A stretch of DNA of 64,000 nucleotides. Source: Burkholderia sp. WP9. GTDB taxonomy: Bacteria > Pseudomonadota > Gammaproteobacteria > Burkholderiales > Burkholderiaceae. The notes beneath the pieces were generated by a model, which did not search any database, was not told where the DNA came from, and worked only from the letters and a program-made list of their open reading frames with translations. The DNA lies in the NCBI RefSeq assembly GCF_900104795.1, contig NZ_FNTG01000001.1, forward strand, positions 4,340,001-4,404,000, in the 5' to 3' direction. Below, piece by piece: positions 1 through 64,000 of the stretch. A program made the position numbers and the translations under genes. Each line of letters begins with the position of its first letter. The first letter of the stretch is position 1.

Positions 1-1
1 G

Positions 2-946
2 TTCGGCCGTGCGATCATCATGCCGAACCTGAAGCCGCCGGTCACGACCACCGCGATGGCGCAGGCTTATCGCGAGCGGATCGTCGCCGCGATTCCCGAA
101 GGCGCGAAGTTCGAACCGCTAATGACGTTGTACCTGACCGACAACACGCCGCCCGACGAAATCCGCCGTGCGCGCGAAAGCGGCTTCGTGCATGGCGTGA
201 AGCTGTATCCGGCGGGCGCGACGACCAACTCGGACGCGGGCGTCACCGACATCATGAAGTGCGCCAAAACGCTCGAAGTAATGCAGGAAGTGGGCATGCC
301 GCTGCTGGTGCACGGTGAAGTGACCGATGCGTCGATCGACCTGTTCGACCGCGAGAAGGTGTTCATCGACCGGGTCATGACGCCGTTGCGCCGCGCGTTT
401 CCGGCGCTGAAGGTGGTGTTCGAGCACATCACCACGAAAGACGCGGTCGACTACATCCGCGAAGCCGGCGTGGCGCCGGGGCTGCTGGGCGCGACGATCA
501 CCGCGCATCACCTGCTGTACAACCGCAACGCGATCTTCCAGGGCGGCATTCGTCCGCATTACTACTGCTTGCCGGTGTTAAAGCGCGAGACGCATCGCGT
601 GGCGCTGGTCGAGGCGGCGACGTCGGGCAATCCGCGCTTCTTCCTCGGCACGGACAGCGCGCCGCATCCGAAGGGGTTGAAAGAGCACGCTTGCGGCTGC
701 GCGGGTTGCTATACGGCGCTGCACGCTTTGGAGCTGTACACGGAAGCGTTCGACAAAGCCGACGCGCTCGACAAGCTCGAAGGCTTTGCAAGCTTTTTTG
801 GCGCGGACTTCTACGGTCTGCCGCGCAGCGAGGAGAAGGTCACGCTGCGTCGTGAAGAATGGACGCTGCCGGCCGAGTTGCCGGTTGGCGATACGCCGGT
901 CGTGCCGCTGCGCGGCGGCGAGTCGATCGGCTGGCGTCTCGTTTGA
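2..946 (+). CDS. pyrC: Dihydroorotase, 5' truncated by window edge
   Basis: Cyclises N-carbamoyl-aspartate to dihydroorotate in cytosolic pyrimidine synthesis. The frame is open from base 2 and reads [16 protein letters not shown], the strongly conserved early block of E. coli-type (class II) PyrC, so roughly the first 35-40 residues, including the HxH metal pair, lie outside the window. The Lys that becomes carbamylated ([11 protein letters not shown], codon 200-202), metal-binding His codons at 311-313 (VHGE) and 424-426 (FEH), and the catalytic Asp of GTDSAPH (653-655) are all present. The ATG at 20 is the internal Met of MPNL, not a start. The frame ends with TGA at 944-946 and the next gene follows 11 bp later. 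Confidence 0.96.
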
Positions 947-957
947 GGTTGCGGTAG

Positions 958-1785
958 ATGCAGGCGCATGAGGCGAAGCCGGCGGGCTTCGCCGCAATCG
1001 ACTGGGCAAGGCCGTGGTTCGCGCCGTTCGCCGCACGCGGCAGGCGCTGGCAGCAGGCCGCGCTGACGGGCTACGAGGCCCTGCTCGCCGAGATGAACGC
1101 CGATGCCGGTGAAACGCGGCAAACCACGGGGCGTGGCCAGCGCCTTGCGTTCATCGCACAGGACGATCTGCCGCCAGGCGCGGCGTACGAGGCGCATATC
1201 GCGTCCACCGGCTGCGTGCCGACCCGCCACAATCTGCACGACTTCTTCAATGCGTCGATGTGGTTTGCTTTTCCGCGCATCAAGGCGGCGCTGAACGTGC
1301 GTCAGTCGGCGGCCATCGATGCGTTGGGCGTCGGCCCGACCCGCGGCGGCGTGCGCGATACGCTGACGCTGTTCGACGAGAACGCGCTGCTGTTCGCATG
1401 CGCGGATCCCGCTTTGAGCGCGGCCTTGCGCGGTTTCGACTGGCACACGCTGCTGGTGGCGCGGCGTGATGCGTGGGGCATGAGTTGCGAAGTGCGCTGC
1501 TTCGGCCATGCATTGCTGGAAAAGCTGATCGCGCCGTTCAAGGCCTGCACGGGCCACGCGTGGATCGTCGATGTGCCGGCTGCATATTTCGAATGGGACG
1601 CGACGAAACGGGACGTGTGGCTCGACGAGTCCGTCGCCGAGGCGCTGCTCAGTACCGACGCACTCACGAGTCGCATGTTCGCGCCGCTTCCAGTGCTGGG
1701 CATTCCGGGCTGGTGGCCGGAGAACGAATCTCCCTCGTTCTACGACGACACTGCCGTATTTCGCTGCGGGCGGCGCGCGCGTTGA
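958..1785 (+). CDS. DUF3025 family protein
   Basis: A 275-residue protein of a conserved proteobacterial family (DUF3025) with no established function. I recognise the family by the tract TRHNLHDFFNASMWFAFPR near residue 90, followed by a central domain and a C-terminal stretch with PVLGIPGWWPENE. No signal peptide or membrane segment is visible, so it is probably cytosolic. It starts 11 bp after the pyrC stop in the same direction and is probably co-transcribed, a pairing common in Burkholderia relatives. No clear ribosome binding site is visible before the ATG, so the start is the least certain part. Family membership is inferred from sequence recall only. Confidence 0.85.
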   Translation: MQAHEAKPAGFAAIDWARPWFAPFAARGRRWQQAALTGYEALLAEMNADAGETRQTTGRGQRLAFIAQDDLPPGAAYEAHIASTGCVPTRHNLHDFFNASMWFAFPRIKAALNVRQSAAIDALGVGPTRGGVRDTLTLFDENALLFACADPALSAALRGFDWHTLLVARRDAWGMSCEVRCFGHALLEKLIAPFKACTGHAWIVDVPAAYFEWDATKRDVWLDESVAEALLSTDALTSRMFAPLPVLGIPGWWPENESPSFYDDTAVFRCGRRAR

Positions 1786-1862
1786 GCGCGTTGGGTTCGG
1801 TCGCATCTCATCTTGGCCATTCGGCTATTTCAGCCGTCGGCTCGGCTCGGGGCTCCCGCAGG

Positions 1863-1871
1863 TGTTAAAAT
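1863..1871 (+). promoter_or_regulatory. Extended -10 promoter of rnpB
   Basis: TG at 1863-1864, one base, then TAAAAT at 1866-1871 forms an extended -10 element. It lies about 10 bp before the predicted 5' end of the RNase P RNA. No convincing -35 is visible, which is tolerated by extended -10 promoters. Confidence 0.55.
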
Positions 1872-1881
1872 CCGCCGCAGC

Positions 1882-2296
<415 letters not shown>

Positions 2297-2302
2297 CGAA
2301 CA

Positions 2303-2340
2303 AAAAATGCCGGCGTCCTTCTGGACGCCGGCATTTTTCT
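2303..2340 (+). terminator. Rho-independent terminator of rnpB
   Basis: Stem ATGCCGGCGTCC / GGACGCCGGCAT with loop TTCT, flanked by A5 and T5 runs, directly after the RNase P RNA. The T run continues after a C, so termination should be efficient. The symmetric A/T flanks would also allow weak function for the convergent OsmC-type gene. Confidence 0.9.
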
Positions 2341-2401
2341 TTTATCAGGCCGTTTTCGGGCGGCGCGCGTTTGAACCCGCGCCGCAGCCGCAGCTCGGCG
2401 C

Positions 2402-2824
2402 TCAGCTCGCCACGATGTCGAACGAGTGCGTCAGCTCAGCGGTCTTCGCGATCATGATCGACGCCGAGCAGTACTTGTCGTGCGACAGGTTGATTGCGCG
2501 TTCCACGGTGGCCGGGTTCAGATTCTTGCCCGTCACGGTGAAGTGAAAGTGAATCTTGGTGAACACTTTCGGATCTTCGCTGGCGCGTTCGGCTTTCAGC
2601 GTCACCGAGCAATCGCTGATTTCCTGACGGCTTTTCTTCAGGATCATCACGACGTCGTAGGCGGTGCAGCCGCCCGTGCCGAGCAAAACCATTTCCATCG
2701 GACGCGGCGCGAGGTTTCGGCCGCCGCCTTCGGGCGCGCCGTCCATCGCCACCAGATGGCCGCTGCCCGTCTCGGCTGCGAACGCCATCCCGTCTTGCCC
2801 CATCCAACTCACTTTGCATTCCAT
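2402..2824 (-). CDS. OsmC family protein, YhfA-like
   Basis: A 140-residue cytosolic protein of the OsmC/Ohr fold, whose studied members reduce organic hydroperoxides using two cysteines. Cys53 (GGCTAYD) and Cys119 (DKYCSAS) are where the family's redox pair sits, and the sequence resembles E. coli YhfA along its whole length. I place the start at the ATG at 2824 because GGAG lies six bases before it; an upstream GTG at 2836 would add four residues and has no better site. The gene converges on rnpB. YhfA itself has no firmly established substrate, so peroxidase activity is an inference. Confidence 0.93.
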   Translation of the reverse strand: MECKVSWMGQDGMAFAAETGSGHLVAMDGAPEGGGRNLAPRPMEMVLLGTGGCTAYDVVMILKKSRQEISDCSVTLKAERASEDPKVFTKIHFHFTVTGKNLNPATVERAINLSHDKYCSASIMIAKTAELTHSFDIVAS

Positions 2825-3123
2825 GCTGTGCTCCACCGCGCTTCGCTATATCGAGACGGCATTGTAGCCCGGTGTCTGAGCGTCCGCCCGAGGCGACTTT
2901 TGTCGCAAAGTTATGCGTGATGACGGCTTGCGTGTTGCGCTGCGGCATGTTCAGCCGATTCGGGAATGCCCTGACGAGTTTAGGGGTTTTACTCTAGACG
3001 ATGTCTACCTGAATATCAGGTCGGCCGACCTTTAGTGACTGATTTAAAAGAGAATTCGTTGCTTTGAAGCTGAGAATGATGATTGCCGCATTATGAAATG
3101 GCATTTCGCAATGCAAATGTTCT
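2825..3123. other. Intergenic stretch with two overlapping dyads
   Basis: No coding region recognised. CCTGA-ATA-TCAGG (3008-3020) overlaps the perfect 14-bp palindrome AGGTCGGCCGACCT (3018-3031). These could be an operator or a small stem; nothing else stands out before the small-RNA promoter. Confidence 0.4.
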
Positions 3124-3152
3124 TGCGTCGCACAAGGTGCGCTCATATAATT
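3124..3152 (+). promoter_or_regulatory. Sigma-70 promoter of candidate small RNA
   Basis: TTGCGT (3124-3129), 17-bp spacer, perfect TATAAT (3147-3152). Predicted start of transcription is near 3159. The next strong signal downstream is a terminator only 60 bases away, so this promoter appears to serve a very short transcript. Confidence 0.75.
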
Positions 3153-3158
3153 CGATCT

Positions 3159-3218
3159 GTCTCCTCCACCTCCTCCTTTGGTGGATTAAACCCGAACCGC
3201 TAGTTCGGGTTTTTTTTC
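3159..3218 (+). ncRNA. Candidate ~60-nt small RNA with CU-rich loop
   Basis: Bounded by a strong promoter and a strong intrinsic terminator with no open frame between. The predicted RNA has two hairpins. In the first, TCCACC (3166-3171) pairs with GGTGGA (3181-3186) and presents the loop TCCTCCTTT, which is complementary to Shine-Dalgarno sequences and resembles the 3' end of 16S rRNA. The second is the terminator. This is the layout of CU-rich-loop sRNAs that block ribosome binding sites, usually with Hfq and its poly-U tail. Such sRNAs are known in alpha- and betaproteobacteria; I cannot say whether this locus matches a named one. Targets are unknown. Confidence 0.7.
3192..3218 (+). terminator. 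Intrinsic terminator of candidate small RNA
   Basis: CCCGAAC (3192-3198), loop CGCTA, GTTCGGG (3204-3210), then eight T residues (3211-3218). Strong, and well separated from any upstream coding gene on this strand. Confidence 0.9.
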
Positions 3219-3358
3219 GCCCGCGCGTTTCGTCCGAGAGGCCGCATGACGTCCGCGTCTTGTCCCTTCCGGGCAAGCCGAATCAGGCACGGAAGGGCTC
3301 CGAAACGCGCTCCCCGGCTGCCGGATTGCCGGGAATCTCACGCAAAGTCCCGTACGTT

Positions 3359-3388
3359 TTGACTTGCCGTAGCAAATTCCTTTATAAT
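3359..3388 (+). promoter_or_regulatory. Sigma-70 promoter of rplM-rpsI
   Basis: TTGACT (3359-3364), 18-bp spacer, TATAAT (3383-3388). Transcription would start near 3395, giving a leader of about 115 nt before rplM. In E. coli the same operon is controlled by L13 acting on its leader; the length here would allow that, but I do not recognise the fold. Confidence 0.8.
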
Positions 3389-3509
3389 TCAGGGCTTTTC
3401 CGCATCCGCGCCCGCGGAGGAAGAACCAGGGAGAGCCTGCACGCGCCTCGATGCGCACACTACAAGCAGGAAAAAACACATTGGGCGCAGCAATTTTTTT
3501 GGATCGATC

Positions 3510-3938
3510 ATGAAGACGTTTTCCGCAAAAGCCCATGAGGTTACGCGTGAATGGTACGTGATTGACGCGACGGATAAGGTTCTCGGGCGTGTCGCCAGCG
3601 AAGTGGCACACCGTCTTCGCGGCAAGCACAAGCCTGAATTCACTCCGCACGTCGACACCGGTGATTTCATCATCGTTATCAACGCCGGCAAGCTGAAGGT
3701 CACGGGCAACAAGGCTACTGACAAGAAGTACTACCGCCACTCGGGCTACCCGGGCGGTATCTATGAAACGACGTTCGGCAAGATGCAAGAACGCTTCCCG
3801 GGCCGTGCGCTCGAGAAAGCGGTCAAGGGCATGCTGCCGAAGGGCCCGCTCGGCTACGCGATGATCAAGAAGCTGAAGGTCTACGCTGAAGCAACGCATC
3901 CGCATTCGGCACAACAGCCGAAAGCGCTCGAGATCTAA
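3510..3938 (+). CDS. rplM: 50S ribosomal protein L13
   Basis: A 142-residue large-subunit protein, one of the early assembly proteins that bind 23S rRNA. The sequence starts [19 protein letters not shown] and carries [19 protein letters not shown] and the YRHSGYPGG motif, matching L13 end to end at its normal length. First gene of the rplM-rpsI operon; only 11 bp separate it from rpsI. The ribosome binding site is weak (GGAT), in keeping with translational control of the leader. Confidence 0.99.
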
Positions 3939-3949
3939 GGGGAGCCCAC

Positions 3950-4342
3950 ATGATCGGTAACTGGAATTACGGCACGGGCCGCCGCAAGAGCGCCGTCGCA
4001 CGCGTCTTCATCAAGGCAGGCAAGGGCGATATCGTTGTGAACGGCAAGCCTATCGCCGATTATTTCTCGCGCGAAACGTCGCTGATGATCGTGCGTCAGC
4101 CGCTGGAACTCACGAACCACGGCGTTACGTTCGATATCAAGGTCAACGTGACGGGTGGCGGTGAAACGGGTCAGGCCGGTGCGGTTCGCCACGGCATCAC
4201 CCGCGCGCTGATGGACTACGACGCAACGCTGAAGCCGGAACTGTCGAAAGCTGGTTTCGTCACGCGTGACGCTCGTGAAGTCGAACGTAAGAAGGTCGGC
4301 TTCCACAAGGCACGTCGCCGGAAGCAATTCTCGAAGCGTTAA
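3950..4342 (+). CDS. rpsI: 30S ribosomal protein S9
   Basis: A 130-residue small-subunit protein whose basic C-terminal tail reaches the P-site tRNA. The sequence begins with [18 protein letters not shown] and ends in the conserved [10 protein letters not shown] tail, so it is full length. GGGGAG precedes the ATG at good spacing. It is co-transcribed with rplM and followed by a terminator 40 bp downstream. Confidence 0.99.
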
Positions 4343-4382
4343 TCGTTTCGGGTGCAAACCGGCTTTCGGGCCGGTGCGCTGC

Positions 4383-4418
4383 AAAAGCCGCCAACGCTTT
4401 CGCGAAGGCGGCTTTTTT
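4383..4418 (+). terminator. Terminator of rplM-rpsI
   Basis: AGCCGCC (4386-4392) pairs with GGCGGCT (4407-4413) around a 14-base loop that can fold further, followed by T6. It closes the ribosomal-protein operon. Confidence 0.85.
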
Positions 4419-4585
4419 CATGGGTTCGCGGCTCGCTGCTGGTGCGGCAATTGCGGCAACGAACTCGTCGCCGGAGTGGCGATTTATCCCGCTCTGACGG
4501 GCTGGTGGCGGCAAACGCGCCTGTCGTTGATTTCTGTAAGAACCCATTGACTTTGTGGGCTTCGGCACGATATCGAGATCAGCCC

Positions 4586-4591
4586 TACAAT
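4586..4591 (+). promoter_or_regulatory. Possible -10 element of erpA
   Basis: TACAAT at 4586-4591, about 30 bp before the erpA start. A good -35 at normal spacing is not seen; TTGACT at 4547-4552 is too far for this -10 but could serve a weaker one near 4570. Confidence 0.35.
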
Positions 4592-4620
4592 AGCGGTTAG
4601 AAGCTTTTTGGAGAGTTCGA

Positions 4621-4986
4621 ATGAACGCAGTCACCGAAACACCCGTGACCGAGATGCCCGCCCCCTTCGTTTTTACCGACGCAGCGGCTGACAAGGTCAA
4701 GCAACTGATCGAAGAAGAAGGCAATGCGGACCTCAAACTGCGCGTTTTCGTGCAGGGCGGCGGCTGCTCGGGCTTTCAGTACGGTTTTACGTTCGACGAA
4801 GCCGTCAACGAAGACGACACCGTCATGAACAAGAGCGGCGTCCAGCTGCTGATCGATTCGATGAGCTACCAGTATCTGGTGGGCGCTGAGATCGACTACA
4901 AGGACGACATCAACGGCGCGCAGTTCGTCATCAAGAACCCGAACGCCACGACCACCTGTGGTTGCGGTTCATCGTTCTCGGTTTGA
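4621..4986 (+). CDS. erpA: Iron-sulfur cluster insertion protein ErpA
   Basis: A-type carrier that hands Fe-S clusters to apo-proteins, classically including isoprenoid-synthesis enzymes. At 121 residues it has the family's three cysteines: Cys49 in GGGCSGF and Cys113/Cys115 in TTCGCGSSF at the C-terminus. A run of about 15 N-terminal residues before the fold is typical of betaproteobacterial members. GGAGAG lies five bases before the ATG. It stands alone between two terminators. Confidence 0.97.
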
Positions 4987-5013
4987 CGGCCGGTTGTTGA
5001 GCATCAGATTGTG

Positions 5014-5041
5014 AAAAACGGGGCTTCGGCCCCGTTTTTTA
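5014..5041. terminator. Bidirectional terminator between erpA and anmK
   Basis: AAAAACGGGGC, loop TTCG, GCCCCGTTTTTT. The A and T flanks on both sides let it end erpA on the plus strand and anmK on the minus strand. Confidence 0.92.
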
Positions 5042-5068
5042 TCGCCTGCGCTAAAATCTGCGCCGCGC

Positions 5069-6199
5069 TCAACGCGGGTAGATTGCCCCGAGTACGCGCT
5101 CGGCGGACGCGCCCGTCACCGCCGGCAAATTGCCCGGACGACGCGCCACGCAGCGCATCGCGAGCCACGCGAACGCCAGTGGCTCCACCTGGCTCGGCGG
5201 CACGCCGAGCGCATCGGTCGTCATGACGGGAACGCCGCTCACGCCGCTGTCCTCCAGCGCCTGCTGCAAGGACCGCATGATCTCCGGATTGCGCGCGCCG
5301 CCGCCGCACACATAGACCGCTCGCGCGTCCGACGCATGCCGCTCGATTTCGCGCGCGACCGTCACCGCGGTAAGCGCAACCAGCGTCGCTTGAACGTCCG
5401 CTGGGGCGAGGGTGGCAAACGGCTGCAGCTTCGCGTCGAGCCATTGCGCATTGAACAGGTCGCGGCCGGTGCTTTTCGGCGGCTGCTGGCTGAAAAAGGG
5501 CTCGTCGAGCAGGGCGTTCAGCAGCGTGCGATCCGCCTGCCCGCCCGCCGCAAAGTGGCCATTTTCGTCGAACGGTTTGCCCAGATGGCGCTGCGCCCAT
5601 TCGTCGAGGAGTGCGTTAGCCGGCCCGCAATCGAAGCCGCGCACGCTGCCGGTCGCGTTCAGAATCGTGATATTGCTGATCCCGCCGAGATTGCAGACCA
5701 CCCGTGTTTCGTTCTTCGCGCCGAACACGGTGGCGTGAAACGCCGGCACGAGCGGCGCGCCCTGGCCGCCGGCCGCCACGTCGCGGGTGCGGAAATCGGC
5801 GATCACGTCGATATGCATCATTTCCGCGAGCAGCGCCGGGTTGTTGATTTGCCGCGTGTAACCCTTTTCCGGCCGATGCCGCACCGTCTGCCCGTGCACG
5901 CCGATCGCGCGCACCTCCGCGGCGGGTACGCGGCTGCCGTGCAGCAGTTCGTGGCAGCACACCGCGTAACGCGTGGCGAGTGCATTGGCGGCCAGCGCCT
6001 CGCGCTCGATCTCGTTGTCTCCGGGTTGCTGGAGCGCGAACAATGCCTCGCGCAGGCCCGCGGCAAAGCCGACAAATGCTTCGGCCAGCACGACGGGCGG
6101 CTTGCCTTGCGCGAACCTGACGGCCACGCCGTCCACGCCGTCCATGCTCGTGCCGGACATCAATCCAAAGTAGACGCCGTCTGCGGGGTCTTGCGCCAC
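5069..6199 (-). CDS. anmK: Anhydro-N-acetylmuramic acid kinase
   Basis: Converts 1,6-anhydro-MurNAc from cell-wall turnover to MurNAc-6-phosphate, using ATP and opening the anhydro ring. The sugar-kinase-type N-terminal signature [17 protein letters not shown] lies near residues 11-27, and the central GGISNITIL and [13 protein letters not shown] tracts match AnmK. Length is 376 residues, normal. The start is GTG at 6199, supported by AGGAG eight bases upstream; no ATG lies near. It is transcribed away from tyrS, whose start is 206 bp off, so the two share a divergent region. Confidence 0.96.
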
Positions 6200-6405
6200 G
6201 TTGCTGCTCCTCTCGATGGTTCGTTGCGATCCGTTGTAGCAGATTATCGGGTGAAGCGCGGCCGAATATAAAGCGCAGCAATGCCGGCGGCACGGCGCCG
6301 GACGCGGAAATCGCGTGTCCGCGGCCCGCCTGCGGCTGCGTCGATGGGCGCGGCGGCGCGCATCTATGGGACAATCTCCTTTTTTCGCGACTTCAAGTTT
6401 CCAGC

Positions 6406-7650
6406 ATGAGCACCGAGTCCACCAAGCCCAGCCCCGCCTTCCCGATCACCGACGAAGTCCGTCACGCCCTCGCCGTCACCAAGCGCGGGGTCGATGAACT
6501 GCTGATCGAAGACGAATTCGCGCAAAAACTCGCGAGGAGCGCGGCGACGGGCAAGCCGCTGCGTATCAAGCTCGGTCTCGATCCGACCGCGCCGGACATC
6601 CACATCGGCCACACGGTCGTGTTGAACAAGATGCGCCAGTTGCAGGATCTCGGCCACACGGTGATCTTTCTGATCGGCGATTTCACGTCGCTGATCGGCG
6701 ATCCGTCGGGCCGTAACGCCACGCGCCCGCCGCTCACGCGCGAGCAGATCGAATCGAACGCGAAGACGTATTTCGAGCAGGCCGCGCTCGTGCTCGACCG
6801 TGACAAGACCGAGATTCGCTACAACAGCGAATGGTCGATGCCGCTCGGCGCCGACGGCATGATCAAGCTCGCGTCGCGCTACACCGTGGCGCGGATTCTC
6901 GAACGCGAAGATTTCACCAAGCGTTTTCAGGGCGGCGTGCCGATCTCGATCCACGAGTTCCTGTACCCGCTCATGCAAGGCTACGACTCGGTCGCGCTGA
7001 ATGCGGACCTCGAACTCGGCGGCACGGACCAGAAGTTCAACCTGCTGGTCGGCCGTGAATTGCAGAAGCAATACGGCCAGGAACAGCAGTGCATTCTGAC
7101 GATGCCGCTGCTCGAAGGGCTGGACGGCGTCGAGAAAATGTCGAAGTCGAAGAACAACTACATCGGCATCAGCGAAAAGCCGACCGACATGTTCGGCAAG
7201 CTGATGAGCATTTCCGACGTGCTGATGTGGCGTTACTTCGAACTGCTGTCGTTCCGGCCAATGGAAGAAATCGCCGGCTTCAAGAAGGAAATCGAAGCAG
7301 GCCGTAATCCGCGCGACTTCAAGGTGTTGCTCGGCCAGGAAATCGTTGCGCGCTTCCACTCGCAAGCCGACGCCGAACGCGCGCTCGAAGACTTCAACCA
7401 TCGTGCGAAGGGTGGCGTGCCGGACGATATCCCGGCCGTGACGCTCGCGGGCGCACCGCTCGCGATCGGCCAACTGCTCAAGCAGGCCAGCCTCGTGCCG
7501 TCGACGAGTGAAGCGCTGCGCAACATCGAGCAGGGCGGCGTGAAGATCGATGGCACGACCGTGTCGGACAAGGGCCTGAAAGTCGAAGCCGGCGAGTACG
7601 TCGTGCAAGTCGGCAAACGCCGTTTTGCACGCGTCACGCTGACGGCATGA
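6406..7650 (+). CDS. tyrS: Tyrosyl-tRNA synthetase
   Basis: Charges tRNA-Tyr. A class I synthetase of 414 residues with HIGH at 66-69 and KMSKS at 244-248. The C-terminal part (about residues 350-414, ending [13 protein letters not shown]) is the S4 RNA-binding domain. The short KMSKSKNN context and length place it with the type-2 bacterial TyrRS group rather than the E. coli TyrS form. The ATG at 6406 gives a 20-residue lead before the conserved fold, usual in this clade. dtd follows 31 bp downstream. Confidence 0.97.
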
Positions 7651-7681
7651 TGAGTCGAGTATCGCCTCTGGCGTCGAACCG

Positions 7682-8140
7682 ATGATCGCGCTGATTCAAC
7701 GCGTGCGGCGCGCGGAAGTGCGCGTGGCCGACCGGGTGACCGGCGCGATCGAGGCCGGCCTTCTGGCGCTGGTATGCGCCGAACGCGGCGATACCGAGGC
7801 GGCGGCCGACCGGCTGCTCGCCAAGGTGATCGGCTACCGCGTCTTCAGCGACGCGGCCGGCAAAATGAATCTCTCCGTGCAAAATCTCGACGGCGCCGGG
7901 CGCGCGGGCGGCCTGCTGCTCGTGTCGCAGTTCACGCTGGCCGCGGATACCAACAGCGGCCTGCGTCCGAGCTTTACGCCGGCCGCGCCGCCGGATGAAG
8001 GCAAGCGCCTCTTCGATTATTTCGTCGCGGCAGCGCGCGCGAAACATCCGATCGTCGAAACCGGCGAATTCGGCGCCGATATGCAGGTGTCGCTCGTCAA
8101 CGACGGGCCGGTCACGTTCTGGCTGCAGACCAACGCCTGA
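7682..8140 (+). CDS. dtd: D-aminoacyl-tRNA deacylase
   Basis: Frees tRNA from wrongly attached D-amino acids or glycine. At 152 residues it has both active-site tracts: SQFTLAADT (82-90), holding the catalytic Thr, and the cross-subunit GPVT (142-145). It lies 31 bp after tyrS; D-tyrosyl-tRNA is the classic substrate, so the pairing makes functional sense. The ribosome binding site is weak, which suggests coupling to tyrS translation. Confidence 0.97.
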
Positions 8141-8258
8141 TCTTCTGCCGTCGTTCCCGCATGCGTGCTGCGGCGCGCAGCGACCTTTCCGCCCTCCAGC
8201 CGCTTTTTGCGACAATAGCGGCTCGGCATAACCGGCCAATGGCGCCCACTTTCATCCC

Positions 8259-8930
8259 ATGACGACGCAGATTCTGTTCATCCGGCACGGCGAGACCGAC
8301 TGGAACCGCATCAAGCGCATTCAAGGCCACATCGACATTCCGCTTGCGACCACGGGCCTCGCACAGGCGCAACGACTCGCGCGCCGCTTCGCTCATGAGG
8401 CGAAGCAGGGCGCGCGGCTCGACGCGATCTATTCGAGCGACCTGCAACGCGCGCAGCAAACCGCGCAGCCGGTCGCCGACACACTGGGCTTGCCGCTGCA
8501 GTTGCGCGAAGGCCTGCGCGAGCGTTCGTATGGCGCTTTCCAGGGCCATGACAGCGACGAGATCGCGCTGCGTTTCCCCGACGAATACGCGCACTGGCAA
8601 ACTCGCGATCCCGGCTTCTCACCGCCGGATGGTGAGTCGCAACGCGCGCTTTACCATCGCGTGCTGCACGCGATCGAACCGCTGGTGGCCGCGCATCCTG
8701 GCGGGCGGATTGCCTGCGTCGCGCATGGTGGCGTGCTTGATTGCGTGCGGCGCTTTGCCTGCGGTCTATCGCTCGATGCGCCGCGTGACTACCCGTTGCT
8801 GAACACGAGCGTGAACACGGTGGATTTCGGCGACGGCCACGCGACGATCGTGGCATGGGCGGATGTCTCGCATCTCGATTCGCCGAGCGAGGACGACAGC
8901 TTCAGGAAGCCGGCAGAGCCGGGGCGTTGA
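8259..8930 (+). CDS. Histidine phosphatase family protein
   Basis: A 223-residue phosphoglycerate-mutase-like phosphatase. The phosphohistidine motif RHGETDWN is at residues 9-16, and the second catalytic His (AHGG) is residue 156. An acidic residue in the ERSYGAFQGHDSDE tract would be the proton donor. It is often annotated GpmB, but true mutase activity cannot be told from sequence, and members act on many small phosphoesters. It follows dtd by 118 bp. The C-terminal 15 residues are acidic and poorly conserved. Confidence 0.9.
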   Translation: MTTQILFIRHGETDWNRIKRIQGHIDIPLATTGLAQAQRLARRFAHEAKQGARLDAIYSSDLQRAQQTAQPVADTLGLPLQLREGLRERSYGAFQGHDSDEIALRFPDEYAHWQTRDPGFSPPDGESQRALYHRVLHAIEPLVAAHPGGRIACVAHGGVLDCVRRFACGLSLDAPRDYPLLNTSVNTVDFGDGHATIVAWADVSHLDSPSEDDSFRKPAEPGR

Positions 8931-9026
8931 TCGGCGCGTGCCCGGTTGGGTGGTGTGAGTTTGCGCGGCGGCCGACTTGGACCGTTCGCGAACCCGGTGC
9001 GCATTGGCGTTGCCGACCGTTGGCAA

Positions 9027-9265
9027 GTCAGCTTGCATGCGTGCCGTGCGCGGTTCGCTGAGCTGGCCATCGACGCGGCGGTTTGCACGCATATCCCATC
9101 CGCGTGAGTCAGCTTGCAAGCGTGCCGTGCGCGGTTCGTTGAGCTGGCCATCGGCGCGGCGGTTTGCACGCATATCCCATCCGCGTGAGTCAGCTTGCAA
9201 GCGTGCCGCGCCGTTCGCTGAGCTGACCATCGGCTCGCGGTTTGCGCACATATTCCATCGGCGAG
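9027..9265. repeat. 81-bp tandem repeat, about three copies
   Basis: Copies start at 9027, 9108 and 9189, each opening with GTCAGCTTGCA. The first two are very similar; the third has decayed and shows a small deletion (GCCGCGCCGTTC for GCCGTGCGCGGTTC). 81 is a multiple of three, so frames stay open through the array on both strands, but no start, ribosome site or recognisable protein supports a gene. It fills the 390-bp gap between two convergent genes. Confidence 0.9.
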
Positions 9266-9319
9266 ACTCAACATGCCGACGTGAGTTGTTTGCGCTCGTG
9301 CGAGCCGCGTCCGGCTGCG

Positions 9320-10261
9320 TTATTCCGGCTCGCGCCCACCCGCGGCCACCCGGCGGCGCGCCCGCTTTGACACGCCGTTCACCAGCGCCCAGCGGATCAC
9401 CGGCGCGACCAGCCGCACGCCGGGCCTCGCCACCGCACGGCGCAGTGCCGCGTAGCGCTGTAGTCCCAACATCGCCTGCGCCCAATCGGGCAGAAGGTCG
9501 ACGCCGGCGTTGAGCATCAACACGCCGGCGGGCCGCATCGACGCACTCGGGGCGGGCGTGTTCATCAAAATCCTCACGACCTCACGTGTGCGCTCGCTCG
9601 CCGCAAGCTCCGGCTGCATTGCCAGCAAGTAAGCGTCGATCTCCGCTCGCGAGCGAGGAATGTTGGACGCGCCGAGCATTTCGGCAATCCGTGCGGTTTC
9701 GGCGAAGTACTGATCCTGCGCGGCAATGGGCAGCAGCGGATTCACATAGCGCAAATGCGCGGTCATGAAGCTCGACACTTCGGCGACATGCACCCATGTG
9801 AGCAGCGCAGGCTCACTCGCGCGATACGGCCGTCCGTCGGGCGCAACGCCGCTGACGCCGAGATGGATGCGCTTCACACGCTCCACCAGCACGAGCGCGT
9901 CGTGCCGATTGCCATACGTCGTGCCCGCGATGAAAGTCGCGGTGCGCCGCAGTCGGCCGAGAATGTCGGTGCGAAACGTCGAATGGTCCCACACGCCGGC
10001 GAGCGCGAGCGGATGCAACGCCTGGAGCAGGAGCGCGCTGATGCCGCCCGTCATCATCGACGTGAAATCGGCGTGGACTTTCCAGCAAACCGAATGCGGG
10101 CCGAACAGGCCGGGGTCGCCCGGAGGCGACGAATAGTCGAGCGTGGGGCCGCTGCCGCTGGTCAGATGCGTGACACCGGCTGCCAGCTTCGAGCGGAGCC
10201 TGCGGGTGAGAAACTGCGAGAAACCGCTACGCGAGTTGGGCTGGCTGGTTTGGTCGGACAT
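9320..10261 (-). CDS. DUF2236 (MpaB/latex-clearing-like) protein
   Basis: A 313-residue member of the oxygenase MpaB/rubber-oxygenase-like family (DUF2236). Some members are haem-dependent oxygenases; most are uncharacterised. The tract GGISALLLQALHPLALAGVWDHS and the later WVHVAEVSSF and YFAETARIAEMLG segments are typical. I chose the ATG at 10261 (MSDQTSQPNS), 31 bp after the ruvB stop, because upstream residues in the same frame look non-coding and overlap ruvB. No signal peptide is clear. Its place at the end of the ruv genes suggests co-transcription rather than a DNA-repair role. Confidence 0.85.
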   Translation of the reverse strand: MSDQTSQPNSRSGFSQFLTRRLRSKLAAGVTHLTSGSGPTLDYSSPPGDPGLFGPHSVCWKVHADFTSMMTGGISALLLQALHPLALAGVWDHSTFRTDILGRLRRTATFIAGTTYGNRHDALVLVERVKRIHLGVSGVAPDGRPYRASEPALLTWVHVAEVSSFMTAHLRYVNPLLPIAAQDQYFAETARIAEMLGASNIPRSRAEIDAYLLAMQPELAASERTREVVRILMNTPAPSASMRPAGVLMLNAGVDLLPDWAQAMLGLQRYAALRRAVARPGVRLVAPVIRWALVNGVSKRARRRVAAGGREPE

Positions 10262-10292
10262 CCTGATTCGGTCTCGCGCTACGCGTGTCGGC

Positions 10293-11357
10293 TCAGGTCG
10301 CGGCCGAATCCCACAGGCTGGGCAGGGCGCTCGACGAGTCGGGCGCGGCAAGGCCGAAATGCCGGTAGGTGAGCAGCGTGGCGACGCGGCCGCGCGGCGT
10401 GCGCTGCAGGAAGCCTTGCTGGATCAGATACGGCTCGAGCACGTCTTCAATCGTGTCGCGCTCTTCGCCGATCGCCGCCGCCAGATTGTCGACGCCGACC
10501 GGGCCGCCGTCGAATTTGTGCAGGATCGCCTCGAGCAGCTTGCGGTCCATCAGGTCGAAGCCGACCGCGTCCACGTCGAGCATCTTGAGCGCGGCGTCGG
10601 CCACCTGCGCGGTGATGTTGCCGTCTGCCCTCACCTCGGCGAAGTCACGCACGCGCCGCAGCAGGCGGTTCGCGATCCGCGGCGTGCCGCGTGCGCGCTT
10701 GGCGATCTCGAACGCGCCGTCCGGATGGATCTGCGCATTCAGCAACGACGCAGAACGCGTGACGATGCGCGCCAGCTCCTCGGCGTTATAAAACTCGAGC
10801 CGCGCCACGATACCGAAGCGGTCGCGCAGCGGGTTGGTCAGCATGCCCGCGCGCGTGGTCGCGCCGACCAGCGTGAACGGCTGCAAGTCCAGCTTCACGC
10901 TGCGCGCGGCCGGCCCTTCGCCGATCATGATGTCGATCTGATAATCCTCCAACGCCGGATACAGAATTTCCTCGACGACCGGCGAGAGCCGGTGGATTTC
11001 GTCGATGAACAAAACGTCGTTGGCTTCGAGATTGGTGAGTAGCGCGGCGAGGTCGCCGGCGCGCTCAAGCACCGGCCCCGACGTTTGCCGCAGATTGACA
11101 CCCATTTCCCGCGCGATGATGTGCGCGAGTGTGGTCTTGCCGAGGCCCGGCGGCCCGAACAGCAAGACGTGGTCGAGCGATTCGGAGCGGCGTTTGGCGG
11201 CCTCGATAAAGATTTCCAGCTGGCCGCGGACTTTTTCCTGCCCGACATATTCTTCGAGCTGGCGCGGGCGCAACGCGCGCTCGAACGCTTCTTCGTTCGG
11301 CGAGACGGGCGTGGCCGCGATGATGCGCTCGGCGGCGAGTTTGTCGGTTTCGATCAT
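10293..11357 (-). CDS. ruvB: Holliday junction helicase subunit RuvB
   Basis: Hexameric AAA+ motor that drives branch migration with RuvA. At 354 residues it shows Walker A GPPGLGKT (68-75), Walker B with DEIH (120-123), sensor 1 GATTRAG near 191 and a C-terminal winged helix that ends [14 protein letters not shown]. It starts 119 bp after ruvA on the same strand. A roughly 20-residue N-terminal extension before the conserved [11 protein letters not shown] is usual for betaproteobacteria. Confidence 0.99.
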
Positions 11358-11476
11358 GCGGACATTGTACCGCGAGCCGCTCGCCGCGAAACTCGGCCGA
11401 ATGGCCAGGGTGCGCGGCTCGCCGGCATGTGCGAAGCTTCATTCGTTGCCTCGCTGCCGAATACGACGGTCGAACG

Positions 11477-12058
11477 TCAGCCCTTGGACAGCGCCTTCAA
11501 CGCCAGCTTGATGCCTTCGGAAACACCGGTGCCGGCCGGCACGTTTTTGACGGCCGCCAATGCTTCTTTTTCGGAGTAACCCAATGCGAGCAGTGCGTTC
11601 AGGATATCGGAGGCGTGGTCGGATGCCGACGCTGCGCCCGCCATCGCCCCAAGGTCGGCGCCGATCTTGCCCTTCAGTTCGAGGAGCAGCCGCTCCGCCG
11701 TTTTCTTGCCGATGCCCGGCACGCGCGTTAGACGCGCCGCGTCCTGCATCGTGACGGTTTGTGCGAGCTCGTGAACGCTCATGCCCGACAGCACCGCCAA
11801 CGCCATGCGCGCGCCGATGCCGGAGATCTTCAGCAGTTCGCGGAAGGTCGAGCGTTCCTCCGCGGTGCCGAATCCGTACAGCAGGTGCGCGTCTTCGCGC
11901 ACGATCATCTGCGTGAGCAATACGATGCGTTCGCCGGCTGAGGGCAGGTTGTAGAACGTGCTCATCGGCACATCGACTTCGTAACCGACGCCGTTGCAAT
12001 CGACGAGCAGATGCGGCGGGTTTTTTTCCAGCAGAACGCCGGCAATGCGACCGATCAT
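11477..12058 (-). CDS. ruvA: Holliday junction protein RuvA
   Basis: Binds four-way junctions as a tetramer and loads RuvB. The 193 residues comprise an OB-fold ([15 protein letters not shown] onward, 1-62), a helix-hairpin-helix domain (about 65-140, with [18 protein letters not shown] and [18 protein letters not shown]) and a C-terminal RuvB-binding domain (about 150-193, [12 protein letters not shown]). It lies 109 bp downstream of ruvC. Full length, no anomalies. Confidence 0.99.
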
Positions 12059-12167
12059 GGCGAATTCAATCTTGAGAGAAAGGGCGAGTGTAGCGCAGCG
12101 AGTGAGCGGCGAGTGGCCTGCGAGTCATGCGCAATCGCGGTTGATATGCGCGATGCCGCATCGGCCG

Positions 12168-12710
12168 CTATCCGACCAGGCGTCCGCGTCTCACGCGCAA
12201 ACCTTTCTTGGCCAGCGAAGGTGCGATGCCGCCCAACGTGCTCAGTGTCGTGCCGCCGTGCGCGTGGCAGATCGCCATGCCGAGCGCGTCGGCGGCGTCG
12301 GTGCCGGGTACGCCGGAGAGATTGAGCAGGCGCACCACCATCTGCTGCATCTGCTCCTTGGTGGCGCGGCCATAGCCCACCACGGCCTGCTTCAATTGCA
12401 GGGCCGTGTATTCGGCAACCGGCACGCCGCCCGCGACCAGTCCGCAGATGGCCGCGCCGCGCGCCTGGCCAAGCAGCAAGGTGGACTGCGGGTTGACGTT
12501 GACGAACACTTTTTCGATTGCCGACTGATCCGGCGAATGCTGGCGGATGAGCGTCGAAATGCCTTCGAAGATGGTGCCCAGACGCGAGGGCAGGTCGGCG
12601 TCGGCGGTTTTGATGACGCCGCTTGCGACATAGCTGAGCGTGTGGCCGCTCTGGTCGATCACGCCGAAGCCGGTCACGCGCAGGCCGGGGTCGATGCCGA
12701 GAATTCTCAT
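12168..12710 (-). CDS. ruvC: Holliday junction resolvase RuvC
   Basis: Endonuclease that cuts Holliday junctions symmetrically. The four acidic catalytic residues match the E. coli pattern: Asp7 (GIDPGL), Glu66 (AIEKVF), Asp138 and Asp141 (GTDAADALG). Length is 180 residues. First gene of the ruvC-ruvA-ruvB run; no SOS box was spotted in front of it. It is transcribed divergently from a small KTSC-like gene. Confidence 0.99.
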
Positions 12711-12850
12711 GAGGTGCCGCAGGAGCGGTAAAAACCAGGTGCTTGCGATACTACAACACGCGCGCCGCGCGGCGGACGGCGCGCGGCGATGTCAGCGGAA
12801 TAAAAACTGCTGTGTGTGGTGTAAGGCGGCGTGGAGGGAGGTATTCGCGA

Positions 12851-13090
12851 ATGGAGCGCTATCGGAATCTCAGCGGCGACTCGGGCGTCGAGGCTTATGA
12901 AATCGGCGACGATTTTGTCGCGGTCCGCTTCAGGCCGGGGGTTGTGTATTGGTACACGGAAGCGAGTGTCGGCGAATGGCACGTTGCGGCGCTCAAGCGT
13001 CTCGCGCGGCGTGGGCAGGGGCTCGGCACTTATATCAGCCAGCACGCGGAGGTGAACGGAGGTTATGCGAGAAAGGAAGTGGACGACTGA
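12851..13090 (+). CDS. Small KTSC-like domain protein
   Basis: A 79-residue protein on the strand opposite the ruv and purH genes. A very strong ribosome binding site (GGAGGGAGG, 12834-12842) fixes the ATG at 12851 and argues that it is a real gene; longer in-frame starts upstream lack such a site. The core, FVAVRFRPGVVYWYTEASVGEWHV followed by GQGLGTYISQHA, has the shape of the KTSC domain found in small bacterial and phage proteins, though the KTSC tetrad itself is not kept. Function unknown. The tail is charged and probably flexible. Confidence 0.75.
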   Translation: MERYRNLSGDSGVEAYEIGDDFVAVRFRPGVVYWYTEASVGEWHVAALKRLARRGQGLGTYISQHAEVNGGYARKEVDD

Positions 13091-13223
13091 GCGGGGCGTG
13101 AAGGGGCGGCGATTATGCTTTACGAGCGCGGTGCTAACACGGCACAAGCACGGCAAAAGCACGGCATCGAAACGGCATGAAGACGCAACGAACGCGGCGC
13201 ATACCCGCCACAAACGCCGCGCC

Positions 13224-13259
13224 AAAGAAAACGGCCCGGCGGAGAATCCGCCAGGCCGT
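13224..13259 (-). terminator. Terminator of dusB-fis-purH genes
   Basis: On the minus strand ACGGCC and GGCGGA pair with TCCGCC and GGCCGT around a short loop, then TTTCTTT follows. It sits 70 bp past the purH stop. A run of ACGGCA-type short repeats at 13147-13190 lies just beyond it. Confidence 0.8.
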
Positions 13260-13329
13260 CTTTCCAAGCTCAGTTCTCGCCACACGGCGCAGTCTCATCA
13301 AGAAACCTGCGCCGCCCGCGAATCTGAAA

Positions 13330-14895
13330 TCAATGCCGGAAGTGACGCACGCCCGTCAGCACCATCGCGATGTTATGTTCGTCCGCCGCGCTGACCACTT
13401 CGTCGTCGCGCATCGAGCCGCCCGGCTGGATCACGCAGGTCGCGCCTGCCGCCACCACCACGTCGAGGCCGTCGCGGAACGGGAAGAACGCGTCCGACGC
13501 CACGGCCGAACCCGCCAGCGTCAAACCGGCATTCTGCGCCTTGATGCTCGCAATGCGCGCCGAGTCCACGCGGCTCATCTGGCCCGCGCCGACGCCGAGC
13601 GTCATGCCGTTGCCGCAGAACACGATCGCGTTCGACTTCACGTACTTCGCCACGCGCCATGCGAACAACAGATCGTCCATTTCCTTCGGCGTGGGGTGAC
13701 GCTTCGTGACCACGCGCAATTCGCGCGGCTGCACGTTCTTCGAGTCGAGCGACTGCACCAGCAGGCCGCCGCCCACGCGCTTCAGATCGAATGCGTTATG
13801 GCCTTCGCCCAGCGCGATTTCGAGCAGACGCACGTTCTGCTTCGCCGCGAACACCTGGCGCGCTTCGGCGCTGAACGACGGGGCGATCAGCACTTCGACG
13901 AACTGCTTGGCCACCGCTTGCGCCGCTGCCTCATCCACTTCGCGGTTAAAGGCGATGATGCCGCCGAACGCCGAGGTCGGATCGGTCTGGAATGCCTTCG
14001 CGTACGCTTCGTTGGCGTCCGCGCCGACTGCCACGCCGCACGGATTCGCGTGCTTGACAATCACGCACGCCGGCACGTCGAAGGTCTTCACGCATTCCCA
14101 CGCTGCGTCGGAATCCGCGATGTTGTTGTACGACAGTTCCTTGCCCTGCAACTGGTTGTAGTTCGCCAGGGCGCCCGCCGGCACCGCCAGGTCGCGGTAA
14201 AACGCCGCGCTCTGATGCGGGTTTTCGCCGTAGCGCAGGTCCTGCACCTTGTTGAACGCCAGGTTGAACGTGGCCGGGTAAGCGTTGCGCGACGAATGCT
14301 GCAACTCGTCGGTCAGGCTCGTCAGATAGTTCGTGATCGCGCCGTCGTACTGCGCGGTGTGCGCGAACACCTTGGTGGCGAGGCGGAAGTTCGTCTTGTA
14401 CGACACGGCGTTGCTGTTCGCGCGCATCTCGTCGAGCACGACCGCGTAGTCGGCCGGATCGACCACCACCGTCACGTCGCGATGGTTCTTCGCGGCCGAG
14501 CGCAGCATGGTCGGGCCGCCAATGTCGATGTTCTCGATCGCGTCTTCCAGCGAGCATTCTTCTTTCGACACAGTCTGCACGAACGGGTACAGATTCACGA
14601 CCAGCAGGTCGATGGTCGGAATGTCGTGCTTTTCAAGCGCTGCCATGTGTTCCGGCAGGTCGCGGCGCGCCAGAATGCCGCCGTGCACCTTCGGATGCAG
14701 CGTTTTCACGCGCCCGTCCAGCATTTCCGGGAAGCCCGTGTAATCGGCGACTTCGGTGACGGAGAGACCTGCGTCCGCGAGCAGTTTCGCGGTGCCGCCG
14801 GTCGACAGGATCTTGACGCCGAGGTCCGACAGCGATTTGGCGAAGTCGACGATGCCGGACTTGTCGGAAACGGAGATGAGCGCTTGCTTGATCAT
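13330..14895 (-). CDS. purH: Bifunctional AICAR transformylase / IMP cyclohydrolase
   Basis: Carries out the last two steps of IMP synthesis. The N-terminal MGS-like cyclohydrolase domain (about 1-140) begins [20 protein letters not shown]. The transformylase domain follows, with RYGENPHQ, the catalytic [10 protein letters not shown] tract (Lys-His) and the C-terminal [10 protein letters not shown] block. Length is 521 residues, normal. It lies 55 bp after fis on the same strand and ends before a terminator. A 607-residue open frame on the other strand is a shadow of its codon usage. Confidence 0.99.
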
Positions 14896-14950
14896 GATGA
14901 AGACGAAAAGCCGAAGGGAAACGTGGCAGGGCGCAAGAAACTACAACGCG

Positions 14951-15184
14951 CTACAACAAACCGTGCTGTTGCAGCTTCTTGCGCAGCGTATTGCGGTTGA
15001 TGCCGAGATACTCGGCGGCCAGCGACTGATTGCCGCCGGCCTGCTCGAGCACCACTTCGAGCAGGGGTTTTTCCACGCACGAAATCACCATATCGTAGAC
15101 GTCGTGCGGATTGGAGCCGTCGAGGTCCTGGAAATATATCCCCAGGCTGTCGCGGACAGATTGTTCGATATTGTTCTTGCTCAT
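14951..15184 (-). CDS. fis: DNA-binding protein Fis
   Basis: Nucleoid-associated dimer that bends DNA and activates rRNA and other promoters. The 77 residues are mostly the Fis core; the C-terminal helix-turn-helix GNQSLAAEYLGINRNTLRKK is at 51-70. It is shorter than the 98-residue E. coli protein, lacking part of the N-terminal beta-hairpin arm, as usual in betaproteobacteria. Its ATG overlaps the dusB stop (ATGA), so translation is coupled, the conserved dusB-fis arrangement. Confidence 0.97.
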   Translation of the reverse strand: MSKNNIEQSVRDSLGIYFQDLDGSNPHDVYDMVISCVEKPLLEVVLEQAGGNQSLAAEYLGINRNTLRKKLQQHGLL

Positions 15185-16239
15185 GCTGCTAGTCGGTCGG
15201 TTGGGTCCTCGCCCGGGTTGAGCGTTTCGTCGACATACACGAGGCGGTCGGAGATCGCCTTTTGTGCGTCGAAGAACTCGTTGACGGCGAGGAGTTGTTC
15301 GCGCGTGGTGTCCAGCGTATTCATGCGATGCCGGAACACGTTGGCGCCAGAAAGGCCGCGAGTGTACCAGCCGATGTGCTTGCGCGCAGTGCGCACGCCC
15401 GTAAATTCGCCGTAGAAGGCGTAGTGATCCTCGAGATGCTCGTTCATCACCTGCTGGATTTCGTCGATGCGCGGCGGCGGCAGCATTTCACCCGTTTGCA
15501 GGAAATACTCGATCTCGCGGAACAGCCACGGGCGCCCCTGCGCGGCGCGGCCGATCATGATGGCGTCGGCGCCGGTCGCGGCCAGCACCTCGCGGGCTTT
15601 GTGCGGTGACGTGATGTCGCCGTTGGCGACCACCGGAATGCGCACCGCCGCTTTCACCGCGGCAATGGTCTCGTATTCGGCGTCGCCGTGATACAGGTCG
15701 GCGCGCGTGCGGCCGTGCACGGTCAGCATCGAAATACCGGCCGATTCGGCCAGACGCGCGACGTTCAGCGCGTTTTTGTTCTCGCGGTCCCAGCCGGTGC
15801 GGATCTTGAGCGTGACGGGTACCGCGTCGGGGCCGACGCCCACCGCCCCGACCACCGCCTCGACAATGCGCTGCACCAGCGGCTCGTTCTGCAACAGGGC
15901 CGAACCCGCCGCCACGTTGCACACCTTCTTGGCCGGGCAGCCCATGTTGATGTCGATGATCTGCGCGCCGTTCGCCACGTTGTAGCGGGCCGCTTCGGCC
16001 ATCATGGCCGGATCGGCGCCGGCGATCTGCACGGCGATGGGCTCGACCTCGCCCGCGTGATTGGCGCGCCGCATGGTCTTCTCGCTTTTCCACAACTGCG
16101 CGTTCGAGGCGACCATTTCCGACACCGCATAGCCCGCGCCCAGCCGCTTGCACAACTGGCGGAACGGACGGTCGGTCACGCCGGCCATGGGCGCGACGAA
16201 CAGGTTATTACGCAGATTGTGGGAGCCGAGAGTGGGCAT
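15181..16239 (-). CDS. dusB: tRNA-dihydrouridine synthase B
   Basis: FMN enzyme that reduces uridine in the tRNA D-loop. TIM-barrel signature APMAGVTDRPFR is at 16-27 and the active-site Cys is 101 in NMGCPAKKVC. Other conserved tracts are the LKIRTGW block and ANGDITSP near 226. Length is 352 residues, normal. It overlaps fis by four bases. A 224-bp gap separates it from ubiH, so it probably has its own promoter as well. Confidence 0.98.
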   Translation of the reverse strand: MPTLGSHNLRNNLFVAPMAGVTDRPFRQLCKRLGAGYAVSEMVASNAQLWKSEKTMRRANHAGEVEPIAVQIAGADPAMMAEAARYNVANGAQIIDINMGCPAKKVCNVAAGSALLQNEPLVQRIVEAVVGAVGVGPDAVPVTLKIRTGWDRENKNALNVARLAESAGISMLTVHGRTRADLYHGDAEYETIAAVKAAVRIPVVANGDITSPHKAREVLAATGADAIMIGRAAQGRPWLFREIEYFLQTGEMLPPPRIDEIQQVMNEHLEDHYAFYGEFTGVRTARKHIGWYTRGLSGANVFRHRMNTLDTTREQLLAVNEFFDAQKAISDRLVYVDETLNPGEDPTDRLAA

Positions 16240-16463
16240 GACGTGAACGCGCGCGCGGCCGATTGCTCAGTTTCTGTCAATCGGAGCACTCGCGAAATGC
16301 GAGGGAAAACCGCTATTTTAGCGTTAACGGATAGCCGACACCCGACATGTGTCTGTCGTAACCCATTAAATCTTCTATGAAAGTGCGCCGTTTCATAGAA
16401 CCGGCGCCGCCCGCGCGGCACCTTCCGTGTGTAGCAAAAAGGCGGCGCGGGCGAGCAGCGCGC

Positions 16464-17855
16464 CTAGCGGCGTTGTCCGAACATCATTTGCCGTGCCAGC
16501 GCGGTTTTCACCGGTGGCAGGAATTCGAGCGCGGTCAGGGCGAGGCCGCGCACGATCGCGAGCGGCGCGAAGTCGATGGTGAAGAGACGCGCGAGCGTGT
16601 CGGTGGCGCCGATCGTCATGCGGCGGTCGAGCGCGCGGCGTTGCGCGAAGGTGGCCAGCGCGAGCGGCGTCGGACCTTCCGCCGAGAGGGCGTCGGCGAG
16701 CGAGTGTGCGTCGCGCAGTCCCAGATTCAGGCCCTGACCGGCTACCGGATGCAGCGTCTGCGCCGCGTTGCCGATCGCGACGATATGCCCGTTGACGAGC
16801 GTTTCCACGGCGTTCAGTCCCAAGGGGAACGACGCGCGTCCCTTGATATGCGTGAAACGGCCCATGCGGTCGCCGAACGCGGCGCCGAGTTCCTGGAGGA
16901 AGGCTTCGTCGGAGAGCTGCGCGCGGCGCGCGGCTTCCTCGGGCGCGCAGCACCAGACCAGCGCGTAATCGGCGCCGCGCACGCCGCCCATGGGCAGCAA
17001 CGCGATCGGGCCTTGCGACGTGAAGCGCTCCCACGCGACGTGCGGTTGCGGCGCCGACACGGTCACCGTGCCGACAAGTGCGGTCTGGCCGTAGTCCCGC
17101 GAGCCCGGTTCGACGGCGGCTCGGCCAGCGCGCCGTGCGGCCGCGCCGTTCCGACCGGTCTGCTGACTGGCGCTTGTCGCCTCGATGCCGGCGGCTCGGT
17201 TGTCACGAGTTTCGCCGTTCTCATGGTGGCCGGCGTGCTCGCCCACATTCACGCCGACTCCCTGGTCGTTCCGTTTGACTGGGCCTTTTCCTGACTTCTG
17301 GTCGCCGAACAGGCCGCCTTCGGCATTCACCAGAATGCGCGTGCGCAACTGCCGCGTGACGCCCGCGGTTTCGATCGGCAGCGTGACGCCGTCGCGTTCC
17401 TGCGTCGGCGCTCCGGCCGAGGTGGAGCGGAACCAGTGCACGGAGGTGGCGTGCACCGCCTCGGCGAGACCGTGGACGATCGAGCCGTAGCGCAGCACGT
17501 AGCCGAGCGCCGGCAAACCGTGCTCGCTGTGGTCGATCAGCGTGCGGCCGAAGTGGCCGCGCTGCGAGACGTGGATACGCTGGATCGCGGTCGCGTCGGC
17601 GGGCCAGCGCAGCGGCTCCAGGATCATCCGGCTGCCGTGCGACACGGCGATGGCGCGCGGATCGGCGATCGAATCTTCCGGCTCGCGCGCGTCGACGAGT
17701 GCGATCTTCAGCTCCCGTGTCGCGCTGCGGCGCGCCAGCCAGCCGGCCAGCGCCAGCCCGACCGGACCGGCGCCGACGATCGTCACGTCGAAATCGAAAG
17801 GCTGGCCGGCCGCGGCGGGCTTCAGGATCACCGTCGACTGGGAAACATCGTTCAT
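16464..17855 (-). CDS. ubiH: UbiH/UbiF-family FAD monooxygenase, with insertion
   Basis: Aromatic-ring hydroxylase of ubiquinone synthesis. FAD-binding GAGPVG is at 28-33, the DPRAIAVS tract near 65-72, and the second FAD motif is GNAAQTLHPVAGQGLNLGLRD in the C-terminal half. At 463 residues it is about 65 longer than usual. The excess is one block, residues 187-252 (about 17100-17297), rich in Gly, Asn, Arg, Ala and His, with no homology I recognise, placed between LVNAEGGLFGDQ and RDYGQTALVG. Both sides stay in frame. It begins 17 bp after pepP. Which ring position it hydroxylates cannot be settled here, so the symbol is the family default. Confidence 0.9.
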   Translation of the reverse strand: MNDVSQSTVILKPAAAGQPFDFDVTIVGAGPVGLALAGWLARRSATRELKIALVDAREPEDSIADPRAIAVSHGSRMILEPLRWPADATAIQRIHVSQRGHFGRTLIDHSEHGLPALGYVLRYGSIVHGLAEAVHATSVHWFRSTSAGAPTQERDGVTLPIETAGVTRQLRTRILVNAEGGLFGDQKSGKGPVKRNDQGVGVNVGEHAGHHENGETRDNRAAGIEATSASQQTGRNGAAARRAGRAAVEPGSRDYGQTALVGTVTVSAPQPHVAWERFTSQGPIALLPMGGVRGADYALVWCCAPEEAARRAQLSDEAFLQELGAAFGDRMGRFTHIKGRASFPLGLNAVETLVNGHIVAIGNAAQTLHPVAGQGLNLGLRDAHSLADALSAEGPTPLALATFAQRRALDRRMTIGATDTLARLFTIDFAPLAIVRGLALTALEFLPPVKTALARQMMFGQRR

Positions 17856-17872
17856 TGCGGATTACTTCCCTA

Positions 17873-19279
17873 TTACTTGCTTGTTTCGCGAGCCGCGCGG
17901 GCTTCCTGCATCAGCACTTCGATCTCGTCGGCGGCGACCGGTACTTCGCGTGTGATCAACTCGCAGCCGGTGGGCGTGACGACGGCGTCGTCCTCGATGC
18001 GGATGCCGATGTTCCAGTAGCGCTCGGGCACGCCTTCGGTCGGCCGGATATACAGACCGGGCTCGATGGTCAGCGTCATCGATGCCTGCAGCGTGCGCCA
18101 CGGCAACGCGCCCGCTTCGTCGCGCGGCGCGCCGCGTTCGCGATAGTCGCCGACATCGTGCACGTCCATGCCGAGCCAATGGCCGGTGCGGTGCATGTAG
18201 AAAGGCGCGTAGGCGCGCTCCGCGATCACGTCTTCTACCGAGGCGAACTTTGCGCGCTCGATGATGCCGGTGTCGAGCAAGCCCTGCGACAGCACGCGCA
18301 CGGCGGCCTGGTGCGGGTCGTCGAAGGTGGCGCCGGCGCGGGTGGCGTCGATGGCGGCCTGCTGCGCGGCCAGCACGATGTCGTACAGCTCGCGCTGCGC
18401 CGGCGTGAAGCGGCCGCTCGCGGGGAAGGTGCGCGTGATGTCGGAGGCGTAGCCGTCGAGTTCGCAGGCCGCGTCGATCAGGATCAGGTCGCCGTCCTGT
18501 GCAATGGCGCTGCCCGCGGGGTAGTGCAGCACGCAGGCGTTCGCGCCCGCGGCGACGATCGACGTATAAGCCGGTGCCTGCGCGCCGAATTTGCGGAACG
18601 TGTAGAGCAGTTCGGCTTCGAGTTCATATTCACGCACGCCGGGACGGCACGCGGCCATTGCACGACGATGCGCGTGGGCCGAGATCTGCCCGGCGCGGCG
18701 CATGATGGCGAGTTCGTGGTCGTCCTTGATGAGCCGCATGTCATCGAGCAACGGAACGAGATCGTGGGCGGCGGCCGGTGCGGCGACACCGCCGCGCGCC
18801 TGAGCGCGCACCGCGTCGAGCCAGCCGCGCACCCGTTCGTCCAGTTGCGGCGAGGTGCCGAGCGCATAGTGCAGCGCCGGTTTGTCGGCGAGCAGACGCG
18901 GCAGCTGCGTGTCGATTTCGCCGACGGCGAACGCCGCGTCGAAACCGAATGCCGCGCGCGCGCCGTCCGGGCCGAAGCGAAAACCTTCCCACGTCTCGCG
19001 CTCGACATTCTTCTCGCGGCAAAACAGCACCGAAGCCGGCGCGCCGGGCGCGGCGCTGGCGTCGAGCACCAGCAACGCCTCGGGTTCCGTGAAGCCGGTC
19101 AGGTAGTAGAAATAGCTGTCGTGCCGATAAGGATAATCGGCGTCACGGTTGCGCAGCGCTTCCGGTGCGGTGGGGACGATGGCGACGCCGCCGCCCGCCG
19201 CCCGAAGCGCGGCGAGTACGCGCTCACGGCGCGTGCGGTAGACGTCGATGGCGATGGTGGGTTCGGTCGGCTGGTTCAT
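17873..19279 (-). CDS. pepP: Xaa-Pro aminopeptidase P
   Basis: Removes N-terminal residues that precede proline. It has an N-terminal domain (about 1-175) and a C-terminal pita-bread metallopeptidase domain. The five metal ligands are visible: Asp269, Asp280 (SDITRTF), His367 (GHWLGMD), Glu406 (TIEPGLY) and Glu429 (GIRIEDD). I chose the ATG at 19279 (MNQPTEPTIA), giving 468 residues; a longer frame adds 32 residues that look non-coding. The pepP-ubiH order with a 17-bp gap is the conserved proteobacterial layout. Confidence 0.97.
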   Translation of the reverse strand: MNQPTEPTIAIDVYRTRRERVLAALRAAGGGVAIVPTAPEALRNRDADYPYRHDSYFYYLTGFTEPEALLVLDASAAPGAPASVLFCREKNVERETWEGFRFGPDGARAAFGFDAAFAVGEIDTQLPRLLADKPALHYALGTSPQLDERVRGWLDAVRAQARGGVAAPAAAHDLVPLLDDMRLIKDDHELAIMRRAGQISAHAHRRAMAACRPGVREYELEAELLYTFRKFGAQAPAYTSIVAAGANACVLHYPAGSAIAQDGDLILIDAACELDGYASDITRTFPASGRFTPAQRELYDIVLAAQQAAIDATRAGATFDDPHQAAVRVLSQGLLDTGIIERAKFASVEDVIAERAYAPFYMHRTGHWLGMDVHDVGDYRERGAPRDEAGALPWRTLQASMTLTIEPGLYIRPTEGVPERYWNIGIRIEDDAVVTPTGCELITREVPVAADEIEVLMQEARAARETSK

Positions 19280-19476
19280 CGTGCGATTGTAGCGCCCATG
19301 CACGGAGTTATTTTGCGCGGGATACTGACGCGAGCGGGGGCGAAGGTGTCCGCGGCGCCGTTGCAACCCGCCCACAGCGAGGCTGCATGCGGCTCGCGAA
19401 GCGTCGCCACGACGCGCGTGAACGCTCGCTAAAGCCGCCGAGCACTTATACTTTCGCCGGATTCAGGAAAAGGCAG

Positions 19477-20097
19477 ATGGTAATGATGAAACTCATCGGT
19501 TCGCTCGGCAGCCCCTTCGTGCGCAAAGCGCGCATCGTGCTGGCCGACAAGAAAATCGACTACGAACTGGTGCCCGAGAATGTCTGGGCGCCGGACACCC
19601 GGATTCACACCTTCAATCCGCTCGGCAAGGTGCCGTGCCTCGTCATGGAAGATGGCGAAGCGGTGTTCGACTCGCGGGTGATCTGCGAATACGTGGATAC
19701 GCTGTCGCCGGTCGGCAAGCTGATTCCCCAGTCGGGACGTGAGCGCGTCGAGGTGCGTTGCTGGGAAGCGCTCGCCGACGGCGCGCTCGACGCAGCAGTG
19801 CTGATTCGCCTCGAAGGCACGCAGCGCGCGCCGGAGCAGCGCGTGGAAGCGTGGGTCGCCCGCCAGCAGCGCAAGATCGACGAAGCCCTGATCGCAATGG
19901 CGCAGGGATTAGGCAGCAAGACCTGGTGCGCAGGCAATCACTACACGCTCGCCGACATCGCGGTGGGCTGCGCATTGGGCTATCTGGATTTCCGCATGCC
20001 CGAATTGAACTGGCGCGAGCCGTACCCGAATCTGGACAAACACTTCCAGAAGCTCTCGCTGCGCCAGTCGTTCATCGATACGGTGCCCGTCAACTAG
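19477..20097 (+). CDS. Glutathione S-transferase fold protein
   Basis: A 206-residue protein with an N-terminal thioredoxin-like domain (MKLIGSLGSPFVRKARIVLADKK; the SP pair is where glutathione is contacted) and an all-helical C-terminal domain with the N-capping WCAGNHYTLADIAVG motif near 150. This is the YibF-like GST group; substrate unknown. Three ATGs (19477, 19483, 19486) compete; AGGAAAAGG at 19465-19473 favours one of the first two. It converges on lnt with only 9 bp between stops and no terminator. Confidence 0.92.
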   Translation: MVMMKLIGSLGSPFVRKARIVLADKKIDYELVPENVWAPDTRIHTFNPLGKVPCLVMEDGEAVFDSRVICEYVDTLSPVGKLIPQSGRERVEVRCWEALADGALDAAVLIRLEGTQRAPEQRVEAWVARQQRKIDEALIAMAQGLGSKTWCAGNHYTLADIAVGCALGYLDFRMPELNWREPYPNLDKHFQKLSLRQSFIDTVPVN

Positions 20098-20106
20098 GCC
20101 GGCGTC

Positions 20107-21816
20107 TTACTGCTTGCCGTTCTGGCGACGCCTGATACCCGGCCCGAACGCAAAGCCGAACGCCAGCAGAAACAGTGAAACCGCCAGCACGGTGTTGTTG
20201 CCGCTCGTGACATACGGCGTGCTGCCGGAAGTGCCTTGCACCGTGAGGTCGAGCGAGCCGACCGTGTAGGGCGTCAGGCGCCCGAGCACCTTGCCGTTGG
20301 CATCGATCGCGGCGGTCATGCCGGTGTTGGTCGCGCGCAGCATCGGGCGGCCGGTTTCCAGCGAACGCATGCGCGCGATCTGCAGATGCTGGTCGAGCGC
20401 GATCGTGTCGCCAAACCAGGCCAGATTGGTCGAATTCACCAACACCCCGGCGGGCGTGTCGCTTTCGCGAATGGTCCGCGCAATCTCTTCGCCGAAAATA
20501 TCCTCGTAGCAGATGTCCACCGCGACCGGCTGGTTGTGGACCATGAACGGCTTCTGCACCGGCGCGCCACGGAAGAAATCGCCGAGCGGGATGCTCATCA
20601 GGTTGACGAACCAGCGGAAGCCCCACGGCACGAATTCGCCGAACGGCACGAGGTGGTGTTTGTCGTAGCGATAGACGTCGCGCGTGCCGGGCGTGACGCC
20701 GAACAGGCTATTCGTATAGTCGATCACCTGGCCCTCCGGCGTGATCGTGCCGCCGATCGCGCCGAACAGGATTGCGCTGCCCGTCGTGTCCGAGAAGTTG
20801 CGCACCGCCGACGCGAAGGGCGCCGGCAATTGTTGCGCGAGTACCGGAATAGCGGTTTCCGGCGTGACGATCAGATCGGCCGGCTTCGAGGTGATCATCT
20901 GCTGATACTGGTCGATCGCGGCGCGCATGCCGGATTCCTCGAACTTCATTTCCTGTTTGACGTTGCCTTGCAGCAGGCGCACGGTCAGCGGGGCGTTGGC
21001 CGGCACGGTCCATTGCACGAGCGGCAGCAGCAGTCCGGCCGCGATCAGCGCCAGCGCGATCGCGCCAGGCGCGGCGACGCGCGACACACCCGGGTTCGCG
21101 CCGTTGCGGCCGGCGTCGCCGTTGGCGTTGCCGCGCGGCTTGCGCGAGCGCAGTAGCGGCAGCAGCGCCTGCACGATCAGCGCAGCCACCAGCGCCAGCA
21201 TCCAGCCGACGCCGTATACGCCCGCCACCGGTGCGAAGCCGGCGAACGGGCCGTCCACCTGAGCGTAACCGCTGGCAAGCCACGGAAAGCCCGTGAACAC
21301 CGTACCGCGCAACCATTCGCCGATCGCCCATGCGCTCGCGAACGCCAGCGCGCCGTGCCAGGTGGGTGAGAAAGGCGTGTCGTCCGCGGCTGCGCCATTG
21401 CGCGCGTGACCGGCGCAGAACGACCAGACACCTGCCGCCAGCGCCGGATAAATCGCCAGATAGAGCGAGAACAGCACCACGGCCGCGCCGGCGAGCGGCG
21501 CCGCCATGCCGCCGTAAAAATGCATGCTGACGTAGAGCCACCATACGCCGGTCACGAAATTGCCGAAGCCGAACGCGCCGCCCGTCAGAGCGGCACTTTT
21601 CCAGCCTGTGGTACGCGTGAGCCAGGCGAAGAAGAACGCGAAGATCGCGAGTTCGAGCCAGCCGCCGTGCGGCGTCGGCGCGAACGAAAGCGTGTTGGCC
21701 GCGCCGGCGGCCAGCGCGACGAGGTAGTGCCAGCGAGGCAGCGTGCGGCCGCGAACTTGCTCGGCGGCAGAAGCGTTCACGCCGCGGCGCGAACGGGAAG
21801 TTATCGGGTCGGCCAT
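20107..21816 (-). CDS. lnt: Apolipoprotein N-acyltransferase
   Basis: Inner-membrane enzyme adding the third acyl chain to the N-terminal Cys of lipoproteins. The first part has several hydrophobic segments (LVALAAGAANTLSFAP onward), followed by the nitrilase-type domain. The Glu-Lys-Cys triad is in TPETAIP, KHHLVPFGEF and ICYEDIFGE (Cys codon 20511-20509). I place the start at 21816 (MADPITSRS), giving 569 residues. The frame continues upstream through a 12-bp repeat array and reads as FST/RF repeats, which I treat as non-coding. It follows corC on the same strand. Confidence 0.97.
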   Translation of the reverse strand: MADPITSRSRRGVNASAAEQVRGRTLPRWHYLVALAAGAANTLSFAPTPHGGWLELAIFAFFFAWLTRTTGWKSAALTGGAFGFGNFVTGVWWLYVSMHFYGGMAAPLAGAAVVLFSLYLAIYPALAAGVWSFCAGHARNGAAADDTPFSPTWHGALAFASAWAIGEWLRGTVFTGFPWLASGYAQVDGPFAGFAPVAGVYGVGWMLALVAALIVQALLPLLRSRKPRGNANGDAGRNGANPGVSRVAAPGAIALALIAAGLLLPLVQWTVPANAPLTVRLLQGNVKQEMKFEESGMRAAIDQYQQMITSKPADLIVTPETAIPVLAQQLPAPFASAVRNFSDTTGSAILFGAIGGTITPEGQVIDYTNSLFGVTPGTRDVYRYDKHHLVPFGEFVPWGFRWFVNLMSIPLGDFFRGAPVQKPFMVHNQPVAVDICYEDIFGEEIARTIRESDTPAGVLVNSTNLAWFGDTIALDQHLQIARMRSLETGRPMLRATNTGMTAAIDANGKVLGRLTPYTVGSLDLTVQGTSGSTPYVTSGNNTVLAVSLFLLAFGFAFGPGIRRRQNGKQ

Positions 21817-21846
21817 TGTTGCGCGGTCGGCGTGAGGGGTTGAGAA

Positions 21847-21967
21847 GCGGGTCGAAAAGCGGGTCGAAAAGCGAGCTAAGCAGCGAGCAAAAAAGCGGAC
21901 TAAGCAGCGAGCCAAAAAGCGGACTAAGCAGCGAGCCGAAAAGCGACCTGAAGAAGCGGCGAGAAAA
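21847..21967. repeat. 12-bp minisatellite, about nine units
   Basis: Units of 12 bp run from 21847, beginning GCGGGTCGAAAA twice, then alternating GCGRRCTAAGCA and GCGAGCCAAAAA forms. The array fills the space between corC and lnt. Related 12-bp units occur at 23085-23172 (inside a coding gene) and 51380-51463. Confidence 0.9.
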
Positions 21968-21982
21968 CCGGCCGCAACCGGA

Positions 21983-22876
21983 TCAGGTCTGCACGTGCTG
22001 CGCTTCGCGCTCGCGCTGGCCGGCGAGCGGATCGCGGCGCACCAGCAGCATGTGAATCTGGCGGGCGTCGCCGCGCAGAATCTCGAAGATCAGATCGTCG
22101 AGGCGGACTTTTTCGCCCCGATGCGGCACCCGTCCGAAATGATGCGTGACGAGTCCGCCGATCGTGTCGACTTCGTCGTCTGAGTAATGGGTGCCGAAGG
22201 CTTCGTTGAACTGTTCGATTTCGGTCAGCGCGCGCACGCGGAAACGTCCGTCCGGCGAGGCGATGATGTTGCCGCTTTCCTCGTCGAAATCGTATTCGTC
22301 TTCAATATCGCCGACGATCTGTTCCAGCACGTCTTCGATCGTGATCAGGCCGGCCACGCCACCGTATTCGTCGACCACCACCGCGAGGTGATTGCGATTC
22401 ACGCGGAAGTCGTGCAGCAGCACATTCAGACGCTTCGACTCGGGGATGAACACGGCCGGGCGCAGCATGCCGCGCACGTCGAACTCTTCTTCGGCGTAGT
22501 AGCGCAGCAGGTCTTTGGCGAGCAGCACGCCGATGATGTTGTCGCGATTGCCTTCGTAGACCGGATAGCGCGAGTGCGCTTTTTCCAGCACGTACGGGAT
22601 AAATTCGGCGGGATTGTCCGCGATGTTGATCGCGTCCATTTGCGCACGCGGCACCATGATGTCGCGCGCGCTGAGTTCGGAGACCTGGAATACGCCTTCG
22701 ATCATCGACAGCGAGTCGGCGTCGATCAGGTTGCGTTCGTGCGCGTCCTGCAGAATTTCCAGGAGTTCGGCGCGCGAGTCGGGCTCAGGCGAGATGAAGT
22801 CGGTCAGACGCTCGAGGAGTGAGCGCTTTTCCTGCGGTTTGTCGGTTTGGCGTCGACTGGGATACGTGTCGTTCAT
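21983..22876 (-). CDS. corC: CorC/HlyC-family CBS-domain protein
   Basis: A 297-residue protein with a pair of CBS domains (about 65-190; RDIMVPRAQMDAI and GLITIEDVLEQIVGDIEDE) and a C-terminal CorC_HlyC domain (about 205-285) ending GEKVRLDDLIFEIL. It lacks the membrane DUF21 part, so it matches the soluble CorC, linked to magnesium and cobalt efflux. The ATG at 22876 (MNDTYPSRRQ) is preferred over a longer frame with poor upstream sequence. The corC-lnt order is conserved across proteobacteria. Confidence 0.95.
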   Translation of the reverse strand: MNDTYPSRRQTDKPQEKRSLLERLTDFISPEPDSRAELLEILQDAHERNLIDADSLSMIEGVFQVSELSARDIMVPRAQMDAINIADNPAEFIPYVLEKAHSRYPVYEGNRDNIIGVLLAKDLLRYYAEEEFDVRGMLRPAVFIPESKRLNVLLHDFRVNRNHLAVVVDEYGGVAGLITIEDVLEQIVGDIEDEYDFDEESGNIIASPDGRFRVRALTEIEQFNEAFGTHYSDDEVDTIGGLVTHHFGRVPHRGEKVRLDDLIFEILRGDARQIHMLLVRRDPLAGQREREAQHVQT

Positions 22877-23078
22877 GGTAGTGCGCCCGGCAAGACTGGG
22901 CGCGCTGTTGCAGAGCATTAAGGATACACCAGGCACATGGCAGGACCGTGTCCCGCCGGGCTGGGCGATGAGTGAAGCTGGGGTGAAGCGGCTTCGCCGT
23001 GAAGGGCGGGCGTGGGTCAATCCTAACTGATTACGCGCGGAAAAGCGTTTCCAGGAAAAAAAGCGCCGTTCGTGACGA

Positions 23079-23828
23079 TTATTCCTGGTCGGTCTTGAGG
23101 TCCGCTTTGACGTTAGCTTTGACGTCCGCCTTCGCGCCCACTTTTTGGCCCGCCTTCAGGTCCGCCTCGCGGCTTTCCTCGCGGCACCGTTCGAGCAGCG
23201 CTTCGAGCGCGCGGTCCGGCATGCCGCTTTCGCGCAGCGCATGCACGGTGCGGCTGACGTAATCGAGCGTAGTACCGTAGCGACCGCTGGCGCAACCGAA
23301 CACGGTTTTGACGATGTCGTCGTGCAGCTTGCCCGTGTAGCTCGGCACGTCACGGCGCATCACGAACGCCAGCGCGTCGACGCGCCGGCCGTCGGCGAGC
23401 ACGCATGGCAGCCACGCCGGCCGATACGAGCCCATTGCCATTTCGCGGCGCCAGAGCGCCTCGAGATGCGGCGCCGAGCCTTCGGCCGCGAGCCGGAACG
23501 CGATGCCGGTGCACGAGCCGCCGCGATCGAGCGCGAGCACGAGGCCGGGCTGTTCGGGCGTGCCGCGATTCACGCGCGACCAGAGATAGAGTCCGCGATG
23601 GTAGCCGTGAACTCGCGATCGGGTTGCTTCGACGGTGGGCAGGCCGGGATTCCAGATCAGCGACCCATAGCCGAACAGCCATAGATCGCTCTTGCGGTCC
23701 CAGTCGCGCAGCGTGCAATCGAGCGATGCGCGCAGTTCCTCGTCTGTCAGCAGCCGCGATTCGCCGAGCACCGGTGGATAGTCCGGGCAGGGCGTTCGGG
23801 TGTCGGCTTCAGGGGACGAGGTGCTCAC
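23079..23828 (-). CDS. ChaC-like gamma-glutamylcyclotransferase
   Basis: ChaC-type enzymes cleave glutathione to 5-oxoproline and Cys-Gly. The signature LWLFGYGSLIWNPG, the RVNRGTPEQPGLVLALDRGG tract and the YVSRTVHALRE tail are clear. No ATG exists before the conserved fold; I propose GTG at 23828 (VSTSSPEADT), giving 249 residues and clearing the ybeY stop by 50 bp. The last ~29 residues (AGQKVGAKADVKANVKADLK) come from a 12-bp DNA repeat and form a charged four-residue periodic tail outside the fold. It sits between corC and ybeY, where most relatives have no such gene. Confidence 0.88.
   Translation of the reverse strand: MSTSSPEADTRTPCPDYPPVLGESRLLTDEELRASLDCTLRDWDRKSDLWLFGYGSLIWNPGLPTVEATRSRVHGYHRGLYLWSRVNRGTPEQPGLVLALDRGGSCTGIAFRLAAEGSAPHLEALWRREMAMGSYRPAWLPCVLADGRRVDALAFVMRRDVPSYTGKLHDDIVKTVFGCASGRYGTTLDYVSRTVHALRESGMPDRALEALLERCREESREADLKAGQKVGAKADVKANVKADLKTDQE
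23085..23172 (-). repeat. 12-bp minisatellite inside the ChaC-like gene
   Basis: On the minus strand units such as GCGGACCTGAAG, GCGGGCCAAAAA, GCGGACGTCAAA and GCTAACGTCAAA follow one another and encode (K/A)(A/V)(D/N)(V/L)K repeats at the protein's C-terminus. The unit resembles those upstream of lnt and downstream of copD. Confidence 0.85.
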
Positions 23829-23878
23829 GATGGGCTTTTGTGCGGGTTGGGCGTTGGCGGCGCGTTGTTGAGCTGCGC

Positions 23879-24340
23879 CTACTGGTACGGATCGGGAAAC
23901 CCGAGCTTGCCGAGGATTTCCGTTTCGATCGCTTCCATTTCCTCGGCTTCTTCCTCGACTTCGTGGTCGTAGCCCTGGGCGTGAAGCGTGCCGTGCACGA
24001 GCAGATGCGCGTAGTGCGCGACGAGCGGCTTGCCCTGCTCGGCGGCTTCCTTCTCGACCACCGGGCAGCACAGGATCAGGTCGCCCGTCACCGGATCGTC
24101 TTCCGACTCGGCGTAGGCGAAGGTCAGCACGTTGGTCGAATAATCCTTGCCGCGATAGGTGCGGTTCAGCGTGCGGCCTTCTTCGGCGTCGACGAAACGC
24201 ACGGTCAGTTCACCGTCCGCAAAGAGCGCCGCCTTGATCCAGCCGGCCACGGTGGCGCGCGGCAGCAGCGCCTTGTGTTCCGGCCAGGCCTTGGCAGCGG
24301 GGAATTGCAGGTTCAACGTCAGTTTCGGGGCGCGGCTCAT
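23879..24340 (-). CDS. ybeY: Endoribonuclease YbeY
   Basis: Metal-dependent RNase in 16S rRNA maturation and ribosome quality control. The metal site [11 protein letters not shown] supplies His116, His120 and His126; the family's [27 protein letters not shown] region precedes it. Length is 153 residues, normal. An acidic stretch follows the metal site. It lies 48 bp downstream of phoH in the conserved phoH-ybeY order. Confidence 0.97.
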
Positions 24341-24388
24341 GCGGTTTCGTCGTGTTGCGTTTTTTGCGTTCGTTGCGGTTGCGGGCGA

Positions 24389-25462
24389 TTAGCGCGAATC
24401 CGCCGGACTGGCGGTTTTCTGCGAATGCGCATCGTACGCCTCCACAATTCGCGCGACCAGCGGATGCCGCACCACGTCCGCACTCGTAAAGCGTGTGAGC
24501 GCGATGCCGCGTACGTCGGCGAGCACCTGCTGTGCTTCGATCAGACCGCTCTTGTGGCCGCGCGGCAAGTCGACCTGGGTCGTGTCGCCGGTTACGACCG
24601 CTTTCGAACCGAAGCCGATCCGCGTGAGGAACATTTTCATCTGTTCGGGCGTGGTGTTCTGCGCCTCGTCGAGAATGATGAACGCGTGGTTCAGCGTGCG
24701 GCCGCGCATGTACGCGAGCGGCGCGATTTCGATCATCTGCCGCTCGAACATCTTGGCGGTTTTGTCGAAGCCGAGCAGGTCGTACAGCGCGTCGTACAAA
24801 GGACGCAGATACGGATCGACCTTTTGCGCCAGATCGCCCGGCAGGAAGCCGAGACGCTCGCCCGCTTCCACAGCCGGACGCGTCAGCACGATGCGTTTGA
24901 CCTGATCGCGCTCCAGCGCGTCCACCGCGCAGGCCACCGCCAGATAGGTCTTGCCGGTGCCGGCCGGGCCGATGCCGAAGGTCACGTCGTGCGAGATGAT
25001 CTGCTTCAGATACTCGCGCTGCGCCGGCGTGCGGCCGCGCAGATCCGCGCGCCGCGTGTACAGCTTCGGGCCGAGTTCTTCGACGTCGTCGTCCACGGCG
25101 TCGGCGGGCTGGTCGAACGGATGATCCGGATTGCCCGGGAAACGCGGGTCGATCGCTTCCGTGCCGTGTCCGTTGCCGTTCGCGCGATGCCGTGCCGGTT
25201 GACGCACTTCAACGAGCGCGAGCTGGATGTCGTCGACCGACAGCGGCTTCTGTGAGTTGTCGTAGAACTTTTCGAGCGCGGTGAGCGCGAATTTCGCGCC
25301 GCGTCCACGAATCGTAATGCGGTGGCCACGGCGTTGCAGCGTCACGTCGAGCGCCTGCTCGATCTGGCGCAGATTTTCGTCGAGCGGGCCGCAGAGGTTG
25401 GCGAGCCGCGCGTTGTCTTCACGCGGTGCGGTGAATTCCAGATGCTGCTGAGTGGTCTTCAA
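24389..25462 (-). CDS. PhoH family ATPase (PhoH-like, YbeZ type)
   Basis: A 357-residue P-loop protein with Walker A GPAGTGKT (165-172), Walker B IILDEAQN and the following TTPEQMKMFLTRIG helix. The N-terminal ~85 residues resemble a KH-like or BofC-type region of YbeZ. A polar linker (about 88-130, rich in Asn, Asp, Pro) separates the two. YbeZ works with YbeY in rRNA processing; its exact activity is unsettled. The start is TTG at 25462 (MKTTQQHLEF), since no ATG lies upstream in frame; the ribosome site is weak. Confidence 0.93.
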   Translation of the reverse strand: MKTTQQHLEFTAPREDNARLANLCGPLDENLRQIEQALDVTLQRRGHRITIRGRGAKFALTALEKFYDNSQKPLSVDDIQLALVEVRQPARHRANGNGHGTEAIDPRFPGNPDHPFDQPADAVDDDVEELGPKLYTRRADLRGRTPAQREYLKQIISHDVTFGIGPAGTGKTYLAVACAVDALERDQVKRIVLTRPAVEAGERLGFLPGDLAQKVDPYLRPLYDALYDLLGFDKTAKMFERQMIEIAPLAYMRGRTLNHAFIILDEAQNTTPEQMKMFLTRIGFGSKAVVTGDTTQVDLPRGHKSGLIEAQQVLADVRGIALTRFTSADVVRHPLVARIVEAYDAHSQKTASPADSR

Positions 25463-25533
25463 GGCGGTGGTTCGATCCTGTCGGTTTCGATACGCGGGTT
25501 GCTTCGCGGATTTGCGTCGCGGGTTGGCGTCGC

Positions 25534-26907
25534 TCAGTGGGTCGTGGCCGGTGCGTCGTCATGCACCAGCACGAGCTCGCCACGGAGCGAATGTGGGTAC
25601 GCTTTGACGATTTTCACGTCCACCATCTGGCCGATCAGCCGTGCGTGCGACGCGACCGGCGCCGGGAAATTCACCACCCGGTTGTTTTCGGTGCGGCCCG
25701 CGAGTTCGTTCGGGTCCTTGCGCGCCGGGCGCTCGACCAGAATGCGCTCGATCTTGCCGACCATCGAATCGCTAATGCGCTGCACGTTTTCCTCGATGGT
25801 GGCCTGCAAATGCTGCAGACGCTTGAGCTTCACCTCACGCGGCGTGTCGTCGTGCAGATTCGCGGCCGGCGTGCCGGGGCGCGGGCTGTAGATGAACGAG
25901 AAGCTGGTGTCGTACTTCATCTCGTGCACGAGCGCCATCATCTTGTCGAAGTCTTCTTCCGTCTCACCGGGGAAGCCGACGATCATGTCCGTGGAGAGCG
26001 ACAGGTCGGGGCGGATCGCGCGCAGCTTGCGGATCACCGATTTATATTCGAGTACCGTGTAGCCGCGCTTCATGGCCATCAGGATGCGGTCCGAGCCGTG
26101 CTGCACGGGCAGATGCAGGTGGCTGACGAGCTTCGGCACCTTCGCGTAGGTGTCGATCAGGCGCTGCGTGAATTCTTTCGGATGCGACGTGGTGTAGCGA
26201 ATCCGTTCGATGCCCGGAATATCCGCGACGTATTCGATCAGCGTGGCGAAGTCGGCGATTTCCGACGAACCGAGCGTGAGACCGGCGCGGTAGGCGTTCA
26301 CGTTCTGGCCGAGCAGCGTGACTTCGCGCACGCCCTGATCGGCAAGGCCGGCGATTTCGGTCAGCACGTCGTCCAGCGGACGGGACACTTCTTCGCCGCG
26401 CGTGTACGGCACGACGCAATAGCTGCAGTACTTGCTGCAGCCTTCCATGATCGACACGAATGCGCTCGGGCCGTCCACACGAGCTGGCGGCAGGTGATCG
26501 AACTTTTCGATTTCCGGGAACGTGATGTCCACTTGCGCGCGGCCGCTTTCGCGGCGCTTGTCGATCATTTGCGGCAGACGGTGCAGCGTTTGCGGGCCGA
26601 ACACCAGATCGACATACGGTGCGCGCGCAACGATCGACGCGCCTTCCTGGCTCGCCACGCAGCCGCCCACGCCGATAATCAGATTCGGATTCGCTTCTTT
26701 CAGCTCGCGCACGCGGCCGAGGTCGGAGAAAACTTTTTCCTGGGCCTTTTCGCGCACCGAGCACGTGTTGAACAGAATGACGTCCGCGTCTTCCGGCGTA
26801 TCGGTCTTGACGAGTCCTTCAGCCGCGCCGAGTACGTCGACCATTTTGTCGGAGTCGTACTCGTTCATCTGGCAGCCAAAGGTCTTTACATAAACTTTCT
26901 TGGTCAT
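25534..26907 (-). CDS. miaB: tRNA-2-methylthio-N6-dimethylallyladenosine synthase
   Basis: Radical-SAM methylthiotransferase that modifies A37 of tRNAs reading UNN codons. The N-terminal cluster cysteines are 12, 49 and 83 (FGCQMN, FNTCSVR, GGCVA). The radical-SAM motif CSKYCSYC has Cys157, 161 and 164. A C-terminal TRAM domain ends near LRGELV. The ATG at 26907 ([11 protein letters not shown]) gives 457 residues; the longer frame adds 33 unlikely residues. First gene of the miaB-phoH-ybeY-chaC-corC-lnt run. Confidence 0.98.
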
Positions 26908-27048
26908 CGAATTTCGCCGGTCGCAGTGGTTAACCTGGGGGCGTCGTTTAAAAGGTGAAGAGGGGCGAAACGTGCGCGCGGGCCGTGTGGCGGCGCTTTC
27001 GGCCACTGGCGGGCGGGTTTCGGGGCACGTTTGCAGCGTAGGTCAATA

Positions 27049-28032
27049 TTATAGCCCTTCGCGCGATGCGGTTTCCGCGGCCGCCTTGCGGCCCGCCGGC
27101 TCAGGCGGCAAGCCCAGCAACCCTTCCAGTTCATCCGACACCCGCGCGAAGCGTTCACTCAGGAAATCGAGCAGCACGCGCACACGCGGCGCCATGAAGC
27201 GGTTGCGATGGTAGAGCGCGTGCAGTGGCGCATCCGGATAACGCCATTCCGGCAGCAGGATTTTCAGGCCGTCGGCGCGCAGGTCGGCTTCCACGTCCCA
27301 CATCGACTTGATCACGATGCCATAACCGCGCAGCGCCCATTCGCGGGCCACCGCGCCGTCGTTGGTCTCGCGGGCGGTTTCGAACGGCACGGTGTAGTGC
27401 TGCACCTCGTCGCCGCGCGTGAACCGCCATTCGTTCACCGGCCCGGATGCGGTACCGAGCACGATGCAGTCGAAATTCGCCAGATCGTGCGGATCCTTCG
27501 GTTCGCCCTTGCGCGCGATGTAGTCCGGCGACGCGCACAGCACGCGGCGGTTCGGCGCCAGCTTGCGGGCGACCAGCGAGCTGTCCTGCGGCACGCCGAA
27601 GCGGATCGCCAGATCGATATCCTCCTGCACCAGGTTCGACAGCGAGTCCGAGAGCGTCAGCGCGAAGGTCACTTCCGGATAGAGCGCGTTGAACTCGTCG
27701 AGCCAGTGCATCAGCAGATTGCGGCCGAAGTCCGAGGTGGCCGACACCCGTACCTTGCCGCGCACGACGCCCTGGCCGGCTTGCAGCGCGGCTTCGGCGT
27801 CGTCGAGCGATTGCAGCGCCTGACGGCAGCAATTCAGGTACAGGCGGCCTTCGTCGGTGAGTCGGAGTTGACGGGTGGTGCGTTCGAACAGGCGCGCTTT
27901 GAGGCCGGCTTCGAGCTTGGCGAGGCGCGCGCTAGCGGCGGCCGGCGTCAGGCCCATCTTGCGGCCCGCCGCCGACAGGCTGCCTTGCTGCGCCGCTTCA
28001 ACGAACAGGCGAATGTCACCGAGGTTGTCCAT
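27049..28032 (-). CDS. LysR-family transcription regulator
   Basis: A 327-residue regulator. The N-terminal winged helix (1-60) includes GSLSAAGRKMGLTPAAASARLAKLEAGLKARLF, and the C-terminal two-lobed effector domain follows (about 90-300). It is of the CrgA/DmlR-like subgroup that often controls efflux or aldehyde and quinone responses. It is divergent from a VOC protein and an MFS transporter, with a perfect dyad between them, so those genes and itself are the likely targets. Its inducer is unknown. Confidence 0.93.
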   Translation of the reverse strand: MDNLGDIRLFVEAAQQGSLSAAGRKMGLTPAAASARLAKLEAGLKARLFERTTRQLRLTDEGRLYLNCCRQALQSLDDAEAALQAGQGVVRGKVRVSATSDFGRNLLMHWLDEFNALYPEVTFALTLSDSLSNLVQEDIDLAIRFGVPQDSSLVARKLAPNRRVLCASPDYIARKGEPKDPHDLANFDCIVLGTASGPVNEWRFTRGDEVQHYTVPFETARETNDGAVAREWALRGYGIVIKSMWDVEADLRADGLKILLPEWRYPDAPLHALYHRNRFMAPRVRVLLDFLSERFARVSDELEGLLGLPPEPAGRKAAAETASREGL

Positions 28033-28040
28033 GGCAGTTC

Positions 28041-28070
28041 TTTCAAATCAGATTTGAAAATGCTTCAAAT
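28041..28070. promoter_or_regulatory. Likely LysR operator: two overlapping dyads
   Basis: TTTCAAATC-A-GATTTGAAA (28041-28059) is a perfect dyad. Its right arm is shared with ATTTGAA-N5-TTCAAAT (28052-28070), which contains the T-N11-A form typical of LysR boxes (T28055, A28067). It lies just upstream of the LysR start and about 75 bp before the divergent VOC gene. Confidence 0.7.
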
Positions 28071-28142
28071 GCTACGCCAATTATCAAATCGACGCGTGTC
28101 CTCGACAATCCCAGCATCGAAATCCCTGATGCCGCCCGAACC

Positions 28143-28541
28143 ATGCACCTCGATCACGCGACGATCGTCACCGCCGACCTCGATTCCGCCCGACATCTCT
28201 TCGTCGATGTCGCCGGGTTGACCGAGGGCGCGCGTCCGCCGTTTTCGGTCGACGGCTACTGGCTCTATGCAAACGGCAGCCCGCTGATTCATCTGATCGA
28301 CGCGACGGTGCCTGCCTCGGCCGGCAGGATGGCGCCGCGTATCGATCACATCGCGTTCCGCATGGAGAGCGCCGCCGAATGGCAGGCGCTGCTCGGCCGC
28401 CTGCGTGCGCACGGCGTGGACTATCAAACGGCGCATGTGCCGCAGATGGGCCCGCAGGAAGCTCAGGCGCAACTCTTCGTGGCGCTTGCGCCGGGCGTCG
28501 TCGTCGAATTCGTGACGGCGCTGCATCACGCTCAACCTTGA
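28143..28541 (+). CDS. VOC-superfamily (glyoxalase-like) protein
   Basis: A 132-residue single VOC module, starting MHLDHATIVTADLDSARHLF, with a metal-binding His near the N-terminus (LDH) and Glu near the end (VEFV), and the central IDHIAFRM repeat strand. Members bind metal and act as lyases, dioxygenases or antibiotic-binding proteins; the substrate cannot be told. It lies 14 bp before an MFS efflux gene and is divergent from a LysR regulator, which suggests a shared detoxification unit (inference). Confidence 0.88.
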   Translation: MHLDHATIVTADLDSARHLFVDVAGLTEGARPPFSVDGYWLYANGSPLIHLIDATVPASAGRMAPRIDHIAFRMESAAEWQALLGRLRAHGVDYQTAHVPQMGPQEAQAQLFVALAPGVVVEFVTALHHAQP

Positions 28542-28555
28542 ATGCTGGAGTAGAA

Positions 28556-29722
28556 ATGCCCATTCCATTACTGGCGCTGGCGATCAGCGCATTCGCGATC
28601 GGCACGACCGAATTCGTCATCATGGGCTTGCTGCCCGAGGTCGCGCACGATCTGGCCGTGTCGATTCCATCGGCGGGCTTGCTGGTGAGCGGCTACGCGC
28701 TCGGCGTCGCCGTCGGCGCGCCGCTGCTCGCGGTGGTGACCAGCAAGATGCCGCGCAAGCTGGCGTTGCAGTTGCTCATGGGCGTGTTCATCGTCGGCAA
28801 TACGCTGTGCGCGATCGCGTCGAGCTATTCCGTGCTGATGGTCGCGCGCGTGGTCACCTCGTTCGCGCACGGTTCGTTCTTCGGCATCGGCGCCGTGGTG
28901 GCGGCGTCGCTCGTGCCGGCGGAAAAGCGTGCGAGCGCGATCGCACTGATGTTCACCGGCCTGACGCTCGCGAACGTGCTCGGCGTGCCGTTCGGCACGT
29001 TCATCGGGCAGGAGTTCGGCTGGCGCGCGGCGTTCTGGATCGTCAGCGCATTCGGCGTGCTGTCGCTCGCGGGCATCACGGCGCTGCTGCCGAATCGTCA
29101 CGACGCCGGCCCGGTCGGTCTCGGTCATGAAGTGCGCGTACTGAAGGACCCGCAAGTCTGGACCGCGCTCGCGATGACAGTGCTCGGCTTCGGCGGTGTA
29201 TTTGTCGTGTTCACCTATATCGCGCCGATTCTCGAACAGGTGAGCGGTTTCTCGCCACGCGGCGTCACGCTCATCCTGGTGCTGTTCGGCGTGGGCCTGA
29301 CAATCGGCAACACGGTGGGCGGCAAGCTGGCGGATCGCGCGCTGATGCCCTCACTGATGGGCATTCTGGTCGCGCTGGCGGTGGTCATGGCGATTTTCGC
29401 GCGCACCAGTCATTCGCAAGTGGCCGCGGCGATCACAATTTTCGTGTGGGGCATCGCCGCCTTCGCGACGGTGCCGCCTTTGCAGATGCGCGTGGTCGAG
29501 AAGGCCGCTGCGGCGCCGAATCTGGCTTCGACGCTGAACATCGGCGCGTTCAACGTCGGCAATGCGGGCGGCGCGTGGCTCGGCGGGCTCGTGATCAACC
29601 ACGGCCATTCGCTCGATACCCTGCCGTGGGTCGCGGCGGCGGTCAGCGTGGCGGCGCTGCTGCTCACGTGGTTCGCGGCGCGCATGGACGCGCCGGCCTC
29701 GAGCGCGGTACAGCGCGCGTGA
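28556..29722 (+). CDS. MFS transporter, AraJ/DHA1-like
   Basis: A 388-residue inner-membrane permease with 12 predicted hydrophobic segments. The N-terminus AISAFAIGTTEFVIMGLLPEVA is the hallmark of the AraJ/YdhP/chloramphenicol-efflux group; GHxFGIGAVVAASLVP-like residues follow near 95-110. GGAG lies five bases before the ATG at 28556. It is probably co-transcribed with the VOC gene 14 bp upstream. Proton-driven export of a small toxic compound is likely; the substrate is unknown. Confidence 0.92.
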   Translation: MPIPLLALAISAFAIGTTEFVIMGLLPEVAHDLAVSIPSAGLLVSGYALGVAVGAPLLAVVTSKMPRKLALQLLMGVFIVGNTLCAIASSYSVLMVARVVTSFAHGSFFGIGAVVAASLVPAEKRASAIALMFTGLTLANVLGVPFGTFIGQEFGWRAAFWIVSAFGVLSLAGITALLPNRHDAGPVGLGHEVRVLKDPQVWTALAMTVLGFGGVFVVFTYIAPILEQVSGFSPRGVTLILVLFGVGLTIGNTVGGKLADRALMPSLMGILVALAVVMAIFARTSHSQVAAAITIFVWGIAAFATVPPLQMRVVEKAAAAPNLASTLNIGAFNVGNAGGAWLGGLVINHGHSLDTLPWVAAAVSVAALLLTWFAARMDAPASSAVQRA

Positions 29723-29784
29723 AGGTGTGGGTGTGTCAGCTGGCGAGTCGGCGCGTGTGCGCGCCCTTATGAAAAATTCGCACA

Positions 29785-29814
29785 AGCATTGCGGAAAACG
29801 TCCTCCGCAATGCT
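29785..29814. repeat. Inverted repeat upstream of XRE-cupin gene
   Basis: AGCATTGCGGA (29785-29795) and TCCGCAATGCT (29804-29814) form a perfect 11-bp dyad with an 8-base spacer. There is no T run after it, so it reads more like an operator of the downstream regulator than a terminator of the MFS gene. Confidence 0.6.
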
Positions 29815-29917
29815 GATAACAGTGTGAAGATAACTTCGTTGGGCGCGGCGGGACGCGATGCTATCGTGCTTGCACTAACCGCTTGCCCGCCGTCCGGCGG
29901 CGCTTCTGGAGGCAATC

Positions 29918-30607
29918 ATGCATTCCCCGCTTGCGCTGGTTCGCGATCCCACGGCTGACACCGATGCGTCGCCGCGTGCCGCAGAACCCTTCGATGCACT
30001 GGAACATCTGGTCGGCGTGAATCTCGCCCGCTTGCGCGCCGAACGGCAACTGTCGCTCGACGCTTTGGCCCGCGCGTCCGGCGTGTCGCGTGCGATGCTC
30101 GCGCAAATCGAGTCGGCGCGCAGCGTGCCGTCCATCAAGGTGCTGTGCAAGGTGGCGGCTGCGTTGAAGGTGTCGGTGGCGGCTTTCTTGCGCCGTCATG
30201 CGACTAACGGCTTCGAGCATTTACCGGCGGAGCGCTCGTCGCGCGTCGTCAGTTCGAATGGGCGCTATTCGGCCCGGCCGCTTTATCCCGACGCCGAGCC
30301 GACCGCCGCCGAATTTCACGAACTGCGTATCGCGCCGTTGCACACCGAGGCCGGCACGCGCCGCGCGCCAGGCACGACGGTGAATCTGGTGGTGAGCGAA
30401 GGCACGCTGGAAGTCAGCGTGCACGATCAGCGCCAGTTGCTGGCCACCGGCGACGCGATCGTGTTCGACGCCGACCAGCCGCACAGCCTGCGCAATCCCG
30501 GCGACACGGAAGCGCGCGCGTTTCGCGTGACGCTGAAGGCGGAGACGCCGCCGCGCTGGGACGTGCCCGCGCACGGCGAGACCGCGCGCGAGGCCGCGCC
30601 GGTTTGA
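29918..30607 (+). CDS. XRE-family regulator with cupin domain
   Basis: A 229-residue regulator. A Cro/CI-type helix-turn-helix (about 30-90: LARLRAERQLSLDALARASG then SRAMLAQIESARSVPSI) is joined to a C-terminal cupin_2 barrel (about 140-210) that would bind a small effector. GGAGG precedes the ATG at proper spacing. Such regulators often control amino-acid or polyamine use, or stress genes nearby. No dedicated target is obvious; the dyad at 29785-29814 suggests self-control. Confidence 0.92.
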   Translation: MHSPLALVRDPTADTDASPRAAEPFDALEHLVGVNLARLRAERQLSLDALARASGVSRAMLAQIESARSVPSIKVLCKVAAALKVSVAAFLRRHATNGFEHLPAERSSRVVSSNGRYSARPLYPDAEPTAAEFHELRIAPLHTEAGTRRAPGTTVNLVVSEGTLEVSVHDQRQLLATGDAIVFDADQPHSLRNPGDTEARAFRVTLKAETPPRWDVPAHGETAREAAPV

Positions 30608-30725
30608 TCACGTTTCGCAGACGGGTGAGCCAGAAATTGGGGATTTCCGTCTGATCAGTAGGGTTGCGCTGCATGGGCGGCGCGGCTGCTGTATGCTTTG
30701 CCAGCCGGTCGATCCGGCAATCAGT

Positions 30726-30952
30726 GCGTCTTCAGGGCGGGGTGAAATTCCCCACCGGCGGTATGCCGGCAGCGCGAAAGCGTGAGCCGGTGAGCCCGCG
30801 AGCGCCCGCGTCGTCAGTGTGTTTGGACCTGTGCAGCTGCGTTGCATGGGACCAGCGTAATCGCCAAAGCGATCACGCTGGTCGACACGGGGTCAGCAGA
30901 TCTGGTGAGAAGCCAGAGCCGACGGTTAGAGTCCGGATGGAAGAAGATGTGC
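30726..30952 (+). promoter_or_regulatory. FMN riboswitch (RFN element)
   Basis: Binds FMN and lowers ribB expression when FMN is plentiful. Conserved RFN blocks appear in order: TTCAGGGCGGGGTGAAATTC from 30731, CACCGGCGGTATGCCGGCAG, GAGCCCGCGAGCGCC, then after a long gap GTCAGCAGATCTGGTGAGA, AGCCAGAGCCGACGGTTAGA and GTCCGGATGGAAGAAGATG. The gap (about 30808-30890) is an enlarged variable region with its own hairpin, GACCAGCGT...ACGCTGGTC (30850-30883). It lies about 130 bp before ribB. Confidence 0.95.
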
Positions 30953-31003
30953 AGATAGTCATGTTCGTTTCCGTGGCGCCGCTTGCAGGTCCGGGCGGTG
31001 CGC

Positions 31004-31026
31004 GAACGCCGCCTGAAGCGGCGTTC
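31004..31026 (+). promoter_or_regulatory. Hairpin between FMN riboswitch and ribB
   Basis: GAACGCCGC (31004-31012), loop, GCGGCGTTC (31018-31026), then a loosely T-rich tract. It is a candidate expression-platform hairpin. With no clean T run it may act with Rho or by masking the ribosome site instead. Confidence 0.45.
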
Positions 31027-31084
31027 AGCGGCGCGTCTTTGTCTGTTTGCAATGCCCTGAAACGTTTTTCGCCCAACTTTTGCG

Positions 31085-31819
31085 ATGAGCGTTTCAACTA
31101 TGTCTTTTGCTACTTTTCCTGCTCCGTCGACGATTGCGGATAGCGCATTCCTCGATCTCCCCTTGCTCGACACCGAGCCCGTTCCGCCACGTATCGCCGC
31201 CGCCTTGCAAGCCATGCGCGATGGCCGCGCCGTCGTGCTGCAAGACGACCACGACCGCGAGAACGAAGCCGATCTGATCGTCTCCGCCGAGCGTCTGTCC
31301 GTCGAAACCATGGCGTTGTTGATTCGCGAGTGCAGCGGCATTGTGTGCCTGTGCCTGCCGGACGAGAAGATCCGCGCGCTCGAATTGCCGCCGATGGCTG
31401 TCAACAACGAAAGCCGTCACGGCACCGCGTTCACCGTCTCGATCGAAGCGCGCGACGGCGTGACCACCGGCGTATCCGCACTCGATCGCGTGACGACGAT
31501 TCGCGCCGCGATCGCCGATACGGCCAAGCCCGCCGATATCGTGCGCCCGGGCCATGTGTTCCCGTTGCGTGCGCAACCCGGCGGCGTGCTCGCCCGTCGC
31601 GGCCATACCGAAGGCACGGTGGACCTGGCGATTCTCGCGGGTCTGAAGCCGGCCGGTGTGCTGTGCGAACTGATGAACCCGGACGGCACGATGACGCGCG
31701 GCGCAGACGTGGAGCGCTTCGCCGCGCAACACAATCTGCCGATGCTGACCATTGCCGAACTGGTGGAGTTTCGTCAGGCGTTGGCGCAAGCGCGCGAATG
31801 CGTGGCTGACGAGGCTTAG
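31085..31819 (+). CDS. ribB: 3,4-dihydroxy-2-butanone 4-phosphate synthase
   Basis: Makes the four-carbon unit of riboflavin from ribulose 5-phosphate, releasing formate. The acidic metal and substrate loop [10 protein letters not shown] is at residues 54-63, followed by [12 protein letters not shown] and the HTEGTVDLA block. At 244 residues it is the single-function form, without the RibA GTP cyclohydrolase II domain that RibBA fusions carry. A stand-alone riboswitch-controlled ribB is a known arrangement that tops up the pathway. ATG 31085 is used; ATG 31100 is also possible. Confidence 0.96.
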
Positions 31820-31874
31820 TGCGGGAAGGGTGCGCGCGCGTGAGGTGAGGCGCGCACTCGCTCCAGTTCGGACG

Positions 31875-31904
31875 CAAAAAAGCCGGCTCTTCCAGCCGGC
31901 TTTC
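31875..31904 (-). terminator. Terminator downstream of HAD gene
   Basis: AAAGCCGGC and GCCGGCTTT form the stem; the run AAAAAAA at its left end becomes T7 on the minus strand, ending the HAD gene. On the plus strand the tail is only CTTTCC, so it is weaker for ribB. Confidence 0.75.
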
Positions 31905-31984
31905 CAGTTGCCGCAAACGCCTACGTTCGTACGTCGCCGCGTACGCCGGCTCGACAGCCGGCTTATCCGATTGACGCGAACAAA

Positions 31985-32671
31985 CTACGACTGCACGTCG
32001 CCGAACTCGCCGCGTACGCCGGCTTCGACCAGCGCGGGCAATTCGTCCATATGCTGCATGATGCGAGTCATACCCATCTTGCGAAGCGCGTCCGCGTAGC
32101 CATCGGGAATATGGCTCGCGCCGACGAAGGCGATCGTTTTCATACCCGCCGCGCGCGCGGCATTCAAACCCGCCACGCTGTCCTCCACCACCACACAGCG
32201 TGACGGCTCCACACCCAGCGTCTGAGCGGCGAACAGATAGACATCGGGATAAGGCTTCGGCCGGGCCACCTGTTCCGCGCTGAAAATACGCTCGCCGAAA
32301 ATCTGCTGCAAACCCGCGCGCCGTACCGACGCGTTCACGCGCGCCATGCGGCTGTTCGAGACGACGGCGGCCGGCAACGTGACACGTTGCAAGGCATCGC
32401 GCACGCCGTTGATCGGGCTGAGCGAGGCTGCAAGCGCAATCTCGACGTTGTGTTCGATGGTGTCGAAAAAATTCGCGGGGAGCGTGATGTCGAACGACTT
32501 CTCGATGCCTTCGAGAAAACGCGACGTTTGTTGGCCAAAAGCCGTTTTGACGATGGGTTCGAAATCGAGGCCGGGAAACGTGGCGGTCAGCGTTTCGAAC
32601 ATGACGCGGTCAGCGATGATTTCGCTGTCGACGAGCACGCCGTCGCAGTCGCAAATGAGGTGGTCGATCAT
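31985..32671 (-). CDS. HAD-family hydrolase, YieH-like
   Basis: A 228-residue haloacid-dehalogenase phosphatase. Motif I DCDGVLVDSE gives nucleophile Asp8 and acid Asp10, motif II is VVSNS, motif III Lys is in ARPKPYPDVY and motif IV is VVEDSVAGLNAARAAGM. The helical cap between motifs I and II marks subfamily IA. YieH-type members act on sugar phosphates such as 6-phosphogluconate, which cannot be confirmed here. It lies 173 bp downstream of glpF on the same strand and may or may not belong to that transcript. Confidence 0.9.
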   Translation of the reverse strand: MIDHLICDCDGVLVDSEIIADRVMFETLTATFPGLDFEPIVKTAFGQQTSRFLEGIEKSFDITLPANFFDTIEHNVEIALAASLSPINGVRDALQRVTLPAAVVSNSRMARVNASVRRAGLQQIFGERIFSAEQVARPKPYPDVYLFAAQTLGVEPSRCVVVEDSVAGLNAARAAGMKTIAFVGASHIPDGYADALRKMGMTRIMQHMDELPALVEAGVRGEFGDVQS

Positions 32672-32844
32672 GGCTGAAAACGGAAAGCGAAGCGCATGGG
32701 CAAGGCAATTGCAAGCTTATGCGCGGAGAGTGAAAGCGTCATGATACGTGCTTTGGCGCCGCCTGCGCGGCGCCGCCGTTCTCCGTCACGGCTTCGGAAC
32801 GTCCTGGGTGGGCGTTCGAGGCGGCTCTTGACTACGCCGTCAGA

Positions 32845-33558
32845 TCAATGCGCGTGCAGATACAGATACAGGCACGCAGCCGCCGCGCCGCCCAGCAACG
32901 GACCGCACACCGGAATCCACGCATAGTGCCAATCGCTGTCGCGCTTGCCCGGAATCGGCAGCAGCGCATGCATCAGACGCGGCGACAGGTCGCGCGCGGG
33001 GCTCATTGCGTAGCCGGTCGGGCCGCCGAGCGAGATGCCGATGCCGAGGACCAGCAGGCCGACCGGCAGCGCATCGAGCGCGCCGAGGCCGACTTGCGGC
33101 GAAGCCAGATACAGCACGCCGAGAATCAGCACGAACGTGGCGATCATTTCGGTGAGCAGGTTATGCGGCACGCTGCGAATCGCCGGCGCGGTGCAGAACA
33201 CGCCGAGCTTCACGTCGGCATCGCCTTCTTTCACGAAGTGCTGGCGATAGGCGACCCACACGAGCAGCGCGCCGGCCATGCCGCCGAGCATCTGCGCGGC
33301 CACATAGCCCGGCACTTTGGCCCACGCGAACTTGCCGGCCAGCGCGAGGCTGACGGTCACGACAGGATTCAGGTGCGCGCCGCTGAACGAAGCGGTGACA
33401 TAGACGGCGATGAACACGGCCATCGCCCAGCCCATCACGATCACGATCAGGTCCGCGCCTTTGCCTTTGGTCCGCGCGAGCAGCACGTTGGCGACGGCGC
33501 CGTCGCCGAGCAGCACCACGAGCGCCGTGCCGATGAATTCTGCAATGTAAGGATGCAT
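32845..33558 (-). CDS. glpF: Glycerol facilitator, aquaporin family
   Basis: Inner-membrane channel passing glycerol. Six membrane segments and two half-helix loops are visible in 237 residues. The first channel motif is normal: GAHLNPVVTV with NPV at 64-66. The second reads AMSPARDLSPR with Ser186 in place of the usual Asn of NPA; Arg189 and Asp190, typical of glycerol channels, are kept. Codons around it are intact, so this is a real substitution. It follows glpK by 86 bp, third in glpD-glpK-glpF. Confidence 0.92.
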   Translation of the reverse strand: MHPYIAEFIGTALVVLLGDGAVANVLLARTKGKGADLIVIVMGWAMAVFIAVYVTASFSGAHLNPVVTVSLALAGKFAWAKVPGYVAAQMLGGMAGALLVWVAYRQHFVKEGDADVKLGVFCTAPAIRSVPHNLLTEMIATFVLILGVLYLASPQVGLGALDALPVGLLVLGIGISLGGPTGYAMSPARDLSPRLMHALLPIPGKRDSDWHYAWIPVCGPLLGGAAAACLYLYLHAH

Positions 33559-33644
33559 CGTTGGGTATCCGAAATATAGTTGTCAGGGAAGCCGCTGGAT
33601 AAGCAGCTTCTTTATGTCGAGAGGCGAGTGTTAGAAAACCACGC

Positions 33645-35144
33645 TCAAGGCGTGTCGGCCCAAGCCTTTGCGGCGCGGATCGCGCGCTTCCAGCCGTCGA
33701 GGCATTCCTTCACGTCGGCATGCGGCAGCGCGGGGGTGAAGCGGCGGTCGAGCTTCCATTGGCTTTGCAGTTCGTCGACATCCTTCCAGTAGCCGACCGC
33801 GAGACCGGCCAGATAAGCCGCGCCCAACGCGGTCGTTTCCGACACCTTGGGGCGCACGGCGTCGACGCCGAGAATGTCCGCCTGGAATTGCATCAGCAGA
33901 TTGTTCGCGCAGGCGCCGCCGTCCACTCGCAATTCGCCGATGCGAATGCCGGAGTCGGCTTCCATCGCCTTCAACACGTCGAGCGATTGATAGGCGATCG
34001 AGTCGAGCGCGGCGCGTGCGATATGCGCCGACGACGTGCCGCGCGTCACGCCGAACAGCGTGCCGCGAGCGCGTGCGTTCCAGTGCGGCGCGCCGAGACC
34101 GGCGAAGGCGGGCACCAGATACACACCGTCGCAATGCGGCACGCTGCGCGCCAGCGTTTCGATTTCAGCGGCGTTCTTGATGATGCCAAGGCCATCGCGC
34201 AGCCATTGCACCACGGCGCCGCCAATGAAAATGCTGCCTTCCAGCGCGTAATTGATCTGATCGCCGATCTGCCAGGCGATCGTGGTGACGAGATTGTTCT
34301 TCGATTCGATCGGCTTGTCGCCGGTATTCATCACGAGGAAGCAGCCGGTGCCGTAGGTGTTCTTCACCATGCCCGACTCGGTGCACATCTGGCCGAAGAG
34401 GGCAGCGTGCTGGTCGCCGGCGATGCCCGCGAGCGGAATCTTGGAAGCGAACACGGTGGTCTTGGTCGGCCCATACACTTCCGACGAAGCCCGCACTTCC
34501 GGCAGCATGCTGCGCGGAATGTCGAGCGCTTCGAGCAGCTCGTCGTCCCATTTCAGCGAGTGGATGTTGAACAGCATGGTGCGCGACGCGTTGGTGACGT
34601 CGGTGACGTGCAGGCCGCCCTTGGTGAAATTCCACACGAGCCAGCTATCGACGGTGCCGAATGCAAGGCGCCCCTGTTTGGCCTTTTCGCGCGCGCCTTC
34701 TACGTTGTCGAGAATCCAGCGGATCTTGGTCGCCGAGAAATACGAGTCGATCGGCAAGCCGGTTTTCGCGCGGACTTTTTCTTCGAGACCCTGCTCCTTC
34801 AACTGGTCGCAGAAGTCGGCAGTGCGGCGGTCCTGCCAAACGATCGCGTTATAGATCGGATGGCCGGTTTCGCGATCCCACACGATGGTGGTCTCGCGCT
34901 GATTGGTGATGCCGATCGCTGCGATCGAGGTGCCGTTCATGCCGGCGCGCGTCACGGCTTCAGCGGCGACGCCCGCCTGAGTCGACCAGATTTCCTGCGG
35001 ATCGTGCTCGACCCAGCCCGGACGCGGGTAGATTTGCTGGAATTCCTTTTGAGCGGTCGACACGATATTGCCGAGCCGGTCGAACAGCATCGCGCGCGAG
35101 CTAGTGGTGCCTTGGTCAAGCGCGAGGATGTACTGATCCTGCAT
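33645..35144 (-). CDS. glpK: Glycerol kinase
   Basis: Phosphorylates glycerol to glycerol 3-phosphate, trapping it in the cell. FGGY-family kinase of 499 residues, beginning with the phosphate-binding [16 protein letters not shown], followed by TNQRETT, the NTYGTGCF tract and the C-terminal [14 protein letters not shown]. Full length. It sits between glpD (174 bp upstream) and glpF (86 bp downstream). Confidence 0.98.
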
Positions 35145-35318
35145 TGTCTCTTCTCCATGCGTTTTATGAATCGCCGGACGGGTAGCCGGCGACGGGAACG
35201 GCTTGTTGTTTTAAGCGGGCTGCAACACGTGTGACGATGCGGCCCAGCCTGGTCCAGCCGAGAGGTGAAGCGATCCGGTTCCTTCGGATGCAGCGGTGCG
35301 CTGCGTAGCGATATCTGA

Positions 35319-36848
35319 CTATGCGCTCTGTCGCGCGGATTCGCGGGCGAACCACGTATCGATATCGCGTGTGATCGAATCGAGCGTGCCCGGTTCGACA
35401 TGCAAGCCGAGTTTCGAACGGCGCCAGAGCACGTCCTGCGCGCTGCGCGCCCATTCGGTGTCGCGCAGATAAGTCAGTTCCGCTTCGTACAGGCCGGGCG
35501 CGAAAGCGCGGCCGAGATCGGCCACGGAGCGCGCGTTGCCGATGACATGCTTGGCACGTGTGCCGTAGGCGCGGGCAAGGCGGTGCGCCAGATCGGCCGG
35601 CAGCCACGCATGCTGCTGCTTGAATTCGCTGAGAAAGCGCTCGAAGTTGGCGTTCGGCATATCGCCGCCGGGCAACGGCGCACCGGCCGTCCATGACGAC
35701 GCGCCGTTTTGCAGCGCTTGCGCGAGTTTGTCGACGGCTTCTTCCGCCAGTTTGCGGAAGGTCGTGATCTTGCCGCCGAACACCGAGAGCAACGGCGCTT
35801 CACCGGCAGGCGCGTCGAGTTCGAGCGAGTAGTCGCGCGTGACCGCCGACGGGTTGTCCGCGCCTTCCTCCTCGAGCAGCGGACGCACGCCTGAATAGGT
35901 CCAGCGCACGTCGGCGGGCGAGATCTTCTGCTTGAAATAGCGGTTGATCGAGTCGCACAGGTACTGCGTTTCTTCCGCGTTGATCGCCACTTTCGACGGG
36001 TCGTCGCGATACTCGAGATCCGTCGTGCCGATCAGCGTGTAATCGTGTTCGTAGGGAATCGCGAAGATGATGCGCTTGTCCGGATTCTGGAAGATATACG
36101 CGTGATCGTGCTCGAACAGCCGCCGCGTGACGATGTGACTGCCTTTCACGAGCCGCACGCTGTGCGACGCCGCGCGGCCGAGCGCACCTTGCAGCAGTTC
36201 GCCGACCCACGGGCCCGCGGCGTTCGCAATGGATGCGGCGCGCACGTCCAGAATCGTGCCGTCGTCGCGCTTGAGCTGGGCGCGCCATTCGCCGCCGGCG
36301 CGCACGGCGCTCAGCAGTTTCGTGCGCGTGAGGATTTTCGCGCCGCGCTCTTTGGCGTCCAGTGCGTTCAATACGACCAGACGCGCGTCGTTGACCCAGC
36401 CGTCCGAGTACACAAAACCGCGCTTGATCGAATCGACCAGCGGCACGCCCGCCGGATGGTTGCGCATCACAATGCCGCGCGAACCCGGCAGCAGTTCGCG
36501 TTTGGCGAGATGGTCGTACAGGAAAAGACCGGCGCGGATCAGCCAGGCCGGGCGCAGATCGGGCATGTGCGGCATCACGAAGCGCAGCGGCCACATGATG
36601 TGCGGCGCGGCGCGCAGCAGCGTTTCACGCTCCTGCAGGGCTTTGCGCACCAGCCCGAACTCGCGGTATTCCAGATAGCGCAGGCCGCCGTGAATCAGCT
36701 TGGTACTGGCCGACGACGTGTGCGCCGCCAGGTCGTCCTGTTCGCACAGCAGCACCGACAGGCCGCGGCCCGCCGCATCGCGAGCGATGCCGGCGCCGTT
36801 GATCCCACCGCCCACGACGAGCAAATCGTATCTTGAGCCTTGCGTCAC
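35319..36848 (-). CDS. glpD: Glycerol-3-phosphate dehydrogenase, FAD-dependent
   Basis: Membrane-associated aerobic enzyme that oxidises glycerol 3-phosphate to DHAP and feeds electrons to ubiquinone. The dinucleotide fold VVGGGINGAGIARDAAGRG is at residues 11-29, then LIHGGLRYLEY, and the GVRPLLEEE and SVFGGKITTFRKLAEEAVD blocks. Length is 509 residues, normal. The start is GTG at 36848, with GGGGACA upstream. First gene of the glycerol run; a GlpR-type operator lies about 70 bp before it. Confidence 0.97.
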   Translation of the reverse strand: MTQGSRYDLLVVGGGINGAGIARDAAGRGLSVLLCEQDDLAAHTSSASTKLIHGGLRYLEYREFGLVRKALQERETLLRAAPHIMWPLRFVMPHMPDLRPAWLIRAGLFLYDHLAKRELLPGSRGIVMRNHPAGVPLVDSIKRGFVYSDGWVNDARLVVLNALDAKERGAKILTRTKLLSAVRAGGEWRAQLKRDDGTILDVRAASIANAAGPWVGELLQGALGRAASHSVRLVKGSHIVTRRLFEHDHAYIFQNPDKRIIFAIPYEHDYTLIGTTDLEYRDDPSKVAINAEETQYLCDSINRYFKQKISPADVRWTYSGVRPLLEEEGADNPSAVTRDYSLELDAPAGEAPLLSVFGGKITTFRKLAEEAVDKLAQALQNGASSWTAGAPLPGGDMPNANFERFLSEFKQQHAWLPADLAHRLARAYGTRAKHVIGNARSVADLGRAFAPGLYEAELTYLRDTEWARSAQDVLWRRSKLGLHVEPGTLDSITRDIDTWFARESARQSA

Positions 36849-36914
36849 CTGCTGTGTCCCCTGCGCTGTGTATCTGAGATATGAAAAGCCGTTTAGAAAA
36901 TCTATCGAATCGAT

Positions 36915-36934
36915 AGTGTTCGTTTTCGAACTTT
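36915..36934. promoter_or_regulatory. GlpR-type operator upstream of glpD
   Basis: AGTGTTCGTTTTCGAACTTT contains the dyad GTTCG-TTTT-CGAAC and fits the E. coli GlpR consensus of TGTTCG and CGAACA half-sites. A partial second site (TGAACA-TATTCGAA, about 36937-36950) adjoins. Position suits repression of glpD when glycerol 3-phosphate is low. Confidence 0.65.
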
Positions 36935-37058
36935 AATGAACATATTCGAAAAAGTAAAGTTCGGATCGTTTGGCTGACCCTCTAACCGGTGTGCGGGTAG
37001 TGGCGCAACGCGCGGCCACGGACGATACTCTCGGCAGCAGCCATTTCGAGGTGAATTC

Positions 37059-37433
37059 ATGCGTGGACTTTTGATGATCGGCGCCGCAGCGCTTCTCGCG
37101 GGATGCATCAGCTCGCCGAGCCTGACGGGAACGATGGGCGCACCGTCATTCGTGTCGTTGCAACAGATGTGCAGTGCCCAGACGGTCGACTACGGCAACG
37201 ACGCGCAAGGCGTCTACGCGGCCATGTTCGATGCCTATGTGGCGAACCGGCATGGCAAGTTGTCGAAGGACGATTTCTGCGCGTTCCAGACGTCGATTGC
37301 GCAGCGTTACACGAGCCAGGGCACGAGCGCTGATCCGCAAGTACGCAATCAGTGGGTGACGTTCTTCATCGACCAGCGGGCCCGCGCGTTGAGCTGGCGC
37401 GCGGCTGTCGATCCGACCTTGCGCAACGGCTGA
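37059..37433 (+). CDS. Small putative lipoprotein
   Basis: A 124-residue protein with a short signal peptide ending in a lipobox, LLAGC (Cys16), so it should be lipidated and anchored in a membrane facing the periplasm. The mature part is soluble, with two cysteines (MCSAQT and DFCAFQ) that could pair. I do not recognise the family. GAGGTG six bases before the ATG supports the start. It is isolated: divergent from glpD and convergent with a TetR gene. Confidence 0.8.
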   Translation: MRGLLMIGAAALLAGCISSPSLTGTMGAPSFVSLQQMCSAQTVDYGNDAQGVYAAMFDAYVANRHGKLSKDDFCAFQTSIAQRYTSQGTSADPQVRNQWVTFFIDQRARALSWRAAVDPTLRNG

Positions 37434-37502
37434 GATTCAAGCGGGGGCTGTGTTCCACAACGTTTGCTGCAGGTGGCTGAACGGATGCAAGTGTGGTTTG
37501 CG

Positions 37503-38129
37503 CTAGCCGCGCTGCGGCTGCGCGCCGCGCCATAACATGCGGCGAATCTGGGCGAATACGGCTTCGCGCGTCGGCGTATCGTGGACGGCCGGTTGCTGCG
37601 CCTGAGGCAGCGGCAACTGATTGGCTAGCGCCAGCATGGTGAAGCCATGCAGACTCGCCCAGTATGCGTAGCCGATCAACTGGGGATCGCCTTCCAGAAT
37701 GCCCGCGGCCACGAGCCGCTCGAAGTGCGCGCCGAGCATGCGCCACGCGCGCTGCGAAGCGGCGGCGAGTTCCGGATAGACGCTGTCCCGTTGAGTCAAA
37801 TCAAACATCAAACGGTAGGCATGCGGTTCGTCGAGTGCGAAAGCGACGTAGGCTTCGCTCACCAAAGAATGATCCGTTTCCGGGGCGGCTTTTGCTGCCG
37901 CTTCGAGGCGCGTTGCGAAGCGATTGAAGGCGGCCGCGCGGACCATCGCGAGAATCTCGTCCTTGTCGCGGAAGTAGCGATAGGGCGTCATGGCGCTGCA
38001 CCCCAACTCCTTGGCCAGTTCGCGCATCGTCACGCCCTCCGCGCCGCGCGTGGCGAACGCGTCCTCGGCCACGCGCCGCATGGCCTCGCGAAATTGCTGG
38101 ATGTCGTCGGGGGAAAGCGTTTTGGGCAT
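37503..38129 (-). CDS. TetR-family transcription regulator
   Basis: A 208-residue regulator. The N-terminal helix-turn-helix (about 20-55) has GVTMRELAKELGCSAMTPYRYFRDKDEIL. The C-terminal ligand domain contains the WASLHGFTML segment of the WHG-type TetR subgroup. A perfect dyad overlaps its own likely promoter, indicating self-repression. No obvious partner gene is adjacent; the small lipoprotein and a 65-residue gene flank it. Confidence 0.92.
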   Translation of the reverse strand: MPKTLSPDDIQQFREAMRRVAEDAFATRGAEGVTMRELAKELGCSAMTPYRYFRDKDEILAMVRAAAFNRFATRLEAAAKAAPETDHSLVSEAYVAFALDEPHAYRLMFDLTQRDSVYPELAAASQRAWRMLGAHFERLVAAGILEGDPQLIGYAYWASLHGFTMLALANQLPLPQAQQPAVHDTPTREAVFAQIRRMLWRGAQPQRG

Positions 38130-38157
38130 GCGCGAAGGCAGAAGGTCCGTCGCGTCA

Positions 38158-38172
38158 ATTTACTGCGTAAAT
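38158..38172. promoter_or_regulatory. Dyad over TetR gene promoter
   Basis: ATTTAC-TGC-GTAAAT is a perfect 15-bp dyad about 30 bp before the TetR start. On the minus strand TTGTGC, a 17-bp spacer and TAAATT make a plausible promoter whose -10 falls inside the dyad, as expected for self-repression. Confidence 0.6.
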
Positions 38173-38352
38173 GACTTGGGCACAATAAAGCGGACACGGG
38201 ACGGCGTCCTGCTTTTCGCACGAATGGTGTCCGGGCCATCTCATCGCACCGCATGCACGCGCTGCTTGCCCGCGTCACCGCGCCGGACATCGACTGACAG
38301 TCCGGCGGTGAGACGCGGTAAAACCCGTTAAATCGCGGTAAGACCCGGAAAA

Positions 38353-38550
38353 CTAGGAAAGTCGCTTGATGGCCCGCAATGCGCTATCGCCCGTTTCAGT
38401 CACGCGCCATTGTTCGTTGCCCGACGCGAGCCGTTCGAGTTGCACGAGCTGGCGTTCCAGCAGTGCGTCGAGTTCTTCTCGCTCCATGTCGACTTGATTG
38501 GGAGCGTCCTTGACGAGCAACAACGTGGCGAATTCATGCGGACTCAGCAT
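38353..38550 (-). CDS. Small conserved hypothetical protein
   Basis: A 65-residue soluble protein, MLSPHEFATLLLVKDAP onward, rich in Leu and Glu, ending WRVTETGDSALRAIKRLS. The pattern suggests a small winged-helix-like fold similar to the end of MarR-type proteins; I know of related short proteins in Burkholderia but no function. GGAGAG six bases before the ATG at 38550 sets the start; an upstream ATG would add seven residues that overlap this site. It stands alone between a TetR and a DeoR-type gene. Confidence 0.75.
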   Translation of the reverse strand: MLSPHEFATLLLVKDAPNQVDMEREELDALLERQLVQLERLASGNEQWRVTETGDSALRAIKRLS

Positions 38551-38856
38551 CGTTCTCTCCATGTCAAGCAAACGCGGACGGCCTTGCCGGCAACTGGCTC
38601 AAACCAGTGAAGTCCGCAAAGAATCAGGCGGGAGGTACGGCTAACACGACAGTTTCACGCAACCGGCGCTACGCGGAACGCGCAATGCACGCCGGGGAAC
38701 TGGAGTGTAGTCAACCGCACGTTAAACACCAAATCGGCCCCAGTAAATTTTCCCTTTGACAATTGGGCGTGTCAGCGGCGGTTGGGGGTCGCAGCCAGAC
38801 TCTTGATTTCACTCGAAGTTTCCCGTGCGCTGCAACATGGCGGAGAACGCCTGGAA
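38551..38856. other. Intergenic stretch, nothing recognised
   Basis: 306 bp between the small gene and the GlpR-type gene. TTGACA occurs at 38756-38761 on the plus strand but has no matching -10. No hairpin with a T run, and no open frame with a ribosome site. Confidence 0.4.
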
Positions 38857-39636
38857 TTATTCGGCGACATACACCTGGCAGTTGGCGGCGGTGAGCGTCT
38901 CGGTCATCTCGGCAGGCGGCGCCATGTCTGTGAACAACGCGTCGATCTGATCGAGATGGCCTTGACGGACCAGCGCGGGCCGGCCGAATTTCGAGTTGTC
39001 GGCGGCGAGGAAAACGGTGCGCGCATGCTGGATGATCGCCTCGGCCACGCGCACTTCGCGCGTATCGAAATCGCGCAGCGTGCCGTCGGGTTCGATGCTC
39101 GACGTGCCGATGATCGCGAAGTCCACCTTGAACTGCCGGATGAAATCGATCGCCAGTTCGCCGACGATCCCTTTGTCCCACGGCCGCACGATGCCGCCCG
39201 TCACCAGCACCTCGCAATCCGGATAGCCGCTCATCATGCTGGCGACGTTCAGGTTGTTGGTGATCACGCGCAGGCCGCGGTGGCGGTTGAGCGCGCGCGC
39301 TACTTCTTCGGTGGTGGTGCCGAGGTTGATGAAGAGCGAGGCCTGGTCGGGAATGTGAGTGGCCACTAGCGCTGCGATGCGCCGCTTCTCTTCATGGAAC
39401 ATGCGCTGACGCGCGGTGTAGGAGACGTTCTCGGAACTGGTCGGCAGGCTGGCGCCGCCGTGATAGCGGCGCAGCAGATTCATGTCGGCGAGCCAGTTGA
39501 CGTCGCGGCGGATCGTCTGCGGCGTCACGTCGAAGTGGGCTGCGAGGTCGTCCACGGTCACGAAGCCGTCGCGTTGCACCCACTCCAGCAGTTCCTGTTG
39601 CCGGGCGTTGAGAGTCAGGCGGGGGTCTCGGGTCAT
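38857..39636 (-). CDS. glpR: DeoR/GlpR-family repressor, probable GlpR
   Basis: A 259-residue repressor. The N-terminal winged helix (about 5-60: FVTVDDLAAHFDVTPQTIRRDVNWLAD) is of DeoR type. The sugar-phosphate-binding domain has LFINLGTTTEEVARAL and ITNNLNVA, and TSSIEPDGTLRDFD matches E. coli GlpR. Glycerol 3-phosphate is the likely inducer. The glpDKF genes lie 2 kb away on the same strand, behind unrelated genes, with a GlpR-type site in front. It is divergent from the gamma-glutamyltransferase-like gene. Confidence 0.88.
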   Translation of the reverse strand: MTRDPRLTLNARQQELLEWVQRDGFVTVDDLAAHFDVTPQTIRRDVNWLADMNLLRRYHGGASLPTSSENVSYTARQRMFHEEKRRIAALVATHIPDQASLFINLGTTTEEVARALNRHRGLRVITNNLNVASMMSGYPDCEVLVTGGIVRPWDKGIVGELAIDFIRQFKVDFAIIGTSSIEPDGTLRDFDTREVRVAEAIIQHARTVFLAADNSKFGRPALVRQGHLDQIDALFTDMAPPAEMTETLTAANCQVYVAE

Positions 39637-39989
39637 GTGTCTCGGTTCGTGGGATTTTTGTCTGCGTGACCCGCTGCCGGCGCGTCAGGCTTGGCCAGTA
39701 AGCGGGTAATGCGTGAACGGGGTGAGCGTATTGTAAGACCATCGCGCGCCTTGTCTGCCAACTCGTGCGACATGCATAAGACGTGAGACGACGGTGCGGC
39801 GGCCGGCGAGACGCATTCAGGTTGTTTACGCATTTATTCAGTTCATAAATGAATTTGTTTTTTGGGTCGGATCACGATGCAATCCCGGGTTCTTCGTTTG
39901 ATTCGTGCTTCGCCGGCGTTTTCCTGATTCGCCCGTTTCCGATGGTTCCGCGTTCCGCAAGCCGGGCCGCGCTTTCAAGAGTGTTCGAC
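39637..39989. other. Divergent region glpR / GGT-like gene
   Basis: Contains the dyad CATTTAT-N7-ATAAATG (39831-39851), and a possible plus-strand promoter TTGTTT (39822-39827), 16-bp spacer, CATAAA (39844-39849), which the dyad would overlap. The leader to the next gene would be long (about 130 nt). An in-frame extension of that gene back to 39849 reads as unlikely protein. Confidence 0.4.
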
Positions 39990-41627
39990 ATGACTGGCTT
40001 CAACTGGCAAAACCCTTATCCGACGCCGCGTCTTCCTGTATTCGCGCGCAACATCGTTTCGACTTCGCATCCGCTCGCGGCGCAAGCCGGGCTGCGCATG
40101 CTCTGGAAGGGCGGCAATGCCGTCGATGCGGCCATTGCGGCAGCGGCCGCTATCACGGTGGTCGAACCGGTATCGTGCGGTTTGGGCGGCGACGCCTTCG
40201 CGCTGGTGTGGGACGGCAAGAAGCTGCATGGCCTGAACGCGTCGGGCGTGTCGCCGGCGGCATGGAACGTCGACTACTTCAAGCGCAAGTACGGCGAAGA
40301 AAACGGTCTCGCGAAGCAGCCCACGCGTGGCTGGGACGCGGTGACGGTGCCTGGCGTGATCGCCGGCTGGGAAGCACTGCATCAGAAATTCGGCACGCTG
40401 CCGTTCGCCGACCTGATGGAGCCGGCCATCGAGATCGCCGAGCGCGGTCATGCGGTGGCAAGCATCGTCGCCTATAAATGGGCCGCGGCCGTGCCGGAAC
40501 TGAAGGACCTGCCGGGCTTCGCGCAAACCTTCATGCCGCGCGGCCGCGCGCCTGAAGTGAGTGAGCTGGTACGCTTTCCCGGCCACGCAAAGACACTGCG
40601 CAAGCTTGCCGAGCAAGGCCCGCGCGCGTACTACGAGGGCGAGATCGCCGAGCAGATCGCCGCGTTTGCGCGCGAAGGCGGCGGCGCGCTGACCACCGAC
40701 GATCTGCGCAACTACAAAGCGGATTGGGTCGAGCCGATCGGCAAGGACTATCGCGGTTACACGGTGCACGAGATTCCGCCGAACGGGCAGGGCATTGCGG
40801 CGCTGATCGCGCTGGGCATCCTCGAAAAATTCGATGTGAAGGAACTGGCGGTCGACAACGTCGAGTCGCAGCACTTGCAGATCGAAGCCATGAAGCTCGC
40901 GTTCGCCGATGTCTATCGCTACGTGGCCGATCCGCGTTCGATGGAAGTCACGCCCGAGCAGATGCTTGATGACGCGTACCTGACCTCGCGCGCCAAGCTG
41001 ATCGATCACAAGCGCGCCACGCAGTTCGACTTTGGCATGCCGAAGGCCGGCGGCACGATCTACATGTCGGTGGCGGACGAGCGCGGCATGATGGTCAGCT
41101 TCATCCAGTCGAATTACATGGGCTTCGGCTCGGGCATCGTGGTGCCGGACAGCGGCATCGCCATGCAGAACCGCGGTTGCGGTTTTTCGATGGACCCAAA
41201 GTCGCCGAACGTGGTGGAAGGCGGCAAGCGTCCGTTCCACACGATCATTCCGTCGTTCCTCACGCAGCAGGTGAACGGCCAGCAGGAAGCGGTGATGAGC
41301 TTCGGCGTGATGGGCGGCGACATGCAGCCGCAAGGTCATCTGCAATCCATCGTGCGGATGCTCGACTACGGTCAGCAGCCGCAGGCCGCGTGCGACGCGC
41401 CGCGCTGGAAGGTCAATCGCGACTTCACGATCGACATCGAGTCGACGCTCGATCCGAAGACCGCCGAGGCCTTGCAGAAGCGCGGCCACGTCATCAAATC
41501 GGTGGACGATCCGTACATGGACTTCGGCTCCGGCCAGTACATCTGGAAGCTCGATCGCAACGATCCGGAGCACGGCTATGTGGCGGCGAGCGACAGCCGC
41601 CGTGACGGGCTGGCCGCCGGGTTCTGA
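39990..41627 (+). CDS. Gamma-glutamyltransferase-like Ntn hydrolase
   Basis: Family members cleave gamma-glutamyl bonds after cutting themselves to expose a Thr. The likely nucleophile is Thr356 in AGGTIYMSVADERG. Upstream conserved tracts are GGNAVDAAIAAAAAITVVEP and SCGLGGDAFALVW, and downstream FGVMGGDMQPQGHLQ. From ATG 39990 (MTGFNWQNPY) it has 545 residues and no clear signal peptide, so it resembles the cytosolic YwrD-like group rather than periplasmic Ggt. Glutathione as substrate is not certain. An MHS transporter lies 207 bp downstream. Confidence 0.9.
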   Translation: MTGFNWQNPYPTPRLPVFARNIVSTSHPLAAQAGLRMLWKGGNAVDAAIAAAAAITVVEPVSCGLGGDAFALVWDGKKLHGLNASGVSPAAWNVDYFKRKYGEENGLAKQPTRGWDAVTVPGVIAGWEALHQKFGTLPFADLMEPAIEIAERGHAVASIVAYKWAAAVPELKDLPGFAQTFMPRGRAPEVSELVRFPGHAKTLRKLAEQGPRAYYEGEIAEQIAAFAREGGGALTTDDLRNYKADWVEPIGKDYRGYTVHEIPPNGQGIAALIALGILEKFDVKELAVDNVESQHLQIEAMKLAFADVYRYVADPRSMEVTPEQMLDDAYLTSRAKLIDHKRATQFDFGMPKAGGTIYMSVADERGMMVSFIQSNYMGFGSGIVVPDSGIAMQNRGCGFSMDPKSPNVVEGGKRPFHTIIPSFLTQQVNGQQEAVMSFGVMGGDMQPQGHLQSIVRMLDYGQQPQAACDAPRWKVNRDFTIDIESTLDPKTAEALQKRGHVIKSVDDPYMDFGSGQYIWKLDRNDPEHGYVAASDSRRDGLAAGF

Positions 41628-41834
41628 AAGCATCCACGCGCGCGGCGGCCGCCCATCGAGTCGGCCGCTTCGCTACGCGCGCAGCCACGCACGCGCGGCA
41701 TCGTGCACGGAGTCGGCGGCGCGCGTGACCGACTGCCATTTCACGGCATCGCAACAATCAGAATTGCCGGACGCCAACGGCGCTTCCGGTACACCCGGCA
41801 TCGGGCATCAGACCTCAGACAGGCAGGAGACTTC

Positions 41835-43199
41835 ATGCAGACCCCCGCGTCGCCCACGGCGACAACTTCCGCTCATTCTCGATCGGCACCGCTTTCCAAA
41901 GCGATGGTGCGGCGGATCGTGTTTTCGTCGTCGGTCGGCAATGCACTCGAGTGGTTCGACTTTCTGGTCTACGGTTACTTCGCGACCATCATCGCCAAAC
42001 AGTTTTTCCCGATGCAGGACGAGTGGCTCTCCACGCTGCTCGCCATCGCCACCTTCGGCATCTCGTTCCTCATGCGGCCACTGGGCGCGGTGGTGCTGGG
42101 CATCTACGGCGACCGCAAGGGACGCAAGGCCGCGCTGACGCTCGCCATCGCGCTGATGATGGTCGGCACCTTCACGATGGCCGTGATGCCGCCGTACGCG
42201 TCGATCGGCATTGCAGCGCCGATCCTGATTCTGCTCGCGCGGCTCGTGCAAGGCTTCGCGGTGGGCGGCGAGTTCGGCAGTGCGACGGCCTTCATGGTCG
42301 AACATAGCGCGTCGCGCCGCGGCTATTACGCGAGCTGGCAGTTCGCGAGCCAGGGGCTCGCCGCGATCACCGCGGCCGCGTTCGGCTCGCTGCTGACCGC
42401 GTGGCTGCCGTCCGAGCAACTGAATAACTGGGGCTGGCGCATTCCGTTCGTGTTCGGTTTGCTGGTCGGCCCGGTGGGCTATTACATCCGTTCGCACCTC
42501 GACGAGACGCCCGAGTTCCTGGCGCTGCGCGCCGCGCGTGAGGCGAGCGGCACTCGCGCGGCGGCGAGCGAAGAGAAGGACGCGTCGTTCGCCAGCCAGT
42601 GGGTCAACCTGCTGCTTGCCGTTGGCATCGTCGCGCAATCCACGGTGGGCGTGTACGTGCTGCAACTCTACATGCCGATGTACGCCGTCAAGCAATTGCA
42701 TATGCCGGCGGCGGCATCGTTCGGCGTGGTGGTGCTCAATGGCGGCCTGCAGTTTCTGCTTTCGCCGGTGATGGGTGCGTTGTCCGATCGCATTGGCCGG
42801 ATTCGCATCATGCTAACCACGTCGATCCTGATGGGGGCGCTGATCTATCCGATGTTCGCGCTGTTGCAGACTCATCCGACCATCGGCTGGCTGCTGCTGT
42901 TGCAGGGCACGGCGGGCATTTTCAAGGCCGCCTATTCCGGGCCGATGCCCGCCTTGATGTCCGAGATCTTTCCAACGCAGGTGCGCTCGACCGGTCTTTC
43001 AATCGCTTACAGCATCGGCGTGACGATCTTCGGCGGCTTCGCACCGACGATCGTCGAAACGTTCATTCACCTGACCGGCGACAAACTTGCGCCCAGCTAC
43101 TACGTGCTGATTGCCGCGGTGCTGTCTGGCCTCTCGCTCATCGTCGTGGCCTGGCGCGTGCGCCGCGTCCGTGTGCCTCAAGGTGTACAGCCTGCCTGA
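41835..43199 (+). CDS. MFS transporter, metabolite:H+ symporter family
   Basis: A 454-residue inner-membrane symporter with 12 hydrophobic segments. The hallmark SSSVGNALEWFDFLVYGYFA near the start, GDRKGRKAAL between helices 2 and 3, and VGGEFGSATAFMVEH identify the MHS group (ProP, KgtP, ShiA, citrate carriers). AGGAGA six bases before the ATG at 41835 fixes the start. It probably imports an organic acid or zwitterion. It may be co-expressed with the GGT-like gene 207 bp upstream; a terminator follows. Confidence 0.93.
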   Translation: MQTPASPTATTSAHSRSAPLSKAMVRRIVFSSSVGNALEWFDFLVYGYFATIIAKQFFPMQDEWLSTLLAIATFGISFLMRPLGAVVLGIYGDRKGRKAALTLAIALMMVGTFTMAVMPPYASIGIAAPILILLARLVQGFAVGGEFGSATAFMVEHSASRRGYYASWQFASQGLAAITAAAFGSLLTAWLPSEQLNNWGWRIPFVFGLLVGPVGYYIRSHLDETPEFLALRAAREASGTRAAASEEKDASFASQWVNLLLAVGIVAQSTVGVYVLQLYMPMYAVKQLHMPAAASFGVVVLNGGLQFLLSPVMGALSDRIGRIRIMLTTSILMGALIYPMFALLQTHPTIGWLLLLQGTAGIFKAAYSGPMPALMSEIFPTQVRSTGLSIAYSIGVTIFGGFAPTIVETFIHLTGDKLAPSYYVLIAAVLSGLSLIVVAWRVRRVRVPQGVQPA

Positions 43200-43277
43200 G
43201 CGGCCAGGGCCGGTTGCTTCGAATCGGCACATCGCCCGGTCCTGCCAGTCCTCATCGACGATGATCGTCGCAGACTT

Positions 43278-43305
43278 AAGCCAGCTCTTCGAGCTGGCTT
43301 TTTTT
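43278..43305 (+). terminator. Terminator after MHS transporter
   Basis: AAGCCAGCTC (43278-43287), loop TTC, GAGCTGGCTT (43291-43300), then more T residues. Strong, about 80 bp past the stop. The rest of 43200-43546 holds no feature I recognise. Confidence 0.92.
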
Positions 43306-43546
43306 CTGCCTCGCGCGCCGCGCTTTTATCCGACCGAATGTTTTGACTACCCGAAATTGGAACTGCCGCGTCTCGGCATGGTCTGTGCTGGGTTATCTGC
43401 AGAGTTGCGAAACACCGGCTAAGATGCAAGATACAAGGGGTTAACTCTAATCAAGGCGCTGTATCTGACACGGCGGACCGCTCGGGCGAGAGCGGGCTGT
43501 TTCGAGCATGCTCCACGAGTCGATACAGTTTTCGGAGCAAGACACG

Positions 43547-44374
43547 ATGCACACAGAGCTGAACCATGTCATGCCTTGGCGGATCGAGGATATCGACCTC
43601 ACCCGCATTGATCGGCAAAAGGCCGTCGCTAACGAAGATTTGCTGCTGCTGCTGTGCGCGTCTTCGTTTATTGAAAGCGGCTCCGATCTTTACACCAGCA
43701 ATCTGAGTACGTTCTTTAACGGCGATCCTGAAGTCTCGGCCTGGCTCAACCAGGAGTGGGAGCCGGAAGAGTTGCAGCATGGCCGCGCGCTCAAGACGTA
43801 TATCGCTTACGTGTGGCCGGAGTTCGACTGGGACACGGCATTTCGCAATTTCATGGAAGAGTACTCGCTGACCTGTTCGGTGGAGGACTTCGAGAAGACC
43901 CGCGCGCTCGAAATGGTCGCGCGCTGCGTGGTGGAGACCGGCACGGCTACGCTGTATCGCGCGATCGGCGAGTGCTCGGACGAGCCGGTGCTCAAGCAGA
44001 TCACCGACAACATCCGCACCGACGAAGTCCGTCACTACAAGCACTTTTTCAAGTACTTCAAGAAGTACAACAGGATCGAAGGCAACGGCCGTCTCGCAGT
44101 GCTGGGCGCGCTGATGCGCCGCGTAATGGAGATCAAGAACGAAGACTCGGAGATCGCTTTGCGGCATGTCTTCGCGGTTCGTTATCCGGAACGCGTGCAT
44201 GACTCGGCCTATAACCGCGAACGCGCGGCGCGTATCAATGCGCTGGTGCGGCGTAACCTGTCGGCGGATATGTGCGTGAAGATGCTGCTCAAGCCGCTCG
44301 ATCTGCCGGCGAGGATTCAGCCGGGCGTGCATTACCCACTCGCCAAGATCACGCAGCACGTTTTTTTCCGCTGA
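43547..44374 (+). CDS. Ferritin-like diiron-fold protein
   Basis: A 275-residue helical protein with the spacing of a diiron carboxylate site: EEPEELQH-type (WEPEELQHG) and later DEVRHYKHFFKY, each giving ExxH, plus Glu residues in helices between. This matches the ferritin-like/acyl-ACP-desaturase-like group; substrate unknown. I favour ATG 43547 (MHTELNHVMPW) since GGAG lies nine bases upstream; ATG 43508 would add 13 residues without a good site. No signal peptide. A flavin-barrel gene follows 120 bp downstream, beyond a terminator. Confidence 0.85.
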   Translation: MHTELNHVMPWRIEDIDLTRIDRQKAVANEDLLLLLCASSFIESGSDLYTSNLSTFFNGDPEVSAWLNQEWEPEELQHGRALKTYIAYVWPEFDWDTAFRNFMEEYSLTCSVEDFEKTRALEMVARCVVETGTATLYRAIGECSDEPVLKQITDNIRTDEVRHYKHFFKYFKKYNRIEGNGRLAVLGALMRRVMEIKNEDSEIALRHVFAVRYPERVHDSAYNRERAARINALVRRNLSADMCVKMLLKPLDLPARIQPGVHYPLAKITQHVFFR

Positions 44375-44420
44375 CCGCGCGGATCGGCCTGCCGTCGGCC
44401 TGCGTCGACGGCTCGCTTTG

Positions 44421-44453
44421 AAAATGGCCCGCTCGTGCGGGCCATTTGTTTTT
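44421..44453 (+). terminator. Terminator after ferritin-like gene
   Basis: AAATGGCCCGC (44422-44432), loop TCGT, GCGGGCCATTT (44437-44447), then GTTTTT. Strong stem. Confidence 0.9.
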
Positions 44454-44494
44454 CAAGGCATGATGCGTGATTGGCCACTTCCAACCGGATCGAC

Positions 44495-45022
44495 ATGATG
44501 AGCGATTCCCCCGCCTCCGAACGCCCGCTTGAACACAACGTGTTCGATGAATGGCCCGACGCCGTGCGCGCGTTGTTCGACGGTTCGTCGCTTGCGAGTA
44601 AGACGGGTTTTACCGCGTCGCTGCTGAGCGTCGATACGAATGGCCATGTGCGCACGTCGCTGCTTGGCGTCGGCGAGTTGTATGCGCCTGATTCGCGCAC
44701 GCTATGCATCGCGTTGTGGCCGCAAGCGAGGGCGACGCGCGCCATTACGCAAAGCGGCCGGGCGGCACTGACCTTTGTTTGCGACGAAGCGTTTTATCAG
44801 GTGCAGCTGCTGATGACGCCGCTAGCGAGTGTTGCCGGCGATGCCAGCGGGCTCGTCTATCTGCACGGTTCGATTGACACGGCTGAGGCGCAAAGCGTTC
44901 GTTATGCGCGCCTGACTAGCGGCATTACGTTCGCCCTGGAAGGGGAGGGAAAGGCGGTGCTCGACCGATGGGAGTGGCAGATCGAACACCTGAAGCAAGC
45001 AGCGGCTGCTGCTGGCCGCTAG
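44495..45022 (+). CDS. Flavin split-barrel (PNPOx-like) protein
   Basis: A 175-residue protein resembling pyridoxamine 5'-phosphate oxidase-like barrels that bind FMN, F420 or haem. The tract GFTASLLSVDTNGHVRTSLLGVGELYAPDSRTL and the later ATRAITQSGRAALTFV form the barrel core. No catalytic residues are diagnostic, so function is open. ATG 44495 or 44498 are the sensible starts; the upstream TTG adds little. It ends 100 bp before the convergent rhlE, with a hairpin between. Confidence 0.82.
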   Translation: MMSDSPASERPLEHNVFDEWPDAVRALFDGSSLASKTGFTASLLSVDTNGHVRTSLLGVGELYAPDSRTLCIALWPQARATRAITQSGRAALTFVCDEAFYQVQLLMTPLASVAGDASGLVYLHGSIDTAEAQSVRYARLTSGITFALEGEGKAVLDRWEWQIEHLKQAAAAAGR

Positions 45023-45037
45023 TCGTTGTTTGCGAGA

Positions 45038-45064
45038 AAGCGGCGGCCGATGTGGCCGCCGCTT
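45038..45064. terminator. Hairpin between convergent genes
   Basis: AAGCGGCGGCC (45038-45048), loop GATGT, GGCCGCCGCTT (45054-45064). Short T tails on both sides make it a possible bidirectional terminator. A GGGCTTGGCGCA-type direct repeat follows at 45066-45103. Confidence 0.6.
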
Positions 45065-45121
45065 GGAGGCTTGGCGCAGGGGCTTGGCGCAGGGGCTTAG
45101 CGCAAACCTCAACGCAAAACC

Positions 45122-46684
45122 TCAACGCCCGCGCTGGCCGCTGCGCGTGGGCTGGCCACCGCGCGGCGCGTCGTTGCGCGGCTTCGCGCCACCCAGCAAC
45201 GCGCCCGGATTGCCGCCTTGCGGCTTCGCACCCTGCGGCTTACGCGGCGCATGCTGAGCGGCACTGCCTTCATGCGCGACGGCACGGGGCCGATCGTCGT
45301 GGCGCTGACCGTCACGACGCGCCTGGCCGCCGTTGCCGGTCGGCTTCGCACCCTGAGGCTTCGGTTGCTGCTGACCGTTCGCCGGGCGTTGACCCGAGCG
45401 TTGTGCCGGTTTCGCAGAACCGCCGCCATCGCGCCGTGCGTCGTCGCGCTTCGGTGCGCCTTGACCCTGACGCGGCGAGCGACCACCACCGCCGCCACCA
45501 CCCTGGCCGCGGCGCAGGATCGGCTCCGGCTTCGCGGTCGGGTCCGGCTCGAAGCCGGCGATCACTTCCTGCGGCACCGGACGCTTGATCAGCTTCTCGA
45601 TGTCCTTCAGCAATTGCAGTTCGTCGACGCACACCAGCGAAACCGCTTCGCCCGTCGCGCCTGCGCGGCCCGTACGGCCGATGCGGTGCACGTAGTCTTC
45701 CGGCACATTCGGCAGATCGTAGTTGACCACGTGCGGCAATTGATCGATATCGATGCCGCGCGCGGCGATGTCGGTCGCCACCAGCACCTGCAGCGTACCG
45801 TCCTTGAACTCGGCGAGCGCGCGGGTACGGGCCGACTGGCTCTTGTTGCCGTGAATCGCCAGCGAGTTGATGCCGTCCTTCGTCAACTGTTCAGCAAGGC
45901 GGTTGGCGCCGTGCTTGGTGCGCGTGAACACCAGCACCTGGAACCAGTTGTGCTGTTTGATCAGATGCGTGAGCAGTTCGCGCTTCTTGTCGCGATCCAC
46001 CGGGTGAATCTTCTGCGCGACCGTTTCCGCCGTCGTATTGCGGCGCGCGACTTCGATCAACGCCGGCGAGTCGAGCAGATTGTCGGCGAGCGTCTTGATC
46101 TCGTCGGAGAAGGTGGCCGAGAACAGCAGGTTCTGACGCTTCGGCGGCAGCTTGGCGAGCACGCGCTTGATGTCATGGATGAAGCCCATATCGAGCATGC
46201 GGTCGGCTTCGTCGAGCACGAGAATCTCGAGATGCGACAGGTCGATGGTCTTCTGCTGCATGTGGTCGAGCAAACGGCCCGGCGTCGCGACGACGATGTC
46301 CACGCCGCTCCTCAACGCGCCGATCTGCGGATTGATGCCGACACCGCCGAACATCACGGTCGACTTCAGCTTCAGATACTTGCCGTAGGCGCGCACGCTT
46401 TCTTCGACCTGTGCGGCCAGCTCACGCGTGGGCGTGAGTATTAGCGCGCGCACCGCGCGCTTGCCCGAGCCGGTCGCAACGGCGGGCATGGAGTTCAGAC
46501 GTTGCAAGATAGGCAACGTGAAGCCGGCGGTCTTGCCGGTGCCGGTTTGCGCACCGGCCAGCAGGTCGCCGCCATTGAGCACGGCGGGAATCGCTTGCGT
46601 CTGGATCGGAGTCGGCGTGGTGTAGCCAAGTTCGTGGACAGCGCGGACCAACGGTTCGGACAAGCCGAGAGAATCAAAAGACAT
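45122..46684 (-). CDS. rhlE: DEAD-box RNA helicase RhlE
   Basis: ATP-dependent RNA helicase in ribosome assembly and RNA turnover. AQTGTGKT (motif I) is at 45-52, DEAD at 158-161, SAT in LLFSATFSD, and [10 protein letters not shown] (motif VI) near 350. The last ~120 residues are a basic, Gly/Gln/Pro/Arg-rich tail with [11 protein letters not shown] repeats, expected to be disordered and to bind RNA. I chose ATG 46684 ([11 protein letters not shown]), giving 520 residues; the longer frame adds 13 residues. Typical of betaproteobacterial RhlE, which often varies in tail length. Confidence 0.95.
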
Positions 46685-46899
46685 AAAAGCTCTTTGCAAT
46701 GCAGTTTCGCGAACGGCACACATGGGCCCAGGCAGGCATCAACGCGGCATGAACACACCCACATGGCATGTTCGAGGCCCGAAGCCCAGTTCCCGGTCGC
46801 AGAGAAATCGGCGGCACGCGGGAAGCGCGTGCCGAATGCTTCAACGCGCTATGCAGACACGTTGACTGGCCTTAAGTTGCATTTCGCCGCCGTGGGATG

Positions 46900-47520
46900 T
46901 CACGCGACGTAGCGCGCAACACTGACGAATTGACACAGACTGCCCGCCAGTACGAACAGGTGCCAGATACCATGTCCGTGCCGGATGCGCTCGTCGTTGA
47001 TGAAGAAGTAGATGCCGGCGCTGTAGATGATCCCGCCGGCCACGAGCCAGGCGGTACCCGCTGCCGGTAAGGCATGCACCAGCGGGCGGACGGCAACGAG
47101 CGCGAGCCATCCCATCAACACATACAGCACCATCGAAACGCTGCGGGTGCGTCGCCCGAGCGTCAGTTCCTGCACGATGCCAAGGGCGGCAAGCCCCCAG
47201 CTTACGCCGAATAGCGACCAGCCCCACGGTCCGCGCAATGTGACTAGCGTGAACGGAGTGTAACTGCCGGCGATCAGCAGGTAGATCGCCGAATGGTCGC
47301 ACTTCTGAAGAACCGCTTTCACGCGCGGACTGCGCACGCTGTGATAAAGCGTGGAGATAGCATACAGCACGAACAGCATCGCGCCGTAGACGCTGAAGCT
47401 GACCACCTTGTATGCGTCGCCGTCGAGTGCGCCCATCGTGACGAGCGTTGCAAGACCCGCCACCGACAGCACGGCGCCGACGAGGTGGGTAATGCTGTTG
47501 AAACGCTCACCGACATGCAC
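46900..47520 (-). CDS. Hemolysin III / TrhA (PAQR-type) membrane protein
   Basis: A 206-residue inner-membrane protein with seven hydrophobic segments. The family His residues are visible in YHSVRS, CDHSAIY and RHGHGIWHLF, arranged as in PAQR-type putative metal-dependent hydrolases. The name haemolysin is historical; E. coli YqfA is linked to membrane energetics and lipid homeostasis. GTG at 47520 is the start, supported by AGGAGG eight bases upstream. It lies 119 bp downstream of a cytochrome gene that ends in a terminator, so it is probably separate. Confidence 0.9.
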   Translation of the reverse strand: MHVGERFNSITHLVGAVLSVAGLATLVTMGALDGDAYKVVSFSVYGAMLFVLYAISTLYHSVRSPRVKAVLQKCDHSAIYLLIAGSYTPFTLVTLRGPWGWSLFGVSWGLAALGIVQELTLGRRTRSVSMVLYVLMGWLALVAVRPLVHALPAAGTAWLVAGGIIYSAGIYFFINDERIRHGHGIWHLFVLAGSLCQFVSVARYVA

Positions 47521-47576
47521 GACTCTTTCCTCCTGCGCGGTTCATAAGGACCAGAACGTCCACATGATACCGGTCC

Positions 47577-47620
47577 TGAAAAAACGAAGGGCGCGGCCGC
47601 GAATTTCGCTGGCCGCGCCC
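47577..47620 (-). terminator. Terminator after triheme cytochrome gene
   Basis: GGGCGCGGCC (47589-47598) pairs with GGCCGCGCCC (47611-47620) with an inner GCGAA/TTCGC pair; on the minus strand it is followed by TTCGTTTTTTC. Strong. Confidence 0.88.
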
Positions 47621-47639
47621 CGGGTGCGACGAACGCTGC

Positions 47640-48938
47640 TTAGTCGAGCGGCGCCGAGCGCAGATCGGACACTTGCTGCGGCGACACGGCCGTACCGTGG
47701 TTGCCCCACGACATACGGATGTACGTCACAACGGCTGCCACTTCCTGATTCGACAACGCTTGCGCGAACGGCGGCATGCCGTACGGATGCGGGTTGGCGT
47801 CCGTGCTCGGCGGGTAACCGCCGTTCAGCACCATGCGGATCGGGTTGACCGCCGAAGGCATCTGGATCGACTGGTTGTTCGCGAGCGGCGGGAAGGCCGG
47901 CGGCATGCCGAGGCCATTTTCCGCGTGGCACTTCGCGCAGTTGTCAGCGTAGATCTTCTGGCCTTGCTTCAACAGTTCGCCGCCGAACTTCTCGGACGTT
48001 TCGAGCTGCAGCGGTTCCGGTGCTTCGCTCTTTTGCGGAATCGTCTTCAGGTACGTGGCCATCGCGTTGATGTCCTCGTCCGACATGTACTGCAGGCTGT
48101 TGTGAACTACTTCAGCCATCGGGCCGAACACCGCACCGCGGTTCGACACGCCGGTCTTCAGCAGATCGGCGATGTCTTTGGTTTCCCAGTCACCGAGGCC
48201 GGCTTCCTTGTTCGACGTGAGCGACGGCGCATACCAGTTCTGCAGCGGGATCAGGCCGCCGGCGAATGCCGCCGAATTGACCGGGCCGCCCATGGCGTTG
48301 ATCGACGTATGGCACATGCCGCAATGGCCGAGGCCTTCGATCAGGTAGGCGCCACGGTTCCATTCGACCGACTTGGTCGGATCCGGCTTGTACTCGCCTT
48401 CACGGAAGAACAGCGTACGCCAGCCGATCAGCATGTTGCGCTGGTTGAACGGGAATTTCAGTTCGTGCGGACGGCTCGCCACGTTGACCGGCGTGACCGA
48501 ACGCAGGTACGCGTAGATCGCGTCCGAGTCGGCGCGCGTGACCTTCGTGTAGCTCGTGAACGGGAAGCCCGGATACAGCAGGCTGCCGTCTTTCGAACGG
48601 CCGGTGTGCATGGCGCGGTAGAAGTCGTCCTGCGTCCACTTGCCGATACCGTACTGGTCGTCAGGCGTGATGTTCGGCGTGAACATCGTGCCGAACGGCG
48701 TAGCCATGGGCAGGCCGCCGGCGAATTGCTTGCCGCCGCGCACCGTGTGGCAGGCGATACAGTCGCCGGCGCGGGCGAGGTACTCGCCCTTCTTGATCAG
48801 CGCGGCCTGGTCGGCGGGCGTTGCCGCCATGGCCGTGCCGTTATGCAGGTTGTCGCCGCCCGACCACAGGACGGGAACGAGTGCGGCAGCCGCAACGACG
48901 ACGACTGCCGAGAGGGCGAACAAAGACTTGCGTTTCAT
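47640..48938 (-). CDS. Triheme cytochrome c
   Basis: Exported electron carrier of 432 residues with three c-type haem sites: CIACH (60-64), CGMCH (206-210) and CAKCH (334-338). An N-terminal hydrophobic segment (SLFALSAVVVVAAAALVPVLW) acts as signal or anchor. This is the layout of the cytochrome subunit of membrane alcohol, gluconate and similar dehydrogenases, which passes electrons to ubiquinone or oxidases. No dehydrogenase subunit is next to it; instead a diheme cytochrome lies 21 bp upstream on the same strand, so the pair is one transcript. Confidence 0.95.
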   Translation of the reverse strand: MKRKSLFALSAVVVVAAAALVPVLWSGGDNLHNGTAMAATPADQAALIKKGEYLARAGDCIACHTVRGGKQFAGGLPMATPFGTMFTPNITPDDQYGIGKWTQDDFYRAMHTGRSKDGSLLYPGFPFTSYTKVTRADSDAIYAYLRSVTPVNVASRPHELKFPFNQRNMLIGWRTLFFREGEYKPDPTKSVEWNRGAYLIEGLGHCGMCHTSINAMGGPVNSAAFAGGLIPLQNWYAPSLTSNKEAGLGDWETKDIADLLKTGVSNRGAVFGPMAEVVHNSLQYMSDEDINAMATYLKTIPQKSEAPEPLQLETSEKFGGELLKQGQKIYADNCAKCHAENGLGMPPAFPPLANNQSIQMPSAVNPIRMVLNGGYPPSTDANPHPYGMPPFAQALSNQEVAAVVTYIRMSWGNHGTAVSPQQVSDLRSAPLD

Positions 48939-48959
48939 TTGAGTGTCTCTCCCGGTGCC

Positions 48960-49691
48960 TTATTGCGGTTCGCTGCCGCAGGCAAGCGGAGTCTTCATCG
49001 AGCGGGCCGGAGCCGGCACGGGGTTTTGTGGAGCCTGTTGCGTGGAAAGCCATGCGGCAACGGCGTTCACGTCTTCGTCAGTCAGGCGCGTGGCGATGGT
49101 GTGCATGCAATCAGGCGCAATGGCGTGACGCGAGCCCGAGCGCCATGCGCCCAGCTGCGCGCTGATGTAGTCGGAGTGCAGGCCAACCAGACCCGGAATA
49201 GCGGGTTGCATACCGGTCAACGTCTTGCCGTGGCAGGCCGCGCAAGCCGGAATCTGCTTCGAGGCGTCGCCGTTCAGCACGATCTGCTGGCCGCGCGCGA
49301 GCGTGCTCGACGACACCGTCGGCTTGGCCGGCGGCGGATACGGCGGACGCTGCTGCGAGAAGTACGTGGCGATCTGATGAAGGTAGTCGTCCGAGAGATA
49401 CGTGACGAGGTAGTTCATGGGCGGGTACTTGCGGCGCCCTTCGCGGAAGTTCTGCAACTGGTTGTACAGATAGTCGGCCGGCTTGCCCGCGAGGCGTGGG
49501 AAGTAGTCGTTGTCGGTACCTTGGCCGTGAGTGCCGTGGCAGGCCGTGCAACCTTGCACGCGCGCTTCCATCGTGTCGGGGGCCTTCGGTTGAGTCTGCG
49601 CTTTCGCAGCGCTATAGACACCCGCGGAGCCGATCAGCAGAAGGGCGAGCAGCGGGCGGAAAATGCGTCTTGAAGACACGCGTAACTCCAT
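48960..49691 (-). CDS. Diheme cytochrome c, c4-like
   Basis: A 243-residue exported protein with a signal peptide (RPLLALLLIGSAGVYSAAKAQ) and two haem sites, CTACH (48-52) and CAACH (150-154), each in a separate c-type domain, as in cytochrome c4 and related class I diheme proteins. It probably shuttles electrons in the periplasm. ATG 49691 (MELRVSSRRI) is preferred; a longer frame adds 24 unlikely residues. It precedes the triheme gene by 21 bp. Confidence 0.93.
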   Translation of the reverse strand: MELRVSSRRIFRPLLALLLIGSAGVYSAAKAQTQPKAPDTMEARVQGCTACHGTHGQGTDNDYFPRLAGKPADYLYNQLQNFREGRRKYPPMNYLVTYLSDDYLHQIATYFSQQRPPYPPPAKPTVSSSTLARGQQIVLNGDASKQIPACAACHGKTLTGMQPAIPGLVGLHSDYISAQLGAWRSGSRHAIAPDCMHTIATRLTDEDVNAVAAWLSTQQAPQNPVPAPARSMKTPLACGSEPQ

Positions 49692-49761
49692 CAAAATCGG
49701 GGACCTGACCGAACTTCGAGCGGCTCGGTGTGAAGGGCAGCCGGCGCTGCGGCGACGCAGC

Positions 49762-49790
49762 ATTCTATCATCGAAGGGTGATGGTGACTA
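49762..49790 (-). promoter_or_regulatory. Likely promoter of the cytochrome pair
   Basis: On the minus strand TAGTCA (49790-49785), a 17-bp spacer and TAGAAT (49767-49762). Transcription would start near 49755, 64 nt before the ATG at 49691. Confidence 0.45.
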
Positions 49791-50059
49791 TTTGAGACAT
49801 TAGAGGAGGTTCCGGCTGTCACCACCATGCGACAGTTTGACGCGCAGGGCTGCTTCGGACTACCTGTCGATCATCTCAATTTTGCCTGAGCAATCAAAGG
49901 CACAAGCGGCTAACGCGGGCGATCTATCAACAAAGCAGGTTGAACCGACGCCCGCGCGAACCATCGAAGCGTACACTTCCGGGCGCGCCGGCCCTATCCG
50001 GCCTGGATGCGCCCGGGTTGACGCCCACCGTTCTCCTGATCATCCGCTATCGGCCATAC
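49791..50059. other. Intergenic, divergent cytochrome / copC region
   Basis: No gene recognised. GTGATGGTGAC (49780-49790) faces GTCACCACC (49818-49826) as a loose dyad over the cytochrome promoter. No copper-regulator box was recognised before copC. Confidence 0.35.
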
Positions 50060-50437
50060 ATGAAGCTACTCCATTTTTCCCGTCCGGCGCTACGAGCGTC
50101 GATGCTCGGCGTCGCGGCGCTGGTTGCGGCGTCCACCGCATTCGCCCATGCGCACCTGGCATCGAGCGTACCGGCGGCAAACGCCGAAGTCGTTGCGCCC
50201 ACGGAAGTGACGATCCGTTTCACCGAGCCGCTCGAGCCGGCTTTCAGCAAGATCGCCCTTGCCGACGCGAGCGGTAACACGGCCGCGCAGGTTTCGTCGC
50301 AAGTCGACGGGGGCGACGCCAAGGTCATGCGTCTGCCGCTGCCGCAGTTGAGCGCCGGCCGCTATGCGGTGCATTGGACGGCGGTAGCGACAGACGGCCA
50401 CCGTACCCAGGGCAACTTTACGTTCATCGTCAAATGA
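50060..50437 (+). CDS. copC: Copper-binding periplasmic protein CopC
   Basis: A 125-residue protein with a signal peptide that should be cut after AFA, leaving His30 as the first mature residue (HAHLASS). N-terminal His with the later Asp112/His114 of ATDGH makes the Cu(II) site of the CopC fold. The Met-rich Cu(I) loop of plasmid CopC is absent, as in most chromosomal forms. ATG 50060 is chosen since the upstream extension is not signal-like. Its stop overlaps the copD start (ATGA). Confidence 0.94.
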   Translation: MKLLHFSRPALRASMLGVAALVAASTAFAHAHLASSVPAANAEVVAPTEVTIRFTEPLEPAFSKIALADASGNTAAQVSSQVDGGDAKVMRLPLPQLSAGRYAVHWTAVATDGHRTQGNFTFIVK

Positions 50438-51363
50438 GCATCGACGCACTCTGGATCGGGCAGGTCGCCATGGCCGCGCTCATGAACATTGCGTTCGCGT
50501 TTGCCGTCGGTTCGGCGTTGCTCGGCGCGTGGCTCGCGAAGGACGCCCAGCAGAAGGTCTCGCCCGCGCGCCTCGCCTGGTTGCGCGCGCAACGCTCGAT
50601 GCTGACCGCCACGGTCGTGCTGGTGCTTGCGGATCTCGGCTGGCTCCTGTATCAGGCGGCGTCGATGAGCGGCGTCGGCTTGCCGGCCGCGCTCGGCGTG
50701 GTGCCGACCGTGCTCACGCAAACCCACGTCGGCTATGGCTGGAGCCTTGCGTTTGCCGGCGCGCTGGTGCTGCTCGGCACGGCCATGACCAGTCATACCG
50801 GTATGCTGCGCAACGCGCTGCTGTGGCTGGCCGTGATCGCGGTGGCCGCGGGCAAGGCGTCGCTCGGGCATGCGGCCGATGCCGGGCCGGCCTCGGCCGC
50901 TGTCGCCATGCAAACGCTGCACGTGCTCGTCACCACCGTGTGGGGCGGGCTGGCCATGGCGGCGGGGCTCGCGGTTCTGCCGGCGCTCGGCACCTCGACC
51001 GCGCGCGGCATGTTGATCCGCACGGCGACGCAGGTGTCGAATGTATCGGTGGTGGCGGTCGCGCTGGTGCTGCTCTCCGGCATCTTCAACGCGGTGCGCG
51101 GTTCGGGCGGCTCGTTCGAGGCGATCGAACTCAGCACGTGGGGTCATGTGCTGATGCTCAAGCTCGCGCTTATCGCGCTCGCGCTGGTGCTCGGCGGACT
51201 CAACCGCTTTTCGGCGCTGCCGCGTCTGCGCCGGACGGCCTCGACAATGGACGCCCATACCTTCGTCAACGTCCTGTATCTGGAAGCGTTGGCAATGATC
51301 GGCGCGTTCGTCGCGGCGGCCGCGTTGTCGCATAGCGTGCCGGCGTTTGCCGCGCTCGGTTGA
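50434..51363 (+). CDS. copD: Copper resistance membrane protein CopD
   Basis: A 309-residue inner-membrane protein with about eight hydrophobic segments, beginning MSIDALWIGQVAMAALMNIAFAF. CopD works with CopC to bring copper into the cytoplasm. The conserved histidines near the membrane (LGHAADAG, LHVLVTTVWGG) are in place. Its start overlaps the copC stop, so translation is coupled. Gene-end region runs into a 12-bp repeat array with no terminator seen. Confidence 0.92.
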   Translation: MSIDALWIGQVAMAALMNIAFAFAVGSALLGAWLAKDAQQKVSPARLAWLRAQRSMLTATVVLVLADLGWLLYQAASMSGVGLPAALGVVPTVLTQTHVGYGWSLAFAGALVLLGTAMTSHTGMLRNALLWLAVIAVAAGKASLGHAADAGPASAAVAMQTLHVLVTTVWGGLAMAAGLAVLPALGTSTARGMLIRTATQVSNVSVVAVALVLLSGIFNAVRGSGGSFEAIELSTWGHVLMLKLALIALALVLGGLNRFSALPRLRRTASTMDAHTFVNVLYLEALAMIGAFVAAAALSHSVPAFAALG

Positions 51364-51379
51364 CCCCTCGGCGCGGGAT

Positions 51380-51463
51380 GAGCCGCAAGACGAGTCGTAA
51401 AAGAGCCGCAAAACGGGTCGCAAAAATTGGCCGCAAGATGGGCCGCAAAACCGGCCGCAAAAC
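51380..51463. repeat. 12-bp minisatellite downstream of copD
   Basis: About seven units of the type GRGCCGCAAAAC, e.g. GAGCCGCAAGAC, GGGTCGCAAAAA, GGGCCGCAAAAC and CGGCCGCAAAAC, mostly 12 bp apart. It is similar in length and composition to the arrays at 21847 and 23085. Confidence 0.85.
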
Positions 51464-51547
51464 GAGCGACGCGGCTGCCGCCATCTGAGCGCCGTGCGTG
51501 TCCGCGGTGACTCAAGTCTGCGACGGCCCGCAGGCGCCCTGAACGTC

Positions 51548-51581
51548 AAAAAAAGCGCCGCACGTTAAAAGCGTGCGGCGC
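51548..51581 (-). terminator. Terminator after DUF2158-like gene
   Basis: GCGCCGCACG (51555-51564) pairs with CGTGCGGCGC (51572-51581); A7 on its left becomes T7 on the minus strand. It ends the two small minus-strand genes. Confidence 0.88.
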
Positions 51582-51627
51582 AATACACACGGTCGCCCGG
51601 CGGTGGCCGGCAATCCGCTACTGCTCT

Positions 51628-51858
51628 TCAGGCGGCAAGCGCGTGGCTCGCCCGTTCCAGGGTCTCCTCCGGAAACATCTCCTGCTGCAAGTCGCCAGCC
51701 GCGTTGAACCACTGGCAGATCAGCCAGTTGCCCGACGCGAACAGTACGGGCCCGCTCCAGGTCACGGTCATCGGACGGCCGCCCGATTTGAGCTTCAGCA
51801 CGTCGCCCGCTCGATATGCGGGTCTCGCCCGCCTCCTGAGCCGCTTGGCCAGCCGCAT
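51628..51858 (-). CDS. DUF2158 / YodC-like small protein
   Basis: A 76-residue protein. After a basic N-terminal stretch (MRLAKRLRRRARPAYR) comes the DUF2158 signature AGDVLKLKSGGRPMTV and, later, LICQWFNAAGDLQQEMFPEETLE, with one Cys. This small beta-barrel-like family (YodC in E. coli) has no known function. ATG 51858 is chosen; a longer frame adds 23 residues that overlap the upstream gene. It lies 13 bp after that gene on the same strand. Confidence 0.82.
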   Translation of the reverse strand: MRLAKRLRRRARPAYRAGDVLKLKSGGRPMTVTWSGPVLFASGNWLICQWFNAAGDLQQEMFPEETLERASHALAA

Positions 51859-51871
51859 GATCAGCCTCCGA

Positions 51872-52174
51872 TTATTCGAGGCCGAGCCGATGTCCGAGGA
51901 TCGGCGCGCAAAAGAGTGCGATGGCACAGCCCGCGGCTTTGCCTTCGAGTTCGGCTCCCGCGGCGCGCATACCGTATGTATGCGTCATGAGATCGAATAG
52001 TTGCGGCAGACAGTAGACCGCCGCGGCGCCGATAAAGCATTTCTCGACGACCGAGATGCGCCAGCCGCGTTCGTATGCCAGCGCCGCGCCGATGATGCGC
52101 AGCACGCCGAACATCACCAGCGCGCCGACGGCGGCCTGTTCGCGCAGCAGATAGTCCGGAAGGAATTCGCCCAT
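51872..52174 (-). CDS. Small putative membrane protein
   Basis: A 100-residue protein with two or three hydrophobic segments (AVGALVMFGVLRIIGAALAY, CFIGAAAVYCLPQLFDLM and CAIALFCAPILG). I do not recognise the family. ATG 52174 (MGEFLPDYLL) is supported by GGGGT six bases upstream. It is co-directional with the DUF2158-like gene 13 bp downstream and probably in one transcript with it. No functional hint from neighbours. Confidence 0.65.
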   Translation of the reverse strand: MGEFLPDYLLREQAAVGALVMFGVLRIIGAALAYERGWRISVVEKCFIGAAAVYCLPQLFDLMTHTYGMRAAGAELEGKAAGCAIALFCAPILGHRLGLE

Positions 52175-52493
52175 GATGTACCCCGATGCATTTGTCGTTT
52201 GAATGCATTTGAGCAAGGAGTGGGCCATGCGTATGTCCGATGCCGAACAGATCGCGTGAAAGCCTTTCTGGGTAAGGCTTTGCGAGGATAGCGCCAAGGT
52301 GGGAAAGGGTCGCAAAACGCCTGTTTCAGTCCGTTCGGTCCGGGATGTTACGTTACTGCGACGCTGCGCGCGTCACGTCGACGTAACGCGTCAGCCGTGC
52401 CTTATGGAGGCGCAAAGGTCGGAACGCAAATACAAAAGCACAAAGGCCGAAGCGCGAATAACAAAGTGCGAATGCCAAAGCGCGTCCGCGAAA
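52175..52493. other. Intergenic, with degenerate A-rich repeats
   Basis: No gene recognised. At 52411-52468 two copies of a ~28-bp unit (CAAAGGTCGGAACGCAAATA / CAAAGGCCGAAGCGCGAATA) occur, followed by a decayed third. Composition recalls the 12-bp arrays elsewhere. Confidence 0.5.
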
Positions 52494-52522
52494 TAAAAAA
52501 CGCCGCCCAAAAAAGGGCGGCG
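52494..52522 (-). terminator. Terminator of galactonate dehydratase gene
   Basis: CGCCGCCC (52501-52508), loop of six A, GGGCGGCG (52515-52522); on the minus strand it is followed by T6. It lies 12 bp past the stop. Confidence 0.92.
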
Positions 52523-52533
52523 TGCCGTCACGA

Positions 52534-53682
52534 TTACCATTCGGCGACGCTGCCGTCCTCGTGGCGCCACACCGGATTGCGCCAGCGATGGCCGACCTTC
52601 GCCATCTCCCGCACTTTCTCTTCGTTGACCTCGATACCGAGGCCCGGACCTTGCGGAATCGACACGAAGCCGTCTTCGTATTTGAAGACTTCCGGATTCT
52701 TGATGTAGTCCAGCAGGTCGTTGCCCTGGTTGTAGTGAATGCCGAGGCTCTGCTCCTGGATGAACGCGTTGTAGCTCACCGCATCGATCTGCAGGCAGGT
52801 TGCCAGCGCGATCGGGCCGAGCGGGCAATGCAGCGCGAGCGCGACGTCGTAGGCTTCGGCCATCGATGCGATCTTGCGGCACTCGGTAATGCCGCCCGCG
52901 TGCGACGCGTCCGGCTGAATGATGTCGACGTAACCGCCCGACAGAATGTGCTTGAAGTCCCAGCGCGAATACAGGCGCTCGCCCAGCGCGATCGGCGTGT
53001 TGGTCTGGTTGACGATGTCGCGCAGCGCCTCGGCGTTTTCCGACAGCACCGGCTCTTCGATGAAGAGCAGCTTGTACGGGTCGAGTTCTTTCGCCAGCAC
53101 CTTCGCCATGGGCTTGTGCACGCGGCCGTGGAAGTCCACGCCGATGCCGATGTTCGGTCCGACCGCCTCGCGCACCGCCGCCACGTTGTTGATAACGCCT
53201 TGCACCTTGTCGAAGGTGTCGATGATCTGCAACTCTTCGGAGCCGTTCATCTTCACGGCCTTGAAGCCGCGTTCGACCACGGCGCGCGCGTTATTGGCCA
53301 CGTCGCTCGGACGGTCGCCGCCGATCCACGAATACACCTTGATCCTGTCGCGCACCTGGCCGCCGAGCAGCGCGTGAATCGGCACGCCGTGATGCTTGCC
53401 CTTGATGTCCCACAGCGCCTGGTCGACGCCGGCGATCGCGCTCATCGTGATCGGGCCGCCACGGTAGAAGCCTGCGCGGTACATCACCTGCCAGTGGTCT
53501 TCGATCAGCAGTGGGTCCTTGCCGATCAGATAGTCGGACAGTTCTTCCACGGCCGCCGCCACTGTATGCGCGCGGCCTTCCACCACCGGCTCGCCCCAGC
53601 CGACGATGCCTTCGTCGGTTTCGATTTTCAGGAAGCACCAGCGCGGTGGAACGATGAAGGTTTCGAGCTTGGTGATTTTCAT
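52534..53682 (-). CDS. dgoD: D-galactonate dehydratase
   Basis: Enolase-superfamily enzyme converting D-galactonate to 2-keto-3-deoxygalactonate. All active-site positions match E. coli DgoD in number: Asp183 and His185 (GVDFHGR), Glu209 (FIEEPV), Glu235 (ALGERLY) and His285 (LHCPLGP). Length is 382 residues, also identical. ATG 53682 has AGGAGA upstream. A FadR-type regulator is divergent from it. The aldolase, kinase and transporter of the pathway are not in the window. Confidence 0.96.
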
Positions 53683-53703
53683 GGTGTACGTCTCCTGTGT
53701 GTC

Positions 53704-53836
53704 GGCCGGAGTTAGCGCTTTAGCGCTTACTCCGGCCCCATGCAAAGCACGGCCGGAGTTAGCGCTTTAGCGTTTACTCCGGCCCCATGCGAGGCATCGG
53801 TCTGGTGAGCGGTTTAGCGCTCCCTCGTCCCATGCG
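53704..53836. repeat. 47-bp palindromic repeat, three copies (REP-like)
   Basis: Copies start at 53704, 53751 and about 53799. Each of the first two contains GGCCGGAGTTAGCGC, TTTA, then GCGYTTACTCCGGCC, an almost perfect 15-bp stem, followed by CCATGC. The third copy is decayed but keeps GCGGTTTAGCGC and CCCATGCG. The array lies between the dgoD start and the operator of the divergent regulator. Confidence 0.92.
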
Positions 53837-53877
53837 GAATATTTGAGGATTCACATGCTACAACAAAAGCGCATCTA

Positions 53878-53895
53878 AGTACTATTAATAGTACT
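53878..53895. promoter_or_regulatory. Perfect 18-bp palindrome, likely FadR-type operator
   Basis: AGTACTATTAATAGTACT is fully self-complementary. It lies between divergent dgoD and the FadR-type gene, and its AT-rich character contrasts with the surroundings. Probable operator for that regulator. Confidence 0.7.
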
Positions 53896-54061
53896 ATTCG
53901 CCAGATAGTGGAGAGACCCCGCCTCGACACGACGTAGCCGAAGCCGGTGATTTCAAGGTGGAGATACCCGATAATCGCGCTCTTTTCCGGGCTTAGTTTC
54001 AATATCGATAGCGCCGCAAGGCCGCTGGGAGAAAGCTATTCAGCATGATCTGCATGGGCGT

Positions 54062-54715
54062 GTGGCCCATCTGCTGGCCACCGCGATTCTGCGCGGCGAT
54101 TACGCGCCCGATTCGATCCTGCCGCGCGAAGCGGAGTTGATGGAGACCTTCGGCGTGAGTCGCACGGTGTTGCGCGAGGCGTTGCGTACGCTCACTTCGA
54201 AGGGCTTGATCGAATCACGTCCGCGCGTGGGCACGCGCGTGCGTCCGAAACATGCGTGGAACCTGCTCGATGCCGACGTGCTCGACTGGTACTCGCGGGT
54301 CGCCGAGCCGATGGCGTTCGCACTCAAGTTGCAGGAAATGCGCGAGATGATCGAGCCGTATGCCGCGGGTCTCGCGGCGGACTCGCACACGGACGTCACC
54401 TTCCACGCACTCGCGGCGGCTCATGCGGCTATGGTGTCCGCGCGCAATGTCGACGAATGGGTGCGCGCCGATCTGCAGTTTCATTTGAGCGTGCTGATTG
54501 CGTGCAGCAATGAGTTGCTGATTCCGCTCGGTACGCTGATCGAGCGCACGCTCGAAGCGCAACTGCGTCTGAATGCAAAACGCGCGGACGTGTTCAATGC
54601 ATCGCTGGCCGAGCATACGGCGGTATTCGAAGCGATTCGTGATCGCGATGCCGCCGCAGCGCGTACGGCGATGGCGGGACTGTTAGGTGTGACACGCGCG
54701 CGGATCGAGGCCTAG
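54062..54715 (+). CDS. FadR/DgoR-type GntR regulator, start unclear
   Basis: A GntR-family repressor. The winged helix has ILPREAELMETFGVSRTVLREALRTL, and the C-terminal FCD domain (about 75-205) has the metal/ligand residues in EMREMIEPYAA, DLQFHLSVL and HTAVFEAI. WNLLDADVLDWY resembles E. coli DgoR, so galactonate genes are the likely target. The first usual start codon in frame is GTG 54062, but the frame is open back to 53975 and reads WEKAIQHDLHGRVAHLLATA, which looks like genuine N-terminal sequence. No ATG, GTG or TTG exists there. ATT 54038, six bases after GGGAGAAA, is a candidate unusual start. Confidence 0.85.
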   Translation: MAHLLATAILRGDYAPDSILPREAELMETFGVSRTVLREALRTLTSKGLIESRPRVGTRVRPKHAWNLLDADVLDWYSRVAEPMAFALKLQEMREMIEPYAAGLAADSHTDVTFHALAAAHAAMVSARNVDEWVRADLQFHLSVLIACSNELLIPLGTLIERTLEAQLRLNAKRADVFNASLAEHTAVFEAIRDRDAAAARTAMAGLLGVTRARIEA

Positions 54716-54837
54716 GCGGCCCGCGGCGCTGCACGTAGGGTCACGCGGCGGTGATGGTTCAGCGGCCGCGCCAGAACGTTTCTCGGTTGCCGGTTCGGAG
54801 CCCGCCGGACTCGGGGCGACATGCCAGCCGCCGCGCC

Positions 54838-56376
54838 TCAATCCATCGCGGCGTGCGCCACCGACGCATCCGGCGCCCTGTGCGACGGGCGAATCAGCAG
54901 CAGGAGCGGAATGACCAGCAGCGTCGCCATGAACATCAGCTTGAAGTCGTTCAGATACGCGATCATCGACGCTTGCTGGGTGATCGAGACGTTCAGCGCG
55001 GCCATGTCGTAGTTCGAGCCGCTATTGAGCATGGGCTGGACCGCTGGATTGAACGCCGAGATATTGGCCGCAAGGTCCGCGTGCGAGACCTGCGTGTTGC
55101 GGGTCATCAGCGTCTGCACGATCGAAATGCCGATGCTGCTGCCAATATTGCGCATCAGGCTGTACGTTGCGGTGCCGTCCGCGCGCAGTTCGGGCGTGAG
55201 CGTCGAGAAGGTCAGCGCGCTCAGCGGCACGAACACGAGGCCGAGGCCGAAACCTTGAATTACGCCAGGCCAGACGATATCCGACGCCGACAGCACGATC
55301 GTGTAATGCATCATCTGCCACAGCGCGAACGCCGAGATCAGGAAGCCGGCGAGCAGCAAGATCCGCGCGTCGATCCGCTTCAGCAGCCGCCCGGCGAACA
55401 GCATGGCGACCATCGTGCCCGCGCCGCTCGGCGCCGTGACGAGCCCGGTGGTCGCGACCGGATAGTTCATCAGGTTTTGCAACATGGGCGGCAGCAAGGC
55501 GCGCGTTGCATACATCACCGCGCCGATCACGAAGATAAAGAACGTGCCGGTGGCGAAGTTCGGATCCCTCAGCAGCTCGTATTTGAAGAACGACTTCTTG
55601 CCGACCGTTGCCGTATGCACGAGAAAGAACGCGAAGCTGATCGCGGCGAGCAGCGCTTCGATGACGATTTCGTTCGACCCGAACCAATCGAGTTGCTCGC
55701 CCCGATCGAGCATGGCTTGCAATGCGCCGATGGCCAGACCGAGCGTGGCGAAGCCGAACGCATCGAACTTCACGTCGTGCTTCGGCTCGCGCGAAGGCAG
55801 GAAGGTCGCCACGCCGAACAATGCGAACGCGCCGATCGGCACGTTGATGAAAAACACCCAGCGCCAGTTGTAGCTGTCGGTGAGCCAGCCGCCGAGCGTC
55901 GGCCCGAGAATCGGTCCGACCATCACGCCCATGCCCCACACAGCCATGGCTTGGCCCTGCTTTTCGCGCGGGTTGATATCGAGCAGGATGGACTGCGACA
56001 ACGGCACCAGCGACGCGCCGAAAACGCCTTGCAACAAGCGCGACGCCACGATCTGCGTGAGCGTCTCCGACAATCCGCACAGTGCCGACGACACCGTGAA
56101 GCCGCCGATCGCGACGATCAGCAACCGCTTGACGCTCAACCGGTCCGAGAGCCAGCCCGTGAGCGGCGTGGCAATCGCGGCCGCGACGATGTACGAAGTC
56201 AGCACCCACGTGATCTCATCCTGCGACGCGGACAGCGTGCCCTGCATGTGCGGCAGCGCCACGTTGGCGATCGTGCTGTCGAGCGTCTGGATCAGCGTCG
56301 CCAGCATGATCGAAATGGTGATCATCGATCGGTTGAGCGGCGCGGCGGTGTTTGCCGCCGGAGTGTCGGAAGACAT
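54838..56376 (-). CDS. EmrB/QacA-family MFS drug pump
   Basis: A 512-residue inner-membrane exporter with 14 predicted segments (DHA2 group). LIQTLDSTIANVALPHMQGTL near residue 30 is motif D1, WLSDRLSVKRLL is motif A, and GPILGPTLGGWLTDSYNWRWVFFINVPIG is the antiporter motif C region. ATG 56376 is used. No EmrA-type adaptor is adjacent, so a partner must lie elsewhere or the pump acts alone. It is divergent from a MarR gene, with a palindrome in between. Confidence 0.94.
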   Translation of the reverse strand: MSSDTPAANTAAPLNRSMITISIMLATLIQTLDSTIANVALPHMQGTLSASQDEITWVLTSYIVAAAIATPLTGWLSDRLSVKRLLIVAIGGFTVSSALCGLSETLTQIVASRLLQGVFGASLVPLSQSILLDINPREKQGQAMAVWGMGVMVGPILGPTLGGWLTDSYNWRWVFFINVPIGAFALFGVATFLPSREPKHDVKFDAFGFATLGLAIGALQAMLDRGEQLDWFGSNEIVIEALLAAISFAFFLVHTATVGKKSFFKYELLRDPNFATGTFFIFVIGAVMYATRALLPPMLQNLMNYPVATTGLVTAPSGAGTMVAMLFAGRLLKRIDARILLLAGFLISAFALWQMMHYTIVLSASDIVWPGVIQGFGLGLVFVPLSALTFSTLTPELRADGTATYSLMRNIGSSIGISIVQTLMTRNTQVSHADLAANISAFNPAVQPMLNSGSNYDMAALNVSITQQASMIAYLNDFKLMFMATLLVIPLLLLIRPSHRAPDASVAHAAMD

Positions 56377-56394
56377 GAATGAGCGAGGATCGTC

Positions 56395-56420
56395 GATATA
56401 GTAAGCATGCTTAGTATATC
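56395..56420. promoter_or_regulatory. Likely MarR operator
   Basis: A 26-bp near-perfect palindrome centred on TAAGCATGCTTA, with GATATA on the left and TATATC on the right; only one base pair breaks the symmetry. It is placed 18 bp before the EmrB start and upstream of the MarR gene. Confidence 0.75.
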
Positions 56421-56501
56421 GGTTGCGCAAGTGCGCGCCATCGGGAATTATGCGGAGCCTGAATTGCGCGGGCTTCAGCGCTGAAAAACGGCGGCCTTTC
56501 G

Positions 56502-56507
56502 TATAAT
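56502..56507 (+). promoter_or_regulatory. -10 element immediately before the MarR gene
   Basis: TATAAT ends seven bases before the ATG at 56514, so transcription would begin at or next to the start codon. No good -35 is visible at 17 bp. Confidence 0.5.
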
Positions 56508-56513
56508 CCGCCC

Positions 56514-56957
56514 ATGAAAACCCAACTCGATGAGCGCTTCGGCTTTCTGATTTCCGACGTCGGCCGTCTGACCGGCAAGCGTTTCGACGACCTTGCAAAG
56601 TCCTCAGTCGACCTGACGCGCGCGCAATGTCGCGTACTCGCCTATCTCGCGCATTACGGCGACACCAATCAGGCTCGGCTTGCTGACCTGCTCGAGGTCG
56701 CACCGATATCGGCGGGCCGTCTGCTCGACCGCATGGAAGAGGGTGGCTGGATCGAGCGGATCGCCAACCCGCAGGACCGCCGCGAACGCCAGGTGCGCAT
56801 GACGCCGAAGGCCGAGCGCACCCTCGGCCGGGCGCGCAAGGTCGGCGACGAAGTCGCGCTCGAAGCGCTGAGCGGTTTCACCGACGAAGAAGCGAAGCAG
56901 TTGATCGCCCTGTTGCAGCGGGTGCGGGGCAATCTGAGCCGGTTGGTGGACCGGTGA
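56514..56957 (+). CDS. MarR-family transcription regulator
   Basis: A 147-residue repressor. The winged helix spans about 35-100: CRVLAYLAHYG, QARLADLLEVAPISAGRLLDRMEEGGWIER and the wing DRRERQVRMTPKAE with the conserved DRR. It is divergent from an EmrB-type pump and almost surely controls it through the palindrome at 56395-56420. No Shine-Dalgarno is seen before the ATG, and a TATAAT lies so close that a leaderless mRNA is likely. Confidence 0.94.
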   Translation: MKTQLDERFGFLISDVGRLTGKRFDDLAKSSVDLTRAQCRVLAYLAHYGDTNQARLADLLEVAPISAGRLLDRMEEGGWIERIANPQDRRERQVRMTPKAERTLGRARKVGDEVALEALSGFTDEEAKQLIALLQRVRGNLSRLVDR

Positions 56958-57181
56958 TGCATTGATATCGCGGCTCGATCGAGGGATCCGCGACGCGCGG
57001 CACCGAGCAGTTCGACCCGATCGTCGCGCGGATGCACGACATGGCGCAACGGAGCGCTGCCCTGGTCGGGCGGTGGCGCCCGCGTCGCGATCGCCCCGCG
57101 ATCAGGGGCGCCACATGAGTCAGGTCATTGCGTTTTCCCGCACGACGGCCGTGCGAGGCATGCGGTTGCCCCGCGCGACGG

Positions 57182-57532
57182 CTACTTCGACTCGGGAGTC
57201 CCCGTCGCTCCAGACGGCGGAACCAGTTCGAAGCAGGCAGGCGGCGCGACAGACGTTTTCGTTTTCGCGTCAGGCTGCTGCGGGTCGAAGCATTTGAAGG
57301 CGCTCTGATCGCGCTGGACGAAAATCGTGTCGGCCAGGCCGGCGCTGCCTTGAGCGCCGTTCACGACAGCGACGATTTTGTAGCCGTTCTGCAGCAGCGT
57401 GGATAGCGTGGTCGCGCTCGTGCGCCATTGGCTGTCGGACGGGGTCTGGGCCTGAACGGCCGACGCGGCAGCGCCGCCGAGAAGCACGATGGAAGCGGTG
57501 GCCACGGCAAGTGTGGCGGTGCGAAACGTCAT
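57182..57532 (-). CDS. Small exported protein of unknown function
   Basis: A 116-residue protein with a signal peptide (TLAVATASIVLLGGAAASAVQAQ, likely cut after VQA or AQA). The mature part has TLLQNGYKIVAVVNG and IFVQRDQSAFKCFD, with two cysteines (FKCF and PACFEL). I know this type as a conserved Burkholderia periplasmic hypothetical. AGGAGG before the ATG at 57532 fixes the start. The end is rich in Pro, Ser and Thr. It stands alone; the tRNA gene upstream has its own terminator. Confidence 0.8.
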   Translation of the reverse strand: MTFRTATLAVATASIVLLGGAAASAVQAQTPSDSQWRTSATTLSTLLQNGYKIVAVVNGAQGSAGLADTIFVQRDQSAFKCFDPQQPDAKTKTSVAPPACFELVPPSGATGTPESK

Positions 57533-57581
57533 CAAGAAACCTCCTTGAAGTTGCTGTAGTTGCAGTTTGGAAAGCCAAAAC

Positions 57582-57619
57582 AAAAAAGCCGCTGAACCTT
57601 GCGGATCAGCGGCTTTTTC
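57582..57619 (-). terminator. Terminator of the tRNA gene
   Basis: GCCGCTGA (57588-57595) pairs with TCAGCGGC (57606-57613), extended by A and T runs; T6 follows on the minus strand. It lies just past the tRNA 3' end. Confidence 0.9.
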
Positions 57620-57626
57620 TTGCAAC

Positions 57627-57703
<77 letters not shown>

Positions 57704-57789
57704 GAAAGAAGCGAGATTATGCGGACGCCGCCGGAGGCTGTCAACCCCCGGCGCACAACTTTTTCAAGTTGCCGCGGCTATCAGGCGTT

Positions 57790-59448
57790 TCAGTCCTTCG
57801 CGTAGATGTCCGAGTCCTTGGTTTCCTTGACGAACAGCATGCCGATCACGAAGGTAATGAGCGCAATCACGATCGGATACCACAGCCCCGAAAAGATATT
57901 GCCCTTCGCCGCCACGATCGCGAACGCGGTCGCCGGCAGGAAGCCGCCGAACCAGCCATTGCCGATGTGATACGGCAGCGACATCGACGTATAGCGAATG
58001 CGCGTGGGGAACATTTCCACCAGCATCGCCGCGATCGGGCCGTAGACCATCGTCACGTAGATCATCATGATCGTCAGGATCACCACGCTCATCGGCCAGT
58101 TGATCTGCGAGGGATCGGCCTTCGGCGGATAACCCGCGGTCTTCAGCGTCGTCGCGAGCGTCTTGTCGAACGCCTTGCCTTGATCCTTGGCGTCGGCGGC
58201 CTTGCCGTCATACGTGTTGATCACCGTATCGCCGACCTTGATCTCCGCCAGCGTGCCAGCCGGCGCGGCGACGTTCTCGTAGTTCAGGCCGGCCTTCGAG
58301 AGCGCGCTCTTGGCGATGTCGCAGGAACTCGTGAACTTCGAGGTGCCGACCGGGTTGAACTGGAACGAGCACTCGTCCGGATTCGCGATCACGACGATCG
58401 GCGCCTTCGCGGTTGCAGTTTCCAGTGCCGGGTTGGTGTAGTGCGTCAGCGCCTTGAACAGCGGGAAGTACGTGCATGCGGCGATCAGCAGGCCGGCCAT
58501 GATGATCGGCTTGCGGCCGATACGATCCGACAGCGAGCCGAAGAACAGGAAGAACGGCGTGCCGATCAGAAGCGCGATCGCGATCATGATGTTGGCGCTG
58601 CTGCCGTCCACCTTCAGCGTCTGCGTCAGGAAGAACAGCGTGTAGAACTGGCCCGTGTACCAGACCACCGCCTGGCCGGCGGTCAGGCCGATCAGCGCGA
58701 GAATCACGATCTTCAGGTTTTTCCACTGGCCGAAAGCTTCGGTCAGCGGCGCCTTGGAGGTCTTGCCTTCTGCCTTGATGCGCTCGAATACCGGCGATTC
58801 ATGCAGTTGCAGACGAATCCACACCGACACGCCCAGCAGGAGGATCGACGCGACAAACGGAATGCGCCAGCCCCAGTCGCCGAACGCTTCTTCGCCCATT
58901 GCCGTGCGCACGCCGAGAATCACCAGCAGCGACAGGAACAGGCCGAGGGTAGCGGTTGTCTGGATCCAGGCCGTGTAGAAGCCGCGGCGACCCGCCGGCG
59001 CGTGTTCGGCCACGTAGGTGGCGGCACCGCCGTACTCGCCGCCGAGCGCCAGACCTTGCAGCATCCGCATGGCGACGAAGATCACCGGCGCGGCGATACC
59101 GATCGATGCGTAGCCCGGCAGAAAGCCGACGAGGAACGTCGACAGGCCCATGATCACGATCGTCACGAGGAACGTGTACTTGCGCCCAACCAGATCGCCG
59201 AGCCGCCCGAACACGATCGCGCCGAACGGCCGGACCGCGAAGCCGGCCGCGAAGCTGAGCAGCGTGAAGATGAAGGCGGCTGTCGGATTGACGCCGGAGA
59301 AGAAGCTCTTGCTGATGAAGGCCGCGAGCGAGCCGGCCAGATAGAAGTCGTACCACTCGAAAACCGTGCCCAGCGACGATGCGAAGATCACCCGTTTCTC
59401 TTCGCTCGTCATCGGCACGTGCGAGATTTGCCCGCCAACGGTAGCCAT
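57790..59448 (-). CDS. MHS-family MFS transporter with large loop
   Basis: A 552-residue inner-membrane symporter. SSLGTVFEWYDFYLAGSLAA, GRLGDLVGRKYTF and LGGEYGGAATYVAEHAP identify the metabolite:H+ symporter group. It is about 110 residues longer than usual because of one hydrophilic stretch (about 337-450) between late membrane segments, carrying Cys360 and Cys376, which could form a disulfide if periplasmic. ATG 59448 follows GGAGACGACAT. A two-component pair lies just upstream on the same strand, which may control it (inference). Substrate unknown; organic acids are typical. Confidence 0.93.
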   Translation of the reverse strand: MATVGGQISHVPMTSEEKRVIFASSLGTVFEWYDFYLAGSLAAFISKSFFSGVNPTAAFIFTLLSFAAGFAVRPFGAIVFGRLGDLVGRKYTFLVTIVIMGLSTFLVGFLPGYASIGIAAPVIFVAMRMLQGLALGGEYGGAATYVAEHAPAGRRGFYTAWIQTTATLGLFLSLLVILGVRTAMGEEAFGDWGWRIPFVASILLLGVSVWIRLQLHESPVFERIKAEGKTSKAPLTEAFGQWKNLKIVILALIGLTAGQAVVWYTGQFYTLFFLTQTLKVDGSSANIMIAIALLIGTPFFLFFGSLSDRIGRKPIIMAGLLIAACTYFPLFKALTHYTNPALETATAKAPIVVIANPDECSFQFNPVGTSKFTSSCDIAKSALSKAGLNYENVAAPAGTLAEIKVGDTVINTYDGKAADAKDQGKAFDKTLATTLKTAGYPPKADPSQINWPMSVVILTIMMIYVTMVYGPIAAMLVEMFPTRIRYTSMSLPYHIGNGWFGGFLPATAFAIVAAKGNIFSGLWYPIVIALITFVIGMLFVKETKDSDIYAKD

Positions 59449-59601
59449 ATGTCGTCTCCAATATTGATATGCACGCGGTCCGCCGGTAACGGCGTTCCCG
59501 TGAAACCGATTATTGGAGTGGAAACTTACGGCGTACTGACGTGGCGAGGTGAAATCGCAGCTTGCGGCGTGCAGTGCGATTTCATTCAACGCGCGTCAAT
59601 T

Positions 59602-59631
59602 AATATTCAAAATCGCGCAATGCACAGTCAA
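59602..59631 (-). promoter_or_regulatory. Possible promoter of MHS transporter gene
   Basis: On the minus strand TTGACT (59631-59626), an 18-bp spacer and AATATT (59607-59602), leaving a leader of about 150 nt to the ATG at 59448. Confidence 0.4.
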
Positions 59632-59665
59632 CGTTTCTTAATATTGGGATAGCGCGTGTGCGCTT

Positions 59666-61213
59666 TCAAGAGGCGTTAGGGTAAGTCCCGTCCCGCTCGT
59701 GGATGTGCAAGCTGACACGTACGAGCGTCCCGGCAAGCCGCGGCGAGGTTTGATACACGTTGTCGTCGATCGTCAGCTCGCCGCCATGCATGGTCGCTAT
59801 CTCGCGCACGATCGCAAGCCCGAGGCCGCTACCGTCGCCTTCTCGGCCGAGAATCCGGTAGAAGCGCTCGATCACCCGCGAACGCTCGGCGACCGGAATG
59901 CCGAGCCCCGTATCCTCGACTTCCAGATGGACGAGGCGGGCCGGCGCATCATGCCGCACCCTGACGGTGATGCGCCCGCCCGGCGGCGTATAGCGGATGG
60001 CGTTGTCGATCAGATTCGACAGCATTTCGCGCAGCATGACCGGATTGCCGTCGACTTCGACGGGCTCGTCTGGCCCCTCGTAGCCGAGATCCATCTCCTT
60101 TGCGAGCGCGGCCTGAACCCAGTCGCGCACTGCGCTGCGCGCCACTTCCGTCACTTCGACCGGCGTAAAAATCTGGCCCGACATGCGATTCTCCGCGCGC
60201 GCCAGCGCCAGCAACTGCGTGACGAGCCGTGCGGCGTGCTCCGAACTGGTGGCGATCTGTTCGAGCGAGCGGTGCACTTCGGCGGAGGCGTCCTGGCGCA
60301 GTGCCAGTTCGGCCTGGGTGCGCAGGCCGGCAAGCGGCGTTTTCATCTGATGCGCGGCGTCGGCGATAAAGCGCTTTTGCAGCTCCATGTTCTGCTCGAG
60401 GCGCGTCAGCAGATCGTTGAAGGAGGTGACGAGCGGCTCGATTTCGGGCGGCGCGCGGCGCGCTTCGAGCGGCGAAAGGTCGTCCGGGCGGCGCGCGCGG
60501 ATATGGGCTTGCAGCGCGTGCAGCGGCGCGAGGCCGCGCGAGAGGCCGAACCAGACGAGCAGGATCGCGAGCGGCAGAATCACGAACTGCGGCAGGATCA
60601 CGCCTTTGATGATGTCGTTGGCGAGCTGGCTGCGTTTGTCGAGCGTCTCGGCGACCTGCACTAGTACGGGCTGCGCCCCCGGCGTCTGCGGAAACTCGAC
60701 CGTGGTATAGGCGACGCGAATGTCATTGCCGCGCAGCACGTCGTCACGGAATTCGACGAGACCCGGCTGCGGCCGGTCTTCCTCGTGTGGCAACGGCATA
60801 TCGCGCTCGCCGCCCACGAGTTCGCCGCGCGTGCCGAGCACCTGGTAGAACACGCTGTCCACATTGTCGGTGCGCAGAAAATCGCGAGTGGAATCGGGCA
60901 GCGATAGCTCGGCCACGCCGTTGACCGGATGGATCTGGCGGGCGAGCACGTAAGCGTCGGTTTCGAGCGCGCGGTCGAACGGGCCGTTCGCGATCGACTT
61001 GGCGACCAGATACGTGACGGCGAGGCTCATCGGCCAAAGCAGCAGAAGCGGCGCCAGCATCCAGTCTAGAATCTCGCCGAACAGCGAGCGCGGGCGTGCT
61101 TCGGCGGCGGCTTCGGTTTCGTCGGGCGGGGCGAACGGGTTGGCGTAGCGCTCGTCGCGCGCCTCGTCGAGGTCCGCCGCGTGCGCCGTAGCGCGGTCTG
61201 CGCGTGCGGACAT
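59666..61213 (-). CDS. Sensor histidine kinase, TctE/QseC type
   Basis: A 515-residue inner-membrane kinase. About 48 cytosolic residues come first, then membrane segment 1 (52-71), a periplasmic sensor domain (about 72-205), membrane segment 2 (206-224), HAMP-like linker, and the dimerisation domain with phospho-acceptor His288 (DAAHQMKTPLAGLRTQ). The ATPase domain has NLIDNAIRYTPPGG, DTGLGIP and GSGLGLAI. The periplasmic part resembles the TctE (tricarboxylate) group. It begins 9 bp after the response regulator. Confidence 0.95.
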   Translation of the reverse strand: MSARADRATAHAADLDEARDERYANPFAPPDETEAAAEARPRSLFGEILDWMLAPLLLLWPMSLAVTYLVAKSIANGPFDRALETDAYVLARQIHPVNGVAELSLPDSTRDFLRTDNVDSVFYQVLGTRGELVGGERDMPLPHEEDRPQPGLVEFRDDVLRGNDIRVAYTTVEFPQTPGAQPVLVQVAETLDKRSQLANDIIKGVILPQFVILPLAILLVWFGLSRGLAPLHALQAHIRARRPDDLSPLEARRAPPEIEPLVTSFNDLLTRLEQNMELQKRFIADAAHQMKTPLAGLRTQAELALRQDASAEVHRSLEQIATSSEHAARLVTQLLALARAENRMSGQIFTPVEVTEVARSAVRDWVQAALAKEMDLGYEGPDEPVEVDGNPVMLREMLSNLIDNAIRYTPPGGRITVRVRHDAPARLVHLEVEDTGLGIPVAERSRVIERFYRILGREGDGSGLGLAIVREIATMHGGELTIDDNVYQTSPRLAGTLVRVSLHIHERDGTYPNAS

Positions 61214-61222
61214 GGGCGTCTT

Positions 61223-61999
61223 CTATTTGTAGTGGTGGCTCGCCGGCATCGAGCCGGACGACGGCGAGGCGGGCGGTTCAGGCTCGGCGGGCGGGGACGT
61301 GCTCATGGCGTTGGTGCTCGCGTTAGCCGGCGCAGCCGCTTTCTCGAGGCAGTAGCCCAGCCCGCGTACGGTGATGATACGCACGCCGCTCGGCTCGATT
61401 TTCTTGCGCAGGCGGTGTACGTAGACCTCGATGGCGTTGTTGCTGACTTCCTCGCCCCATTCGCACAGGTGATCGACGAGTTGTTCCTTCGAGACCAGCC
61501 GGCCGATCCGTTGCAGCAGCACTTCGAGCAAGCCCAGCTCGCGCGCGGACAGGTCGATCACCTGATCGTTGATGTAGGCGATCCGGCCGACCTGATCGAA
61601 CGACAGCGATCCGTGCCGCACGACCGTCGGGCCGCCGCCCGCGCCACGCCGCGTCAAGGCGCGCACGCGTGCCTCGAGTTCGTTCAGCGCGAAGGGCTTG
61701 GCCATGTAGTCGTCGGCGCCGAGGTCGAGACCCTTGACGCGTTCGTCGACGCTGTCCGCGGCGGTCAGAATCAGCACCGGCATATTGGAATTGCGCGCAC
61801 GCAGCCGGCGCAACACCTCCAGCCCGGACATGCGCGGCAGGCCCAGATCGAGAATCAGCAGGTCGAAAGTTTGCATGGACAGCGCGGTGTCGGCCTCGAC
61901 GCCGGTCTTCACGTGGTCGACGGCATAGGCCGATTGGCGGAGTGATCGAACCAGACCGTCCGCGAGTATGCTGTCGTCTTCGGCAATCAGAATTCGCAT
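61223..61999 (-). CDS. OmpR-family response regulator, TctD/QseB type
   Basis: A 258-residue regulator. The receiver has Asp8-Asp9, phospho-acceptor Asp51 (LILDLGLP), Thr79 and Lys101 (MAKPF). The C-terminal winged helix (about 125-222) includes [27 protein letters not shown] and [12 protein letters not shown] Ser/Pro-rich tail of about 30 residues follows the fold, which is unusual for the family. ATG 61999 is the start. Partner kinase lies 9 bp downstream; the MHS transporter beyond it is the nearest plausible target. Confidence 0.96.
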
Positions 62000-62122
62000 G
62001 GTGCGCCAGCCTGGCCTTGCCGGCACCGCGGGATGTCCCCCGGCGCACAGCGGTCTCCGAAAATTATTGTGGGTAGTGGGGTGGCGCGACGGTAAAAATG
62101 CGTGTTCGCATGAGAATCGCGC

Positions 62123-62151
62123 TTGCCAAAACTACTGTTTTTTTATACAGT
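62123..62151 (+). promoter_or_regulatory. Promoter of recA
   Basis: TTGCCA (62123-62128), 17-bp spacer, TACAGT (62146-62151); alternatively TATACA (62144-62149) at 15 bp. Either -10 lies within the LexA box, so LexA would block polymerase. Leader to the ATG is about 75 nt. Confidence 0.65.
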
Positions 62152-62152
62152 G
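62133..62152. promoter_or_regulatory. LexA (SOS) box of recA
   Basis: TACTGTTTTTTTATACAGTG matches the CTGT-N8-ACAG consensus exactly (62135-62150), with the flanking TA also kept on the left. Position over the -10 fits LexA repression. Confidence 0.92.
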
Positions 62153-62231
62153 TCTGAGTTTCGTGTGCTGTCCTTCAAAAGTGACCCGCACATCTGCCTC
62201 AGACGCCGTTCATCATAGCAAAGGACGATTC

Positions 62232-63308
62232 ATGGAAGAAAGCAAGAAAGGCTCGGCTGGACTGACTGCTGAAAAGAGCAAGGCACTCGCTGCCGCACTC
62301 GCGCAGATCGAAAAGCAGTTCGGCAAAGGGTCGGTCATGCGGCTCGGCGCAGGTGAGGTAGTCGAAGACATCCAGGTGGTTTCAACCGGATCGCTCGGCC
62401 TCGACATCGCGTTGGGCGTCGGCGGTTTGCCGCGTGGCCGTGTGGTCGAAATTTATGGCCCGGAATCGTCCGGTAAAACCACGCTGACGCTGCAAGTCAT
62501 TGCCGAAATGCAAAAGATCGGCGGCACGGCGGCGTTTATCGACGCGGAACACGCGCTGGACATCCAGTACGCGGGCAAACTCGGCGTGAACGTGAACGAC
62601 CTGCTGGTGTCGCAGCCGGACACAGGTGAACAGGCGCTCGAAATTGCGGACGCACTGGTGCGTTCGGGCTCGATCGACATGATCGTGATCGACTCGGTCG
62701 CGGCACTCGTGCCGAAGGCTGAAATCGAAGGTGAAATGGGCGACTCGCTGCCGGGTCTGCAAGCGCGTCTCATGTCGCAGGCGCTGCGCAAGCTCACCGG
62801 CACGATCAAGCGCACGAACTGCCTCGTCATCTTCATCAACCAGATCCGCATGAAGATCGGCGTGATGTTCGGCAATCCGGAAACCACCACGGGCGGTAAC
62901 GCGCTGAAGTTCTACGCGTCGGTGCGTCTGGACATTCGCCGTATCGGTTCGATCAAGAAGAACGACGAAGTGATCGGCAACGAAACGCGCGTGAAGGTTG
63001 TCAAGAACAAGGTGTCGCCACCGTTCAGGGAAGCAATTTTCGACATTCTGTACGGCGAAGGCATCTCGCGTCAGGGCGAAATCATCGACCTGGGCGTGCA
63101 GGCCAAGATCGTCGACAAGGCCGGCGCGTGGTACAGCTACAGCGGCGAACGTATTGGTCAGGGCAAGGACAACGCGCGTGAATTCCTGCGCGAAAATCCG
63201 GATATCGCTCGCGAGATCGAAAACCGTATCCGTGAGTCGCTGGGCGTGAATGCCATGGCTGAAGCGGTGACCGGCGCAGGCGCAGAAGTCGCAGACGAAG
63301 AAGAGTAA
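62232..63308 (+). CDS. recA: Recombinase RecA
   Basis: Forms filaments on single-stranded DNA for strand exchange and triggers LexA self-cleavage. At 358 residues it has Walker A GPESSGKT (76-83), Walker [11 protein letters not shown], loop L1 [21 protein letters not shown] and loop L2 with [23 protein letters not shown] lies before the ATG at 62232; a longer open frame upstream runs through the promoter and is not coding. recX follows 7 bp downstream. Confidence 0.99.
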
Positions 63309-63315
63309 CCATCAC

Positions 63316-64000
63316 GTGATACGCAAGGGCCGGCCGTTGTCCGATACCGGACGCCACGCGGACGGCCCGCGTGATGAAGACAACGAGTCGTTCGATCCAT
63401 TCGAATCGTTCGACGCACACGATCGCGCTGCGGGCCGTAGCCCACAGCGCGCTCAGTTTGAATCCTCCCCGCCATCCGGCTCGGATCCTTCCGAGGCCAC
63501 CTACACCCGCTCGCGTCGCGTTCCAGGTGAGGCGAAACCCGGGCAAGACGAAGCCAAAAAATCCCAACGTCCGGCACGGTCGCTGAAAGGGCGCGCGCTC
63601 GGCTATTTGTCCCGCCGCGAATACAGCCGCACCGAACTCGCGCGCAAGCTGAAGCCGTTCGTCGAGGAAACTGATTCGCTCGAAACCTTGCTCGATTCGC
63701 TCGAAGCCGAAAACTGGCTGTCCGATTCGCGCTTCGCGGAAAGCTTGATCCATCGCCGCTCGTCGCGGCTGGGTGCGAGCCGTATCGTCGGCGAACTGAA
63801 GCAGCATGCGGTCGACCAGACCCTCGTCGAAGAGGCGAGTGCGCAATTGCGCGAAACCGAGCTCGCGCGTGCCCAAGCCGTCTGGCGCAAGAAATTCGGC
63901 CGGCTTCCCGAAACGCCCGCCGAGCGAGCCAAGCAGGCCCGCTTTCTGGCATCGCGCGGATTTTCGGGTGCCACCATCGGCAAAATCCTCAAGGGGATTG
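63316..64000 (+). CDS. recX: Regulatory protein RecX, 3' truncated
   Basis: Binds RecA filaments and limits their activity. The start is GTG at 63316, 7 bp after the recA stop; the frame stays open to the window edge (about 228 codons seen). The RecX core begins near residue 93 with RALGYLSRREYSRTELARKL and continues through NWLSDSRFAESLIHRR and ASRGFSGATIGKIL. The first ~90 residues are polar, rich in Asp, Ser, Pro and Arg, and likely disordered; E. coli RecX lacks them. Tight coupling to recA makes it SOS-induced. Confidence 0.93.
   Translation, partial: MIRKGRPLSDTGRHADGPRDEDNESFDPFESFDAHDRAAGRSPQRAQFESSPPSGSDPSEATYTRSRRVPGEAKPGQDEAKKSQRPARSLKGRALGYLSRREYSRTELARKLKPFVEETDSLETLLDSLEAENWLSDSRFAESLIHRRSSRLGASRIVGELKQHAVDQTLVEEASAQLRETELARAQAVWRKKFGRLPETPAERAKQARFLASRGFSGATIGKILKGI

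Follow-up and report, generated by a model that had tools for sequence, protein, structure and literature searches.

The 64,000-nucleotide stretch of Burkholderia sp. WP9 DNA analysed here (the window) carries a small RNA (sRNA) gene between an OsmC-family gene and rplM (Table 1). Sequence comparison confirmed the initial annotation in calling it a real, stand-alone sRNA gene: the predicted transcript matches a known RNA family, contains two hairpins and a U-tailed terminator, and folds at −23.1 kcal/mol as a 61-mer (shuffled mean −10.85; z = −4.49; 0 of 200 shuffles equal). Transcription of the gene and its start site are predictions; the start position is also the conserved 5′ end of the RNA in a comparison of family cores. 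A protein-coding gene was rejected, as the open reading frame list gives only mechanical frames across the hairpins.

Table 1. Features of the sRNA locus, in window coordinates.
Feature	Position	Strand	Remarks
OsmC-family gene	2402-2836	-	one flank of the sRNA gene
Conserved upstream box around TATGAAAT..ATTTCGCAATGCAAAT	3090-3119		alignment of 14 rplM-type promoters
PhaR-operator-like palindrome TTCTTGCGTCGCACAAG	3120-3136		core TGCGTCGCA at 3124-3132; overlaps the −35
−35 hexamer TTGCGT	3123-3128	+	3/6 against TTGACA; 17-bp spacer to −10
−10 hexamer TATAAT	3146-3151	+	6/6 consensus, from sequence
sRNA, RF02278 member (ncS27-type double-hairpin RNA)	3158-3218	+	predicted transcript of ~61 nt; predicted start 3158
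5′ CU-rich seed UGUCUCCUCC	3158-3167	+	matches Site 1 of Bordetella S17; from sequence
Hairpin 1, stem UCCACC/GGUGGA	3165-3185	+	pairs 3165-3170/3180-3185 in the fold of the 61-mer; covarying fourth pair
Anti-Shine-Dalgarno loop UCCUCCUUU (Site 2)	3171-3179	+	fold
Hairpin 2, intrinsic terminator	3188-3217	+	stem 3188-3197/3203-3212; 8-T run 3210-3217
Promoter-like site ahead of rplM	3359-3388	+	TTGACT-18-TATAAT, 11/12
rplM (L13)	3510-3938	+	other flank of the sRNA gene

The initial description of the promoter as near-consensus is half right, because the −10 hexamer agrees with its consensus throughout and only half of the −35 hexamer does. The 17-bp spacer stands, and TTGCGT begins one base before the start first given. 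The TTGCGT-17-TATAAT pair is absent from the output of a consensus promoter scan. The strong terminator was recovered with its stem and a run of eight T, and CU-rich unpaired sites able to pair with ribosome binding sites, as claimed for the loop, are the published description of the family (PMC5688073). Overlooked at first was a second such site, at the 5′ end of the RNA.

A covariance model search of the window assigned the RNA to RF02278 (Betaproteobacteria toxic sRNA) at 71.7 bits (gathering score 50; model positions 1-64 of 64), far beyond chance given its E-value of 1.7e-12, and the two hairpins, CU-rich 5′ end and CU-rich loop of that family are present. The RNA itself is a member of an already named family and not a new one, which answers whether it had a name in Burkholderia: B. 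cenocepacia carries ncS03, ncS05, ncS27 and ncS62. It is probably the counterpart of ncS27, judging by length and family. The ncS27 RNA of strain J2315 shares its two hairpins, CU-rich sites and Rfam family. In the window the gene has the upstream-of-rplM position of the ncS27-type group, with an OsmC-like gene alongside. The published ncS27 length of 92 nt (PMC5688073) compares with a predicted primary length of 93 nt at the B. aenigmatica rplM locus, counted to the base after the T-run with a start assumed 7 bases after the −10, J2315 itself being outside the loci compared.

The host genome holds nine RF02278 matches, seven above the cut-off (three on contig C1 and two each on C2, C3 and C4). 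In a drawn sample of family genomes, 137/150 gave matches (133 above the cut-off), and 14 control genomes searched gave none. Among named rplM loci, the best 80 of at least 593, 43 have an element nearby (18, 11, 5 and 9 per 20), and some loci without a match have a short upstream sequence (e.g. L016, L034). No element above the gathering score was found in the stretch examined at Massilia, Duganella and Janthinobacterium rplM loci. Many relatives have both RNase P RNA and the sRNA upstream of rplM; in the window RNase P RNA lies at 1882-2295, upstream of the OsmC gene, and in the stretch examined around rplM of Paraburkholderia fungorum, unlike its relatives, neither has a match above the gathering score. 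Across the 150 genomes, 131 have both PhaR and the sRNA, 11 neither, 2 PhaR only and 6 the sRNA only, a co-occurrence given no weight because most double absences are reduced genomes.

Covariation in the first stem, proposed with the initial annotation as a check, is present. Of 88 distinct cores, 43 have U-A and 42 have C-G at the fourth pair; the count was made by script on 109 distinct strings, 21 of which did not fit the parsing pattern, and the cores counted include one or more sub-threshold strings. On these sequences the change is clean and two-sided, and stem 1 covaries. The terminator has two-sided changes at 4/6 predicted pairs (27 rplM-type cores); RNAalifold on the same cores retained the terminator alone and lost hairpin 1 through misalignment. 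Conservation of the loop, also proposed as a check, holds in near relatives, and the loop is changed or lost in L068, L041, L044, L072 and the g13 genomes. The 5′ CU-rich site hardly varies across aligned family members and is, in these alignments, more constant than the loop site.

The window copy departs from its orthologs at the 5′ end. Most rplM-type orthologs have some 30-40 extra nucleotides between the −10 and the core, often including a hairpin (e.g. GGTTGCAG...CTGCAACC); here TATAAT is followed by six bases and the core, and the ~30-nt 5′ leader is absent. On a tree of rplM with the bases after it (43 loci less 3, plus the window), 35/41 rows have a leader and six lack one, as labelled by eye. 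Leader state changed at least four times, three of the changes being forced by well-supported branches. The window alone lacks the leader within a well-supported set of eight rows, and the leader is present in its closest neighbour, P. aspalathi (98% identical); on this tree the direction around the window is clearly one of loss. Without the leader, the predicted start falls on the mature 5′ end itself, and we infer that the primary transcript would need no RNase cut to acquire it. In this it differs from ncS27, whose longer primary form has a processing site, and from Bordetella S17, a 190-nt precursor cut by RNase E (PMC11722255). The loss offers a natural comparison of processed and unprocessed forms in which to ask what RNase maturation adds.

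The second departure from the known family is a palindrome on the −35 that resembles an operator for PhaR, a PHB-sensing repressor that PHA is described as removing from phaP1 (PMC12849132). Compared by eye, TTCTTGCGTCGCACAAG agrees with YTKNTGCRNYGCANMAR, the operator consensus deduced for R. eutropha PhaR (PMC12849132), at 13/14 informative positions, with one mismatch at the K; the S. meliloti PhaR motif contains YGCRNYGCR (PMC12542648). On a matrix built from 15 S. meliloti sites (training scores 15.4-25.3), the site scores 9.9 bits. It is only the sixth best site in 64 kb, so the case for an operator rests on conservation and not on the window copy. The best matrix site of the window is TCTTTGCAATGCAGTTT at 46691-46707 (12.5 bits).

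The TTCTTGCGTCGCACAAG-type operator is conserved in near orthologs, and its core, TGCRNYGCA, occurs within 150 nt upstream of 79/117 RF02278 elements against 115/3048 control bins of the same loci. This count comprises 50/74 whole-genome and 29/43 rplM elements of at least 50 bits and leaves out L146 (contig edge) and the ninth own-genome match; among weaker elements the core precedes 1/9. The Fisher probability of 7e-74 overstates the association because of relatedness among the rows, many of which are also top-scoring matches. In a further set the core precedes 17/20 elements above the cut-off and 1/5 weaker ones, the L196 and L197 matches falling in a leader hairpin. The core usually sits at −34 or −33 when a copy has no leader and 60-77 nt upstream when it has one, so the operator follows the promoter; at least L028 and L029 are exceptions, with the match inside the leader and away from the −35. 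In one family, 26-28 of 29 loci retain the spacer half-site GCA, much as they do the −10.

Searching 399 genomes of the order for the operator and the core at the leaderless spacing, which by design misses leader-bearing copies, gave 24 places in 21 genomes and none in the reversed control. By eye, 22 of the 24 have two hairpins followed by a T-run (19 genomes, 11 genera, 6 families); L230 and L236, in which these are missing, were rejected as sRNA genes.

The strict core is missing upstream of 38/117 elements, including four accessory copies of the host genome and the rplM copies of Burkholderia and Cupriavidus genomes that have PhaR. Because those four accessory copies (L004 and L005 on C4, L006 on C2, L007 on C3) have no operator, only part of the RF02278 family would be under PhaR here, if any is. 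All four have GGTTTAYRCT just before the start, and three are on contigs of 188-235 kb; the element also occurs in L138 and L169, from other genera. The conserved box upstream of the operator is kept as well in L023 and L024, which lost the PhaR-like core.

The host genome encodes one PhaR (PF07879, TIGR01848) and gives seven phasin matches. TGCRNYGCA precedes the two best phasins, 97 and 156 bp before the start of one (L127) and 91 bp before the other (L128), and lies 33 bp before a third (L130); it was not found in the near upstream of the other four or of phaR. Copies of the sRNA were then compared in 42 of the 137 genomes that have one, a selection that took in all six without PhaR; a few weak matches in G002, G009 and G011 and the PhaR-less G086 were left out. 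The operator is present at one or more copies in 32/36 genomes with PhaR (30 without the hairpin matches of G022 and G042) and in 0/4 near-complete genomes without it, or 1/5 counting the incomplete G053 (p = 0.003, for genomes that were chosen and not drawn). G053 (83% complete, no PhaR in the assembly) has the operator at 3/3 copies, and L015 has it in an assembly of unstated completeness that shows no PhaR. Within one genus, PhaR occurs together with the operator in G021, G056, G066 and G076, and G041, without PhaR, has a shortened, decayed operator at its sRNA promoter (L141). Four genomes with PhaR (G015, G019, G094, G127) lack the strict operator, G094 by a near miss, and in the named set PhaR and operator show no correlation (operator in 28/41 with PhaR, 1/2 without). 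L068, with neither PhaR found nor operator, was rejected as a natural experiment: G127 has PhaR, a near-identical promoter and no operator.

Candidate targets were sought with GGAGGAGACA, the 10-nt complement of the 5′ seed, placed 1-7 nt before ATG. The genome has 10 such sites and the reversed control none, an excess that is no proof of targeting and is partly expected, because the string itself resembles a ribosome site. Nine of the 10 open frames of at least 157 aa, for which Pfam (at most the first 300 aa per frame) gave MFS (two), porin, NMT1, AMP-binding, APH and LysR, and nothing for two. At this level of prediction the targets agree with the published target classes.

Relatives of this RNA reportedly proved toxic when cloned in E. 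coli, as later papers say of Kimelman 2012. The family itself came to light through clones that proved toxic to E. coli; four of its members have been mapped in B. cenocepacia (PMC4603805) and four listed in Herbaspirillum (PMC7011215). ncS27, summarised in PMC10987360, was described among 'double-hairpin RNAs' with CU-rich regions complementary to ribosome binding sites; its overexpression attenuates growth, and it rises 9.7-fold in biofilm, 4.3-fold in glucose medium, 3.9-fold in starvation and 2.4-fold in stationary phase (PMC5688073). The same paper, from 2017, reported an upstream motif common to three of the four B. cenocepacia copies and called the regulation of accumulation unknown. 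S17 of Bordetella shares with the window sRNA a 5′ CU-rich seed and a first loop that are reported to be conserved in Betaproteobacteria; S17 represses a target directly, is not similarly toxic in E. coli, and has a promoter for which the authors postulate repression in vivo, with TTGCAT where the window has TTGCGT at the −35 (PMC11722255). A likeness to the NmsR sRNAs of Neisseria, whose CU-rich unpaired sites face ribosome binding sites, has been drawn (PMC5688073); NmsR is a tandem pair, whereas the RF02278 copies here are dispersed. In the parts of these papers covered here, PhaR and PHB have no occurrence in PMC11722255 and PMC10987360, nor 'polyhydroxy' in PMC5688073. Among the titles listed on PhaR with sRNA, or with small RNA and Burkholderia, none joins PhaR to RF02278, the 2019 NcS27 paper (Sass et al.) being outside this scope.

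The operator-like sequence in the promoter suggests an sRNA that is switched on when carbon is stored as PHB. Without PHB, PhaR would sit on the operator overlapping the −35 and keep the sRNA low; as PHB accumulates, PhaR would be drawn onto the granules, the operator freed and the sRNA made. Its two CU-rich sites would then pair with mRNAs for transport and catabolism at their ribosome binding sites, translation of these messages would fall, and carbon uptake would be turned down. For the pairing we extrapolate from literature on relatives, and both the binding of PhaR and its direction of action at this operator are deduced from the motif. The nearest precedent is MmgR of Sinorhizobium meliloti, an sRNA whose promoter binds PhaR and which is reported to be repressed by it as part of PHB control. 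MmgR is another RNA, as only RF02278 reached its Rfam gathering score at the window sRNA, and it is reported to act on phasins, whereas the window sRNA is thought to target uptake and catabolic genes.

We consider it likely, though well short of certain, that the window encodes an ncS27-type RF02278 sRNA upstream of rplM that pairs with ribosome binding sites, is gated by PhaR through the −35 operator and has lost its leader. Towards the broader proposal, that RF02278 sRNAs form the RNA branch of the PhaR regulon and that PHB frees the operator so that they shut carbon uptake, we lean only slightly. The published rises of ncS27 in biofilm and glucose medium speak for PhaR control; its rise in starvation is not plainly predicted by a PHB switch and speaks against it. 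The same sRNA might instead leave PhaR uninvolved, with TGCRNYGCA binding another regulator, whether activator or repressor, or reflecting a promoter style of these bacteria. Genomes with PhaR and no operator, the lack of correlation in the named set, the deviation of the rplM-type site at the K of the PhaR consensus and the conserved box adjoining the operator all favour such an explanation, but the core fits the PhaR consensuses of a beta- and an alphaproteobacterium and precedes the two best phasins of the host, and we judge it unlikely without dismissing it. A general promoter style was rejected in particular: in 9 Mb just 8 copies of the motif with a −10 were counted, three of them promoters of RF02278 elements, and the reversed control gave 7.

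It is very improbable that the gene is a constitutive housekeeping sRNA with a neutral palindrome and a level set by RNA stability and Hfq; accumulation could reflect protection against degradation, as has been suggested (PMC5688073), but conservation of the spacer half-site matches that of the −10, and the spacing is alike in six families. That the RNA is part of a longer rplM leader or attenuator, a caveat raised with the initial annotation, is scarcely credible: it does lie upstream of rplM on the same strand, but it ends in its own U-tailed terminator, rplM has a separate promoter-like site, and sRNA paralogs occur elsewhere in the genome.

If PhaR does gate the sRNA, the wiring would be that of PhaR and MmgR in alphaproteobacteria, reached by a different RNA family. 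It would also answer what controls RF02278 sRNAs in several families of the order. A conserved operator of the PhaR type would link carbon storage to a silencer acting broadly at ribosome sites, in bacteria that include bioplastic producers and associates of plants and humans. Elsewhere in the window, an FMN riboswitch was identified at 30724-30952 (98.7 bits).
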